From a bacterium (GTDB taxonomy: Bacteria > Vulcanimicrobiota > Xenobia > Xenobiales > JADMJV01), in contig JASBRJ010000092.1 of NCBI GenBank assembly GCA_030149525.1, forward strand, positions 1 through 41,305: a stretch of 41,305 nucleotides of DNA, in the 5' to 3' direction. This document shows positions 1-41,305 of the stretch, one piece after another. The translations under genes and the position numbers were made by a program. Within the stretch, counting starts at the first letter, position 1. Each line of letters starts with the position of its first letter. The notes beneath the pieces were generated by a model. It saw only the letters and a program-made list of their open reading frames with translations. It was not told the origin of the DNA and made no database searches.

Positions 1-76
1 CGGGTCATAATCCGGGTGTGCTGTCAGTGCCATGTCTATCACCTCCTTGACTCGCTGGCTCCCATAGGCTACCGTA

Positions 77-123
77 TGTCACATATATATGTCAGGGAGG
101 TATATGTGTGACAATGTGTGACA
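77..123. promoter_or_regulatory. Cluster of TGTGACA half-sites at the start of the first gene (putative operator)
   Basis: The heptamer TGTGACA occurs at 107-113 and 117-123, and its reverse complement TGTCACA at 77-83. A perfect 12-base palindrome, ACATATATATGT, lies at 81-92. The Shine-Dalgarno AGGGAGG (94-100) and both candidate start codons (GTG 108, ATG 114) sit within this cluster, so a bound protein could block transcription or translation of the first gene. Seeing the repeats is direct; the operator role is inference. They could also be recombinase accessory sites. Confidence 0.4.
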
Positions 124-986
124 GTTACTTTTTTCACCATCATCTTTTGCCTTGGAGGGTCCTCAAGATTGAAGAGCCTTACGCGAGTATTTTGGAGGAG
201 GAGGCCGGAGAAATTGGGTACGCTCCCCAACCCGAGCCGGACTTGGTACCTGGCTTCAAGGAAGTCGAAGTCAGCTATGGGATATTTCGAGAAATCTCAA
301 AGATGGAAGTCGGGAAGCATGAAGCCGCGCTTAACTTTCTTTCAAAGTACGGCCCACTGACGAGGCCGTTTTTCGAAGGTTTGACCGATGATGTCAAGTC
401 GAGCGTCCCTATCGAGGTTGCTAAACGTTGGTGGGTTGAAATTGTCGCACTGAAGCGGGCTCATTGGCTTCTCGAAACGCTCACGACGGATCGAATAGAC
501 GATCTCATCCCGCTTTGCATAAAGGCTGAAAACCGGCTTCCTGGCAGGTCGAGGATCGTGGGGTTTAATTGGCCGGATGATCTAGGTTCGGATATGGGGC
601 CTTTGGTTGGTATGCAAATGTTGATAGGGGTACACGGGTGTGAAAACGATATCGTCTTCTCCTGGAAGATGCTGGCTCAATACATCAATCAGTTCACCCC
701 TAGGCATCACACGCTTGTCGATTTTGACGACGTATCGCGCCAACTTGTAGAGGTCCCCTTTGCTCACTCTCTCTTGCAGATCCTGTGGCGTCTTCTGAAA
801 GAGCGGGCGCTGCGACTAAAGCCAACTGTTAGGTGTCACTACTCAAAGTGCCGCAAACCGATCGTTTCTCCAAGTCGTAGCGATACTCTCTGTTGCCCTG
901 GCAGCCCAAAGTGTCGCAAGGGATGGCAACGTGATAGAGAGAGAATGGAACGAGAGCAATGGCATGGCCAGAAAAAACAGGGTTGA
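108..986 (+). CDS. Unknown protein with C-terminal CGNR-like zinc ribbon, in element end
   Basis: This 292-residue protein is not recognised over most of its length. The last 55 residues carry two C-x(4)-C-like pairs (CHYSKC and CCPGSPKC) followed by an arginine-rich helix, which resembles the CGNR-type zinc ribbon seen in putative DNA-binding regulators. The GTG at 108 is favoured because AGGGAGG lies seven bases upstream; ATG 114 is the alternative. Its 3' end overlaps the integrase gene by 23 bases when the integrase starts at 964, so the two are probably co-translated. Position beside an integrase and a tRNA fragment suggests cargo or a regulator of an integrated element. DNA binding is inferred from the ribbon only. 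Confidence 0.7.
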   Translation: MTMCDSYFFHHHLLPWRVLKIEEPYASILEEEAGEIGYAPQPEPDLVPGFKEVEVSYGIFREISKMEVGKHEAALNFLSKYGPLTRPFFEGLTDDVKSSVPIEVAKRWWVEIVALKRAHWLLETLTTDRIDDLIPLCIKAENRLPGRSRIVGFNWPDDLGSDMGPLVGMQMLIGVHGCENDIVFSWKMLAQYINQFTPRHHTLVDFDDVSRQLVEVPFAHSLLQILWRLLKERALRLKPTVRCHYSKCRKPIVSPSRSDTLCCPGSPKCRKGWQRDRERMEREQWHGQKKQG

Positions 987-2049
987 TCGCGGCCTCTTCG
1001 AGCGTCCAAAGGGTTCAGACGTTTGGTGGATTCGATACCATGACCACAACGGCCAGGAGCGGCGGGAAAAGGTTGGTACGAAGTCGGATGCTCTTGCACT
1101 CTATCAGGAGCGGAAGACCCAGGCCCGCAGGATCAAGAAGGGCTTAGCGGCACCGGAGACGTTGGGCGGTCAAAGGAAGAGGAAGTTAACCCTCGGGGAG
1201 TACCTGAAGTCACTGGAACCAGAACTCAAGACGAAGTCTAGTTGGTCGGACATGAAACGATTTATAGCCACCTGGAACCGGTTGATCGGGAAACTACCGC
1301 TTGAAGACGTTTCTCGAACCCACGCCAAGAAGCGGCAAACAGCCAGGTTAGAACGTGGCATCGCACCGGCCACCATAAACCGCGAAATCGCTTTCCTGCA
1401 GGCACGACTTCAGCAAGCTACTGACGAAGGGCTACTCCTACGCAACCCACTTTTAGGCCTCAAGAAGTTGAACGAAGACAACATTTCTGACCGCCACCTT
1501 ACTGAATCGGAAGAAGAGCGCCTGAAAGCTCACATGCATTGGGAAGACTTCGAACTTGTTGAAATGGCTATTCACACAGGTATCAGGCAGGACCGCTTGT
1601 TTAATACGGCCTGGAAGAACGTGTCCTTTGAAGACGGTGGATGGATCCGGGTTTACAAGGCCAAGGGTGGAAAGTTTCGAGCGGTCCCTCTCACCCGGCG
1701 GGCCTTTGAGATACTGAAGCGGCGCTACGAGTGCCGGAAGAGCGCCTGGGTGTTCCCCAACAGTAAGAACGGGAACCCGATTAACGCCTCAAACTTCTAT
1801 TCTCGGAAGTTCAAGCCAGCATTAGAAGCGGCGGGAATCGAGGGGATAACTTGGCACCGACTGAGGCACACGCTGGGCAGTCGTCTAGCTCTCCAGGGCG
1901 TTTCTATCCAGGCGATTTCGAAGATTCTTGGTCATTCGAGCACACAGGTCACCGAACGGTATGCTCACCTTCTACCCAAGGCGGTTCGGGCGGCCATCCA
2001 AACCCTTGACCAAGAGCCGTCAAAGGGAGGTCTTCGGGTAGTAAAATGA
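964..2049 (+). CDS. Tyrosine recombinase / phage-type integrase
   Basis: This 361-residue enzyme would catalyse site-specific strand exchange through a covalent 3'-phosphotyrosine. An N-terminal arm-binding region (about 1-60) precedes a SAM-like core-binding domain (about 75-165) and the catalytic domain (about 180-340). The catalytic set is present: Arg208 in TGIR, a Lys in the KAKGGK beta-hairpin, His298 and Arg301 in HRLRH, His324 in LGHSS and Tyr333 in ERYAH. The start at 964 (MARKN) is preferred to an upstream in-frame ATG at 931, which would add 11 charged residues and lengthen the overlap with the preceding gene. A tRNA 3' fragment begins about 125 bases downstream, which fits integration into a tRNA gene. 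Confidence 0.93.
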   Translation: MARKNRVDRGLFERPKGSDVWWIRYHDHNGQERREKVGTKSDALALYQERKTQARRIKKGLAAPETLGGQRKRKLTLGEYLKSLEPELKTKSSWSDMKRFIATWNRLIGKLPLEDVSRTHAKKRQTARLERGIAPATINREIAFLQARLQQATDEGLLLRNPLLGLKKLNEDNISDRHLTESEEERLKAHMHWEDFELVEMAIHTGIRQDRLFNTAWKNVSFEDGGWIRVYKAKGGKFRAVPLTRRAFEILKRRYECRKSAWVFPNSKNGNPINASNFYSRKFKPALEAAGIEGITWHRLRHTLGSRLALQGVSIQAISKILGHSSTQVTERYAHLLPKAVRAAIQTLDQEPSKGGLRVVK

Positions 2050-2090
2050 CAGCCGAAGAGGAGTCTTTAAGAGCCTAAGAGCGGGATTGA

Positions 2091-2111
2091 ACCGGCACCA
2101 AAACCGGCACC
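2091..2111. repeat. Direct repeat ACCGGCACC x2, possible integrase arm sites
   Basis: ACCGGCACC occurs at 2091-2099 and again at 2103-2111, repeating at 12-base spacing between the integrase stop and the tRNA fragment. Short direct repeats beside a crossover site are typical of arm-type integrase binding sites. The role is inference. Confidence 0.35.
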
Positions 2112-2120
2112 GTTTTTAGA

Positions 2121-2146
2121 GAGGCTTCATCAGCCTCAGTTTTCCT
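2121..2146 (+). terminator. Probable Rho-independent terminator of the integrase
   Basis: GAGGCT (2121-2126) and AGCCTC (2132-2137) form a 6-bp stem with loop TCATC, followed by AGTTTT. The stem is short but lies about 70 bases after the integrase stop. Confidence 0.5.
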
Positions 2147-2173
2147 GGGGTTTTGTGCAGGGTGAGGTTCGGA

Positions 2174-2218
2174 CTCATAAGCCGTTGGTCGGGAGTTCAA
2201 ATCTCCCCCCCGCCACCA
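2174..2218 (+). pseudogene. 3' fragment of a CAU-anticodon tRNA (tRNA-Met type), attachment-site half
   Basis: The segment starts with an anticodon loop CTCATAA (2174-2180; anticodon CAT), continues with GCCG of the anticodon stem, a variable loop, a perfect T arm (GGGAG, loop TTCAAAT, CTCCC), the acceptor 3' strand CCCCGCC, discriminator A and encoded CCA (2216-2218). The 5' half is missing: no GGCGGGG acceptor strand or D arm lies upstream, and the base before the loop (A2173) mismatches the anticodon stem. This is therefore a truncated tRNA. With the integrase next to it, it is best read as one attachment half (attR or attL), the crossover lying at or near the anticodon loop. Confidence 0.85.
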
Positions 2219-2224
2219 GAAGAA

Positions 2225-2249
2225 GCTCGGCAGCAGTGCCGGGCTTTTT
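2225..2249 (+). terminator. Rho-independent terminator after the tRNA fragment
   Basis: GCTCGGCA (2225-2232) pairs with TGCCGGGC (2237-2244) through one G-U pair, with loop GCAG and a T5 tail. It lies seven bases after the CCA end, as expected for the native tRNA terminator left on the chromosomal side of the insertion. Confidence 0.8.
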
Positions 2250-2348
2250 CGTTTTAGGGCGGCTTGTTGAAGAAGCCGTTGGCCGGGAGTGGCCTCGGAA
2301 CGGGCTTCGTTGAAAGGACCCAGACTGAAGACGCCTAAACTGTCTCTT

Positions 2349-2729
2349 ATGCTGAAAACCTTCGTCCGAGTCTTGCTGCTCGCTTTTGCCACCCTTTGCC
2401 CTCTCCAGGCGCAAGAAAAAAGTGACTATGTGGGCTTGTGGTGGGTGTCGCACGGGGATGGAGCGCCTCTTCAAATACGGCTCTACTCCGACGGCAGGGC
2501 TTGGAGTGACTACCCTTCCAATAATCCCGGGCGTTGGGAGGTTCGAGAGGGTCGGATGGTGTGCCTCTGGGCCGACGATTGGAAAGAGGTTTTTGAACTC
2601 AAAGACGGTCGTGCCGTAAAGCTCGGCTTTCGTCCCGGCGTGGATGTGGATGCGCCGCCCTCCAACGTAAGTAGAGCCGTTCGAGGTTCTTCATCACCAG
2701 ATGGCTGGTTCGGCTCTTCGAGACTTTGA
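2349..2729 (+). CDS. Small secreted protein of unknown function
   Basis: The 126-residue product begins with a Sec signal peptide: MLKT, a hydrophobic run (about residues 5-16) and a PLQAQ cleavage region near residue 21. The mature part contains GLWWVSHGDG and GRWEVREGRM elements, like small lipocalin-type or DUF beta-barrel proteins that report how a compound's presence changes a GxW-type fold; no specific family could be named. An in-frame ATG exists 60 bases upstream (2289), but choosing 2349 puts the signal peptide at the N terminus. It is the first chromosomal gene after the element boundary. Function unknown; export is the only supported inference. Confidence 0.65.
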   Translation: MLKTFVRVLLLAFATLCPLQAQEKSDYVGLWWVSHGDGAPLQIRLYSDGRAWSDYPSNNPGRWEVREGRMVCLWADDWKEVFELKDGRAVKLGFRPGVDVDAPPSNVSRAVRGSSSPDGWFGSSRL

Positions 2730-2867
2730 AATCGAGTCGCTCGCCCAATCAGGTTTGGCGCCCGTGTAACAACCTCTTAAAAAAAATTCTTCAAGCCTGG
2801 CATAATATCCCCATACGAAGACTTACTCGCTATTTATAGCAAGAAACCACGAATTGAGGATTTCATC

Positions 2868-3344
2868 ATGCAAATATCTACTTCCAGACTTCCCATGCAA
2901 GCTCCCAAAGCGGTAGCCGCTCCGGCTCCCAAGCAAGAAGCTGAAGCCGCACCTTCCGATTCTTTCACTTTCAGCCCGTCGGCCGGTGGTCACTACTCCG
3001 GTGGAAAAGTGATCATGCGCGCTGCAGGCGGTGCTGTCACCGGTTTTTTGGCCAGCCAATTCGGCGACGGGTCGACCTGGGGCACGGCCAAGCTCGGCGC
3101 CGGTGTTAACGGCGTTATCGGAGCAGGCTTCGGTGGAGTCACCGGTGCTGCTCTCGGCGGTGCTGCAGGCGGCCCCGGCGGTGCGGCTATCGGCGGCCTC
3201 ACTGGAGCTGCCGCCGTCGGTATCCCGGCTGCCATTCTGGGCGGTGCCAAAGGTGCCCTCATCGGCGTCGTAGGCAACATGCTCGGCGGTGGCCCGATCG
3301 CTTTCGCTGGTTCCGGAGCCATCCTTGGAGTTCTCGGACTCTAG
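2868..3344 (+). CDS. Glycine-zipper-rich small protein
   Basis: This 158-residue protein has a Pro/Ala-rich N-terminal segment (about 1-40), then about 115 residues made almost entirely of Gly, Ala and small hydrophobics in GxxxG-like spacing (for example GAGFGGVTGAALGGAAG). Glycine zippers of this kind pack membrane helices in channel-like or toxin-like proteins. No Sec signal peptide is evident, so export by another route or cytoplasmic membrane insertion are both possible. It is a single-gene unit with its own terminator. The long reading frame on the opposite strand is a compositional shadow of the same GC-rich repeats. Confidence 0.75.
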   Translation: MQISTSRLPMQAPKAVAAPAPKQEAEAAPSDSFTFSPSAGGHYSGGKVIMRAAGGAVTGFLASQFGDGSTWGTAKLGAGVNGVIGAGFGGVTGAALGGAAGGPGGAAIGGLTGAAAVGIPAAILGGAKGALIGVVGNMLGGGPIAFAGSGAILGVLGL

Positions 3345-3371
3345 TCCAAAAACCCAACGCTGAATCAGAGA

Positions 3372-3399
3372 CCTCAGCCCACGCGGCTGGGGTTTTTTT
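3372..3399 (+). terminator. Rho-independent terminator of the glycine-zipper gene
   Basis: CCTCAGCC (3372-3379) pairs with GGCTGGGG (3385-3392) with one G-U pair, and a T7 run follows. It starts 28 bases after the stop codon. Confidence 0.88.
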
Positions 3400-3537
3400 A
3401 ATCTCCTTTTCTCAGAATCTTCCTTACCTAACACGCTACTTCTATACCGTTAAGCGAGCGTTAAAAAAGGGGCACAGACTTCTCTCTAAAACCAGGGCAA
3501 GTTGAATCTTGTTCAAAGTTGTAGTCCGAGGTGAAGA

Positions 3538-4293
3538 TTGTTGAGTGGATTCTGTATGGATATCGGCGGGACACGAGCCCGTATCTACGAGTTCAAGGAC
3601 GGAGCTCGGAGAGCTCAGCTTGAGATCGAGCTACCGGTTATAGATTCGGCTCTCTCCATTCAGGAGAACAGTCAGAAGAGGGTCCAGGCGATTTCTCGCC
3701 TGGTCAGCTATTTTGCTTCCGAGCGTCGGGTCAAACGGGTCGCTACGGCGTGCGCGGGGCTAAAGGATGAGAACCGCACGGGTGTGACTCTGCTCAATTT
3801 TGCCGTACCGTTGCCCGACTTGACTCGCAGCGTCGAGGAAGAGACCGGCACCATTATCGGTCCTCTCTTTGATGACGACGTGGCGGCGGCTTGGGGCCAT
3901 CTTGTCTCCCCTCTCAGCCCCTTGGGAGACAAGCCGGTCAACACGATTCTCCTGACCGCGGGAACCGGTTTGGCCGAGGCCCACTGGATCGACGGTCAAT
4001 TCGTTTGTAAAAAGAGCTATCCACGAGCTTCCGAATACGGTCTGGAGGAAAAGTTGCGCGGTGAGGGGTGGCGCCGTGACGGGAATCCCTGCGAGGCGCT
4101 TTGTGAACTGGTGAGAATTCGCCGGCAACTCTATCCCTTGGATTTGATGATTCTCTCCGGCCGATTCGTGCACATGGATAGGGATTGTCTACCCTTTCTT
4201 CGAGCGGAACTTGCAATGGATGTTGAGGTTGTAGAGTTGCCTGAAGCTCCCGCCTTGGGAGCCTTACAAATGCTGCAGGCCTCGGCTCCTTAG
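3538..4293 (+). CDS. ASKHA-superfamily sugar-kinase-like protein (glucokinase-like)
   Basis: A 251-residue protein of the actin/hexokinase fold. It opens with the phosphate-1 motif DIGGTRARI, has a phosphate-2-type LLTAGTGLAEA segment near residue 140 and an adenosine-type LILSGRF segment near residue 205, and ends with ALGALQML. The zinc motif CxCGxxGC of ROK proteins is absent, so it fits glucokinase-like or N-acetylglucosamine-kinase-like families better than ROK. The start is TTG 3538 (GAGG seven to ten bases upstream); ATG 3556 is an alternative but would cut close to the phosphate-1 motif. It is followed after 16 bases by the antiporter gene and then the peptidase, so the three are probably one operon. 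The substrate is unknown. Confidence 0.75.
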   Translation: MLSGFCMDIGGTRARIYEFKDGARRAQLEIELPVIDSALSIQENSQKRVQAISRLVSYFASERRVKRVATACAGLKDENRTGVTLLNFAVPLPDLTRSVEEETGTIIGPLFDDDVAAAWGHLVSPLSPLGDKPVNTILLTAGTGLAEAHWIDGQFVCKKSYPRASEYGLEEKLRGEGWRRDGNPCEALCELVRIRRQLYPLDLMILSGRFVHMDRDCLPFLRAELAMDVEVVELPEAPALGALQMLQASAP

Positions 4294-4309
4294 AGTCGAA
4301 CCACAGGCC

Positions 4310-5734
4310 GTGATCGAGAATCCCACAGCCTGGTCTCTCATACCACCCATCCTCGCCATTACGTTGGCTATCGCAACCCGACAGGTGTTTATAGCCCTGG
4401 GTCTTGGCATTTTGAGCGGTGCGATGTTGTTGGAGGGCCAGTTCTTTCCCGGTATTGCAAGAGCCATTTCGCTTGTGGTCGGCACCCTTAACGATGCCGA
4501 TAGCGCCATGGTTGTTCTGTTCACCTTTGCCATCGGCTCCCTGATCTCCAGTATGGAAAGTTTGGGGGGCATTCGCGGTTTTGTGACCTGGCTTGAGAAT
4601 TCCGGATGGCTCAAAGGGGAAAGGTCGGTTCGGGTGATGGTTTGGCTGGTGGGGGTTCTCATTTTTATCGAGAGCAACATCACCATTCTGGTTGCCGGGG
4701 CACTGGCAAGACCTCTCTTCGACAAGTATAAAATCGCTCGAGAAAAACTCGCCTATCTTATCGATTCGACCAGCGCACCCATCTGTCTGATCATCCCCTT
4801 CAACGCCTGGGGAGCTTACATTATCAGCATTCTCCAGAAGCTCGGTGAGGAACAGCCGGTTCAGCTTTTCACCTGGTCGATTCTCTACAATTTCTACTCC
4901 CTGTTCGCGGTAGCCCTCGCGCTCTTCACGGCCGTCTTTAACTTCGATATCGGACCGATGAAGGCTGCGGAAGCTCGAACCAAGAGAGGGCAGCTTCTTT
5001 CCGACGGGGCCCAACCTATGGTAGACGAAACTTTGTTCGCTCCACCCGACGACTCGGTCAGGCCTTCCGGTTGGCTCATGATCGCCCCTATTCTTACTCT
5101 GGTTACCATGATGCCTTTGGGTCTGCTGATCACCGGAGGGGGCAACATCCGAAACGGCCAGGGGGCCGTCTCCGTGCTGTGGTCGGTTCTGGCCGGCCTT
5201 GCCGTACTCTGGCTGATGCACGGAGCTAAGGCCCGCAAGGGTGGAGGGCAAACCCTGGATGAGCTGGTTCGTTTTGGCCTTAAAGGTGCTCAAGGGATGC
5301 TGCCGCTTGCTCTTATCATTCTTCTCGCACTCACTCTGGGAACGGTCACAAAGCTGCTCGGAACAGGCGCCTTTGTAGCCAAGGTCGCCAGCGCCAATAT
5401 GAGTGCCGCAACGTTTTTGCCAGTGACTTTCCTGGTCTCCGCGGGGGTCGCTTTCGCCACCGGAACGTCGTGGGGGACGTTTGCCATTATGGTGCCGGTC
5501 GCTCTTCCAGCGGCTGCGGCCTTTGGAGCACCGGCCGCGCCTTTTCTAGCGGCGGCACTTTCGGGAGGGATTTTTGGAGATCATGCCTCACCCATCAGCG
5601 ACACGACTATAATGGCATCTATGGCGGCCGTGACCGATCACGTAGATCATGTAAGAACCCAGTTACCTTATGCTCTCCTGGCAGGTGGCGCATCGGTTTT
5701 TGCCTACTTTCTGGTAGGACTTTTCTTTCTATAA
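4310..5734 (+). CDS. NhaC-family Na+/H+ antiporter-like permease
   Basis: A 474-residue integral membrane protein with about 11-12 hydrophobic segments. Typical NhaC-family features are the early FAIGSLISSMESLGG segment, LIDSTSAPICLIIPFNAWG near residues 150-165, the FATGTSWGTFAIMVP segment near 385, and a C-terminal GGIFGDHASPISDTT motif. The family includes proton/sodium antiporters and amino-acid-linked exchangers, so the transported solute cannot be assigned. The start is GTG. It sits 16 bases after the kinase-like gene and 15 bases before the M16 gene on the same strand. Confidence 0.9.
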   Translation: MIENPTAWSLIPPILAITLAIATRQVFIALGLGILSGAMLLEGQFFPGIARAISLVVGTLNDADSAMVVLFTFAIGSLISSMESLGGIRGFVTWLENSGWLKGERSVRVMVWLVGVLIFIESNITILVAGALARPLFDKYKIAREKLAYLIDSTSAPICLIIPFNAWGAYIISILQKLGEEQPVQLFTWSILYNFYSLFAVALALFTAVFNFDIGPMKAAEARTKRGQLLSDGAQPMVDETLFAPPDDSVRPSGWLMIAPILTLVTMMPLGLLITGGGNIRNGQGAVSVLWSVLAGLAVLWLMHGAKARKGGGQTLDELVRFGLKGAQGMLPLALIILLALTLGTVTKLLGTGAFVAKVASANMSAATFLPVTFLVSAGVAFATGTSWGTFAIMVPVALPAAAAFGAPAAPFLAAALSGGIFGDHASPISDTTIMASMAAVTDHVDHVRTQLPYALLAGGASVFAYFLVGLFFL

Positions 5735-5749
5735 GCAAGAGTTGATAAT

Positions 5750-8389
5750 TTGAATTTCGCAAGTTCCCTACAAGACATCACATACAGCCCGAAGGAAGGC
5801 CTGGTCGTTTCCTGTCTACCGGTCGAGCGGGCGACCTTCGTTCATCTTACCCTCACCTTGAGGGGCGGAGCCGGCCAGGAGGCGGAGGGAGAGTTCGGCT
5901 ACTTCTCACTTCTGGGAACCTTGCTCGGACGGGGCTGCGGGAAGCTCTCTCGGGCTGAATTCGCAGAAGACTGTGACCGGCGTGGGGCCAACGTCAATAT
6001 TTATCCGGGTCGAGATTATCTCACCATCGAGATCTGGATCCTACCACACGACCTAGAGTGGGCTTTGCAAACTTTGATCAACATGGTGTGGTCTCCAAGG
6101 CTCGCTCCAGAGGAGATCGAGGCCGCCCAAGAAGAGAGCATAGCTCAGCTACTGGCCCGCAAGGATGAAAAGCGCTCCTATCTTTTCGATCAGGCTCGGC
6201 AAAGTCTCTTTCCCGTTAATCATCACTATTCGCGCCCCCTTCTTGGGACACAGGAGTGCCTTGAGAACGCCGACCAGGTCTCGCTCACCGATTTTCACCG
6301 GAAAGTCACGGGCAGAGTGTCTGCCGTGATCTGCCTTACCGGTCGATTCGACTGCGGGCGAGTGGAGAAACTCATAGAGAACTCTTTCTTCGCCTTCCAG
6401 TATTCTCCGCAGGCGGTCCTTCCAAAGCGTGTTCCGTTCAACCAAGAAAAGGAGCGGTCTCTTCGCCTGGAATTCCCCGTGGATCAGGCGGAGGTCTTGA
6501 TCGCTCTACCGGCTCCCGCCCGTACCGACGGCGATTATCGTTTGGCCACCTTCTGCAACGAAATTTTGGGCGGTGCTTTCCTATCACGTCTTACCCGGGC
6601 GGTGAGAATGCAGGAAGGCTTAGCTTACTCTGCGGACAGTCGCCTGCGTTCAGGTACGGAGATCGGCTCGCTCTGGATCGGTCTTCAAACCGATGTGCGA
6701 AACCTCGAACTGGCGCTTCAAACAGTTCGTGGATGTATGAGTGAGTTGTTGAAGAAAGGAGTAGGGGAGACGGAATTCCTCCACTTTAAAGAGTTTGTTT
6801 CAAGTTCCATGCTGTTTGACTACGATGCTCTGGCAAGTCTTACGTCTCGCCGACTGGAAGAGGTTCTTTTCGGGGAGCCCTGGCGTCTTGAGAGCCGTCT
6901 TGAGCAGTTTGAGCAAGAGGTGAATCGCTCAAGTGTGCAGGAGATGTTTGAACGCCTCTTACAGCCGGAGAAAGCGCTGGTGTGTTTGCTGGGGCAAGAT
7001 CTTCCGAAGGATATCTCGGCAGCTTTTTTTCGGGAGCCGAAGGCAGACGCGGTTGTGGCACCGCCTCTTTCTCTTTCACCCGGCCCGAAGGCCGGCTCCG
7101 GAAGAGGTCAACCTCAGCTGATTCAGGAGCATCCTCAGGGTCAGCTTTTCCGGCTTTCCAGCGGTCATCATCTCCTCACCTTACCTCGGCCGGGGCTAGG
7201 CTCGATCTCTCTGCAAGTGTGGTCTGTGACCGGCTCCATGGATGAAAAAAGGGGGCGAACCGGTCTCAGCCATCTCTTGGAGCATCTCATGTTTCGGGGC
7301 ACCGACAGATTCCCTGACGGAAGCTTCGACGCCATTCTTGCGCAAAAAGGCGGGCTAAATAACGCCTTCACTTCAGAAGATTTCACGGTCTACACAGACT
7401 ATGTCACGCTCGACGGTCTGGAGGAGGCGCTCTGTCTCGAGGCAGACCGTTTCGAGGCATTGAAGATCTCACGAGAGCTCTTTCTGACCGAGCGTTCCGT
7501 GGTTTTAGAGGAGCGCTCGGTCCGAGTCGATTGCAACCCTCTAGGCAAAGCGTATGAGAGATTGCAAGCTTTAGCTTTCCCCGACCATCCTTACGGGCAT
7601 CCGGTGATCGGTTGGCGGGAGGATTTGGAGGCGACCCGGCTGGAGGATCTTCAAGCTCACTATGAGTTAGCTTCAGACCCCGGTCGAGTCCTTATCGTTA
7701 TAGCCGGCGGGTGTCCCACCGAACGAGCTTTGGAGCTCACGGAAAGATGTTTTGGAGAGTCCGGTCGTTCTGTGACGCAGCCGGTTTGGCCGGTGGTCTG
7801 TCCCACCGACTCTGTTCCCAAACTCGGGCGCCGAAGCGAGCATATGGCAGAGCGGTCGGGGTATTCCTACCTTTTATTATGCTACAGGTTTCCTCGAGAG
7901 GGTCATCCCGACTACGAGGCTTGCGAACTGCTTTCCAGGGTTATTGCCGACGGTGATTCCTGTCGGCTCTACGACAAATTCGTACGAGAGGAAAAGAAGT
8001 TTCTCGAGGTCTGGACCAGCTATGAATCTCAGGCACGAGACCATCCGCTCTTGCATCTCGGAATGGCGGTAGCGGGAGAGGAGAGGCGGCCCCAAGACTC
8101 GGCCGCAGAGGTGATAGATTTTCTCCATCGCCTTTCCACCTCGCTGACGGCGGAGGAACTGGAAAAGGTTCGGGTCTCCTGGATGGCCGAGGAGGCGTTT
8201 GGAACGGATGAGCTAGAGGATTGGTCGCTGGAAATCGCCGGGCGCGTGGTTCTGATGCCGTGGGAGAAAGTCTGGCAACAGTCCCAACGTATTGAGGCCG
8301 TGACTTTGCAAGACCTCAAGAGGGTAGCGGATCTCTATCTCTCGAAGGACAACTGCGTTTCGCTCACTCTTGAGGGGCAGTCCGGGTAG
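5750..8389 (+). CDS. Double-module M16 zinc peptidase, catalytic half second
   Basis: This 879-residue cytoplasmic protein contains two M16 (insulinase/pitrilysin) modules. The N-terminal module (about 1-420) keeps the fold-level pattern but has lost the zinc motif: the expected HxxEH position reads GYFSLL. A Pro/Gly-rich linker (about 425-460) leads to the second module, which has His508-LLE-His512 (HLLEH) and the distal metal ligand in VVLEERS (Glu587/588), spaced as in active M16 enzymes. In pitrilysin and insulysin the active half comes first, so this order is reversed. No signal peptide is visible. The start is TTG 5750, 15 bases after the antiporter stop; the Shine-Dalgarno is weak, which suggests coupling. 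The 3' end overlaps the opposing zinc-ribbon gene by 26 bases. Confidence 0.9.
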   Translation: MNFASSLQDITYSPKEGLVVSCLPVERATFVHLTLTLRGGAGQEAEGEFGYFSLLGTLLGRGCGKLSRAEFAEDCDRRGANVNIYPGRDYLTIEIWILPHDLEWALQTLINMVWSPRLAPEEIEAAQEESIAQLLARKDEKRSYLFDQARQSLFPVNHHYSRPLLGTQECLENADQVSLTDFHRKVTGRVSAVICLTGRFDCGRVEKLIENSFFAFQYSPQAVLPKRVPFNQEKERSLRLEFPVDQAEVLIALPAPARTDGDYRLATFCNEILGGAFLSRLTRAVRMQEGLAYSADSRLRSGTEIGSLWIGLQTDVRNLELALQTVRGCMSELLKKGVGETEFLHFKEFVSSSMLFDYDALASLTSRRLEEVLFGEPWRLESRLEQFEQEVNRSSVQEMFERLLQPEKALVCLLGQDLPKDISAAFFREPKADAVVAPPLSLSPGPKAGSGRGQPQLIQEHPQGQLFRLSSGHHLLTLPRPGLGSISLQVWSVTGSMDEKRGRTGLSHLLEHLMFRGTDRFPDGSFDAILAQKGGLNNAFTSEDFTVYTDYVTLDGLEEALCLEADRFEALKISRELFLTERSVVLEERSVRVDCNPLGKAYERLQALAFPDHPYGHPVIGWREDLEATRLEDLQAHYELASDPGRVLIVIAGGCPTERALELTERCFGESGRSVTQPVWPVVCPTDSVPKLGRRSEHMAERSGYSYLLLCYRFPREGHPDYEACELLSRVIADGDSCRLYDKFVREEKKFLEVWTSYESQARDHPLLHLGMAVAGEERRPQDSAAEVIDFLHRLSTSLTAEELEKVRVSWMAEEAFGTDELEDWSLEIAGRVVLMPWEKVWQQSQRIEAVTLQDLKRVADLYLSKDNCVSLTLEGQSG

Positions 8390-8828
8390 AGACCCGCGGA
8401 GTCATTCCAACCAGGCGTCTCAAGCCCTCAACGAAGCCAGGATGCGGATGAGGGTGCTTTTTGACTCGCTCCTCGAAGAGATGCCCCAGTTCTCCGTCGT
8501 CTAACCAGATACTGCAGCAGTTCTTGCAGCGATCTACCAACATGGGGGTCTCCTCGGAGTATCCCTCGCGGGTCATCTCTTGATGGCACTGGGGGCAAGG
8601 GATGCGGGCCCTATCGACCTCCTCCGGATGAGGAGACGAGAGATTTGGGAGCAAGGCGGGCCGTAGGTAGGACAAACGCAGATCCGGCTGCTGAAGTAGC
8701 GTGTCCAGGGTTTGTTGGTCGTAGAAGGTCCCTTCACAACGCGGGCAGAGCTGAACCTCCCAGCGGCGGAAAGTCACTTTGTTCATCGCCAGTCGGCAGC
8801 GTGGGCACACCGTTTGAGACTCGTTCAT
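8364..8828 (-). CDS. Double zinc-ribbon protein (TFIIB-type zinc finger family)
   Basis: A 154-residue soluble protein with two C-x2-C...C-x2-C ribbons: Cys8/Cys11 with Cys28/Cys31, and Cys78/Cys81 with Cys101/Cys104. Each second knuckle is followed by a short acidic helix (LWxDDGEL-type), the signature of zf-TFIIB domain proteins in bacteria (CPRC...CPRCEG, CPQC...CKNC). These proteins are of unknown biochemical role; nucleic-acid or protein binding is usually presumed. Its end overlaps the M16 peptidase gene tail to tail, and it is divergent from the VanX-like gene starting at 8906. Confidence 0.82.
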   Translation of the reverse strand: MNESQTVCPRCRLAMNKVTFRRWEVQLCPRCEGTFYDQQTLDTLLQQPDLRLSYLRPALLPNLSSPHPEEVDRARIPCPQCHQEMTREGYSEETPMLVDRCKNCCSIWLDDGELGHLFEERVKKHPHPHPGFVEGLRRLVGMTPRVSTRTAPQE

Positions 8829-8905
8829 GGGTCGGCCTTCTGGCGTTGTGAAGGATACCCTCTCGTGGAGGGGGGTTTGCCCGAAACCTCTAGAATCGTC
8901 TCTCT

Positions 8906-9553
8906 ATGCGGCTTGTGAAGAAACTCTCCCTGGCTCTCGGCTCTATTTTGACGCTAGCTTTTTGCACCACGACCGGCCTGGCTCAAACGGCCGACCTGGT
9001 GGAGTTGGTTAAGTTAGACCCGACTCTGCGGTTGGATATCCGCTACGCTTCAGACAGAAACTTTCTGGGCTTTCCCGTTTATGAGCAAGCGCGGGCTTTT
9101 CTGCAGAGAGAGGCTGCCGAGTCTTTGAAGAAAGTGAATGCGGAGTTGCACGAGGAAGGGTTGGGACTCCTTATTTTAGACGCCTATCGACCTCACTCGG
9201 TGACTCAGCTGATGTGGGATCGCACCCCGCCTTCGAAGAGAGACTACGTGGCCGATCCCAAGAAGGGATCACGTCACAATCGCGGTGCCGCCGTGGATCT
9301 CACCATCATCGATCTGGAGACCGGTAAGCCGGTCCCTATGCCGAGTTACTACGATGACTTTTCTCAGAAAGCCCATCACGATTACCAGGGAAGCACAGAG
9401 CTTGCCAGACGCAATCGCTCGAAACTCAAGGAGTTGATGGAGAAACACGGATTCGAGGCGCTCTCCAACGAGTGGTGGCACTACGACTTTAAGGGCTGGG
9501 AAAAGTATCCCATTTTGAACAAGCAGTTCTCAGAGCTTTCCCAAGAACCGTAA
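8906..9553 (+). CDS. vanX: D-alanyl-D-alanine dipeptidase, VanX/DdpX type (M15D)
   Basis: The 215-residue product hydrolyses D-Ala-D-Ala, in peptidoglycan dipeptide turnover or glycopeptide resistance. It has a Sec-type signal peptide (hydrophobic residues about 8-24, cleavage near GLAQ-TA), so it is predicted extracytoplasmic. Zinc ligands and catalytic base match the family spacing: SRHNRGAAVD gives His124 and Asp131, and EWWHYDF gives Glu189 and His192. Other conserved parts are LDIRYA, ARAFLQ and DAYRP. Without vanHA neighbours this is more likely a housekeeping or scavenging enzyme (as E. coli DdpX) than a resistance determinant. Its tail overlaps the opposing kinase-like gene by 24 bases. 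Confidence 0.92.
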   Translation: MRLVKKLSLALGSILTLAFCTTTGLAQTADLVELVKLDPTLRLDIRYASDRNFLGFPVYEQARAFLQREAAESLKKVNAELHEEGLGLLILDAYRPHSVTQLMWDRTPPSKRDYVADPKKGSRHNRGAAVDLTIIDLETGKPVPMPSYYDDFSQKAHHDYQGSTELARRNRSKLKELMEKHGFEALSNEWWHYDFKGWEKYPILNKQFSELSQEP

Positions 9554-10156
9554 GAGCTCCCAGAGCTCCAGTGGCCACTGAGTATGGGCTTGCAACAGGC
9601 TCGAATTCATGCCGGGGAAATGGTGAAAAATCTTGGCTTTCAGAAGTGTGTCGTGATGCGAGAGTAATCGGCCCAGGTTAGCAACGGGCCTGAAGCGGGA
9701 GTGGATTGGTACGGAACCCGCGAAATCGATAGCAACCAGCTTGCTGTCCGGAGTCCATATGAGATTAGCCTCCCGCCCCATCGATTGCCAATGGTCATGC
9801 CCGATGTCTCCGTGGGCCACTCCCGCCGCTTTGAGATCGGCCAACAAGGACTCGGCCTGAGTTGCCAGAGCCTCTGTGTCAACCGTTGCCGGATCGAGTT
9901 TTTCCAGAGAAACCCCCTCCATGTACTCTATGACCGCGGTAAAGGAGTCAGGTCGATCCAACAGTTGAGGAACATGGACGGAGGTCTCAAGGCGGGCCAG
10001 GGCCCAGCACTCTCGTGCTATGGCCAAACGCCCTACGGTGTGTCGAAGAAAAATCGAACAGTGGCGGTAAGACTTACGAACGGCTGGGACACCGTCGTTC
10101 TCTACCAATTCAACACTGGGCGAGTCTTTTCGCGGAGCACGGAGAGTCACTGACAT
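9530..10156 (-). CDS. RIO/Bud32-like or lipopolysaccharide-kinase-like protein kinase
   Basis: A 208-residue compact kinase fold. Visible elements are a candidate ATP-anchoring Lys28 (VRKSY), Glu49 in an alpha-C-like RECWAL, hinge residues VIEYMEGVSL, the catalytic HGD at 115-117 and a metal-binding IDFAG at 143-147 in place of DFG. The loop between the catalytic Asp117 and the expected Asn (Asn131 in REANLIW) is longer than the usual D-x4-N, because of an insert containing DHWQSM. The gene lies downstream of greA on the same strand but behind greA's terminator. Substrate and biological role are unknown; small-molecule or protein phosphorylation are both possible. Confidence 0.72.
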   Translation of the reverse strand: MSVTLRAPRKDSPSVELVENDGVPAVRKSYRHCSIFLRHTVGRLAIARECWALARLETSVHVPQLLDRPDSFTAVIEYMEGVSLEKLDPATVDTEALATQAESLLADLKAAGVAHGDIGHDHWQSMGREANLIWTPDSKLVAIDFAGSVPIHSRFRPVANLGRLLSHHDTLLKAKIFHHFPGMNSSLLQAHTQWPLELWELLRFLGKL

Positions 10157-10173
10157 ATCGCTGGATACAGAAA

Positions 10174-10204
10174 ACCGGACCTCATTTCGGGAATCAGGTC
10201 CGGT
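10174..10204 (-). terminator. Rho-independent terminator of greA
   Basis: ACCGGACCT (10174-10182) and AGGTCCGGT (10196-10204) form a perfect 9-bp stem; on the minus strand it is followed by TTTT. It lies 20 bases after the greA stop codon. Confidence 0.88.
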
Positions 10205-10224
10205 TTGCTGTAGGACAATCGAAT

Positions 10225-10707
10225 CTAAATGTTTGTTTCGATGTTGACGATTTTGTATTTGGCGGGTCCGCGAGGGGTCTTAACGTTAACAACCGCGTTG
10301 AGCTTTTGGCTCATGATGGCTGCACCGATAGGAGACTCATTGGAGATACGTCTCTTCTCGATGTCGGCCTCGGTGGTTCCCACCAGAGTCACCTTGTAGG
10401 TTTCTTTGGTGGCTTCGTCCCTTAACTCGACCGTGCTGCCCAAATGCACTTCGTCGGTGGTGAGTTCGTTTCGGTCAATAATCTTGGCCCGCTGGAGCAG
10501 TCGCTCCAACTGAATGATCTCACCTTCCACAAAAGCCTGGTCGGACTTAGCGGATTCGTATTCAGCGTTGTCGGAGATATCACCGAACTCTTTCGCTTGT
10601 CGAATACGAAGAGCAATCTTTTGTCTTTCCTCGGTTTTGAGGCGCTGAAGCTTGGCTTTATACGCGTTGAAGCCTTCTTCGGTCATTGGGATGGGGGTCT
10701 CTTGCAT
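10225..10707 (-). CDS. greA: Transcription elongation factor GreA
   Basis: A 160-residue factor of standard GreA length that enters the RNA polymerase secondary channel and stimulates cleavage of backtracked RNA. The N-terminal coiled coil carries the acidic tip in GDISDNAEYESAK (the catalytic Asp/Glu pair of the family), preceded by the PMTEEGF start region. The C-terminal FKBP-like domain includes ISNESPIGAAI and the terminal KYKIVNI. ATG is preceded by GAGGAGA at five bases. The gene has its own terminator. Confidence 0.97.
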   Translation of the reverse strand: MQETPIPMTEEGFNAYKAKLQRLKTEERQKIALRIRQAKEFGDISDNAEYESAKSDQAFVEGEIIQLERLLQRAKIIDRNELTTDEVHLGSTVELRDEATKETYKVTLVGTTEADIEKRRISNESPIGAAIMSQKLNAVVNVKTPRGPAKYKIVNIETNI

Positions 10708-10831
10708 AGCTTCTCCTCAATCACTATCCGATGTGGACTTTTTTGTAACGCCGGAGCGTCCATCCGTTATCGGCTTTGCAGTATACTCAGTCGACGACGG
10801 ACCTCCTTCTTTTAGACTTTCGAGAATTGCT

Positions 10832-11563
10832 CTAGTCCAGCAGAACCGGGTATTCCGTGTCTTCCTTGTGTTTCTTCGTTTCGCTGAGATAGCGGCCCAT
10901 GATATTGTTGACATAGTCGAGAGTTTCGGGATAGGGGGGCACGCCACCCCATTTGTCAACGGCACCAGGGCCTGCGTTGTAAGCGGCCAGGGCCAACTCT
11001 ACTCTTTGAAACCGGTCCATTTGTTGGGCGAAGTACCGCACGCCGCCTTCGATGTTCTCTTCCGGGTCCCAGGGATTCTCCACCCCCAACATCCAGGCGG
11101 TATCGGGCATGAGTTGCATCAGGCCGATGGCGCCGGTGGGGGAGAGGGCGAACGGGTCGTAACCCGATTCCTGCTCGATGATCAGTCCGATCAGGACCGG
11201 GTCTACCTTGTAGTAGTCGGAGTAGTAATTGATCAGCCGTTGAAGGTATTCGTCCTCAGCAAAAATCAGGGTGGAGGCCACACCGTTTTCCACTTCCAGA
11301 CGGGGTGCCTCGATCGGTTGTACATCGGTGAGCGAGAAGCTTCCGTGGAGCCCCACCCGACTGTCGGCGATGAGGTCGACCAGTCGGGAAAAAGACTGCG
11401 TCGCTTCCAGTTCGATGGCGAGCCTGGGCGCTTCAGGTCGCCGCTCTTGTCGCATTTCCGCCAGCAAAGCGTACTGCACCGAGCAGATGGCAAGGACCAA
11501 AAGGGCGCTGTAACGGAAGATATCTGATCGCCAGGATTGCATAACCGTGTCTCTTCTTAGCAT
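10832..11563 (-). CDS. Membrane-anchored lytic transglycosylase (SLT domain, GH23)
   Basis: A 243-residue enzyme that would cleave the MurNAc-GlcNAc bond of peptidoglycan with 1,6-anhydro formation. A hydrophobic segment (about residues 17-35) without a clear cleavage site suggests a membrane anchor; the linker (40-100) has no recognised motif. The SLT domain (about 105-230) has the catalytic Glu132 in [17 protein letters not shown], the helix [10 protein letters not shown], and [10 protein letters not shown]. The start at ATG 11563 or ATG 11542 cannot be separated. It lies upstream of greA on the same strand, 124 bases apart. Confidence 0.9.
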
Positions 11564-11663
11564 TAAAGCTCTATCCTCGTCAAAAAAAGGAGGTACATAA
11601 AGTCTCTTTAGCTAACAAATCATTTAATGGACAAGGTGTGTTTCGTGATGGGAGAGGCTTGAA

Positions 11664-11921
11664 ATGTCTGAAGTTTGGATTTTAGCGATCGTTCCAGTGC
11701 TCGCTTATATTCTGGGCAAGTTAAGGACAAAGAAAGCACTTCAGCAAGCCGAACTTGTGGTTCGGGAGCCAGGTTCATTGACCGGCAAGGAGATGGACCA
11801 GTTCGTCCGCGACCTCTCGCTCCAACTCAACCCGCCCACTCGGGTGACTTCGCCCACTTTCCCCGCCGAATCAAGCCATGTGTGGAATTCCCCCAGCGGC
11901 AAGCGCGTTTACATGAACTAG
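11664..11921 (+). CDS. Small single-pass membrane protein of unknown function
   Basis: An 85-residue protein with one N-terminal hydrophobic segment (about residues 3-18, VWILAIVPVLAYILG) followed by a charged KLRTKKA stop-transfer stretch and a soluble tail ending in a conserved-looking WNSPSGKRVYMN. GGGAGAGG precedes the ATG. No family recognised. The reading frame is supported by the ribosome binding site and by its fit between flanking genes. Confidence 0.6.
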   Translation: MSEVWILAIVPVLAYILGKLRTKKALQQAELVVREPGSLTGKEMDQFVRDLSLQLNPPTRVTSPTFPAESSHVWNSPSGKRVYMN

Positions 11922-11986
11922 TCCAAGGCCCTAAAGAACCAGGTTTCGCGGCCTCCTAGTTGAAACCAGAGCTTCAACCAGCATCT

Positions 11987-13021
11987 ATGAAGCTTTTGAA
12001 TTTTATAACCATTCTCATTTTGGCCTTGTTTCTTGTAGGTTGCGATTGCTCCGATGGCGACGCCACCGGAGGCTTTGGCCCTCGCTGTGACGATGCCGTC
12101 ACCGACGGAACGAGCGGAGGGAGCGGAACGGGAACACTTGTTATCTCCGATCAAGGCAATTCCAGCATCCGCAGATTTTCCGGTGTTTCTCTGCTGGAAA
12201 GTTCGGTGGCGACCGACCTGCCGCTTTCCGGCGGCTTGACTCGACTGAGTCGACCGGGATACCTGACCACCCATCCCAACTCGGGAGAACTCATCGTCCC
12301 CGACGAGGGAGCGAATGCGATCCTGTTCTATTCCGATCCCCTTACATTGGAAGGGAATACTCCTCCCGATCGAGTTCTCACCGGAGCCGCTACCGAGATG
12401 GTCGCTCCGGTTCAAGTTTACGTGGATCCCGATACCGATGAGCTTTACGTTTTGGACAAAGGTGGCGCTCAGGTGCTCATCTACCAGAACGCCTCCACAA
12501 TCGAGGGCGCCGTGGCACCCACACGGAGACTGACGGGCAGCGGAACCGGGATCGCCTCTCCTAACGCCTTTTGTTTCAAGCTCGATACAGAGCAGCTTTC
12601 CGTTCTGAATCCTACCGAGATTGTGACCTTTGACGGATTCAAGGCTATAAACGGCGCACCGCCTCCGACCGGTCGAGTGAGCGGTGCGGCGACCACTTTT
12701 GCCAACTTGAGTTTCGGGATTTATACCTCTTCCGGCGATCTGATCCTCACGGATGCGGGGTCGGATTCCATCCTCACCTTTGAGAGCTTTGTGACCGACC
12801 AGACCAACGAGGTTCCTACCAGAATCGTCAGGGGCTCGAACACGGGGCTGACCGAACCGAAGCAGTTCGCTTTTTCCGGCTCCACCATTTACGTGGCCGA
12901 CGGAACGAGGATCGCCGTCTTCGACGAGCTCTCCACCCTGGAGGGAGACCCGTTTCCGGACCGCTTTTTCAGTGGAATGAGCCCGGCCACAACCTCTATC
13001 ACGGGACTTCTTTTCCCCTGA
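11987..13021 (+). CDS. Beta-propeller (NHL-like) lipoprotein
   Basis: A 344-residue predicted lipoprotein. MKLLNFITILILALF with lipobox LVGC gives a lipidated Cys near residue 19. The mature protein has repeated blade-like units of about 45-50 residues: GELIVPDEGANAILFY, DELYVLDKGGAQVLIY, GDLILTDAGSDSILTF and STIYVADGTRIAVF, each followed by a loop with a PxR(V/I)LxG-type consensus such as PPDRVLTGAAT. This resembles NHL/SMP-type propellers that bind ligands or proteins in the periplasm. An in-frame TTG at 11960 is rejected because the signal begins at 11987. Function unknown. Confidence 0.78.
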   Translation: MKLLNFITILILALFLVGCDCSDGDATGGFGPRCDDAVTDGTSGGSGTGTLVISDQGNSSIRRFSGVSLLESSVATDLPLSGGLTRLSRPGYLTTHPNSGELIVPDEGANAILFYSDPLTLEGNTPPDRVLTGAATEMVAPVQVYVDPDTDELYVLDKGGAQVLIYQNASTIEGAVAPTRRLTGSGTGIASPNAFCFKLDTEQLSVLNPTEIVTFDGFKAINGAPPPTGRVSGAATTFANLSFGIYTSSGDLILTDAGSDSILTFESFVTDQTNEVPTRIVRGSNTGLTEPKQFAFSGSTIYVADGTRIAVFDELSTLEGDPFPDRFFSGMSPATTSITGLLFP

Positions 13022-13083
13022 ACCGACCTTCTTTGAGTCCGGTCTAACAGGTGGGTGCCCGTGCAATCGGGAAGGCCGGACAC

Positions 13084-13749
13084 GTGATTTTTAGAAAACG
13101 TCTCAAGTCTCAAATAGTAAGCCTCGTGACCGGTTTCAATCTGGTCTTTGGAACCGCAGCCATTATTCTGGCCTCCAGGAACATGTTTTATTGGGCGGTA
13201 GCCTGTCTGGTGCTGGCCATGCTTCTCGACGCCTGCGACGGCTATCTGGCCAGAAAATGGGGCGTCTTTTCAGATTTTGGCGCAGAACTCGATTCTCTGG
13301 CCGACCTGACCTCGTTCGTGGTGGCCAACGCTGTCCTCATCTTCTTTTGGTTTCAAGGGCAAGTGAGCGTTGTTCTCCAGGTTCTTGCCGGAATAGTTTT
13401 TCTTTTGGGCGGTGCTTTTCGTTTAGCCCGTTTCAATGTGGAGCCGACCCAGGGCGGGATTTTTCAAGGGATGCCCACCACCGGCGTCGCGATACTCATA
13501 TCGGCCATCTATTTGGCCCACCCCGACCTCGATCCGCTACAAGGCTTGTTCTGGCAAACCACCCTGGGGTTCCTTATGATAAGTAACTTTCGTTATCCCA
13601 AACTCACCAAACTGGGTAAACTTCCCAAGGTGGTTTTCCCCCTCTTCTTCGTCTGTTTGTATCTCAACTTCGCTCTCACTACGGCGCTCGGGTGTCTGGC
13701 TTACGTTATTTCCGGCCCGATTCTCACCCTCAAAACCGGCTCGGACTAG
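13084..13749 (+). CDS. pssA: CDP-diacylglycerol-serine O-phosphatidyltransferase (PS synthase)
   Basis: A 221-residue integral membrane enzyme of the CDP-alcohol phosphatidyltransferase family that would make phosphatidylserine from CDP-diacylglycerol and L-serine. The family signature DGx2ARx8Gx3Dx3D is complete: Asp52, Gly53, Ala56, Arg57, Gly66, Asp70 and Asp74. Several hydrophobic helices follow, with GAFRLARFNV typical of PssA. GTG 13084 is chosen because GGGAAGG lies eight bases upstream; GTG 13051 would add 11 residues. The neighbour that converges on it encodes PS decarboxylase, which supports PS as the product. Confidence 0.88.
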   Translation: MIFRKRLKSQIVSLVTGFNLVFGTAAIILASRNMFYWAVACLVLAMLLDACDGYLARKWGVFSDFGAELDSLADLTSFVVANAVLIFFWFQGQVSVVLQVLAGIVFLLGGAFRLARFNVEPTQGGIFQGMPTTGVAILISAIYLAHPDLDPLQGLFWQTTLGFLMISNFRYPKLTKLGKLPKVVFPLFFVCLYLNFALTTALGCLAYVISGPILTLKTGSD

Positions 13750-13781
13750 AAGACTTCGGAAACGACGCCTCAAGACACATG

Positions 13782-13814
13782 AAAAAAGGCTTCCCACTTG
13801 GGGAAGCCTTTTTT
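13782..13814. terminator. Bidirectional terminator between pssA and the PS decarboxylase fusion
   Basis: AAAAAAGGCTTCCC and GGGAAGCCTTTTTT form a perfect 14-bp inverted repeat around ACTTG. It has a U-run in both directions, so it can serve both convergent genes. Confidence 0.93.
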
Positions 13815-13845
13815 CGTTTGCGAATCGGGACGAGCCCGATTTTCA

Positions 13846-15177
13846 CTATTGTTCGATAAACCGGGCAATCGGCGTGCGACCGGCGAGAACTTTGTCTCCC
13901 TGGCTGACCAGCACTTCTACCTTGTCCTTGGGAAGATAGATATCGGTTCGCGAACCAAAGCGAATCATTCCGAATCTTTCTCCTTGGGTCAGGAGTTCTC
14001 CACGTTGGCACCAGGTGAAGATCTTGCGAGCAACCACGCCGCTCCTCTGAGCGATGGCACATCGACCTTGTTCGTTTTCTAGAACGATGTAGCTGGAGTC
14101 GTTGTCTTCGGCGCTGCCCAGGAATGCCGGCGAAAATCCCCCGGGTTCGTCCCATCGGTCGACGACTCGACCGGCAACCGGAGCGCGGTTGATGTGAACG
14201 TCGGCTACCGAGAGGAAAATCTCAATGCGGGTCCAGTTCTCGTCTCCCAGGCGCGGGTGACGGCTATCTCGAATTCCGATGATGTGGCCGTCGGCAGCGG
14301 AGAGGCAAAGTTCTTTGTTGGCCACCACGAGACGCTTGGGATCCCGGTGGAACCAGGCCGCGAACCCGGCCATAGCCATGGGGATCTGCCAGCCGCGTCT
14401 GCCGGACATCTTCCAAGCCATTCCTGCTCCCAGAAAAGCTCCCACGACCGGCATACCGTCTGTACAAAAGGAGAAGGGGCCGATACTCACTCGACGTCGT
14501 TCTGGATCTGGTTTCATTCCTATAGCTGCCTCCGGTGCAGGTTGTTCGAATCTCAAAGATCTCACCACGGCGGGCGGGAAGTTGGAGCGGATCACTTCGC
14601 TTCGAAACTCGAAGGTTTCCAACATATCTCGAATTTGGTCGCTCACTTGCTCGTAGCGCTCGTCTTTGTGGACAGGCTGCAGGGCATCTCGAATATCTCG
14701 GAAGTAAGCGTACTCGATATAGGTAAGAGAGCCACCCGGTTTGAGGAGAAACTTGTAGTGCCCGATCACTTTCTTAAGGATGTCACTATCGAGAGTTGTG
14801 AAAGGTATGGAGGAGATGATGATGTCGAAGTCGTTCTCCGTGCCAAGGTCGGTAACGTCGCCCATGTAGAAGTCTACCTGGTCGACGCGGGCTGCGAACT
14901 TGGGCTCCTCTTCGAACCGTTTCTTGACATAATTAAGAAAGCTCTCGTTGAGGTCGCACACTGTGAGGTGATCCTCGTCGGTCATGGCTTCCAGAATCGC
15001 CTCGGTCACGGGGCCTGTCCCACACCCCACTTCCAGGATTCGTTTGGGGCCGCGCTTACGTCGAATCTCCGAACACAGAGACCGAGCGGCGGGGTAGCCG
15101 GTGGGGAAAACGGCACCGATATCACTGAAACCGTTGCCGAGCTGTTGCAAAAACAAGTACTTATCGCGAAGACTCAT
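13846..15177 (-). CDS. Fusion of phospholipid N-methyltransferase-like domain and phosphatidylserine decarboxylase
   Basis: A 443-residue two-domain enzyme. Residues 1 to about 215 form a class I SAM-dependent methyltransferase: ILEVGCGTG (47-55), an acidic VCDLNESF, and SSIPF (122-126) at the post-II position as in PmtA-type PE N-methyltransferases. Residues about 225-443 form a short-chain PS decarboxylase: FHRDP, SVADVHINRAP (His328) and the self-processing RFGSRTD at Gly408-Ser409, so cleavage would give a pyruvoyl alpha chain of about 35 residues while the methyltransferase stays on the beta chain. The start is ATG 15177 (a TTG at 15192 is the alternative). Substrate PS is inferred from the convergent pssA; PE methylation, leading to monomethyl-PE or phosphatidylcholine, is inferred. 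Confidence 0.85.
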   Translation of the reverse strand: MSLRDKYLFLQQLGNGFSDIGAVFPTGYPAARSLCSEIRRKRGPKRILEVGCGTGPVTEAILEAMTDEDHLTVCDLNESFLNYVKKRFEEEPKFAARVDQVDFYMGDVTDLGTENDFDIIISSIPFTTLDSDILKKVIGHYKFLLKPGGSLTYIEYAYFRDIRDALQPVHKDERYEQVSDQIRDMLETFEFRSEVIRSNFPPAVVRSLRFEQPAPEAAIGMKPDPERRRVSIGPFSFCTDGMPVVGAFLGAGMAWKMSGRRGWQIPMAMAGFAAWFHRDPKRLVVANKELCLSAADGHIIGIRDSRHPRLGDENWTRIEIFLSVADVHINRAPVAGRVVDRWDEPGGFSPAFLGSAEDNDSSYIVLENEQGRCAIAQRSGVVARKIFTWCQRGELLTQGERFGMIRFGSRTDIYLPKDKVEVLVSQGDKVLAGRTPIARFIEQ

Positions 15178-15307
15178 TCGGCACCGTTCCAAGGCTAATA
15201 CAAAGTTCCTGTTGTTTTTGCGAGGCTGTTAACCTGGATTTTACAACCTATCCATGAACCTGGTGGATGATGAAGTTAGAAATTCGGTCAGGACGAGGGG
15301 AAAAAAT

Positions 15308-16297
15308 ATGTTACAGAAGATTTTCGGCTACAAAGTGGAGCTGGTTGAGCACTCAACGGAGTACACACTTGTGAAGGCGGAAAAACCTGTAACCGTGGGC
15401 ACCCAGATCCCCGTTCGGGTGAGTGGGTCTAACGGCCGACGGACACCTGCCATCCCTCTATTTGTGATCTCCTGCCGACCCTGCGAGCTGGGTGGATACC
15501 TTATCACCGGCCGATTCCTGGTTGAGCATCCCGACCTGTCGGGGTTTGAAATTCCCGCCGGAATCGAGAGCGACTCCAGCCTCCGGGCCGACCCACGCGT
15601 CAATTGCCATCTTTGCGTGATCTCGCGCGAACTTCCCGGCTACAAAGTGATGACTATCGACCTCTCCGAAGGCGGCCTCCAAGTTGAAGCCCCTTCCCGC
15701 GTGGCGCTCGGAAGCGGCGTTCTCCTACGCATCGAATTCGATACCGATAAACTCCCTGCCATTCAAGCTTCTGCCACGGTGGCCTGGTGCAGCAAAATCG
15801 AACGCGGCCGCTACCGCATCGGACTCCAGTTCAAGAATCTCGATCAACGTTCAAGTGATGTTATCGGTCTGTATCGCAGACTGGTCCACCGACGCAATGA
15901 GTCCGACATCACCACCAGAACATTGGGCGACACCACGGAGATGGTGGAGGATGTGTTGATCGAAAGCAATGTTCCAACCCTTCAAGTTCTCCAGTGGGAG
16001 GGCCGACCGATTCTCGAGTGTGCTTTTATGGTGGGATACCGACGCTATGGAACCGACCTGCAGGTTAGGATCCGAGGTGGTCAAACCGGAGTTCGCGTGA
16101 GAGACTACTCCTTCCGTTACCTTCAGGCTATGCAAGACAATATCGGTTGCGATCCCGACGGCCGTGAAGTAGCTGAGTTTCGCTACGCCGAAGCCGGTGA
16201 GGGGTTTTTCCGATTTCAGTTTTTAGACCAACAAAAGCTCCCTCTCCTGGATATCGTTGCAAGAACCTGTTCGGAGCAATCCACCGAACAAAACTGA
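15308..16297 (+). CDS. PilZ-domain protein (putative c-di-GMP effector)
   Basis: A 329-residue protein with a central PilZ-like domain: an RxxxR-like basic stretch around PRVNCHLCV and the TIDLSEGGLQ core, corresponding to the D/NxSxxG motif. A short beta-rich N-terminal domain (1-90) and a C-terminal domain of unknown type (about 205-329) flank it, similar to YcgR/flagellar-brake layouts but not assignable. ATG 15308 is chosen because GAGGGG lies seven bases upstream; ATG 15254 lacks one. c-di-GMP binding is inferred, because the Arg pair position is only approximate here. It is divergent from the PS decarboxylase fusion and 30 bases upstream of the permease gene. Confidence 0.75.
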   Translation: MLQKIFGYKVELVEHSTEYTLVKAEKPVTVGTQIPVRVSGSNGRRTPAIPLFVISCRPCELGGYLITGRFLVEHPDLSGFEIPAGIESDSSLRADPRVNCHLCVISRELPGYKVMTIDLSEGGLQVEAPSRVALGSGVLLRIEFDTDKLPAIQASATVAWCSKIERGRYRIGLQFKNLDQRSSDVIGLYRRLVHRRNESDITTRTLGDTTEMVEDVLIESNVPTLQVLQWEGRPILECAFMVGYRRYGTDLQVRIRGGQTGVRVRDYSFRYLQAMQDNIGCDPDGREVAEFRYAEAGEGFFRFQFLDQQKLPLLDIVARTCSEQSTEQN

Positions 16298-16327
16298 TGC
16301 ACTAGGAGATTTCTAAAAAAGAGATCC

Positions 16328-17722
16328 ATGTCTGTCCTGATTCTTATTCTGGCTCTCGGTCTTTTGATGACCGTAGCCTATCGAGGCTACTCTGTAGTCG
16401 TGGGAGCGCCGGTCTGTGCGCTCCTAGCTGTTTTTCTGGCTTTAGGTCCCAAAGCGGTGCTACCGGTCTTCGCCGGGCTCTTCATGACCAAGATGGTCAA
16501 TTTTATCGCTCTCTACCTGCCCGTCTTCTTGTTGGGGGCGCTCTTCGGGAAGATGATGGAGCTGACGGGAGCCGCAGCTTCCATATCGGGTCGAATCGTT
16601 TCCGCTCTGGGCGAGAAACACTCCATGGGCGCGGTCGTTCTTGCCTGCGCCATCCTGACCTACGGCGGGGTCTCGCTCTTTGTAGTGGCCTTCGCCGTTT
16701 ATCCTTTCGCCAAGGCTCTTTTCCGTCGTTCAAGCCTTCCGGAAAGGCTAATCCCAGGGACCATAGCGCTCGGTTCTTTCACCTTTACCATGGATGCTTT
16801 GCCCGGAACTCCTCAGATTCAGAATGTCATTCCCACAACTTTCTTCGGCACGGATCTTTACGCCGCACCTATCCTGGGAATCTGTGGGGCTCTCTTTGTC
16901 CTAACCTGCGGTATGATGTTTCTGACTCGACGGAAGCTCCAATTAGGACCGGAAGATTATTCCCACAAGCCCGTCGACCCGGATGAAGCGATGGAAGACG
17001 AGTCGGAACTTCCCTCCGCCTTCCTCTCCTTCTTACCGCTCCTCACCGTAGCGATGGTGAACTTCTTCGTGAGCAAGGCGCTGAGGAATTATCCCCAGCG
17101 CGATATTGCGCTCTCGGAATTTGGTCTCGAGAGTGATGTGGTCGTTCATCTCGACAAGATGGGGGGGATCTTCTCCATCGAAGTGGCCCTGGTTTGTGGA
17201 ATCACTCTGTCGGTCATCTTGGGTCTTTCTAAGCTCAAAGATAAAGTTCAACAGGGAATGAATAAAGCGGTGGCCGGGGCTATGCTGGCGGCTTTGAATA
17301 CCGGTTCAGAGTACGGTTTCGGGGCCGTTATCGCCGCCCTGCCGGGATTTCTCCTGGTGAAAGAAAAGCTGGTGGGCGCTTTCTCAAACCCCCTGCTCAA
17401 CGAGGCGGTATCGGTCAATCTTTTGGCCGGAATCACAGGAAGCGCCTCAGGTGGAATGAGTATCGCCTTGGCCGCCATGGCCGAGAACTTTAAGCAAGCA
17501 GCCAGTGCCGCCGATATCCCCTTCGAGGTGCTGCACCGAGTCGCTTCCATGGCTTCCGGGGGCATGGACACGCTGCCCCACAACGGCGCGGTCATAACGC
17601 TTCTTATGATCACAGGAATGAGCCATCGCCAGTCTTACGGAGATATCTTCGCCATCACTTGCATCAAGACGATGGCCGTCTTTTTCATCATCGGGATCTA
17701 CACATTCACCGGTCTCGTGTAG
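16328..17722 (+). CDS. GntP-family permease, probable D-3-hydroxybutyrate/organic-acid importer
   Basis: A 464-residue membrane protein of the GntP (gluconate:H+ symporter) family with about 12-13 hydrophobic segments. Conserved parts are an early RGYSVVVGAP, LTYGGVSLFVVAF near residue 118, TMDALPGTPQIQN near 155, and HNGAVITLLMITGMSHRQSYGD near the C terminus. GntP members carry gluconate, D-glycerate or related hydroxy acids; the one linked to 3-hydroxybutyrate dehydrogenase genes is thought to carry D-3-hydroxybutyrate. The dehydrogenase gene follows about 65 bases downstream, which supports that substrate. Same strand as the PilZ gene, so co-transcription with it is possible. Confidence 0.88.
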   Translation: MSVLILILALGLLMTVAYRGYSVVVGAPVCALLAVFLALGPKAVLPVFAGLFMTKMVNFIALYLPVFLLGALFGKMMELTGAAASISGRIVSALGEKHSMGAVVLACAILTYGGVSLFVVAFAVYPFAKALFRRSSLPERLIPGTIALGSFTFTMDALPGTPQIQNVIPTTFFGTDLYAAPILGICGALFVLTCGMMFLTRRKLQLGPEDYSHKPVDPDEAMEDESELPSAFLSFLPLLTVAMVNFFVSKALRNYPQRDIALSEFGLESDVVVHLDKMGGIFSIEVALVCGITLSVILGLSKLKDKVQQGMNKAVAGAMLAALNTGSEYGFGAVIAALPGFLLVKEKLVGAFSNPLLNEAVSVNLLAGITGSASGGMSIALAAMAENFKQAASAADIPFEVLHRVASMASGGMDTLPHNGAVITLLMITGMSHRQSYGDIFAITCIKTMAVFFIIGIYTFTGLV

Positions 17723-17789
17723 GGTAACGTTTGGGAAATTTTCACTCCCCGGCAGTGACTCGGGCTCAAGCCGGGAAAGGGTGGGTATG

Positions 17790-18563
17790 ATGAAATCGAA
17801 CCACGCTCTCGTCACCGGGGCAACATCGGGAATTGGATACGCCATGGCTCGTCGCCTGGTGGAACTGGGTTATCGAGTCAGTGTCAACGGACTCCTGGGG
17901 GAAGAAGACCCGAACGACTTCCTGATGAGTTTTGGAGACAGAGAGAGAGTGCGGTTCGCCGAGGCGGATCTGAGAAGCTCCCAGCCCATCGAGAAGATGA
18001 TGAAAGAGGCTAAGCAGGCCTTCGGACCCATCTCTGTTCTGGTCAATAACGCGGGCATTCAGCATGTGTCGCCGGTGGAAGACTTTGCGGTGGAAAAATG
18101 GGATGCCATTATCGCCATCAACATGAGTTCGGCCTTTCATACAATCCGGTTGGCGGTGCCGGACATGAAAGATCTGGGATGGGGTCGAATCATCAATCTC
18201 GCTTCAGCGCACGCCCTGGTGGCTTCCCCCTTCAAGACGGCCTACGTCTCGGCAAAGCATGGCGTGCTGGGTCTCACCAAGACCGTCGCTCTGGAACTTG
18301 CCAAGCACAACATTACCTGCACCGCAATTTGCCCCGGGTATGTGAAGACCCCTCTGGTGGAAAAGCAGATCCCCGACACGGCGAAAGCTCGAGGAATGAC
18401 CGAACAGGAGGTGGTCGAGAAGGTTCTTCTGGCGGCCCAGCCCACCGGAAAATTCGTGACTGTGGAACAGATCGCCGATGCTATGGAATTCCTGCTCTCC
18501 GACGGCGCGGCGAATATTACAGGTTCGGCTTTGTCGATAGATGGCGGTTGGATCGCTCAGTAA
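17790..18563 (+). CDS. bdhA: D-3-hydroxybutyrate dehydrogenase (SDR family)
   Basis: A 257-residue NAD-dependent short-chain dehydrogenase that would oxidise D-3-hydroxybutyrate to acetoacetate. It has the cofactor motif TGATSGIG, NNAGIQHVSPVE, and the catalytic residues Ser139, Tyr152 and Lys156 in ASAHALVASPFKTAYVSAKHG. The stretches NNAGIQHVSPVEDF and CPGYVKTPLVEKQ match the 3-hydroxybutyrate-dehydrogenase subfamily rather than generic SDRs. ATG 17790 is chosen (AAAGGG eight bases before); ATG 17787 and GTG 17781 are in frame. Neighbouring GntP permease supports a role in ketone-body or poly-hydroxybutyrate monomer use. The tail overlaps the opposing M14 gene by 47 bases. Confidence 0.93.
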   Translation: MKSNHALVTGATSGIGYAMARRLVELGYRVSVNGLLGEEDPNDFLMSFGDRERVRFAEADLRSSQPIEKMMKEAKQAFGPISVLVNNAGIQHVSPVEDFAVEKWDAIIAINMSSAFHTIRLAVPDMKDLGWGRIINLASAHALVASPFKTAYVSAKHGVLGLTKTVALELAKHNITCTAICPGYVKTPLVEKQIPDTAKARGMTEQEVVEKVLLAAQPTGKFVTVEQIADAMEFLLSDGAANITGSALSIDGGWIAQ

Positions 18564-19890
18564 CCTGTTTTAGGAAGGTCATGGCGGCCCGAACCCCTTT
18601 TTGAACGCCTAACTCACGTTTTGCGCCGGCAGGCTGAAAAGACGTTTCCAACTCCAGAACCATAGAAGTGATGCCCCTTTTTTTGGCTAGCTGAATCGAA
18701 GTTCCGGTGGTGGCTCCGTAGCTGTTGAGGTCGAGAACTTTGTAGTCGGGAAGCTCGGTGTTCAAGGCCTTGATGAGCGGCGAATTCTTGGCCAACTCTT
18801 GCTCGTCGGTCATGATCATCAGTTTTCCGTAGCCGTGGAGGTCGAGCCAATGCGTGATCTCTGAATGTTCGTCTAGAAAACGCTCAACCGCTTGCGACTC
18901 CGGTTCGGAGAGGGCGGACTTCCCGCGGAAAGAGGGAGAGCCCAGTCTGTCGGAGCCTCCTTTGTCGTCGGAGGTTGAGTGGGGGGAGTCTCCGGCCAGG
19001 CGCCATTCGGCGGAGTAATTTCGGTTAATATCCACTCCGTTGGCATTGGTTCGAACAGAAGGGTCCTCGGTTCTCGACTTCTCGTATCCGTCGGAGTTAT
19101 GAACCGGCATAATCCAGGCCGTCAATGTCTCGTGGAGTTGCGGCGTGTTGACAAGTTCTCGAGCTGTTTCCAAAGCCACTTGACCGGTGAGCCACTCTCT
19201 TGCGTGACTGAGCCCGGAGATAAAAGCGTGGTTGTCACCATGACCGATTCGCATGACCTGGATGTCGCGTCCCTCGCGAGTTTTTCCGATGGACAAGACT
19301 TTCACCAGGTCCGGACGTTCCCCGGCCAGGTCAAGCATGGCCTTCTGGTAGCCCTTGGAATCTAGATATTCGACGACCTGAGGGGGGATCTGTTTGGTCA
19401 GCCGATGGAACTGAAAGTCGAGAAGGCTGTCGTTTTCGTAACTGAGTTTCTTGGGAGCGGCCTCGCTGAGGATCTCATCGGGGGTGACGACAAAGTCGGC
19501 ATTGCCGTCGTAGAAGTTGGCCGTCTCATACTCGGAAGGGTCAACCCATCCCGTTAGAGACTGAGATTGGACTTGATAAACCTCGGCGGGGCCTTCGGGG
19601 CGGTCGAAACGGGCGGCAAAAGTCTTCAATTGCCCCGGAGAGGTAAGTTCCTCAGAGGTCTCTCTTTTGAGGCTGACTCTATCTTGATATTTGACTTCCA
19701 GCTCTCGGCTCACCAAAACCTTCTCACCGTTGGCCAGGCGGGTGGCCACTTCGTCGGCGCCGATGGCTTTGGAGCCTAGAAGAAATCTGGGTCGTCCAAA
19801 CCGAAAGGTCTCCGTGGCATTGTGGACGCCGTCCAGATTCCATCTGCGGTTGTTGCGAGCTATCAAATTCTGATACGAGGTGCCTGCCAT
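18517..19890 (-). CDS. M14 zinc carboxypeptidase with N-terminal EF-hand-like loop (copy 1)
   Basis: A 457-residue protein of the M14 family. An N-terminal region of unknown fold (1-120) is followed by a single 12-residue EF-hand-like loop with Asp128, Asn130, Asp132, Thr136 and Glu139. The M14 domain (about 155-445) has zinc ligands His229 and Glu232 in HAREW, His352 in DLHGYG, substrate-binding Asn289/Arg290 in DINRNY, and the catalytic Glu413 in VLELE. No signal peptide is visible at MAGTSYQ, so either export is non-Sec or the enzyme is intracellular. Cleavage of C-terminal residues or of peptidoglycan peptides are both possible. A paralogue lies at 20662-21912. Confidence 0.88.
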   Translation of the reverse strand: MAGTSYQNLIARNNRRWNLDGVHNATETFRFGRPRFLLGSKAIGADEVATRLANGEKVLVSRELEVKYQDRVSLKRETSEELTSPGQLKTFAARFDRPEGPAEVYQVQSQSLTGWVDPSEYETANFYDGNADFVVTPDEILSEAAPKKLSYENDSLLDFQFHRLTKQIPPQVVEYLDSKGYQKAMLDLAGERPDLVKVLSIGKTREGRDIQVMRIGHGDNHAFISGLSHAREWLTGQVALETARELVNTPQLHETLTAWIMPVHNSDGYEKSRTEDPSVRTNANGVDINRNYSAEWRLAGDSPHSTSDDKGGSDRLGSPSFRGKSALSEPESQAVERFLDEHSEITHWLDLHGYGKLMIMTDEQELAKNSPLIKALNTELPDYKVLDLNSYGATTGTSIQLAKKRGITSMVLELETSFQPAGAKRELGVQKGVRAAMTFLKQVTERSNRHLSTKPNL

Positions 19891-20003
19891 GACGTTATTG
19901 TAGTCTCAGGTCGTGAAAAGAGACTGATAGTTTCTCCCTTCGGATACCCGGCTTGACACCCTTGGGATGGAACCCTTGCAGCTAGCTCATGAGAAAGTAA
20001 AGT

Positions 20004-20669
20004 ATGAGCGAAATCTTGCCGGGACGAAAAGGAGCCCTTCTTCTTTGGGTTATGCTTCTGGGGGCCTTAGTGACAGGTCTGATGACCTATGATGTATCGC
20101 CCCTTCAACTGGCCCAACGACTCTCACTGATGGCGGAGAACGCATGGTGGGCCGGGCCTGTTTTTGTAATTTTCTTCGTGCTTCGAACCGTTACGTTTTT
20201 CTCCACAGCGGTTATGGCGGTTGCAGCAGGAGCTTTTTTTGGAGTTGGCTGGGGTAGCGTTCTCACCCTTGTGGGAGCGTTCCTGAGTGCCCTGCTGGGT
20301 CACTTCTTGGGTTCTTATTTTGATGTGGAGCATCTCTTCAGAGGTTCTCAGCGGATACGGAAATTTGCTCGAGGAACCCGGAGAAAGGGCTTCAAAGCTG
20401 TTTTGGTCGCCCATCTTGTCCACACGCCGTTTGACGTTGTCAATGTTTTGGCAGGCTCGCTCGGAGTGGATAAGCGGCCGTTTCTCAAGGCGGCCATGCT
20501 GGGTTCGCTGCCGGGATTTTTGGGTTTTGTCTTTCTCGGTCATTCCTCCGGTTTGTCCGAAGGCTCTCTTAACATTCAGCCGGCCTATCTGGTGGTGGCA
20601 ACTCTCTTGCTTCTTGTTTCCATTGCGTTTTCAGAATGGTTAAATCGTCGCAAGCGGTCCATCACTTGA
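20004..20669 (+). CDS. TVP38/TMEM64 (VTT/SNARE-associated) membrane protein
   Basis: A 221-residue membrane protein of the VTT (DedA-related) superfamily. It has an N-terminal TM helix (about 11-27), a re-entrant-type FSTAVMAVAAGAFFGVGWG segment (about residues 66-84) with the family's glycine-rich hairpin, SALLGHFLGSYF, and a C-terminal pair of TM helices. The family is linked to lipid scrambling and undecaprenyl-phosphate or phospholipid transport. The specific role here is unknown. It is flanked by the two M14 genes on the opposite strand and overlaps the second by eight bases. Confidence 0.85.
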   Translation: MSEILPGRKGALLLWVMLLGALVTGLMTYDVSPLQLAQRLSLMAENAWWAGPVFVIFFVLRTVTFFSTAVMAVAAGAFFGVGWGSVLTLVGAFLSALLGHFLGSYFDVEHLFRGSQRIRKFARGTRRKGFKAVLVAHLVHTPFDVVNVLAGSLGVDKRPFLKAAMLGSLPGFLGFVFLGHSSGLSEGSLNIQPAYLVVATLLLLVSIAFSEWLNRRKRSIT

Positions 20670-21912
20670 CCATATTGTATCTGTCGGGAACGATACGCTC
20701 GGGCAGGTTCCCCTCTTTTGACTCTTTCAGCAACTCGTCTACAAAAGTCATGTTGGCTCCGTGGAATCGCTCACTGGTGGAGGAGAGGACTGCAGGATCG
20801 GGTTGAAAGCAGTCGTTGATCTCCACCAGCATCCCCACGATTCCGTTGATGTATTGGATATCTAACCCAGAGCCGGAGATAGGATAAAGTCCGCAGGAGG
20901 TTTTTAGCTCCATGTCGCCCCCGGCGGCTTCGACCAGCTTGCCACCCAGGCGCCGAAAGAGGTCCCCGTGTTCAACATCGCCCTTGTGATAGCCCGGCGG
21001 GTAAACGAAGGATTCGCCGAACGAATGATAACTTAGAACTCCCCGGATGTTCGGGTTCCCTAGCTCCAATCTTTGCAGGGCATCGGTCTCAGCCTCGCTT
21101 CCACCGAACTCACCTCGATAAACCGGGCTCCAGGGCGCATCGTTACCGTTCTCAAAATCGTCTTGCCAGTGATTTGGCTTATCCCCTAGGGGGCGGAAAA
21201 TGAGGTTGCCCAGTTCCGAACCATCGCCGTAGTTGCGATTGATGTCGACACCCACCTCGAAAATGCGAGCGCCATTAACGACGGTGTCCACGGGAGCGCG
21301 ATTCTTGCGCCAAGTGTTGTCGACGTTTCGGCTGTACTCAAGGCCGTCGGCGTTGACAACGGGAGAGAACCACAATTCCGCACTCTCTAAGCGACGTACG
21401 TAGTCTTCCTCTCCGGCAGCATACTTTTCCAAAGTTTTTGCAGCGCTGTCGAAGACCACCTCGGCTGTCGACCACTCTCTGGCGTGCTCTAAACCTTTGA
21501 AGACGACACCAACCTTATGAGAACTGTCCTTTTTGGCGTCGGCGGTGACTCGAAGGGCGTAGATAGGGCGGCCTTCGGCAGTCTTTCCGAGCACCTTCAA
21601 TTCGCAGGCCTCCGGATATTTCTTAGCTAGACTTTTGAGGCCGGCCTCGACGTCTTCAAAACTGCGATACCCGTCTTTGGCAGGATTAGGGATTCCGGCA
21701 AGATGAAATTTGTTTTCGAAGAGTCGATTTTCTCGATTGTTTCCGAATTTGCTTTCCTCAGGGAGACCGTAGTAAAAAGCGATCTCGTCGTTTTTGAGAT
21801 AGCCGTTACCGTCCTTGTCGATGTTCTGCGCTTCGGTGGTCCTGTTGGGCGCAACCGTGACTGTTCGACCTTGATGATGGAATCGGTATGTCCGCGTGAG
21901 ATTCGTCTGCAT
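20662..21912 (-). CDS. M14 zinc carboxypeptidase with N-terminal EF-hand-like loop (copy 2)
   Basis: A 416-residue M14 enzyme. A canonical single EF-hand loop is visible at Asp32, Asp34, Asn36, Gly37, Tyr38, Lys40 and Glu43 (DKDGNGYLKNDE). The catalytic domain (about 80-400) contains His143 and Glu146 in HAREW, Asn225/Arg226 in DINRNY, His296 in SYHSFGE and Glu364 in MLVEIND. The N terminus (MQTNLTRTYRFH) carries no Sec signal. The EF loop sits about 100 residues before the zinc motif, as in copy 1, so the two probably share an ancestral layout. Calcium regulation is inference. It is the last gene of the minus-strand run that begins at 25171. Confidence 0.9.
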   Translation of the reverse strand: MQTNLTRTYRFHHQGRTVTVAPNRTTEAQNIDKDGNGYLKNDEIAFYYGLPEESKFGNNRENRLFENKFHLAGIPNPAKDGYRSFEDVEAGLKSLAKKYPEACELKVLGKTAEGRPIYALRVTADAKKDSSHKVGVVFKGLEHAREWSTAEVVFDSAAKTLEKYAAGEEDYVRRLESAELWFSPVVNADGLEYSRNVDNTWRKNRAPVDTVVNGARIFEVGVDINRNYGDGSELGNLIFRPLGDKPNHWQDDFENGNDAPWSPVYRGEFGGSEAETDALQRLELGNPNIRGVLSYHSFGESFVYPPGYHKGDVEHGDLFRRLGGKLVEAAGGDMELKTSCGLYPISGSGLDIQYINGIVGMLVEINDCFQPDPAVLSSTSERFHGANMTFVDELLKESKEGNLPERIVPDRYNMVK

Positions 21913-21987
21913 AATCCTGAACCTGGCTTCTCCTGCTTAGCATGAGAATACCCGGTACGTCTTAAAAAAAGCTGACGAAAGAGTTCT

Positions 21988-23031
21988 TCAGAGCGTGGCC
22001 ATAGTCACATTGTCGAAGGTCCCGTCGTAGAAAGACGAATATCTGACTTTGCGATCCAGCGCTTCCACCACGGCTGCAGAGAAGTTGACCCCTTCAAGCT
22101 TCTCCATGCCCTGGAGTCCACCGGGACAAAATACGTTGATCTCCATCAGTTTGTTTCCCACGATGTCGAGACCCACCAGGAACATGCCGTCTTTCACTAA
22201 CTTGGGGCGGACCATTTCGCAAATGTCCAGCATTTCGGTCGTGACCTCGGCCTTTTCAATGGTCCCACCGGCGTGCATGTTGCTTCGAATATCGTCGCCA
22301 CGGCGAACTCTTTGAAAAGCGGCATATTTCCCTTTCACCCTGAGTGGGCGGCCGTTCATCATGTAGAGCCGAACATCGCCCTTCTCCGCTGCGGTCAGGT
22401 ACTCCTGAGCAATGATAAACCCGTCTTTGAGGAGAGCTTCCACCATCTGGTTGAGATTGTAATTCGCGTCTTTCTTGACCATGAAAACGCCGTCCCCACC
22501 GGAGCCCTGCAACGGCTTGAGAATGAGATCCCCCTCCAGTTCCCTAGCAAAGTCTTTGATAGCATCCAGATCTCGCGTGATGAGGGTTTTGGGACGAACC
22601 GGCTCGGGGAACCCCTGGAAGTACATTTTATTGGTGGCCTGGTTGAGGCCGTCAGGGTCGTTGAGAACGATAATGCCTTCACGCACGGCCGCTCGACCGA
22701 AAGTGGTCCCGGCAGGCTTAGCCCAATTCTTGTCTCGACTGTACTTGGCTGGGTTGTCCCTCAACAGAAGAACGTCGAGTTCCGAACCGTCAATGGTCTG
22801 GCGGACCGGCTGCTCGGCGAGCTCTTTCATGAAGGTGTCGGAGGATTTGTAACGCTTTCTTGGCGGACTTATGACCCGGAGTCGGAGATGGTCGTGGGGG
22901 GTGTAAGTGAATCCCCCCGGAGTCAGAAAGAAAACTTCATGGCCGAGATTCAACGCTTCTCGAGCCAGCCTAATGGTTGTGTGATATGACTTTTTGACCT
23001 CGAAGTCGGTCACTAATATGCCGATTTTCAT
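21988..23031 (-). CDS. Glutathione-synthetase-like ATP-grasp enzyme
   Basis: A 347-residue enzyme resembling prokaryotic glutathione synthetase. The N-terminal GshB-like domain has a Rossmann-like MKIGILV start and LLRDNPAKY in place of the family's RxDPPF. The ATP-grasp domain (about 125-345) has KMYFQGFPEPVRPKTLITR, the ATP-binding KPLQGSGGDGVF, QEYL, GDVRL, SNMHAGG and the metal-binding EINVFCPGGL. The usual GshB ending NVTSPTG differs (NVFCPGG), so the substrate may not be gamma-glutamylcysteine. No gshA-like gene is in the window. Same strand as the Amj-like gene (64 bases upstream) and the M14 gene (75 bases downstream), so an operon is possible. Confidence 0.8.
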   Translation of the reverse strand: MKIGILVTDFEVKKSYHTTIRLAREALNLGHEVFFLTPGGFTYTPHDHLRLRVISPPRKRYKSSDTFMKELAEQPVRQTIDGSELDVLLLRDNPAKYSRDKNWAKPAGTTFGRAAVREGIIVLNDPDGLNQATNKMYFQGFPEPVRPKTLITRDLDAIKDFARELEGDLILKPLQGSGGDGVFMVKKDANYNLNQMVEALLKDGFIIAQEYLTAAEKGDVRLYMMNGRPLRVKGKYAAFQRVRRGDDIRSNMHAGGTIEKAEVTTEMLDICEMVRPKLVKDGMFLVGLDIVGNKLMEINVFCPGGLQGMEKLEGVNFSAAVVEALDRKVRYSSFYDGTFDNVTMATL

Positions 23032-23094
23032 TCAGATATTACTCTCTTCAGCATCCCTTGCCCGCCACTTCTTTCTTCAGCCAAGAAATACTGC

Positions 23095-24747
23095 TCAAAG
23101 GATTTGCGCAAGGATGTGAGCACCCGTTTCGATGACCCATCTGGCCGGTTCCAGCAGCACTTGGGAAAGGATCGTGCCTATCAGCATACTGATTATGAGG
23201 AGAATACCCATAGCGTAGACATCTTTCGCCGGTCTTTTCTCATCCAGGGTTTCCTGGGTTATCACCGCCGCCGTGGGATCGACGATGAGACCCAGGGCGA
23301 TAGTGGCAAAACCGTTGACCACGGAAGAGAGAAGGCTTGCCGTGCGCTCCAAGTCGGGAACGGCGGCTCCGGCGTAGACGGATGCCACCACTCCTACGGT
23401 GTGGATACCGATAACGAAGACATTGGCCAGGATGAAGGTTTTGGGAATCCTTTGAAAGTCGCTGACCGTTAGACCGAACATGGAGGGCCTTCGAAGGCAG
23501 CGGACCACGGCGCCCCAGTTGGAAGGGTTTAAGAGCGCGACCAGGACGGCGTGGATAGATCCCATTTTATCGGTCTTTTGGATGGCCTTGTCATAGACTT
23601 CCACGAGAGTCGGCATACAGAGCCAACTTAGGAACGCCCCTAGGCTCGAACCCATGAGCACCCAACGTAGACTGTGAGCGAGATCTGGTAGACCTAGCAA
23701 AGGATTTGAGACCACATGATCGGAGATAGCACCTATCATCGGAGCGAACACTTGTTGCCCCAGACGGGCGATGAGAAAGAAGAAATTGTAAACCGCCACA
23801 GCGGTGGCGGCCCGACTGGTTCTGACGGCAGAAATTCTGGATGTATACGTGGTTGAGGCCAGAAAGGCAAAGCTGAGGTTGAACAGCACGATGACCCAGA
23901 GGTGGTTGTTCATGGCCTCACCCTGTTCTCCTAGTGCTTTGGCGGCCACTCTGATGAGGGCGGCTGCGGGGTTTAACATCACCAGTCCGAGAACTCCACC
24001 GAGGAAGTTGCCCATAGCCAGGTGGACTGCGGTGATATCCACATGCTTTTCAGGACGTTCCCCTTTGATGGCCTGGTCGGTGATAACAGCGGCCTTCGGA
24101 TCGACCCAAACGGAGAAGGCGATGGCCGCGAAGGCGTTGACAAGGCCGGAGAGCAAGACGGCTGTTTGCTCCATTCCCGGTAACTCGGCGCTGACCAAAA
24201 GAGCTGCCATAACCCCAACGGTCCAGACCGCCGTGGCAAAGACGTTGGCCAGTAAGAATCCGGCAGGGATCCCGTCCAGGTGGAATAGCTTGACTCCGAG
24301 GTTGCTGGGCCGCCGGATCGCTCCCAGAATCACTTTCCAGGCCTGGGGCCGGGCCAGCCGCATCAAGGCGCGAGCCAGAGATTGACGATAGTCTAAACAC
24401 TGGATTCCCCGTCGGTAGATCTCCACAAATGTGCTCAGAAGAATCCAGCTGGCCAGCCCCCCGAGCGCTGAACCAAGAATGACCCAACGAAGCTGACCAG
24501 CCAGGATTCCAGTGCTGCCCGAGTTCGCTGCAGTATCGACGAACTTGGCCATCAAGGGGGCGTAGAATAGGTTGGCAAACCTGGTCAACATAAAGAAAAA
24601 GTTGGCCATGGTGAAGGCCAACATGACTTTGGAAGTCTTAACCGCCGCCGGTCGGGCGGCAATATTCAGGCTGGTGGCGAGAGCCACTACACCTGCGATG
24701 AAGGATATGAAGACCAGACTGGGGTCGGCTAATAAACTGAAATCCAC
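23095..24747 (-). CDS. Tandemly duplicated Amj-type lipid II flippase (double length)
   Basis: A 550-residue membrane protein formed of two Amj/DUF2837-like halves (about 1-275 and 280-550); single Amj proteins are about 270 residues. The halves repeat the same landmarks at an offset near 273: AVKTSK and AVRTSR, NFFFMLTRFAN and NFFFLIARLGQ, LRWVILGSALGG (from 87) and LRWVLMGSSLGA (from 360), LLANVF and ILANVF, and VDPKAAVITDQ (from 216) and VDPTAAVITQE. Amj is the alternate lipid II flippase found beside or instead of MurJ; its role here is inferred from family only. Each half has about six hydrophobic helices. ATG 24747. Confidence 0.8.
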   Translation of the reverse strand: MDFSLLADPSLVFISFIAGVVALATSLNIAARPAAVKTSKVMLAFTMANFFFMLTRFANLFYAPLMAKFVDTAANSGSTGILAGQLRWVILGSALGGLASWILLSTFVEIYRRGIQCLDYRQSLARALMRLARPQAWKVILGAIRRPSNLGVKLFHLDGIPAGFLLANVFATAVWTVGVMAALLVSAELPGMEQTAVLLSGLVNAFAAIAFSVWVDPKAAVITDQAIKGERPEKHVDITAVHLAMGNFLGGVLGLVMLNPAAALIRVAAKALGEQGEAMNNHLWVIVLFNLSFAFLASTTYTSRISAVRTSRAATAVAVYNFFFLIARLGQQVFAPMIGAISDHVVSNPLLGLPDLAHSLRWVLMGSSLGAFLSWLCMPTLVEVYDKAIQKTDKMGSIHAVLVALLNPSNWGAVVRCLRRPSMFGLTVSDFQRIPKTFILANVFVIGIHTVGVVASVYAGAAVPDLERTASLLSSVVNGFATIALGLIVDPTAAVITQETLDEKRPAKDVYAMGILLIISMLIGTILSQVLLEPARWVIETGAHILAQIL

Positions 24748-24820
24748 AATTGAAGGTTTTTCAGATTTCTTGAATTGCCTGCAAAATTGTGGACATTACT
24801 TGGAGGCGGGGCTCATAGCC

Positions 24821-25171
24821 CTACTTCTTCTTGGGAGCCGGCGGAACGAAGAAAGGGGCTTGAAAACCGTAGGGAGTCGGAGCCGCTGGTTTGTCGTTGA
24901 CCTTCACCATCACAAACCCCTGGCTGGGAAGTTGGTGTTTGGAGAGGTGTTCCAGAGCTTCTTCGGAGTAGGGCTTGAGCGGGTCGAGGTCTTCCATCTT
25001 GCCGAGCCGAGTGGTGCTCTTGAACCACGGTAGGCAGAGTCTTTCAAACTCCGGGTCCATATTGCTCCATGTCGGCTCCCGCTCCTCGGAGAGGGCAAGG
25101 TCTGCCAGACATTCCCCTTGAGGCATGTAGCCTCCGCCGGTCACTTGGGCTTTGTAAAACTTGTATTTCAT
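24821..25171 (-). CDS. Small protein of unknown function
   Basis: A 116-residue soluble protein (MKYKFYKAQ...) not matched to a known family. It has acidic middle segments and a C-terminal Pro-rich tail (PFFVPPAPKKK). ATG 25171 is preferred, with AAGGGAG nine bases upstream; an in-frame TTG two codons earlier exists. It starts the minus-strand run and precedes the Amj-like gene by 73 bases. The reading frame is supported by its Shine-Dalgarno and its place between genes. Confidence 0.55.
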   Translation of the reverse strand: MKYKFYKAQVTGGGYMPQGECLADLALSEEREPTWSNMDPEFERLCLPWFKSTTRLGKMEDLDPLKPYSEEALEHLSKHQLPSQGFVMVKVNDKPAAPTPYGFQAPFFVPPAPKKK

Positions 25172-25354
25172 GATCAAAGACTCCCTTGGCGGCTCTTTCT
25201 CCGAATAACTCGGGAGGCCTATGGTTCGTCAGGTCCTTTTCCCCATGACAACCTTCACAGAAGTCCAGCCTCTTTACAGTACGGTAACATCTGGGTCGGT
25301 GCCACCGGATAGATTGGTGCTGTCCAGAAATCAGGCTATGCTCGGGGTCAACCG

Positions 25355-26332
25355 ATGCAGATGAAATCCTTCTCTCCAGGCCGAGTTGCTTCTCCGCCTG
25401 TTCAAATCACCAAGACCGAGGGTGAGCCCCTCGACCCGGTCGTTACACCGGACGGCAAGACCGTAATCTTTGCGGCCGGAAAAAGTCGGCCCTTGACCCG
25501 CGAGCTTCATCGAGTCGGCATCGACGGAGAAGACCAGGTTCAGTTGACTGATCGCGTGGTGAACTACTCGTGGCATCCGAGCATCTCGCCGGACGGTGAG
25601 AAGATCGCCTATGTCGTGGAGAAGGAAGGCAAGTCGGATCTCCAGGTGATGAATCTGGACGGCAGCGGAAATGTCAATCTCACCAACACGAACAAAGGTT
25701 ATTGGTATCCCAGTTGGTCGGCTGACGGGAAATGGATCGCCACCACTTCACGCGACACCAGGGGAGGTAACCTGGAGATCGTAGTGGTGGCTGCCGACGG
25801 AAGTGAGAAAGCCCAGGTAACCGATCTGGGTCTCAATACCGATATGCCAACCTTCGCACCAGACGGGGCCCACATCGTTTTTGGACTGGCACCCGGCTTC
25901 GGAGCTCCGATATTGAGCTCCATCAAGCGGGACGGGACCGGTTTTCGAACCTATGCCAACGACCTTGTGTTGATGAGTCGGCCAACGGTGGCTGAAGACG
26001 GCCGCATCGCCTTCAGCGCATCTGCTAGAGACGGTCGCACGGGGATCTATCAGGTGCAATTGAACTCTGATGAACAAGCTAAGTTGCTCGTCGATGCGGA
26101 CACGGCGTTCTCTCCACAATTTAGCCCCGACGGCGAACATCTTGTTTACTCTGCCTCAACCGAGTCGGGAATGCAGATATTCGAAGCCAACTCGGACGGA
26201 ACCGAGCCCCGAGCTCTGACGAAGGGCGAGGGTTTTAAGAGTGCTCCCGCCTACGTGGCCGGCGGAGAGTCGGTGGTCTTTACCTCTTATCAAGATGGAG
26301 AGAAAGAAGTATATCGCGTCGATCTGCAGTAA
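25355..26332 (+). CDS. TolB-like PD40 beta-propeller protein
   Basis: A 325-residue six-bladed propeller. Each blade carries the PD40/WD40-like pattern: PVVTPDGKTVIFAA, PSISPDGEKIAYV, PSWSADGKWIATT, PTFAPDGAHIVFG, PTVAEDGRIAFSA and PQFSPDGEHLVYS. This is the TolB C-terminal fold. No signal peptide is seen in the N terminus (MQMKSFSPGRV), so unlike TolB it is probably cytoplasmic or exported by another route. Its stop is nine bases from the start of the queuosine-salvage gene, so the two are likely co-transcribed; why these would go together is not known. Confidence 0.85.
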   Translation: MQMKSFSPGRVASPPVQITKTEGEPLDPVVTPDGKTVIFAAGKSRPLTRELHRVGIDGEDQVQLTDRVVNYSWHPSISPDGEKIAYVVEKEGKSDLQVMNLDGSGNVNLTNTNKGYWYPSWSADGKWIATTSRDTRGGNLEIVVVAADGSEKAQVTDLGLNTDMPTFAPDGAHIVFGLAPGFGAPILSSIKRDGTGFRTYANDLVLMSRPTVAEDGRIAFSASARDGRTGIYQVQLNSDEQAKLLVDADTAFSPQFSPDGEHLVYSASTESGMQIFEANSDGTEPRALTKGEGFKSAPAYVAGGESVVFTSYQDGEKEVYRVDLQ

Positions 26333-26341
26333 AGTTCCCCC

Positions 26342-27313
26342 ATGAGTGAAACGTTAGGTGTTCTTGAATCGACCGCCCCGGTGGTGGAGCAAGCCGAGCA
26401 TGTTCAGATAAACAACGCTCGGATCAAGGAGCTTTGTCTGCAATGGAAGACGAGTTTCCCCTCGGTTTCGGGTTGGAACGATCGGGTCCACTGGTCTGAC
26501 GGCAGCCCGAACACGGCAAATTTTGTCCTTCTTCTCGACGCCTTGAATTTTTGTTTTTGGCCCGACCCGGGGCAGCCCAAATGGAAGGTCTCCTACGAAG
26601 GGGTGCTGCACGACGGATACATGGCACTTGCGGCCTCCCTGAAGAGGGCCATCGAGGTAGGTGATAGGCTTTATGAAGCCGAGCGGATGGCGTCGGTGAC
26701 GAAGTCTGAACTTGAAGAGATTTTTCGGGGGGAGCAGAGGATTCCCATGCTCGCTGAACGGGTGGAGAACGTTCGTGAGGCGGGAAGAGTTTTGCTGGAA
26801 CGGTACGACGGAAGCTTTGCTCAAGCCATAGAGTCGGCGCAGGGCTCGGCGGTAAAGTTGACGAGAATCCTGGTAGATCACTTTCCCAGTTTTAAAGATG
26901 AGGCTCTCTACAAGGGCGCCGTGGTGAAGTTCTATAAGCGAGCTCAGATCACTGTGACCGACCTGATCGGCTCCTTCGGCGGCGAGGGACTGGGTTTTTT
27001 TCCTGATGCACACCGGTTAACAGCCTTTGCCGACTATAAGATTCCTCAAGTGTTAGAAGCTCTCGGGGTTCTCGTCTACAGTGACGAGCTCGCTCGGACC
27101 CTTGAACGATACGAATTGATCCCTCCGCAAGACCCCCGGGAGGTGGAGATTCGAGCGGGGATGGTGTGGGCTGTCGAGAGGATTTCCCAACAGATGCGAG
27201 AGCTGGGGCGCGAGACACTTCCTTACGAACTGGACTGGTTTCTATGGAGGTTGGGCCAATCTCCCTCTCTAGGAGAGAAGCCCTATCACAGAACACGGAC
27301 AATCTACTATTGA
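26342..27313 (+). CDS. Queuosine salvage protein (Qng1 / DUF2419 family)
   Basis: A 323-residue protein of the queuosine-5'-phosphate N-glycosylase (DUF2419) family, which releases queuine from queuosine 5'-phosphate. Diagnostic stretches are LDALNFCFW near residue 65, the GFFPDAHRLTAFADYKIPQVL segment near 220-240, and the C-terminal HRTRTIYY. The family is best known from eukaryotes and occurs in scattered bacteria. The start lacks a clear Shine-Dalgarno and lies nine bases after the TolB-like stop, which suggests translational coupling. Full-length for the family. Activity is inferred from the family. Confidence 0.9.
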   Translation: MSETLGVLESTAPVVEQAEHVQINNARIKELCLQWKTSFPSVSGWNDRVHWSDGSPNTANFVLLLDALNFCFWPDPGQPKWKVSYEGVLHDGYMALAASLKRAIEVGDRLYEAERMASVTKSELEEIFRGEQRIPMLAERVENVREAGRVLLERYDGSFAQAIESAQGSAVKLTRILVDHFPSFKDEALYKGAVVKFYKRAQITVTDLIGSFGGEGLGFFPDAHRLTAFADYKIPQVLEALGVLVYSDELARTLERYELIPPQDPREVEIRAGMVWAVERISQQMRELGRETLPYELDWFLWRLGQSPSLGEKPYHRTRTIYY

Positions 27314-27462
27314 GGAGGCCGAAAGGGCATTTCCTACGAGAGAAAAAGTAAGGTTTTTTGGACTTGGGCGTGGGGAGAACCTCTGGTATTCTGTTGCCTC
27401 AGAGAATCGACTCCGCAAAGAGAGTTGCTCTGAATGCAAGGGGTTGAAGCGAGGGGAGAGAT

Positions 27463-30400
27463 ATGAAAGACGACTATAAGGGAGTCGTGATCGGCATAGG
27501 AGCTTCAGCTGGAGGAATTCCTGCCTTGCTGACCATGCTCAAGGCCAAGCCATCTCTTCAGTGTGCCTTTATTGTCGTTTCTCACTTAGGAGAGGCTCGA
27601 AGCCATCTCGTCGAGACCCTGGCCTCTGCAGTCTCTTATCGAGTGGAATGGGCTTCCTACGGCAGAAGTCTCGAGCCCGGTACGGTTCTCGTTTCGCCCC
27701 CCCAACAAACAGTGGAGTTTTCCGAGGACGGAACACTCAAGCTTCGTCCTGTGGAGAAACCGGCCATGTTTCCCATCGACTCTTTCTTTCAGAGCCTGGG
27801 CGAACGGTTCGGCAAACGAGCTCTGGCCGTCGTGCTTTCCGGTGGAGGGAGTGACGGCAGTAACGGAGTCCGAACAGTCAAGCAAAAAGAAGGTTTGGTG
27901 ATCGTCCAGGAACCGGACACCTGTGAGTTTCCGGACATGCCTTGCAACTCTATACGCACGGGGATCGTGGACGAGATTCTGGCGCCCGGTCAGATCCTTG
28001 AGGTTATCCAGGGATACGATCGAAACCGTCATCTTGGGCTTCCTCCCGTGGACCTCGAAGAAGGCCGGATGGATTCCATTTTACAGAAGCTGTATCGGCT
28101 CACCGGTCACGACTTTTCTTGTTACAAGCCGGCCACGATTGGACGCCGCCTGGAGCGGCGGATGGGCCTGCTTTCCATCGACACCTTGAAGGCCTATGAA
28201 CAGCGTTTGGAAGAAGACCAGACGGAGGCTCAGAAGCTCGTCCATGAGCTTCGAATCGGAGTGACCAGTTTTTTTCGTGACCCGGAAATCTGGGATCACC
28301 TGGCTTCTGAGATTCTCGGGCCACTGGTGGATGAGAGGGATTGGAGATCGGTTTTAAGAGTGTGGGTGACCGCTTGTTCGAGCGGTGAGGAAGCCTACAC
28401 CGTAGCCTGTCTTCTGGCCGATCTCCTAGAAAGTAAAGAACGCCCTCTGAATTTTCAGGTTTTTGCCACCGATATTGATGGCGATGCACTGGCGCGGGGA
28501 AGAGAGGGGGTTTATACCATCAATCTTTTGTCCGATGTGCCGGAAAGGTTTCACCGCTATTTCGAAATTGAAGATTCCCACTTTCGAGCTCGAGACGTTC
28601 TTCGAGACCGGATTCTGTTCTCGTCCCACAACCTGATCACCGACCCTCCATTTTCGAACCTCGATCTGGTGTGCTGTCGCAATTTTCTCATCTATCTATC
28701 TCGTTCTACTCAGGACAGGTTAATGGGGATTCTCCACTATGCGCTTCAGGCAGACGGAGTGCTTGTACTTGGTACCAGTGAGAGTATTAGCGAAGCCGGG
28801 GCTCGTTTCACCAATCTATCGACCAAGCACCGGACCTATCGAAAGAACAAAGGAGTTCGGGGCAGTCTACCCGCCCTCACCTCGTTGGGTCATGAGGTGC
28901 GAATCGATGAAATTCAGCGCCTGAGTAGCCGCCAACAACCGACCTTCGACGAGATGGTCACCAGCACATTGATCCGGGCTTTCGTACCGGCCACTGTGCT
29001 TCTGAATCAAGATTACAGGATTCTTTATCACCAGGGAGACACCGATCTCTTCTTAACCTCTCCTCGAGGGTTACCTACTAACGAGCTGTTCAGTCTTTTG
29101 AGACCGGGTCTGGCTCCCACGGTTCGAGATGTCCTGGATACGGTTCGCGATTCGAAGTCGGAGGTTCGTGACCGAGCGGCACGTCTCAAGAAAGACGAGA
29201 CTCTCTCTCGGGTCCAGTTGTCGGCTTTTCCCGTTCACTCGAAACAGACGGAGGAAACTCTGATCGCGCTTTCCGTTCGTCGAGAAGTCTCCTCCGAGTT
29301 GTCGGCGGAAGTGGATATTCCGGAAGAGCACCAGCGGTTGGTGCAGCAACTCAGTGAAGAGTTAGCTTTGACGAGGCGCGAACTCGAGCAGGCTCTGGAG
29401 CAATCTTCCACCACCTACGATGCTCTTCGGGCGAACAATGAAGAGATGCTCTCCATGAACGAGGAGCTGCAGGCTAGCAATGAGGAGCTTGAGACCCACA
29501 AAGAAGAGTTGCAGGCGCTTAATGAAGAACTCTCCACGGTCAATAGCGAGCTGCGCGACTACGTGGGGCGCCTGGAGGACGCCAACAACGACCTTTCCAA
29601 CTTTGTCTCCGGCAGCGATGTGGCCACCCTTTTTCTCGATTCCGACCTCAGTATTCGACAATTCACACCGGCTATCGAAGGGATCTACGGGATTTCCGAA
29701 TCAGATCTGGGCCGTAAACTCAGCGTGTTCTCCTCCCCTGTGAAGGACCCGGAACTCTTTGAGGAGGCTTCTGCCGTCCTGACCGACCTCCAACGAAGAG
29801 AGGCAACTGTTGAACGCGATGACGGCCGCTGGTTTCTGCGACGGATTTCCCCTTATCGCACCCAAGAAGGACAGGTGGAAGGGCTGGTCCTAACCTATTC
29901 GGATATTACGGAGCTTGTGCGGGCCCAAAAAGCTCTTGCCGAGCAAGCCCAAAGCCTGGAACTCACCGTGGAAGAGCGGACTCGCGAGCTGAATTCTATT
30001 CTTGAGAACGCACCGGACGTCATTGCCCGTTTTGATAGAGAACTCAGGCATATCTTCGTGAACGCTAAGGCCGAGAAGATCACAGGGCTAAAAAAAGAGG
30101 ACTTCATCGGCAAAACCAACGTTGAATTGGGATGGCCTGAGGAGTTGAACCGACTGTGGGCTGAGAAGATGCACGAAGTTTTCGAGTCTGGAGAAGTCGT
30201 CGATGCCGCTTTCGATTTTTTCGACAAGAGTTTCCTGGCCCGAATCGTCCCGGAGTTCAATGATCAGGGCGAGGTTAAGACGATTCTCTGCATAACGCGG
30301 GACATGACGGAACTTCGCGAGGCTCAGAAAACCGTCGAGCGCAGTGAGCGTCGATTGAGGGCGACCTTCCAGCAAGCAGTAGTCGGATTCTGTCACTTGA

Positions 30401-31872
30401 GTCTTGACGGAGAGCTAATTCGCTCCAATCCGAAAGCCAGGGCGCTTCTGGAAATAACAAGCGATACGGCACAAAGAGTTCGTCTTGAAGAGCGCTTGCA
30501 TCCCGACGATGTGGAAGTCTTCAAGGTGGGCTTTCAGCGAGTCGCCCGAGGTCAGCTTGAGAGATTTGAGTCGGAGCTTCGTTGTGGGATCCGGGAGGGA
30601 CACCGATGGTTGCGGCTGACCCTTTCCTTGGTGTCTCACAATATTGAAGAGCAGCCCTATCTCTTCTTGGTAATAGAGGATATTCAGAGTCGTCGGCAGG
30701 CGGAACTTGAGACTGAATCTCTTAAGGAGAAGTTAGCTCAAGGCCAAAGGTTGGAGCAACTCGGTCTCATGGCAGGCGGAGTGGCCCACGATTTCAACAA
30801 TCTTCTAGTGGGGATCGTCGGCTCGGCCAGTCTCGCTCTTGAGAATCTGCCTGAGGGTTCCCCTGTCTATCAAGATGTTGAGATGGTTCTGGAGGCGGGC
30901 CGTCGAGCCGGAGACCTCGCCCGTCAGATGCTGGCCTACGCCGGTAAAGCGACCGTGGAGGTTGTTCCGGTCGATCCCGGGCAAGCCATCGAGGAGATGA
31001 TTCCTCTCTTGAACTGCCTTTCCCGGAACGGCTCTAAAGTGGAGGCGGAGATTTCGGAAGTCGACTGCTGCGTGCGACTGGACAGCACTCAGTTCCACGA
31101 AGCCATGACGAATCTTGTTGTCAACGCTTCCGAATGCTACGGACCGGAAGGTGGACGGATCCTTATTCGATTTGACTGCGTGCCTACTCCTGAGGATGAG
31201 CCGGAGTCTTTTCAGGTCTTCCCCGAGTCGGAACTGAGTAAAAAGTATGCGCGGGTGAGAGTTTCCGATCAGGGTCCGGGCATGACTCAAGAGGTTCTAG
31301 ATAGAATCATGGACCCGTTTTACTCCACCAAAAGTGACGGTCGCGGTCTTGGGGTGCCGATGGTGGTCGGTTTTACCAAAGCCCACAACGGTCTGCTTCG
31401 AGTCATGTCTTCTCCGGGATTGGGGACGACTTTCGAAATCCTCATTCCCTGTTTAGAAGGCAAGGCAAGCTCGCCGTCTGCAAGTTCCGAGGTTCGAACC
31501 ATCTCTCGACAATTTTCCGGCGACGCACTGGTAGTGGACGACGAGGAATTGGTGCGGGTCCTCATGTCCCGTCAGTTGCAGCGACTTGGTTTGCAAGTGA
31601 CTCTAGCTCTGAACGGGACACAGGCCATTGAGATTGGATCTCGACGCAGTTTCGATTTGGTCATCCTGGACCTAAGCATGCCGGATATCGGGGGGGCGGA
31701 GGTCCTCCAGGCGCTCCGGGAGCACCATCCTGAGCTTCCGGTTGTTATTTCGAGCGGCTATGACCGTGAGGAAGTTCTTGATCGGCTACCCCGTGACGAG
31801 AACATCGCTTTCTTGCCGAAACCCTATTCCATCATACAGCTCTACGGTGTGGTAGAGAATCTCATCGGCTAA
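27463..31872 (+). CDS. CheB-CheR-PAS-histidine kinase-receiver hybrid (1469 residues)
   Basis: A giant cytoplasmic signalling protein. Domain order: CheB methylesterase (about 1-190) with Ser15 in GASAGG, His41 and Asp131 in SGGGSDG; CheR methyltransferase (about 205-460) with YKPATIGRRLERR, RIGVTSFFRDP and VWVTACSSGEEAY; a coiled coil (about 625-710); PAS domains (about 715-830, 850-965, 970-1080); a histidine kinase with His1109 in GGVAHDFNNLL; HATPase with DQGPGM and GRGLGVP; and a C-terminal receiver with Asp1359/Asp1360 and phospho-acceptor Asp1403. There is no transmembrane segment and no receptor gene beside it, so its input is unknown. GAGGGGAGAG gives a strong ATG start. A single gene between the Qng1 and porin genes. 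Confidence 0.9.
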   Translation: MKDDYKGVVIGIGASAGGIPALLTMLKAKPSLQCAFIVVSHLGEARSHLVETLASAVSYRVEWASYGRSLEPGTVLVSPPQQTVEFSEDGTLKLRPVEKPAMFPIDSFFQSLGERFGKRALAVVLSGGGSDGSNGVRTVKQKEGLVIVQEPDTCEFPDMPCNSIRTGIVDEILAPGQILEVIQGYDRNRHLGLPPVDLEEGRMDSILQKLYRLTGHDFSCYKPATIGRRLERRMGLLSIDTLKAYEQRLEEDQTEAQKLVHELRIGVTSFFRDPEIWDHLASEILGPLVDERDWRSVLRVWVTACSSGEEAYTVACLLADLLESKERPLNFQVFATDIDGDALARGREGVYTINLLSDVPERFHRYFEIEDSHFRARDVLRDRILFSSHNLITDPPFSNLDLVCCRNFLIYLSRSTQDRLMGILHYALQADGVLVLGTSESISEAGARFTNLSTKHRTYRKNKGVRGSLPALTSLGHEVRIDEIQRLSSRQQPTFDEMVTSTLIRAFVPATVLLNQDYRILYHQGDTDLFLTSPRGLPTNELFSLLRPGLAPTVRDVLDTVRDSKSEVRDRAARLKKDETLSRVQLSAFPVHSKQTEETLIALSVRREVSSELSAEVDIPEEHQRLVQQLSEELALTRRELEQALEQSSTTYDALRANNEEMLSMNEELQASNEELETHKEELQALNEELSTVNSELRDYVGRLEDANNDLSNFVSGSDVATLFLDSDLSIRQFTPAIEGIYGISESDLGRKLSVFSSPVKDPELFEEASAVLTDLQRREATVERDDGRWFLRRISPYRTQEGQVEGLVLTYSDITELVRAQKALAEQAQSLELTVEERTRELNSILENAPDVIARFDRELRHIFVNAKAEKITGLKKEDFIGKTNVELGWPEELNRLWAEKMHEVFESGEVVDAAFDFFDKSFLARIVPEFNDQGEVKTILCITRDMTELREAQKTVERSERRLRATFQQAVVGFCHLSLDGELIRSNPKARALLEITSDTAQRVRLEERLHPDDVEVFKVGFQRVARGQLERFESELRCGIREGHRWLRLTLSLVSHNIEEQPYLFLVIEDIQSRRQAELETESLKEKLAQGQRLEQLGLMAGGVAHDFNNLLVGIVGSASLALENLPEGSPVYQDVEMVLEAGRRAGDLARQMLAYAGKATVEVVPVDPGQAIEEMIPLLNCLSRNGSKVEAEISEVDCCVRLDSTQFHEAMTNLVVNASECYGPEGGRILIRFDCVPTPEDEPESFQVFPESELSKKYARVRVSDQGPGMTQEVLDRIMDPFYSTKSDGRGLGVPMVVGFTKAHNGLLRVMSSPGLGTTFEILIPCLEGKASSPSASSEVRTISRQFSGDALVVDDEELVRVLMSRQLQRLGLQVTLALNGTQAIEIGSRRSFDLVILDLSMPDIGGAEVLQALREHHPELPVVISSGYDREEVLDRLPRDENIAFLPKPYSIIQLYGVVENLIG

Positions 31873-31888
31873 GAGAGTTCAAAACGAA

Positions 31889-31920
31889 AAAAAGCCGCGA
31901 CCCAGAAGGCCGCGGCTTTG
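31889..31920. terminator. Terminator between the hybrid kinase and the SLH porin
   Basis: AAAGCCGCG (31891-31899) and CGCGGCTTT (31911-31919) form a 9-bp stem. A longer U-run (from the A-run around 31882-31893) is on the minus strand, so it mainly ends the porin transcript, but it can also act on the kinase transcript. Confidence 0.78.
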
Positions 31921-31936
31921 ACTTACGCTGTTGCCA

Positions 31937-34552
31937 CTAGAACTTCAGCGAGAAGTTGGACATCACTTGGATGCCTTCCCAGCTGAAAGGGTGCGCGGTA
32001 TGAGTGCCGGCAGCCACATTCAAGGCAGGTAGGGAGGGGGAGGCGGTGACATTCGCGGGCATATTGTCCGTCATCGAATAGTACTTGAAGTTGATGTCCC
32101 AGTTGGTCTTCTCGGAGATTTCCCAGTTAACACCGAGTTCGGGAATGTGCTGGGTGACATCCCAGGTGTTGGACCGGGTCTGTCCTGTCGCAGCGGCGTA
32201 GTTGTTGTAGACGCCGAAGGGGTCGATGTGTCCGAAGACATCCAGTTGCGTGTAGGCGGCTTTCAGCGACACATCGGGGGTCACTTCGTAGCCTACTCCC
32301 ACATTCCAACCGCGGATAGTGAAGTCCACGTAGTTCTGGTTTTCCCCTCGAAGACCGTTGGGTCCGCCGAGCAGAGTGGCCAGGTTACTACCTCGGGTCC
32401 AGTTGTAGTTCAAGAACAAACCGGACAGGGTCACGCCGCGATTTTCTTCCTCATCGGTAATCCATTTGTGGCTACCGATGACGGTGAAGTGCTCAAGGTT
32501 ACCTTTGGGGTTTTCCAAGGGTACAGCCAGTGAGTTTCCACCGGAAGCAGCGAAGGTGAAGGGTGACAATCCTAGGAAGACGGGGTCGGTGAATCCGGGG
32601 GAGAAGCCCAGCACAGGAGTGTTAGGGGTTCCCGCGCCCAGCGAATTGGTTCCGAAACGAACGTCCTGGAGAGAAGTCTCCACTTGATCCAGGTTTCCGT
32701 AGTGGAACGCAAGACTACCGTGCTCATTGAACTTCCAGTTGATTTTAGCCCTGATACCTTCACGGTTGTGAGGGTAGGTGGCTGTGTCGTGGAGGGAGTA
32801 GGTATTCCAGAACTGATTGAGATCCGGAATACGCCAGTTGGGCTGGGTGATTCCACCGACGGTGGGATACTGCAGCACGAAGGGGTCGTAAGTGGGATCC
32901 ACTGAGATGTAGTGGAGGTCGACGTCCAGTTTGTCTTTGAAAAACTTGGCGCCTGCACCCACTCGGAAGAGGTCACCGTCTACACTGTAGCCGGAGTTCT
33001 TCGAGGGACGGTATTCCGAGTGAGAGTACTCACCGTAGAGATGAGGACTGAACTCGTTGTCCCAGGTATAGTCGGCAGCGATTCCATAGCTGGTTTGAGT
33101 TTGTGGTCCGATGCCACCCACGTTAAGGGTGCCGGGCACTCCGGTGATGCCGTCCGTTGCGCCTGCCATGACCACGGGTCGAACGTCGCTGGTGGAACCG
33201 ATTCCGCCGAGTTGACCGGCGTTGAGTTGGTTGGTGTAGAATCCGTTAGGGTTCACCCATTGAGAAACCAGGTTGGGAAACTGGATAAGACCGGTTCCCA
33301 ACGGGGCTCCGCCTGAGGCATCCTGACCGGCGTGCAAGAAGTTCAATCGAACCAGTCCACGATCTTCGTGGAAGTGCAGGCCCACAGTTCCACCCTCGGC
33401 GTGGGTGAAGTAGTTGTCGGAGTTCACCAGGGAAACGTTGCCGTCGGGCAGACGAGTTCCCATGACCTCCCAGCTCAGAGCCAGAGGTTTTTCGCCTTCT
33501 TCGAAAGCGTGCTTTCCGGAAACCTGAAACCCATAGTTCCAAAGCGATGCCGGCCCGGTAGGGTTGGGATTGGGAACGGGCGTAAAGACAGAGCTGCTGT
33601 AGTCGGTGGAGCCGAAGCTACCAACCCGGAGTTTGGTTCCGGAGGGCTTGTGCTTGACCCAGAAGTTGTCCAGGGTCATACGAGTGAAGGGCGTGTTGTT
33701 GAGGGGCTGTACGCCCGCTCCTGCAAGACCCACACCGGTTGATGTGGTTCCCGTAAACGCGTTGGATTGATAGGGAGCAGAGAGCCCCCAGAAGGCATCG
33801 ACCACCTGATCTCCTTGAGAGGAGAAGGCCACAAATTCGACTCCGGCGTCAATGTCGTCGGTGACTTTGACGTTGAGTCCGAGCAGAGCTTTTGTGGTGA
33901 AGGTCGTGCCGTTAGTCAGCGGAGTTCCGGTCAGCCAGTTGGTGACGGTAGGAACACCGGTGATAAAGTAGTTTTGAGGCAGTCCGGCAATAGGAGACGG
34001 AGCGCCCACAACACCACCGGCACCAAGAGTTGAGCCCACGGCGTCGTTGTAGTTGATGGAATCGACCACGATACCGGGGTTGGTGCTTCTCATGGAGTCG
34101 GCGCCGTTGTTGTTAAAACTCTGGCCTCCTACCCTCACGTTCACCTCACCGTAGAAGCTGATTCGCTCCAGTTCGGTGACCCGAAGATCGAGTCGGTCAA
34201 CGTTCTCTTCGAGATTGGTGACTCTCACCCCGAGAGCATCCAACTCCTCGCGCAATGCGTTGGCGAGTTTTCGAACTTCGTCCAGCTCCGCTTTGGTAGC
34301 GAAGGTGGCGTGTTCATTTTCCATTTTGGAAAGAAGACGAGCCACAACCATGGCCACTTCCCAGCGGCTGGCAGCTCGGTCTCCTTTAAAAGTGCCGTCC
34401 GGATATCCCTCGACCAGGCCTTTGGCAGCGAGTGCTGCTACGGCATCCTTAGCCCAATGGGCGTCGGGAACATCAGGGAATAAAGGGGCGGCAAATCCGG
34501 CCATCGTTGTGGCCAGAGCAAAGCATAATACTTTCTGTTTCAATTTCCTCAC
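31937..34552 (-). CDS. SLH-domain outer-membrane porin
   Basis: An 871-residue outer-membrane protein. It has a Sec signal peptide (MRKLKQKVLCFALATTMAGF), then an S-layer-homology domain (about 25-80) with FPDVPDAHWAKDAV and GYPDGTFKGDRAASRWEVA, a coiled-coil stalk (about 85-130; TKAELDEVRKLANAL then LDLRVTELE), and a C-terminal beta-barrel (about 135-871) ending in the typical aromatic strand MSNFSLKF. In diderm Terrabacteria-type lineages the SLH domain tethers the barrel to the peptidoglycan, standing in for Lpp/Pal/OmpA tethers. GTG 34552 is the start, with GGGAGG five bases upstream. It is one of the largest genes in the window and the clearest taxonomic hint. Confidence 0.9.
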   Translation of the reverse strand: MRKLKQKVLCFALATTMAGFAAPLFPDVPDAHWAKDAVAALAAKGLVEGYPDGTFKGDRAASRWEVAMVVARLLSKMENEHATFATKAELDEVRKLANALREELDALGVRVTNLEENVDRLDLRVTELERISFYGEVNVRVGGQSFNNNGADSMRSTNPGIVVDSINYNDAVGSTLGAGGVVGAPSPIAGLPQNYFITGVPTVTNWLTGTPLTNGTTFTTKALLGLNVKVTDDIDAGVEFVAFSSQGDQVVDAFWGLSAPYQSNAFTGTTSTGVGLAGAGVQPLNNTPFTRMTLDNFWVKHKPSGTKLRVGSFGSTDYSSSVFTPVPNPNPTGPASLWNYGFQVSGKHAFEEGEKPLALSWEVMGTRLPDGNVSLVNSDNYFTHAEGGTVGLHFHEDRGLVRLNFLHAGQDASGGAPLGTGLIQFPNLVSQWVNPNGFYTNQLNAGQLGGIGSTSDVRPVVMAGATDGITGVPGTLNVGGIGPQTQTSYGIAADYTWDNEFSPHLYGEYSHSEYRPSKNSGYSVDGDLFRVGAGAKFFKDKLDVDLHYISVDPTYDPFVLQYPTVGGITQPNWRIPDLNQFWNTYSLHDTATYPHNREGIRAKINWKFNEHGSLAFHYGNLDQVETSLQDVRFGTNSLGAGTPNTPVLGFSPGFTDPVFLGLSPFTFAASGGNSLAVPLENPKGNLEHFTVIGSHKWITDEEENRGVTLSGLFLNYNWTRGSNLATLLGGPNGLRGENQNYVDFTIRGWNVGVGYEVTPDVSLKAAYTQLDVFGHIDPFGVYNNYAAATGQTRSNTWDVTQHIPELGVNWEISEKTNWDINFKYYSMTDNMPANVTASPSLPALNVAAGTHTAHPFSWEGIQVMSNFSLKF

Positions 34553-34679
34553 ATAAACCTCCCAAGACCCCCTCGTAAAACAGATCGATGTCTTACGATG
34601 GACGTAGTTTTACCGCAGGCCATGAAGCTGGAATATGATCTCGATCAAGTAGAGAGACAAAATATGCTAGACTCTCGGC

Positions 34680-36212
34680 ATGAAAACTCATGACCTGATT
34701 CGACGAGACAGCCAACGACTGACCCTCGAAAACCCCTGCGGTCCCAACCCGGTGATCTTCGCCAATGAGCAAGTCCCGATCGAGTCCGCGGCCGTTTCGG
34801 AGTTGTCGCGGTTTTTGGAGGTTGGTCGAACGGTGGATTCGCTCTTGAATCAGGCTCCCGAGTTTTTCGGCGAAGTTGAGCCCGAGGTTCATCAGGTCTC
34901 TGTGACTCCCGACTTTCATAAAGGCTCAGGGGTACCCATCGGAACGGTCATTGCCACCAAAGGATTCTTGATCCCTCAGGCCATTGGAAACGACGTGAAC
35001 TGTGGAATGAGAGTCCACCTGACTTCGTTGACGCGGGACCAGGTTGTCAGCCGATTGGATGAGTTGGAGAGCAAGCTTCGCTATCTGTTTTTTGAGGGGG
35101 GGCGGAACATCCCCATGACCCGAAAGCAACGGGAGGCTCTCTTCTTGGACGGCTTGCTGGGGTTGATCGACTCTGTTCCACGGTCTCAGGAGGAGGGGCT
35201 TTGGAGAGAGTTTCATCAGAGCCACATGACCGAGCAGTTGGAGCGAATCCACGGGGCAGGCAGTCTCGCCGCCACGAGAGTGCTGGGATTGGACGATTTT
35301 CTGGGGCCTCACGACGGCTTTTCCAGAGACGCTCAGATCGGTAGCATCGGGGGGGGAAATCACTTTGTGGAAATTCAGGTTGTGGAGCGGGTTCTCGATG
35401 GCGGCGTCGCTCACGCCTGGGGGCTCAAGCCTGGGCAAGTTGTGGTTATGGTGCACACTGGTTCGGTGATGATCGGGCATCTGTGTGGCCAGTACTACCG
35501 GTCCGTGGTGAAGCAACTGTATCCGGACAACCTCTCCCATCCCGCCAATGGGGTCTATGTCTTGCCTGTCCACGGTCCCCACAAAGCTCAGACAGATGTT
35601 TTTCGTGATGCCCTGCATAACGCGGCGAACTTTGCTTTCGCTAATCGTATGTTTTTGGCACTCATCGCCTCTAAAGCCCTTCGAGAAATCTGCGGCGACG
35701 CCGACTATAGACTTCTCTATGACGCTCCTCACAATCTCGTCTGGGAAGAGGAACTGGATGGTGAGAGTGTCTTTCTTCATCGCAAAGGAGCCTGTCCGGC
35801 GCGGGGCCTTGAGGCTATGAATGGAACACCGTTTGAATATTATGGCGAGCCAGTGATGGTCCCAGGGTCTATGGGGACCAGCAGCTTTCTTTTGTGTGGT
35901 CTGGGTAACCCCGAGGCTCTCTTCTCGGCAAGTCACGGTGCCGGACGGGCCCTCTCTCGGGGGGATGCGCTGAAAGCCGATGATGAGGACTTCAGACGCT
36001 TTATGGAACTCTTTCGGGTGGTGACGCCGGTCGATTTTCGTCGACCGGATTTGAAGTTGCGGCCCGACATTTTGAAAGAGAAGTTGGCGGATATCAAAAA
36101 GGAGGCGCCGTTCTGCTATAAGGGGATAGGGCCTATTGTGGAAACCTTGGAAGGGGCCGGTATCGCTCGGCCGGTTGTAGAACTTCAACCGCTTCTTACG
36201 GTGAAGGGCTAA
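34680..36212 (+). CDS. rtcB: RtcB-family RNA ligase
   Basis: A 510-residue RtcB-type 3'-phosphate/5'-hydroxyl RNA ligase. Key features are metal-binding Cys108 in GNDVNCGMR, GGGNHFVEI, VMVHTGSV, VHGPHK, VPGSMGTSSF and the nucleophile His419 in SHGAGRALSR. It is longer than E. coli RtcB (408) and like archaeal RtcB in length. No RtcA, RtcR or archease gene is adjacent. It starts divergently from the SLH porin, and its tail overlaps the opposing unknown gene by 17 bases. Substrate RNAs in this organism are unknown. Confidence 0.93.
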   Translation: MKTHDLIRRDSQRLTLENPCGPNPVIFANEQVPIESAAVSELSRFLEVGRTVDSLLNQAPEFFGEVEPEVHQVSVTPDFHKGSGVPIGTVIATKGFLIPQAIGNDVNCGMRVHLTSLTRDQVVSRLDELESKLRYLFFEGGRNIPMTRKQREALFLDGLLGLIDSVPRSQEEGLWREFHQSHMTEQLERIHGAGSLAATRVLGLDDFLGPHDGFSRDAQIGSIGGGNHFVEIQVVERVLDGGVAHAWGLKPGQVVVMVHTGSVMIGHLCGQYYRSVVKQLYPDNLSHPANGVYVLPVHGPHKAQTDVFRDALHNAANFAFANRMFLALIASKALREICGDADYRLLYDAPHNLVWEEELDGESVFLHRKGACPARGLEAMNGTPFEYYGEPVMVPGSMGTSSFLLCGLGNPEALFSASHGAGRALSRGDALKADDEDFRRFMELFRVVTPVDFRRPDLKLRPDILKEKLADIKKEAPFCYKGIGPIVETLEGAGIARPVVELQPLLTVKG

Positions 36213-38217
36213 GCGGCACCCCGAAACTGAGCGGTTCGGACAAAAGGGTCTCTGTTGGAGTAGTAGCGGCCCGCTGTAAGATGTGCATGGCCAAGGCCGA
36301 GGCCCAAAGCCCCCGGACCTCCGTTTTGGCTAGATAAGTGCGGCCATAGCAGAAGAGGGAAAGGAATTTGGGCCAGAATTCAGGCTTGCCGAATCCTTTA
36401 CGCACCATCTCAAAAGCTTCCCGTCGAAATTGCGCGGGAGCGAGAGAGGTGGGATGGACACCGATGGCTTCAAGCAGCCTGTTCCAAGTTTCCCCTTGTT
36501 CGTCGAGGCCGTCGATCACGCACGCTCGAGAGAGTTTCATTCTAAGTCTGATGAGAGCGGCCCAATCGAGCATCCCTTTGCAGTGAACCCAGAAAAAGGC
36601 GTACCAGAGTCGGCGGTTCCCTTTGTAGTCGAGATCCGGGGCCGTCTTCACAAAGCTCTGAGCTTCCGTGATATTCCCGTGCAGAATCAGTTTCCAGAAT
36701 CTCACCCCCTGGGGAAGACCTTGAGGAAAGCAGCTCTCAAGTAGAGTCCAGTCGTCGTTCTGTTCGGCATCGTTGAGGAGGACCGGCAGAAACCAGCTCG
36801 GGTGAACGCCCGGATAGGCATGGGGATCGACCATATCGATCTGGGCTTGGGACCAATCTCTCATGGTGGTGAGGTAAAGACCGAGGCCTTCGGTTTGTTG
36901 AAAATCTTCTTCGGGCTTCAACTTGATCATCCGTAACAGAAGTCGGGTCTTATCGCGATCTGGGTCGTGATTGCCGACGGACTTGCGACAGGCCAGTTCG
37001 GAATTGAGGTAGTGGAGGGCGAGGTCGATGTCTCGCTCTTTCCACAGCTGGTAAATTCGGGCTCGATAGGCCTGGAAGAGCCGTTCCTGTTCCTCCGCGG
37101 TGCTGCTTTGGAGCCGCATTTTGAGAATTTTGAGGTCGGATTCGAAGCTGCAAGGTTGCATCTCGTCGGAGTTCTGATTGAGCAGGGCGCTAATATGGGA
37201 GATTTCCAAGGTTTCGCTGAGACGGCTCAGTATTCGGTGAATGGTCAGTTCTTTGTTGGGGTCGAGCTTGGGTTTTGCTCGTAGGGTTGTCTCCATGAGT
37301 TGTGCCACTGAGTTTCTCAGGTGGGCGATCATGTTCTCCAACTCTTGATTCTGAACCAACTTGTTATAGGAGAGATCTCGTTGGAGATGATTGGCCACCA
37401 CGAATCCGCAGATGGCGGGAAAGTTGAAGTGGCCGCGCAGCGAATAGGGAAGTCCGTCGACGATGGCATGGAAACCGACCTTGCTCGCCTCGGTGAGACT
37501 GGTGAAGGCCAGAAGTTGGGGAAATTCAGCTTCCCTGTCTACCAAAGTGTGTGCTTTATGAGATTCGGACAGTTCCACTTTGACCACTCCTGGGTTACCG
37601 TAAAGTCCGATAGCGTGGGGAAGATCGTTGGCGGTGTTGAGGCCTCTGGGAAGCAATTTTCCTTCGATCTCGATGGGCAAAGGCGACCAGCGAGAGAGTT
37701 GAGCCAGTTTGCTCCTCACCTCGTCCAAGAGGTCGGAGCGGACTTCGAGAACCGTGGAGTTAGGAATAAAATAGGCGCGTTCGGTCTCTCTCCGGCTGAT
37801 CTGCTGGTTCTCGATGAGTAGACAGATTTGGCACTGGTCTCTTCCGGAATTGATGATCGACTTATGGCGAGACCCCAGAGTCGACAAAGCCATGGCCAGA
37901 TATCGGATGGCTTTGGGAATATTCTGGTCGAGAGACTGAAACCCGAGGCTATGAAAATCACGGGGAGTGAGGACCCAATTCTCAAAGCGAAAGAGAGTCC
38001 GTTGCTTTCGGGCAAATCCGCGCTTGCTCTCCCTCCAGATCACGAGTCGCTCGGCACCACCCGTGACGGCCGCCGATAGAACAAATTTTGGAAAATCATA
38101 GAAACTGCTGAGTTGATACTCGGCCAACTTCAGCTGGGCGCTCGCCACGTCTAGGGTGAAGGCCCCTCGAGAGTCGTGATCCCCCTGAGCGGACAGATCT
38201 GTGATAAAAGAGTCCAC
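36196..38217 (-). CDS. Large protein of unknown function (possible N-terminal frameshift upstream)
   Basis: A 673-residue protein with no recognised family. The N-terminal 110 residues (GAFTLDVASAQLKLAEYQL, FPKFVLSAAVTGGAERLVIW) look like a conserved alpha/beta module; the rest is mostly alpha-helical and contains tetratricopeptide-like alternation without a clear repeat. The only start in frame is GTG 38217; a Shine-Dalgarno-like GAGGGAG lies 14 bases upstream, which is too far. Coding-like sequence continues in another frame upstream (38218-38296). The end overlaps rtcB by 17 bases. No function is proposed. Confidence 0.7.
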   Translation of the reverse strand: MDSFITDLSAQGDHDSRGAFTLDVASAQLKLAEYQLSSFYDFPKFVLSAAVTGGAERLVIWRESKRGFARKQRTLFRFENWVLTPRDFHSLGFQSLDQNIPKAIRYLAMALSTLGSRHKSIINSGRDQCQICLLIENQQISRRETERAYFIPNSTVLEVRSDLLDEVRSKLAQLSRWSPLPIEIEGKLLPRGLNTANDLPHAIGLYGNPGVVKVELSESHKAHTLVDREAEFPQLLAFTSLTEASKVGFHAIVDGLPYSLRGHFNFPAICGFVVANHLQRDLSYNKLVQNQELENMIAHLRNSVAQLMETTLRAKPKLDPNKELTIHRILSRLSETLEISHISALLNQNSDEMQPCSFESDLKILKMRLQSSTAEEQERLFQAYRARIYQLWKERDIDLALHYLNSELACRKSVGNHDPDRDKTRLLLRMIKLKPEEDFQQTEGLGLYLTTMRDWSQAQIDMVDPHAYPGVHPSWFLPVLLNDAEQNDDWTLLESCFPQGLPQGVRFWKLILHGNITEAQSFVKTAPDLDYKGNRRLWYAFFWVHCKGMLDWAALIRLRMKLSRACVIDGLDEQGETWNRLLEAIGVHPTSLAPAQFRREAFEMVRKGFGKPEFWPKFLSLFCYGRTYLAKTEVRGLWASALAMHILQRAATTPTETLLSEPLSFGVPLSPSP

Positions 38218-38432
38218 GCCGTTGAGCGTTTCTCCCTCGCTCGGTCTTCACCTCGATTTTGTAGCAGGGAAAACGGCTGGTCCAGTTCACGGTCACCGGA
38301 TAGGTCCAGGTCTATCGTAGGGATGTCAAAGCCCGACAACCTGAATCAAGCGACGGGGCGCGCGGCGTGTTCTTGCTCACAATGTGGGTTTCCCCACAGC
38401 GTCAGGTACAGAGCCCTGATAGGCTGCGATCC

Positions 38433-39062
38433 ATGAAGGTAAACAAAGAAGCTGTCAAATTTTATCTCGCCTGCTCTCTGATGCTGGTGGCGGTTGCCCT
38501 GGGATGGAATTGGGAACTCCAGAATCGCGAGCACCAGAAACGTATGGAAATGGGGGCTCGGAGTCACAGGGTATTCTTGGTCCTGAAGGATGCTGTTGCC
38601 GGGGGGGATTTAGAGACTTACGAAAGTCTTGCCGACGACCCGTGTAGGAGGTTCATTCCTAATGAGGGCTTGCTGGAGGTGGCGATAGAGACGGGGCGGG
38701 TAGAAATGGTTCGCAGAATTTTGCGAGATGGAGTTCCTGAGGGGCATCTGATGGCGGAAAAAGTCTCCCCAAGTCCTTCCACTGGGTCGAGATTTTACGG
38801 AGGCAGTCTTATGAGCTTTACCGAGGACCCGGTCCTTTTGGCGGCCTCACTTGGTAATCTGGAGGTTCTTCAGGCGTTAAAGGATGCCGGAGCCGGTTTT
38901 CACACACGGGTCAAGTGGAAACAGAGCTACGGTCGTGAGCTTCGTGGACTCCCTCCGGAAAAATTGCAGTTGACCCCGGCCGGAGAGGCTCTTCGAAACG
39001 GACATGTTGATGCTGTTTCCTGGTTATTGGAGAACGGATCTCCTAGCCCAAACCGTGTTTAA
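38433..39062 (+). CDS. Membrane-anchored ankyrin-like repeat protein
   Basis: A 209-residue protein with an N-terminal TM helix (about residues 9-25, FYLACSLMLVAVALGW) and a periplasmic-side or cytoplasmic tail of ankyrin-like helices: GLLEVAIETGRVEMVRRILRDG, PVLLAASLGNLEVLQALKDAG, and TPAGEALRNGHVDAVSWLLENG. Three ankyrin-type units, no conserved catalytic residue. ATG 38433 puts the TM helix at the N terminus; an upstream in-frame ATG (38367) would add 22 residues. Its tail overlaps the DNA ligase gene by 20 bases. Confidence 0.72.
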   Translation: MKVNKEAVKFYLACSLMLVAVALGWNWELQNREHQKRMEMGARSHRVFLVLKDAVAGGDLETYESLADDPCRRFIPNEGLLEVAIETGRVEMVRRILRDGVPEGHLMAEKVSPSPSTGSRFYGGSLMSFTEDPVLLAASLGNLEVLQALKDAGAGFHTRVKWKQSYGRELRGLPPEKLQLTPAGEALRNGHVDAVSWLLENGSPSPNRV

Positions 39063-40980
39063 GTTGGATCTGATGTAAGTCTTCCAGAGAGTTGGCTTCG
39101 TAGGGCCCGATTTCTCCCACCCGGAGTCGCACGATTCGGGGAGAGCGCAAGGCCACTCGGTCGGGATCAGGGCGCACGATTCCCTCGAACTTGACGCTGA
39201 CTACCAAACCAGGCGCCAGTTCGACTCCGGCTGAAGTGTTGCGGCTGCCCCGATGTTCCACGGTTCGACCGGTGAGAAGATTTTGACTCATGATGGTTTG
39301 CACAACCTGAACCGATGTCCCGGCATCCACGCCGGCCACTGTGCCAACTTCCTTAAAGCCCTCGGGGCTGCGACACGCTATGATGAAGGAATCGAAAGGG
39401 CGGTTTCCGGCAGCGGTGGGATCGCTCCAAAAGGCTGCGGTGAGGACCAGATCAAGAGTCTCTTCAGGCTTTCTCTTCATCCAATTGGTGGTTCTCTGGG
39501 CGATGGGGTAGGTTGAGCTCTCCACCTTGACCATGCCCCCTTCATGCCCCTGATGGCGATACTGTTCGTAGAGACGGTTGAGCTGCTCCTTGTTCTCCAC
39601 TCGACTACCCTGAGACAAGACCACGGGGAGCGGCAGGGGCATTCCGGTGAGGGGAGTCAGGAGCGTTTCCAGATTTCGTCGACGGTCCCTGAAGGGAAGC
39701 CCGGTGAGGTCGTGCCCGTTAAGATAAACCAGGTCGAAACCGACGTACTTCAGGTTCACGGGGACAGGGCTTTCGCCTCGAAGGTAGCTGTGAACTTCAT
39801 AGACGGTCGCTGGTCTCGGTGCTCCCCACCGATCGAGTATGGTCCCGTGGAGTTCGCCGTCTAGGATGGCCGAACGGCAGGGCAGGAGTTGGACCAGATT
39901 ATGGACCCCTTTGATGAGCTCTAGCCAGTCGTTTCTTTTTCTGGTGAAGGCTCCGGCTAGAACTCGGCCCTGGGAGTCGGTGTCTTTGTGAATCATCAAG
40001 CGCAGTCCATCGTACTTGCACTCAAACCAGGCGGGGAACTTGAGATCGGACGGTATGTTGCTCCCGGCCAATGCCGGTCGGATGGGGGAGAGCGGCTTGA
40101 GGGTGACCTCCTTGAGACCTTCTATCCCTTTCTCTTCCAACAGATCGCAGAGGCCAAAGATATCGAGCAAGGCAGCTGCCGAGGTGAGGGATTCCAAACC
40201 TGCTCCGTACTTAAAAGAGAGAGCCTTGAGGATAAGATCCTGTCGGCCGGACACGTTGAGATGGACTTTGCCCAAAATGAGACCGGCCAGCACATATCGT
40301 TCCAACCGGCCACACTGTTGGAACAGATCCTGGAGAACCTCTGTTCTGCGACGACGCCCGGTAGAACTGAGATGGCTGAGAGTTTTGACCACCACAGCCG
40401 AGGCGACGGGCGTGTCCGCTTTTTTCTTCACCGTACTCAGAGCGAAGAGAGAAGGAAGGTCGCCCGCTTTGATCAGTTGCTCTCGAATCTTGGAGATGGG
40501 GAGAAAGACCATTTGAGCCAGAATGTGACAGAGGGTGTCGTGGCGGACGGATGCGGCCCGACCCCGGAACGGGTCTCCGAAAATCAGTCCAACCTTTTCG
40601 GCCAGGCTGAGACCGAGCTCTCGCTCTAAAAAAGTTTCCACCAGAGCGTCTCTGTTCTCCGGTGAGAGTGGCTGGGGAGGTTGAAGACCGAAGAGGCCGG
40701 GCAGTCGATCGGGGGCGATTCCCATGAGTGGAAGAAAGAACCCTTTGCACAGACTGAAGAACGGAAGGCTGGTGAGCGCGTCCGGTCCGGCTTGAGGATT
40801 CTCTCGCAGTTCCGATTGAATCGCAAAAAGGTTAGCCTCACCCAGGCCCAAGAGATCGTTGACATAGATGTCGGAAACGCCGCGTCGGCCGATTCCGACT
40901 CCGGCCTGGCGAACACCGTCTACCGGGCCGTTTTGCAGCATCCAGGCAGCGACATCGGTCTGTTGCGGTTCTCTGAGCAT
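39043..40980 (-). CDS. ATP-dependent DNA ligase
   Basis: A 645-residue ligase of the ATP-dependent, archaeal/eukaryal DNA ligase I-like type. An N-terminal DNA-binding-type domain (about 100-280) precedes the nucleotidyltransferase domain with motif I KYDG (AMP-binding Lys322), motif III LDGELHG, motif IIIa FDLVYLNG, motif IV EGGMVKV and motif V NWMKRKP, and then an OB-fold domain. It is far larger than the compact LigD-type ligases. The ATG overlaps the upstream stop as TGATG, so the ligase is translationally coupled to the RecA-like gene, which suggests a DNA repair or recombination role rather than replication. Confidence 0.92.
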   Translation of the reverse strand: MLREPQQTDVAAWMLQNGPVDGVRQAGVGIGRRGVSDIYVNDLLGLGEANLFAIQSELRENPQAGPDALTSLPFFSLCKGFFLPLMGIAPDRLPGLFGLQPPQPLSPENRDALVETFLERELGLSLAEKVGLIFGDPFRGRAASVRHDTLCHILAQMVFLPISKIREQLIKAGDLPSLFALSTVKKKADTPVASAVVVKTLSHLSSTGRRRRTEVLQDLFQQCGRLERYVLAGLILGKVHLNVSGRQDLILKALSFKYGAGLESLTSAAALLDIFGLCDLLEEKGIEGLKEVTLKPLSPIRPALAGSNIPSDLKFPAWFECKYDGLRLMIHKDTDSQGRVLAGAFTRKRNDWLELIKGVHNLVQLLPCRSAILDGELHGTILDRWGAPRPATVYEVHSYLRGESPVPVNLKYVGFDLVYLNGHDLTGLPFRDRRRNLETLLTPLTGMPLPLPVVLSQGSRVENKEQLNRLYEQYRHQGHEGGMVKVESSTYPIAQRTTNWMKRKPEETLDLVLTAAFWSDPTAAGNRPFDSFIIACRSPEGFKEVGTVAGVDAGTSVQVVQTIMSQNLLTGRTVEHRGSRNTSAGVELAPGLVVSVKFEGIVRPDPDRVALRSPRIVRLRVGEIGPYEANSLEDLHQIQLKHGLG

Positions 40981-41305
40981 CAGGCGGGTGCCAGGGGCTT
41001 GAACTCTTCCGGTTGTCCCTCATGAACCTTGAGAGTGCCGGTGCCTTCTTCCCGGTCAACGCGGATAGGGTGCGGGAAGATCGGTGTGGTGACCGATTTG
41101 ATGGCCTTCACCACGGTGATCTGATCGCGGTATTTACCGCCCCATTCTTCCGCCATATCTTTTGAGGTGAGAGACATTTTCTCCAGTAGAAAGACGGCGT
41201 CGGCCGTATGCATCAGGGCTTCGCCACCCACCGGCATGCCAGTGTCTTTAATCTGGCCGATGGTGAGACAAGTGACCCCTTTTTCGTGGTTGTAGGTCTT
41301 GAGGG
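40980..41305 (-). CDS. RecA/RadA-like ATPase, C-terminal part (continues beyond the window)
   Basis: The last 107 codons of a gene that begins right of the window. The visible part includes a strand-like VTCLTIGQIKDTG, then GGEALMHTADAVFLLEKM, resembling the RecA-fold core of RadA/KaiC-type ATPases (compare HVTKxGxxAGPxxLEHxVDxVLYF). A C-terminal TVVKAIKSVTT segment follows. The Walker A and B motifs are outside the window, so the family call is tentative. The stop shares a base with the ligase start (TGATG). Confidence 0.6.
   Translation of the reverse strand, partial: LKTYNHEKGVTCLTIGQIKDTGMPVGGEALMHTADAVFLLEKMSLTSKDMAEEWGGKYRDQITVVKAIKSVTTPIFPHPIRVDREEGTGTLKVHEGQPEEFKPLAPA

Follow-up and report, generated by a model that had tools for sequence, protein, structure and literature searches.

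A PmtA-like methyltransferase fused to phosphatidylserine decarboxylase in three bacterial phyla and its predicted role in phospholipid methylation

The 41,305-nucleotide stretch of bacterial DNA analysed here, referred to as the window, encodes a 443-residue protein in which a relative of the phospholipid N-methyltransferase PmtA precedes a complete short phosphatidylserine decarboxylase (Psd). The protein is probably a bifunctional enzyme of the phosphatidylethanolamine (PE) pathway whose single self-cleaving chain converts phosphatidylserine (PS) to PE and PE to N-methylated PE, an activity assigned from homology. Its architecture, key residues, distribution, synteny, phylogeny and selection signal are established below.

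Architecture of the fused gene and its neighbourhood

The locus consists of the fused gene, the convergent gene pssA and a hairpin between them:

13084 to 13749, plus strand: pssA, CDP-diacylglycerol-serine O-phosphatidyltransferase (PS synthase), GTG start; convergent partner of the fused psd
13781 to 13815, no strand assigned: bidirectional terminator-like hairpin between pssA and the fused psd, 15-bp stem
13846 to 15177, minus strand: coding sequence of the fused PmtA-like methyltransferase and Psd, 443 residues, ATG start
13867 to 14367, minus strand: Psd catalytic domain, residues 271–437, including D296 and H328 (PF02666; conservation)
13951 to 13956, minus strand: Gly408-Ser409, predicted self-cleavage and pyruvoyl-forming site (invariant across fused homologues)
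14350 to 14463, minus strand: helices 239–257 and 264–276, probable membrane hairpin between the catalytic parts (DSSP of the AlphaFold2 model; putative membrane role)
14542 to 15177, minus strand: methyltransferase domain, residues 1–212, with a C-terminal PmtA-type N-x-P-P-A motif at residues 199–203 (Pfam; profile match to Agrobacterium PmtA, AtPmtA, PDB 9KO3, E 9.7e-22; AlphaFold2 model)
14710 to 14712, minus strand: Y156, counterpart of AtPmtA Tyr161 (HMM alignment)
15013 to 15033, minus strand: SAM-binding motif E49-V-G-C-G-T-G55, corresponding to AtPmtA residues 58–64 (PMC12139422)

The fused reading frame runs on the minus strand from the ATG at 15177 to the stop codon at 13848–13846 through 443 uninterrupted codons. 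Pfam recognises both parts (Methyltransf_25, residues 47–149, E 2.5e-14; PS_Dcarbxylase, residues 271–437, E 5.6e-34), as expected from the first-pass annotation, which had described one frame joining a PmtA-like methyltransferase to a complete Psd. The motifs GCGTG and SSIPF named there occupy residues 51–55 and 122–126, and the Gly-Ser cleavage site, encoded by GGT TCG at positions 13956–13951, is located exactly at residues 408–409. Chance motif matches were dismissed, since the matches span full domains.

The C-terminal half is predicted to be a complete short Psd capable of self-cleavage and PS decarboxylation. It scores 118 bits against PF02666, above the curated cut-off of 22, and 182.9 bits against NCBIfam NF003685, marginally under the cut-off of 183. 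Residues D296, H328, G408 and S409 are present in all 24 tabulated fused sequences, and the fused gene is the sole Psd found in the window's genome. The cleavage site is C-terminal of the methyltransferase, which agrees with the earlier proposal that the latter would be held on the beta chain. Both parts are modelled with confidence by AlphaFold2 (pLDDT 87.6, pTM 0.85), and the two helices that precede the Psd core in the model probably form a membrane hairpin. A structure search with the whole model bore little on the Psd half; E. coli PSD (PDB: 7CNX) appeared in the search with a second model, that of a Salinispora homologue.

The neighbouring pssA, previously noted as the convergent partner, extends on the plus strand from the GTG at 13084 to a stop codon ending at 13749 and matches CDP-OH_P_transf (2.4e-18) and TIGR00473 (106.9 bits, cut-off 107). 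The hairpin between the two genes, GAAAAAAGGCTTCCCCAAGTGGGAAGCCTTTTTTC, could terminate the transcription of both. Elsewhere, the window encodes a phage-type tyrosine integrase close to the contig start (931–2049), a 550-residue protein with two Amj (Alternate to MurJ) stretches, an apparent tandem duplication within one chain (23095–24747), and a 1469-residue CheB-CheR-PAS-histidine kinase-response regulator fusion (27463–31872).

The methyltransferase half and its probable substrate

A profile built from 17 intact methyltransferase domains of relatives was run against the PDB sequences and identifies METHYLTRANSFERASE most closely with Agrobacterium PmtA (PDB: 9KO3), which ranks top with an E-value of 9.7e-22, followed by the next entry at 1.2e-12. 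The alignment places AtPmtA T36, GxGTG, I159 and Y161 on T26, G51–G55, I154 and Y156 of the window protein, and the equivalents of key AtPmtA residues are T26, D75, D107, S123 (for A128), I154 and Y156. The SAM-binding motif E/D-x-G-x-G-x-G is present as E49-V-G-C-G-T-G55, and the tyrosine is retained by 16 of the 17 intact domains. In the AtPmtA structure, SAM is touched by T36, E84, D106 and A107; full PE methylation depends on Tyr161, whose mutation severely reduces activity, and an alanine mutant of E84 is inactive (PMC12139422). E84 is conservatively replaced by D75 in the window protein, and the position of D106 is a serine in several of its relatives. The residue at AtPmtA position 159, Ile or Phe, affects the number of methyl groups added (PMC12139422); I154 is the state of AtPmtA, where it is paired with methylation up to phosphatidylcholine (PC), and is only a hint of how far the window enzyme might proceed.

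In the AlphaFold2 model, residues 24–211 superimpose on 9KO3 with a Z-score of 15.7 and an rmsd of 2.8 over 156 residues, and the 26% identity is the highest in the structural-overlay list for this part. Many unrelated class I methyltransferases equal 9KO3 on Z in the Foldseek and VIA lists; therefore, the fold alone does not decide the PmtA identity. The single-sequence NCBIfam scan gave CpaM 50.9, BioC 49, OlsG 43.7 and PmtA 41.3 bits, against equivalog cut-offs of 250 bits for PmtA (NF045881) and 350 bits for OlsG (NF041658). By sequence, the domain is thus classed as a relative of PmtA and not as a PmtA equivalog.

The genomic context of unfused homologues bears on the substrate. In a genome from another class of the same phylum (G023), psd and pssA share an overlapping operon with a PmtA-like gene (L173:2495-4202), and in G015, also of this phylum, the methyltransferase gene is followed by psd-pssA on one strand. 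The methyltransferase gene lies directly before psd or overlaps it in Chloroflexota G232 and Actinomycetes G775 and G432. Genes that are separate and adjoining in some genomes and fused in others are a classical sign of a shared pathway. Since the unfused relatives have the methyltransferase, psd and pssA as neighbours, the fusion appears to join pathway partners. Stand-alone close methyltransferases accompany a stand-alone Psd in about 28 of 395 Actinomycetes genomes (L226–L233, L235), which makes these organisms candidates for the synthesis of methyl-PE or PC.

PE is the best-supported substrate because PmtA is the top PDB match of the profile, the tyrosine and the SAM motif are kept, and the three genes are neighbours in unfused relatives. 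The earlier annotation had allowed that the methyltransferase might act on something else. It is unlikely, in our estimate, that the substrate is an ornithine lipid, as for OlsG, or another aminolipid, a quinone or a protein, with the Psd serving as a membrane anchor only. Such a reading could draw on the OlsG scores, which equal or exceed those of PmtA for the window protein and relatives in the NCBIfam scan, on OlsG being the best NCBIfam match of several unfused homologues, and on the scores of BioC and CpaM. However, no quinone, RNA or protein methyltransferase in the PDB comes near PmtA as a match to the profile, the unfused homologues adjoin psd and pssA, and an OlsB-type acyltransferase (PF13444) has no match in the window's genome (G000), which weakens the ornithine-lipid alternative as far as the OlsB-type route, the only one searched, is concerned. 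An alternative substrate is not supported.

With PE as the substrate, the route from CDP-diacylglycerol through PS and PE to methyl-PE that had been proposed for the two genes gains support from the profile match, the kept tyrosine and SAM motif and the unfused gene neighbours. PssA would form PS from CDP-diacylglycerol and serine. The Psd half would cleave itself between G408 and S409 into a beta chain of 408 residues and an alpha chain of 35 residues carrying the N-terminal pyruvoyl group, and the pyruvoyl enzyme would decarboxylate PS to PE. The PmtA-family domain on the beta chain would then transfer methyl groups from SAM to the amine of PE, producing mono-methyl PE and perhaps more highly methylated products. 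The searched literature, open-licence PMC papers, contained no lipid data for Eremiobacterota.

Aspartate is common among active class I methyltransferases at the position equivalent to AtPmtA E84. This matters for the somewhat less probable alternative, which we consider improbable overall, that the methyltransferase half of the window protein is already a scaffold without catalytic function, as in Actinomycetota, which would make the protein a plain Psd. The change of E84 to D75, at a residue whose replacement by alanine inactivates AtPmtA, and the loss of SAM-binding and tyrosine residues in two other lineages would fit this alternative, but the remaining motif residues are all kept, including Y156, and the methyltransferase and Psd parts evolve at equal rates where the methyltransferase is intact.

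Distribution, single origin and decay of the fusion

Homologues were sought in genome contigs with an alignment profile (A2); a single-protein query returned no match. The closest named homologues come from one Candidatus Eremiobacterota MAG and rumen MAGs. Among the 18 genomes of the window's class, all of which were searched, the full-length fusion is present in 10 besides that of the window, all in the window's order. It is severed by contig ends in G003 and G011, was not found in G001 and G012, and Psd stands alone in the sister order (G015, G016). Full-length fusions also occur in Chloroflexota (Candidatus Viridilinea halotolerans L063, Chloroflexi REEB501 L064 and G254), where in G935 the fusion is split across two contigs sharing the residues LGAGWLLRHVRG, and in Actinomycetota (four Glycomyces, two Salinispora and other Micromonosporaceae). 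A full-length match was found in 59 of 61 sampled genomes of Salinispora's family; the fusion is otherwise rare in the samples of 301 Chloroflexota and 395 Actinomycetes genomes. The scan of IMG/VR viral contigs gave no match to the methyltransferase part; 31 contigs (L141–L171) encode distant Psd relatives with 25–29% identity.

An assembly chimera or a frameshift uniting two adjacent genes, a concern of the first-pass annotation that might draw on the separate adjoining genes of relatives, is excluded for practical purposes, because full-length homologues with 32–45% identity, the same domain order, a conserved linker and no internal stop are present in many independent assemblies from three phyla, including Glycomyces and Salinispora isolates.

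A tree of 87 Psd domains unites the fused Psds, 22 in all, in one clade (SH-aLRT 98), and its sister group (support 96) consists of unfused Psds, three of which have a neighbouring methyltransferase gene. The support for one fused clade in the tree of methyltransferase domains is weak (58–64%). The Psd tree points to a single origin of the fusion.

The orientation of pssA distinguishes fused from unfused loci. Where pssA is within reach of a fused gene, it is convergent and downstream, in 15 distinct genomes, with 8–374 bp between the matches; the exception is L069, whose pssA is found 4.7 kb upstream and reads the same way. Among unfused psd loci, all 106 with a close pssA have it co-directional, a count in which some loci were fetched twice; two rows scored as unfused and convergent represent one fused gene severed by a contig end (G003). 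In all three phyla, convergent pssA thus marks the fused clade. No pssA was found within the fetched flanks of the fused psd in Glycomyces, L064 and the rumen genomes. The rumen genomes contain pssA elsewhere. These rumen Eremiobacterota genes, unlinked to psd (G007:C14:1035-1802, G008:C179:1431-2210 and G009:C149:11205-12008), match in two pieces, as if they contained an internal insert.

The methyltransferase has degenerated in part of the clade. The rumen Eremiobacterota fusions (G007, G008, G009, G014) and every Actinomycetota fusion inspected have lost the SAM motif and the tyrosine together, and the four Psd residues are kept in both groups. The decay occurred at least twice, since the Psd tree sets the two groups apart. 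Two genomes are intermediate (G010, G013), with an intact SAM motif and leucine at the tyrosine position; G010 and the related G011 and G012 also have a second, stand-alone PmtA-like gene. A degenerate N-terminal region of about 190 residues, mostly invisible to Pfam, precedes the Psd in L008, L010, L011, L012, L068–L076 and L234, which come from rumen Eremiobacterota, Micromonosporaceae and Glycomyces. Because Pfam does not detect a methyltransferase domain in such proteins (L074, L070, L010 and L011), they readily pass for ordinary Psds whose N-terminus is unassigned. The Salinispora domain was nevertheless modelled by AlphaFold2 as a folded methyltransferase (pLDDT 89, mostly >90), with 9KO3 the second match at a Z-score of 15.0.

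The dN/dS values are simple NG86 counts and are unreliable for deeper pairs. Pairs with an intact methyltransferase have values of 0.06 and 0.27 in this part versus 0.06 and 0.23 in the Psd. The pseudo-methyltransferase of Glycomyces pairs is at 0.14–0.19 (Psd 0.17–0.19), and that of Salinispora-type pairs at 0.24–0.44 (Psd 0.08–0.18), which indicates partly relaxed, persisting constraint. The degenerate domain is thus under purifying selection where measurable, and is predicted to be folded. Reported lipids of actinomycetes fit a working Psd and are only loosely informative: PE is reported and methylated PE unmentioned for Micromonosporaceae near Salinispora (PMC12451618, PMC5754459), and Glycomycetaceae give a mixed picture, PME being reported for Stackebrandtia and PC for some Glycomyces (PMC8289206).

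These observations can be joined into a wider scenario. The fusion probably arose once, from methyltransferase and psd genes that are still neighbours in unfused relatives, and is now distributed over Eremiobacterota, Chloroflexota and Actinomycetota, mostly with convergent pssA. The methyltransferase lost its SAM and catalytic residues in at least two lineages (rumen Eremiobacterota; Glycomyces and Micromonosporaceae) and was retained as a probably folded pseudoenzyme, which presumably serves the folding, membrane placement or control of the decarboxylase. We give about even weight to a bolder version, in which the fusion is ancient, the degenerate domain of nearly all Micromonosporaceae has become a fixed and selected component of Psd that regulates, folds or positions the decarboxylase but no longer catalyses, and the lineage of the window remains active and hands nascent PE directly over to methylation. 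Catalysis, the number of methyl groups added and the role of the degenerate domain are inferred.

Comparison with known systems

No Psd-methyltransferase fusion is described in the open-licence PMC literature searched, in line with the earlier remark that no well-characterised enzyme is built in this way. The ingredients are known; within that literature, neither the architecture nor its convergent pssA nor the repeated decay into a pseudo-methyltransferase seems to have been described. The spread of the fusion, its probable single origin, the pssA orientation and the decay in two lineages go beyond the first-pass annotation. If the proposed activities are correct, a single self-cleaving chain would carry two successive steps of membrane-lipid synthesis, forming a compact factory for PE and methyl-PE and offering a natural system in which to test how membrane enzymes hand over a substrate. 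The fusion state would also predict which uncultured members of Eremiobacterota and Chloroflexota are able to produce N-methylated PE. The unannotated pseudo-methyltransferases of culturable, widely studied actinomycetes (Salinispora, Glycomyces) offer a testable case of an enzyme domain turned into a structural or regulatory part.

The Psd half resembles short-type bacterial and archaeal Psds (TIGR00164 / PRK05305, PF02666) in its catalytic domain, its D, H and GS residues, the hydrophobic helices ahead of the core and the partner pssA. It differs from them in the 212-residue methyltransferase in front, in the convergent rather than co-directional pssA and in belonging to a separate clade. 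The pssA gene matches its family (TIGR00473) with a score marginally under the cut-off, and differs in its orientation relative to psd. The methyltransferase half shares with S-type PmtA of Agrobacterium tumefaciens (PDB: 9KO3, 9KO5; PMC12139422) the ExGxGTG SAM motif, the GAxxPT/S motif, the Tyr161 equivalent, the C-terminal N-x-P-P-A motif and the N-terminal helix, whereas its score well under the PmtA equivalog cut-off, the aspartate in place of E84 and the fusion to the enzyme that makes its putative substrate set it apart. OlsG (NF041658) belongs to the same small group of lipid N-methyltransferases as the window domain, but its substrates are ornithine lipids, and the window domain is far under its cut-off in a genome with no OlsB-type match.

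Follow-up and report, generated by a model that had tools for sequence, protein, structure and literature searches.

A single chain of two diverged Amj units: ancient fusion in part of the Eremiobacterota and putative built-in flippase pair

Can two units of the lipid II flippase Amj be joined in a single protein, and if so, how would such a chain be built and what would it do? The question is raised by one locus in a DNA stretch of 41,305 nucleotides (the window), contig C220 of a 97%-complete genome of 8.27 Mb from the phylum Eremiobacterota, now Vulcanimicrobiota. A first-pass annotation had placed a double-length Amj at positions 23095-24747. An ORF of 550 codons is indeed present there, though on the minus strand, running from a GTG at 24747 to a stop at 23095; the plus-strand frame over the same interval is interrupted by many stops. 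The features of the gene are collected in Table 1.

Table 1. Features of the double Amj gene in the window (base coordinates of the two helix 5 segments were converted from residue numbers by hand)
Feature	Position	Strand	Description
Double Amj gene	23095..24747	-	550 aa from a GTG start, coordinates including the stop; two-stretch PF10997 match of 417.5 bits; model pLDDT 87.7, pTM 0.83
N-terminal Amj half, residues 1-276	23920..24747	-	PF10997 206.3 bits; N-half clade 100/99
C-terminal Amj half, residues 277-550	23098..23919	-	PF10997 217.4 bits; C-half clade 100/100
N-half signature, helix 5 and 5-6 loop, residues S200-D224	24076..24150	-	S200, D216, P217 conserved in singles and both halves
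C-half counterpart, residues S474-Q498	23254..23328	-	S474, D490, P491 conserved

We observed that residues 22-272 align with residues 294-546 with 95 of 253 positions identical (38%), 141 of 253 similar and 2 gaps (BLAST E 8e-57), so that the internal duplication proposed at an offset of about 273 residues was recovered at an offset of 272-274. The halves scored 444 in a BLOSUM62 local alignment, and 500 shuffles of the second half never gave more than 67. In Pfam, the whole protein matched Amj (PF10997, formerly DUF2837; cut-off 27 bits) and no other family. When the halves were scored separately on the genome, the N half covered profile positions 4-251 and the C half positions 8-250 of 253. 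Each half thus spans nearly the entire profile and corresponds to a complete Amj, as the annotation had proposed; the outcomes it had named as contrary, halves unlike Amj or a different transporter family of such length, were looked for, and Pfam returned Amj alone. The protein had no match in NCBIfam, no match to the MurJ profiles PF03023 and TIGR01695 at E up to 1, no ATPase domain in Pfam and no chain related by sequence in the PDB. Within one Amj unit, a profile comparison of helices 1-3 with helices 4-6 scored 24.2 (probability 25%), a score reached by 0 of 150 column shuffles and by 3 of 150 hydropathy-preserving shuffles, a weak hint that the unit itself may carry a 3+3 repeat.

The predicted structure of the whole chain shows the same order of helices in the two halves. 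Long helices are modelled at residues 9-38, 41-76, 79-102, 162-188, 200-227 and 234-273 of the N half and at residues 283-310, 313-347, 353-376, 436-462, 474-501 and 507-549 of the C half. Similarly, the model of a single Amj folds into six long helices (pLDDT 87.9), and the family trait of six predicted transmembrane helices per unit is found in both halves. Since this number is even, the two units are expected to face the same way across the membrane. In each half the basic residues cluster in loops 1-2 and 3-4, and the positive-inside rule then suggests that both termini of the protein are outside and that the halves share one orientation. With Foldseek, neither the double nor the single model had a match at E <= 0.001. 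A second aligner ranked MFS proteins first for the double model (best FLVCR1, Z 10.5, rmsd 4.2 over 295 residues) whereas the best rows for the single model were ABC exporters (Z up to 8.4, there with rmsd 7.3 over 161 residues; rmsd mostly 5-8). Helical bundles can reach Z 13 through their common arrangement, and both scores fall below this. The two results disagree and neither rises above the tool's noise level for helical bundles, so that no fold is claimed, and the protein may be related to a family outside these lists. Separately, insertions of a few dozen residues between helices 3 and 4 were seen in two N halves (L089 and L091, genomes G141 and G144) and in two single Amj of family f7 (L071 and L072, genomes G006 and G008).

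We then consider where the double form occurs. Amj was found in 142 of the 149 genomes of the phylum, including 85 of 85 among the better genomes, and 7 genomes had no Amj match. The double form was assigned to 22 of the 149 genomes and 8 of 16 families: every one of the 17 genomes with Amj in the window's class (families f1-f4), together with five further genomes (G001, G003, G005, G010 and G014) from families f5, f6, f9 and f13. The double ORF is complete in 18 of these 22; it is frame-broken in G139 and runs off contig ends in G147, G148 and G132. The two-unit layout was retained in all 19 complete copies aligned. Examined loci and the match table gave single units in the other eight families (f7, f8, f10-f12, f14-f16), and long open frames of 457-784 aa from single-Amj genomes held one Amj only in the four checked. 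The window's own genome carries a second double Amj, on contig C340, about 50% identical to the window's copy. Contamination was rejected as its source: its GC content (0.550, window 0.548) and its tetranucleotide correlation to the window (0.954) are like those of the window itself, whose two halves correlate at 0.958, while seven related loci reach only 0.52-0.71.

An initial scan of genome contigs with the double Amj protein alone as query gave no match. Scanning a collection of 84,980 species with two peptide patterns returned 20 double-Amj contigs, all equal in length to contigs already drawn from the phylum, and hence none elsewhere. Of 398 Bacillota genomes sampled, 76 carry Amj, and no match among these 76 spanned both halves of a 550-position double profile; as a positive control, a known double genome matched it over positions 1-547. 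Within the searches made, the double form is thus restricted to one phylum. The architecture search called for in the first-pass annotation accordingly found it stable and ancient in part of the Eremiobacterota and absent from the Bacillota sample. No description of a double Amj was found in the literature searched, where most papers were judged by their listing. As a separate observation, three single-Amj genomes each encode two diverged one-unit Amj proteins, on separate contigs and at different places in the tree (L111/L112 in G029, L119/L120 in G052, L116/L117 in G126); these could possibly be a two-chain version of an asymmetric pair.

The history of the fusion was read from a maximum-likelihood tree that combined 19 N halves and 19 C halves with 36 singles, 74 domains in all. 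All 19 N halves fell in one clade (support 100/99) and all 19 C halves in another (100/100); the two clades show, in outline, a like order of families. All 36 singles lay across one branch (96/92) from the joined N and C halves. With the N halves in one clade and the C halves in another, the tree points firmly to a single ancient fusion of two Amj units, inherited since. The nearest singles also come from this phylum, from families f8, f10, f11 and f12. A duplication just before the fusion, with the N and C halves as closest kin to each other, is the favoured origin, though trees grouping the C or the N halves with these singles were not rejected either (AU p 0.143 and 0.0605).

Both halves carry marks of selection. 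Among 49 columns that are at least 85% conserved in the 36 singles, both halves retain 22 and neither retains 13, with 11 found in the C half only and 3 in the N half only; invariant columns (at least 95%) number 43 in the N halves and 38 in the C halves. Conserved residues of the family present in both halves are R32/R304, R56/R328, G96/G370, N168/N442, G178/G452, S200/S474, D216-P217/D490-P491 in the 5-6 loop and G250/G524. Other positions are fixed differently between the halves in nearly all 19 sequences: G201/S475, A208/T482, A171/V445 and W175/H449. The N half fixes N59, Y62, W175 and A208, and the C half fixes Y320-N321, Q332, G479, T482 and Q529, position 449 being mostly H. The window's C half carries Q498 where nearly all other sequences carry D. 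Conserved and differently fixed residues together indicate that both halves are under strong selection and have nevertheless diverged. At the level of sequence, the halves thus form a fixed asymmetric pair, in which divergence came without decay of either half. The annotation had offered two options, an Amj that acts as a dimer or halves that took on separate roles as they diverged, and the data are compatible with both.

Pathway context was examined across the same 149 genomes. A MurG match was present in 146 (302 bits in the window's genome) and MurJ (TIGR01695 above cut-off) in 98. MurJ was not found in the window's 97%-complete genome, where three weak matches were rejected as MATE transporters, all exceeding the TIGR00797 cut-off. 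MurJ accompanies the double form in 1 of 22 genomes and the single form in 93 of 119 (Fisher 4e-11), a contrast that is not independent by family and amounts to 1 of 8 double versus 3 of 8 single families. The 119 include a few genomes with Amj fragments only (e.g. G112 and G054), and one genome with an Amj fragment (G004) was excluded from both groups. Nor is absence of MurJ above cut-off confined to double-Amj genomes: it extends to the remaining 26 of the 119 single-Amj genomes. Double Amj and MurJ (288 bits) occur together in G014 (family f13), and double Amj occurs with a sub-cut-off MurJ-like protein (155 bits) in G140 (family f2). The singles nearest to the doubles are also from genomes without MurJ, three of four of which are less than 90% complete; MurJ absence is thus probably a trait of the wider branch and predates the fusion. 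Loss of MurJ as the cause of the fusion was rejected on the family contrast and on its absence from the nearest single-Amj families.

What might the double protein do? According to two papers, B. subtilis Amj rescues E. coli lacking MurJ and works in a colicin M assay (PMC4683061, PMC4790310). Amj is described with six helices and is placed by a review outside the MOP superfamily (PMC4683061), and a 2015 review records the hypothesis that the six-helix protein dimerises to form a channel (PMC4790310). From its membership of the family, we infer that the double Amj would be a lipid II flippase. The reading that we consider probable, with appreciable doubt, is that two six-helix units make one twelve-helix chain, a built-in two-fold pair with a shared cavity. 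A simple model would be the following. A single fusion in an Eremiobacterota ancestor would have joined two amj units, most probably newly duplicated, and the fused units would have diverged to complementary, unequal roles, both under strong constraint. With both six-helix units the same way up, the chain would form a two-fold pair, and the undecaprenyl-pyrophosphate-linked precursor, presumably lipid II, would be carried through the cavity between them. Each unit would have its conserved arginines and its VDPxA...D loop near the cytoplasmic entrance. Ordinary single-domain Amj may use the same mechanism as a homodimer. In this model the flipping activity, the lipid II substrate, the cavity between the halves and the homodimer of single Amj are all presumed. 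Weighing against it are the MurJ absence shared with many single-Amj genomes, the co-occurrence of double Amj with MurJ in G014 and with a MurJ-like protein in G140, the structural comparison, which singled out no fold, the Q498 of the window's C half and a published case against Amj and MurJ as the sole exporters (PMC12096821). A natural covalent pair supports the dimer hypothesis for Amj, short of proof.

Other explanations can be weighed against the same data. Each Amj unit might be a full flippase alone, the fusion tying together independent transporters for dosage or equal expression; the most conserved residues are indeed kept in both halves (22 of 49 columns) and the single Amj model folds confidently alone. 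Yet the four positions fixed differently between the halves would be unexpected for equal units, and the layout has been kept in every complete copy aligned, so that we give this explanation little chance. That one half has lost transport and become a regulatory or scaffold unit appears highly improbable. Singles are indeed more like the C half: along the double profile it is the C part that most Bacillota Amj match, and the C half alone retains 11 conserved columns, the N half alone 3; the N half is nevertheless as rich in invariant columns as the C half and retains R32, R56, N168, S200, D216-P217 and R231.

The double Amj could alternatively have moved to another polyprenyl-linked substrate, such as a surface glycan precursor or a recycled carrier, with lipid II passing via e.g. 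SEDS proteins. Two substrates would explain the two double Amj of about 50% identity in the window's genome, and 13 of the 49 columns conserved in singles are altered in both halves. Moreover, a 2025 paper questions whether MurJ and Amj are the sole exporters and argues for lipid II export without either in B. subtilis (PMC12096821). On the other side, no other form of Amj was found in the eight double families, where MurG is present and MurJ mostly absent, leaving the double protein in most of them as the sole candidate of MurJ or Amj type. A change of substrate therefore seems unlikely to us. The built-in lipid II flippase pair remains our preferred reading. A bolder version of it, tentative and on balance doubtful, is that in this deep Eremiobacterota branch, mostly without MurJ, a covalent Amj heterodimer exports lipid II with specialised halves, for example one that takes up lipid II at the cytoplasmic leaflet and another that releases it.

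The neighbourhood of the gene was also inspected. Directly downstream on the same strand lies a gene for a glutathione-synthetase-like ATP-grasp protein (NF009110, 432 bits), followed by one for an M14 zinc carboxypeptidase (both within 18517-23031, minus strand); a second M14 enzyme is encoded beyond a gene for a VTT-domain (PF09335) membrane protein (20004-20669, plus strand), about 2.4 kb from the double amj. The ATP-grasp and M14 genes are possibly a peptide-modifying cluster. VTT/DedA proteins include undecaprenyl-phosphate recyclers, and carrier export and return could thus be near neighbours at the window locus. At six other double loci, 10 hand-picked neighbouring proteins included no common partner and no VTT domain (0 of 10). 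Further away in the window are an SLH-domain protein of 871 aa (31937-34552, minus strand) and a chain of 1469 aa (27463-31872, plus strand), judged by eye to be a putative CheB-CheR-PAS-histidine kinase-receiver fusion.

If the bolder version of the proposed pair is right, a transporter that is symmetric elsewhere would have turned asymmetric here, and ordinary Amj would be an obligate dimer with a shared cavity. A naturally fixed pair permits a direct test of the dimer, as each half can be mutated separately, and a twelve-helix protein without symmetry should suit structure work better than a 30-kDa subunit. In this lineage an Amj may also be the chief dedicated flippase for lipid II, a point relevant to the dispute about which proteins move that precursor.

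Compared with known systems, the double Amj would share its substrate and role with MurJ (MviN) of the MOP superfamily, while no sequence relation to MurJ was found in Pfam or NCBIfam. The MFS and the membrane domains of ABC exporters are likewise built of six-helix bundles, 6+6 helices as in the double Amj. MFS proteins have the orientation opposite to N-out; the double Amj is predicted to be N-out and would thus differ from them in this respect. Amj (YdaH) of Bacillus subtilis is like each half, with the full PF10997 profile and six predicted helices; in the Bacillota sampled the match is to one unit only, whereas here two diverged units are carried in a single chain of 550 residues.
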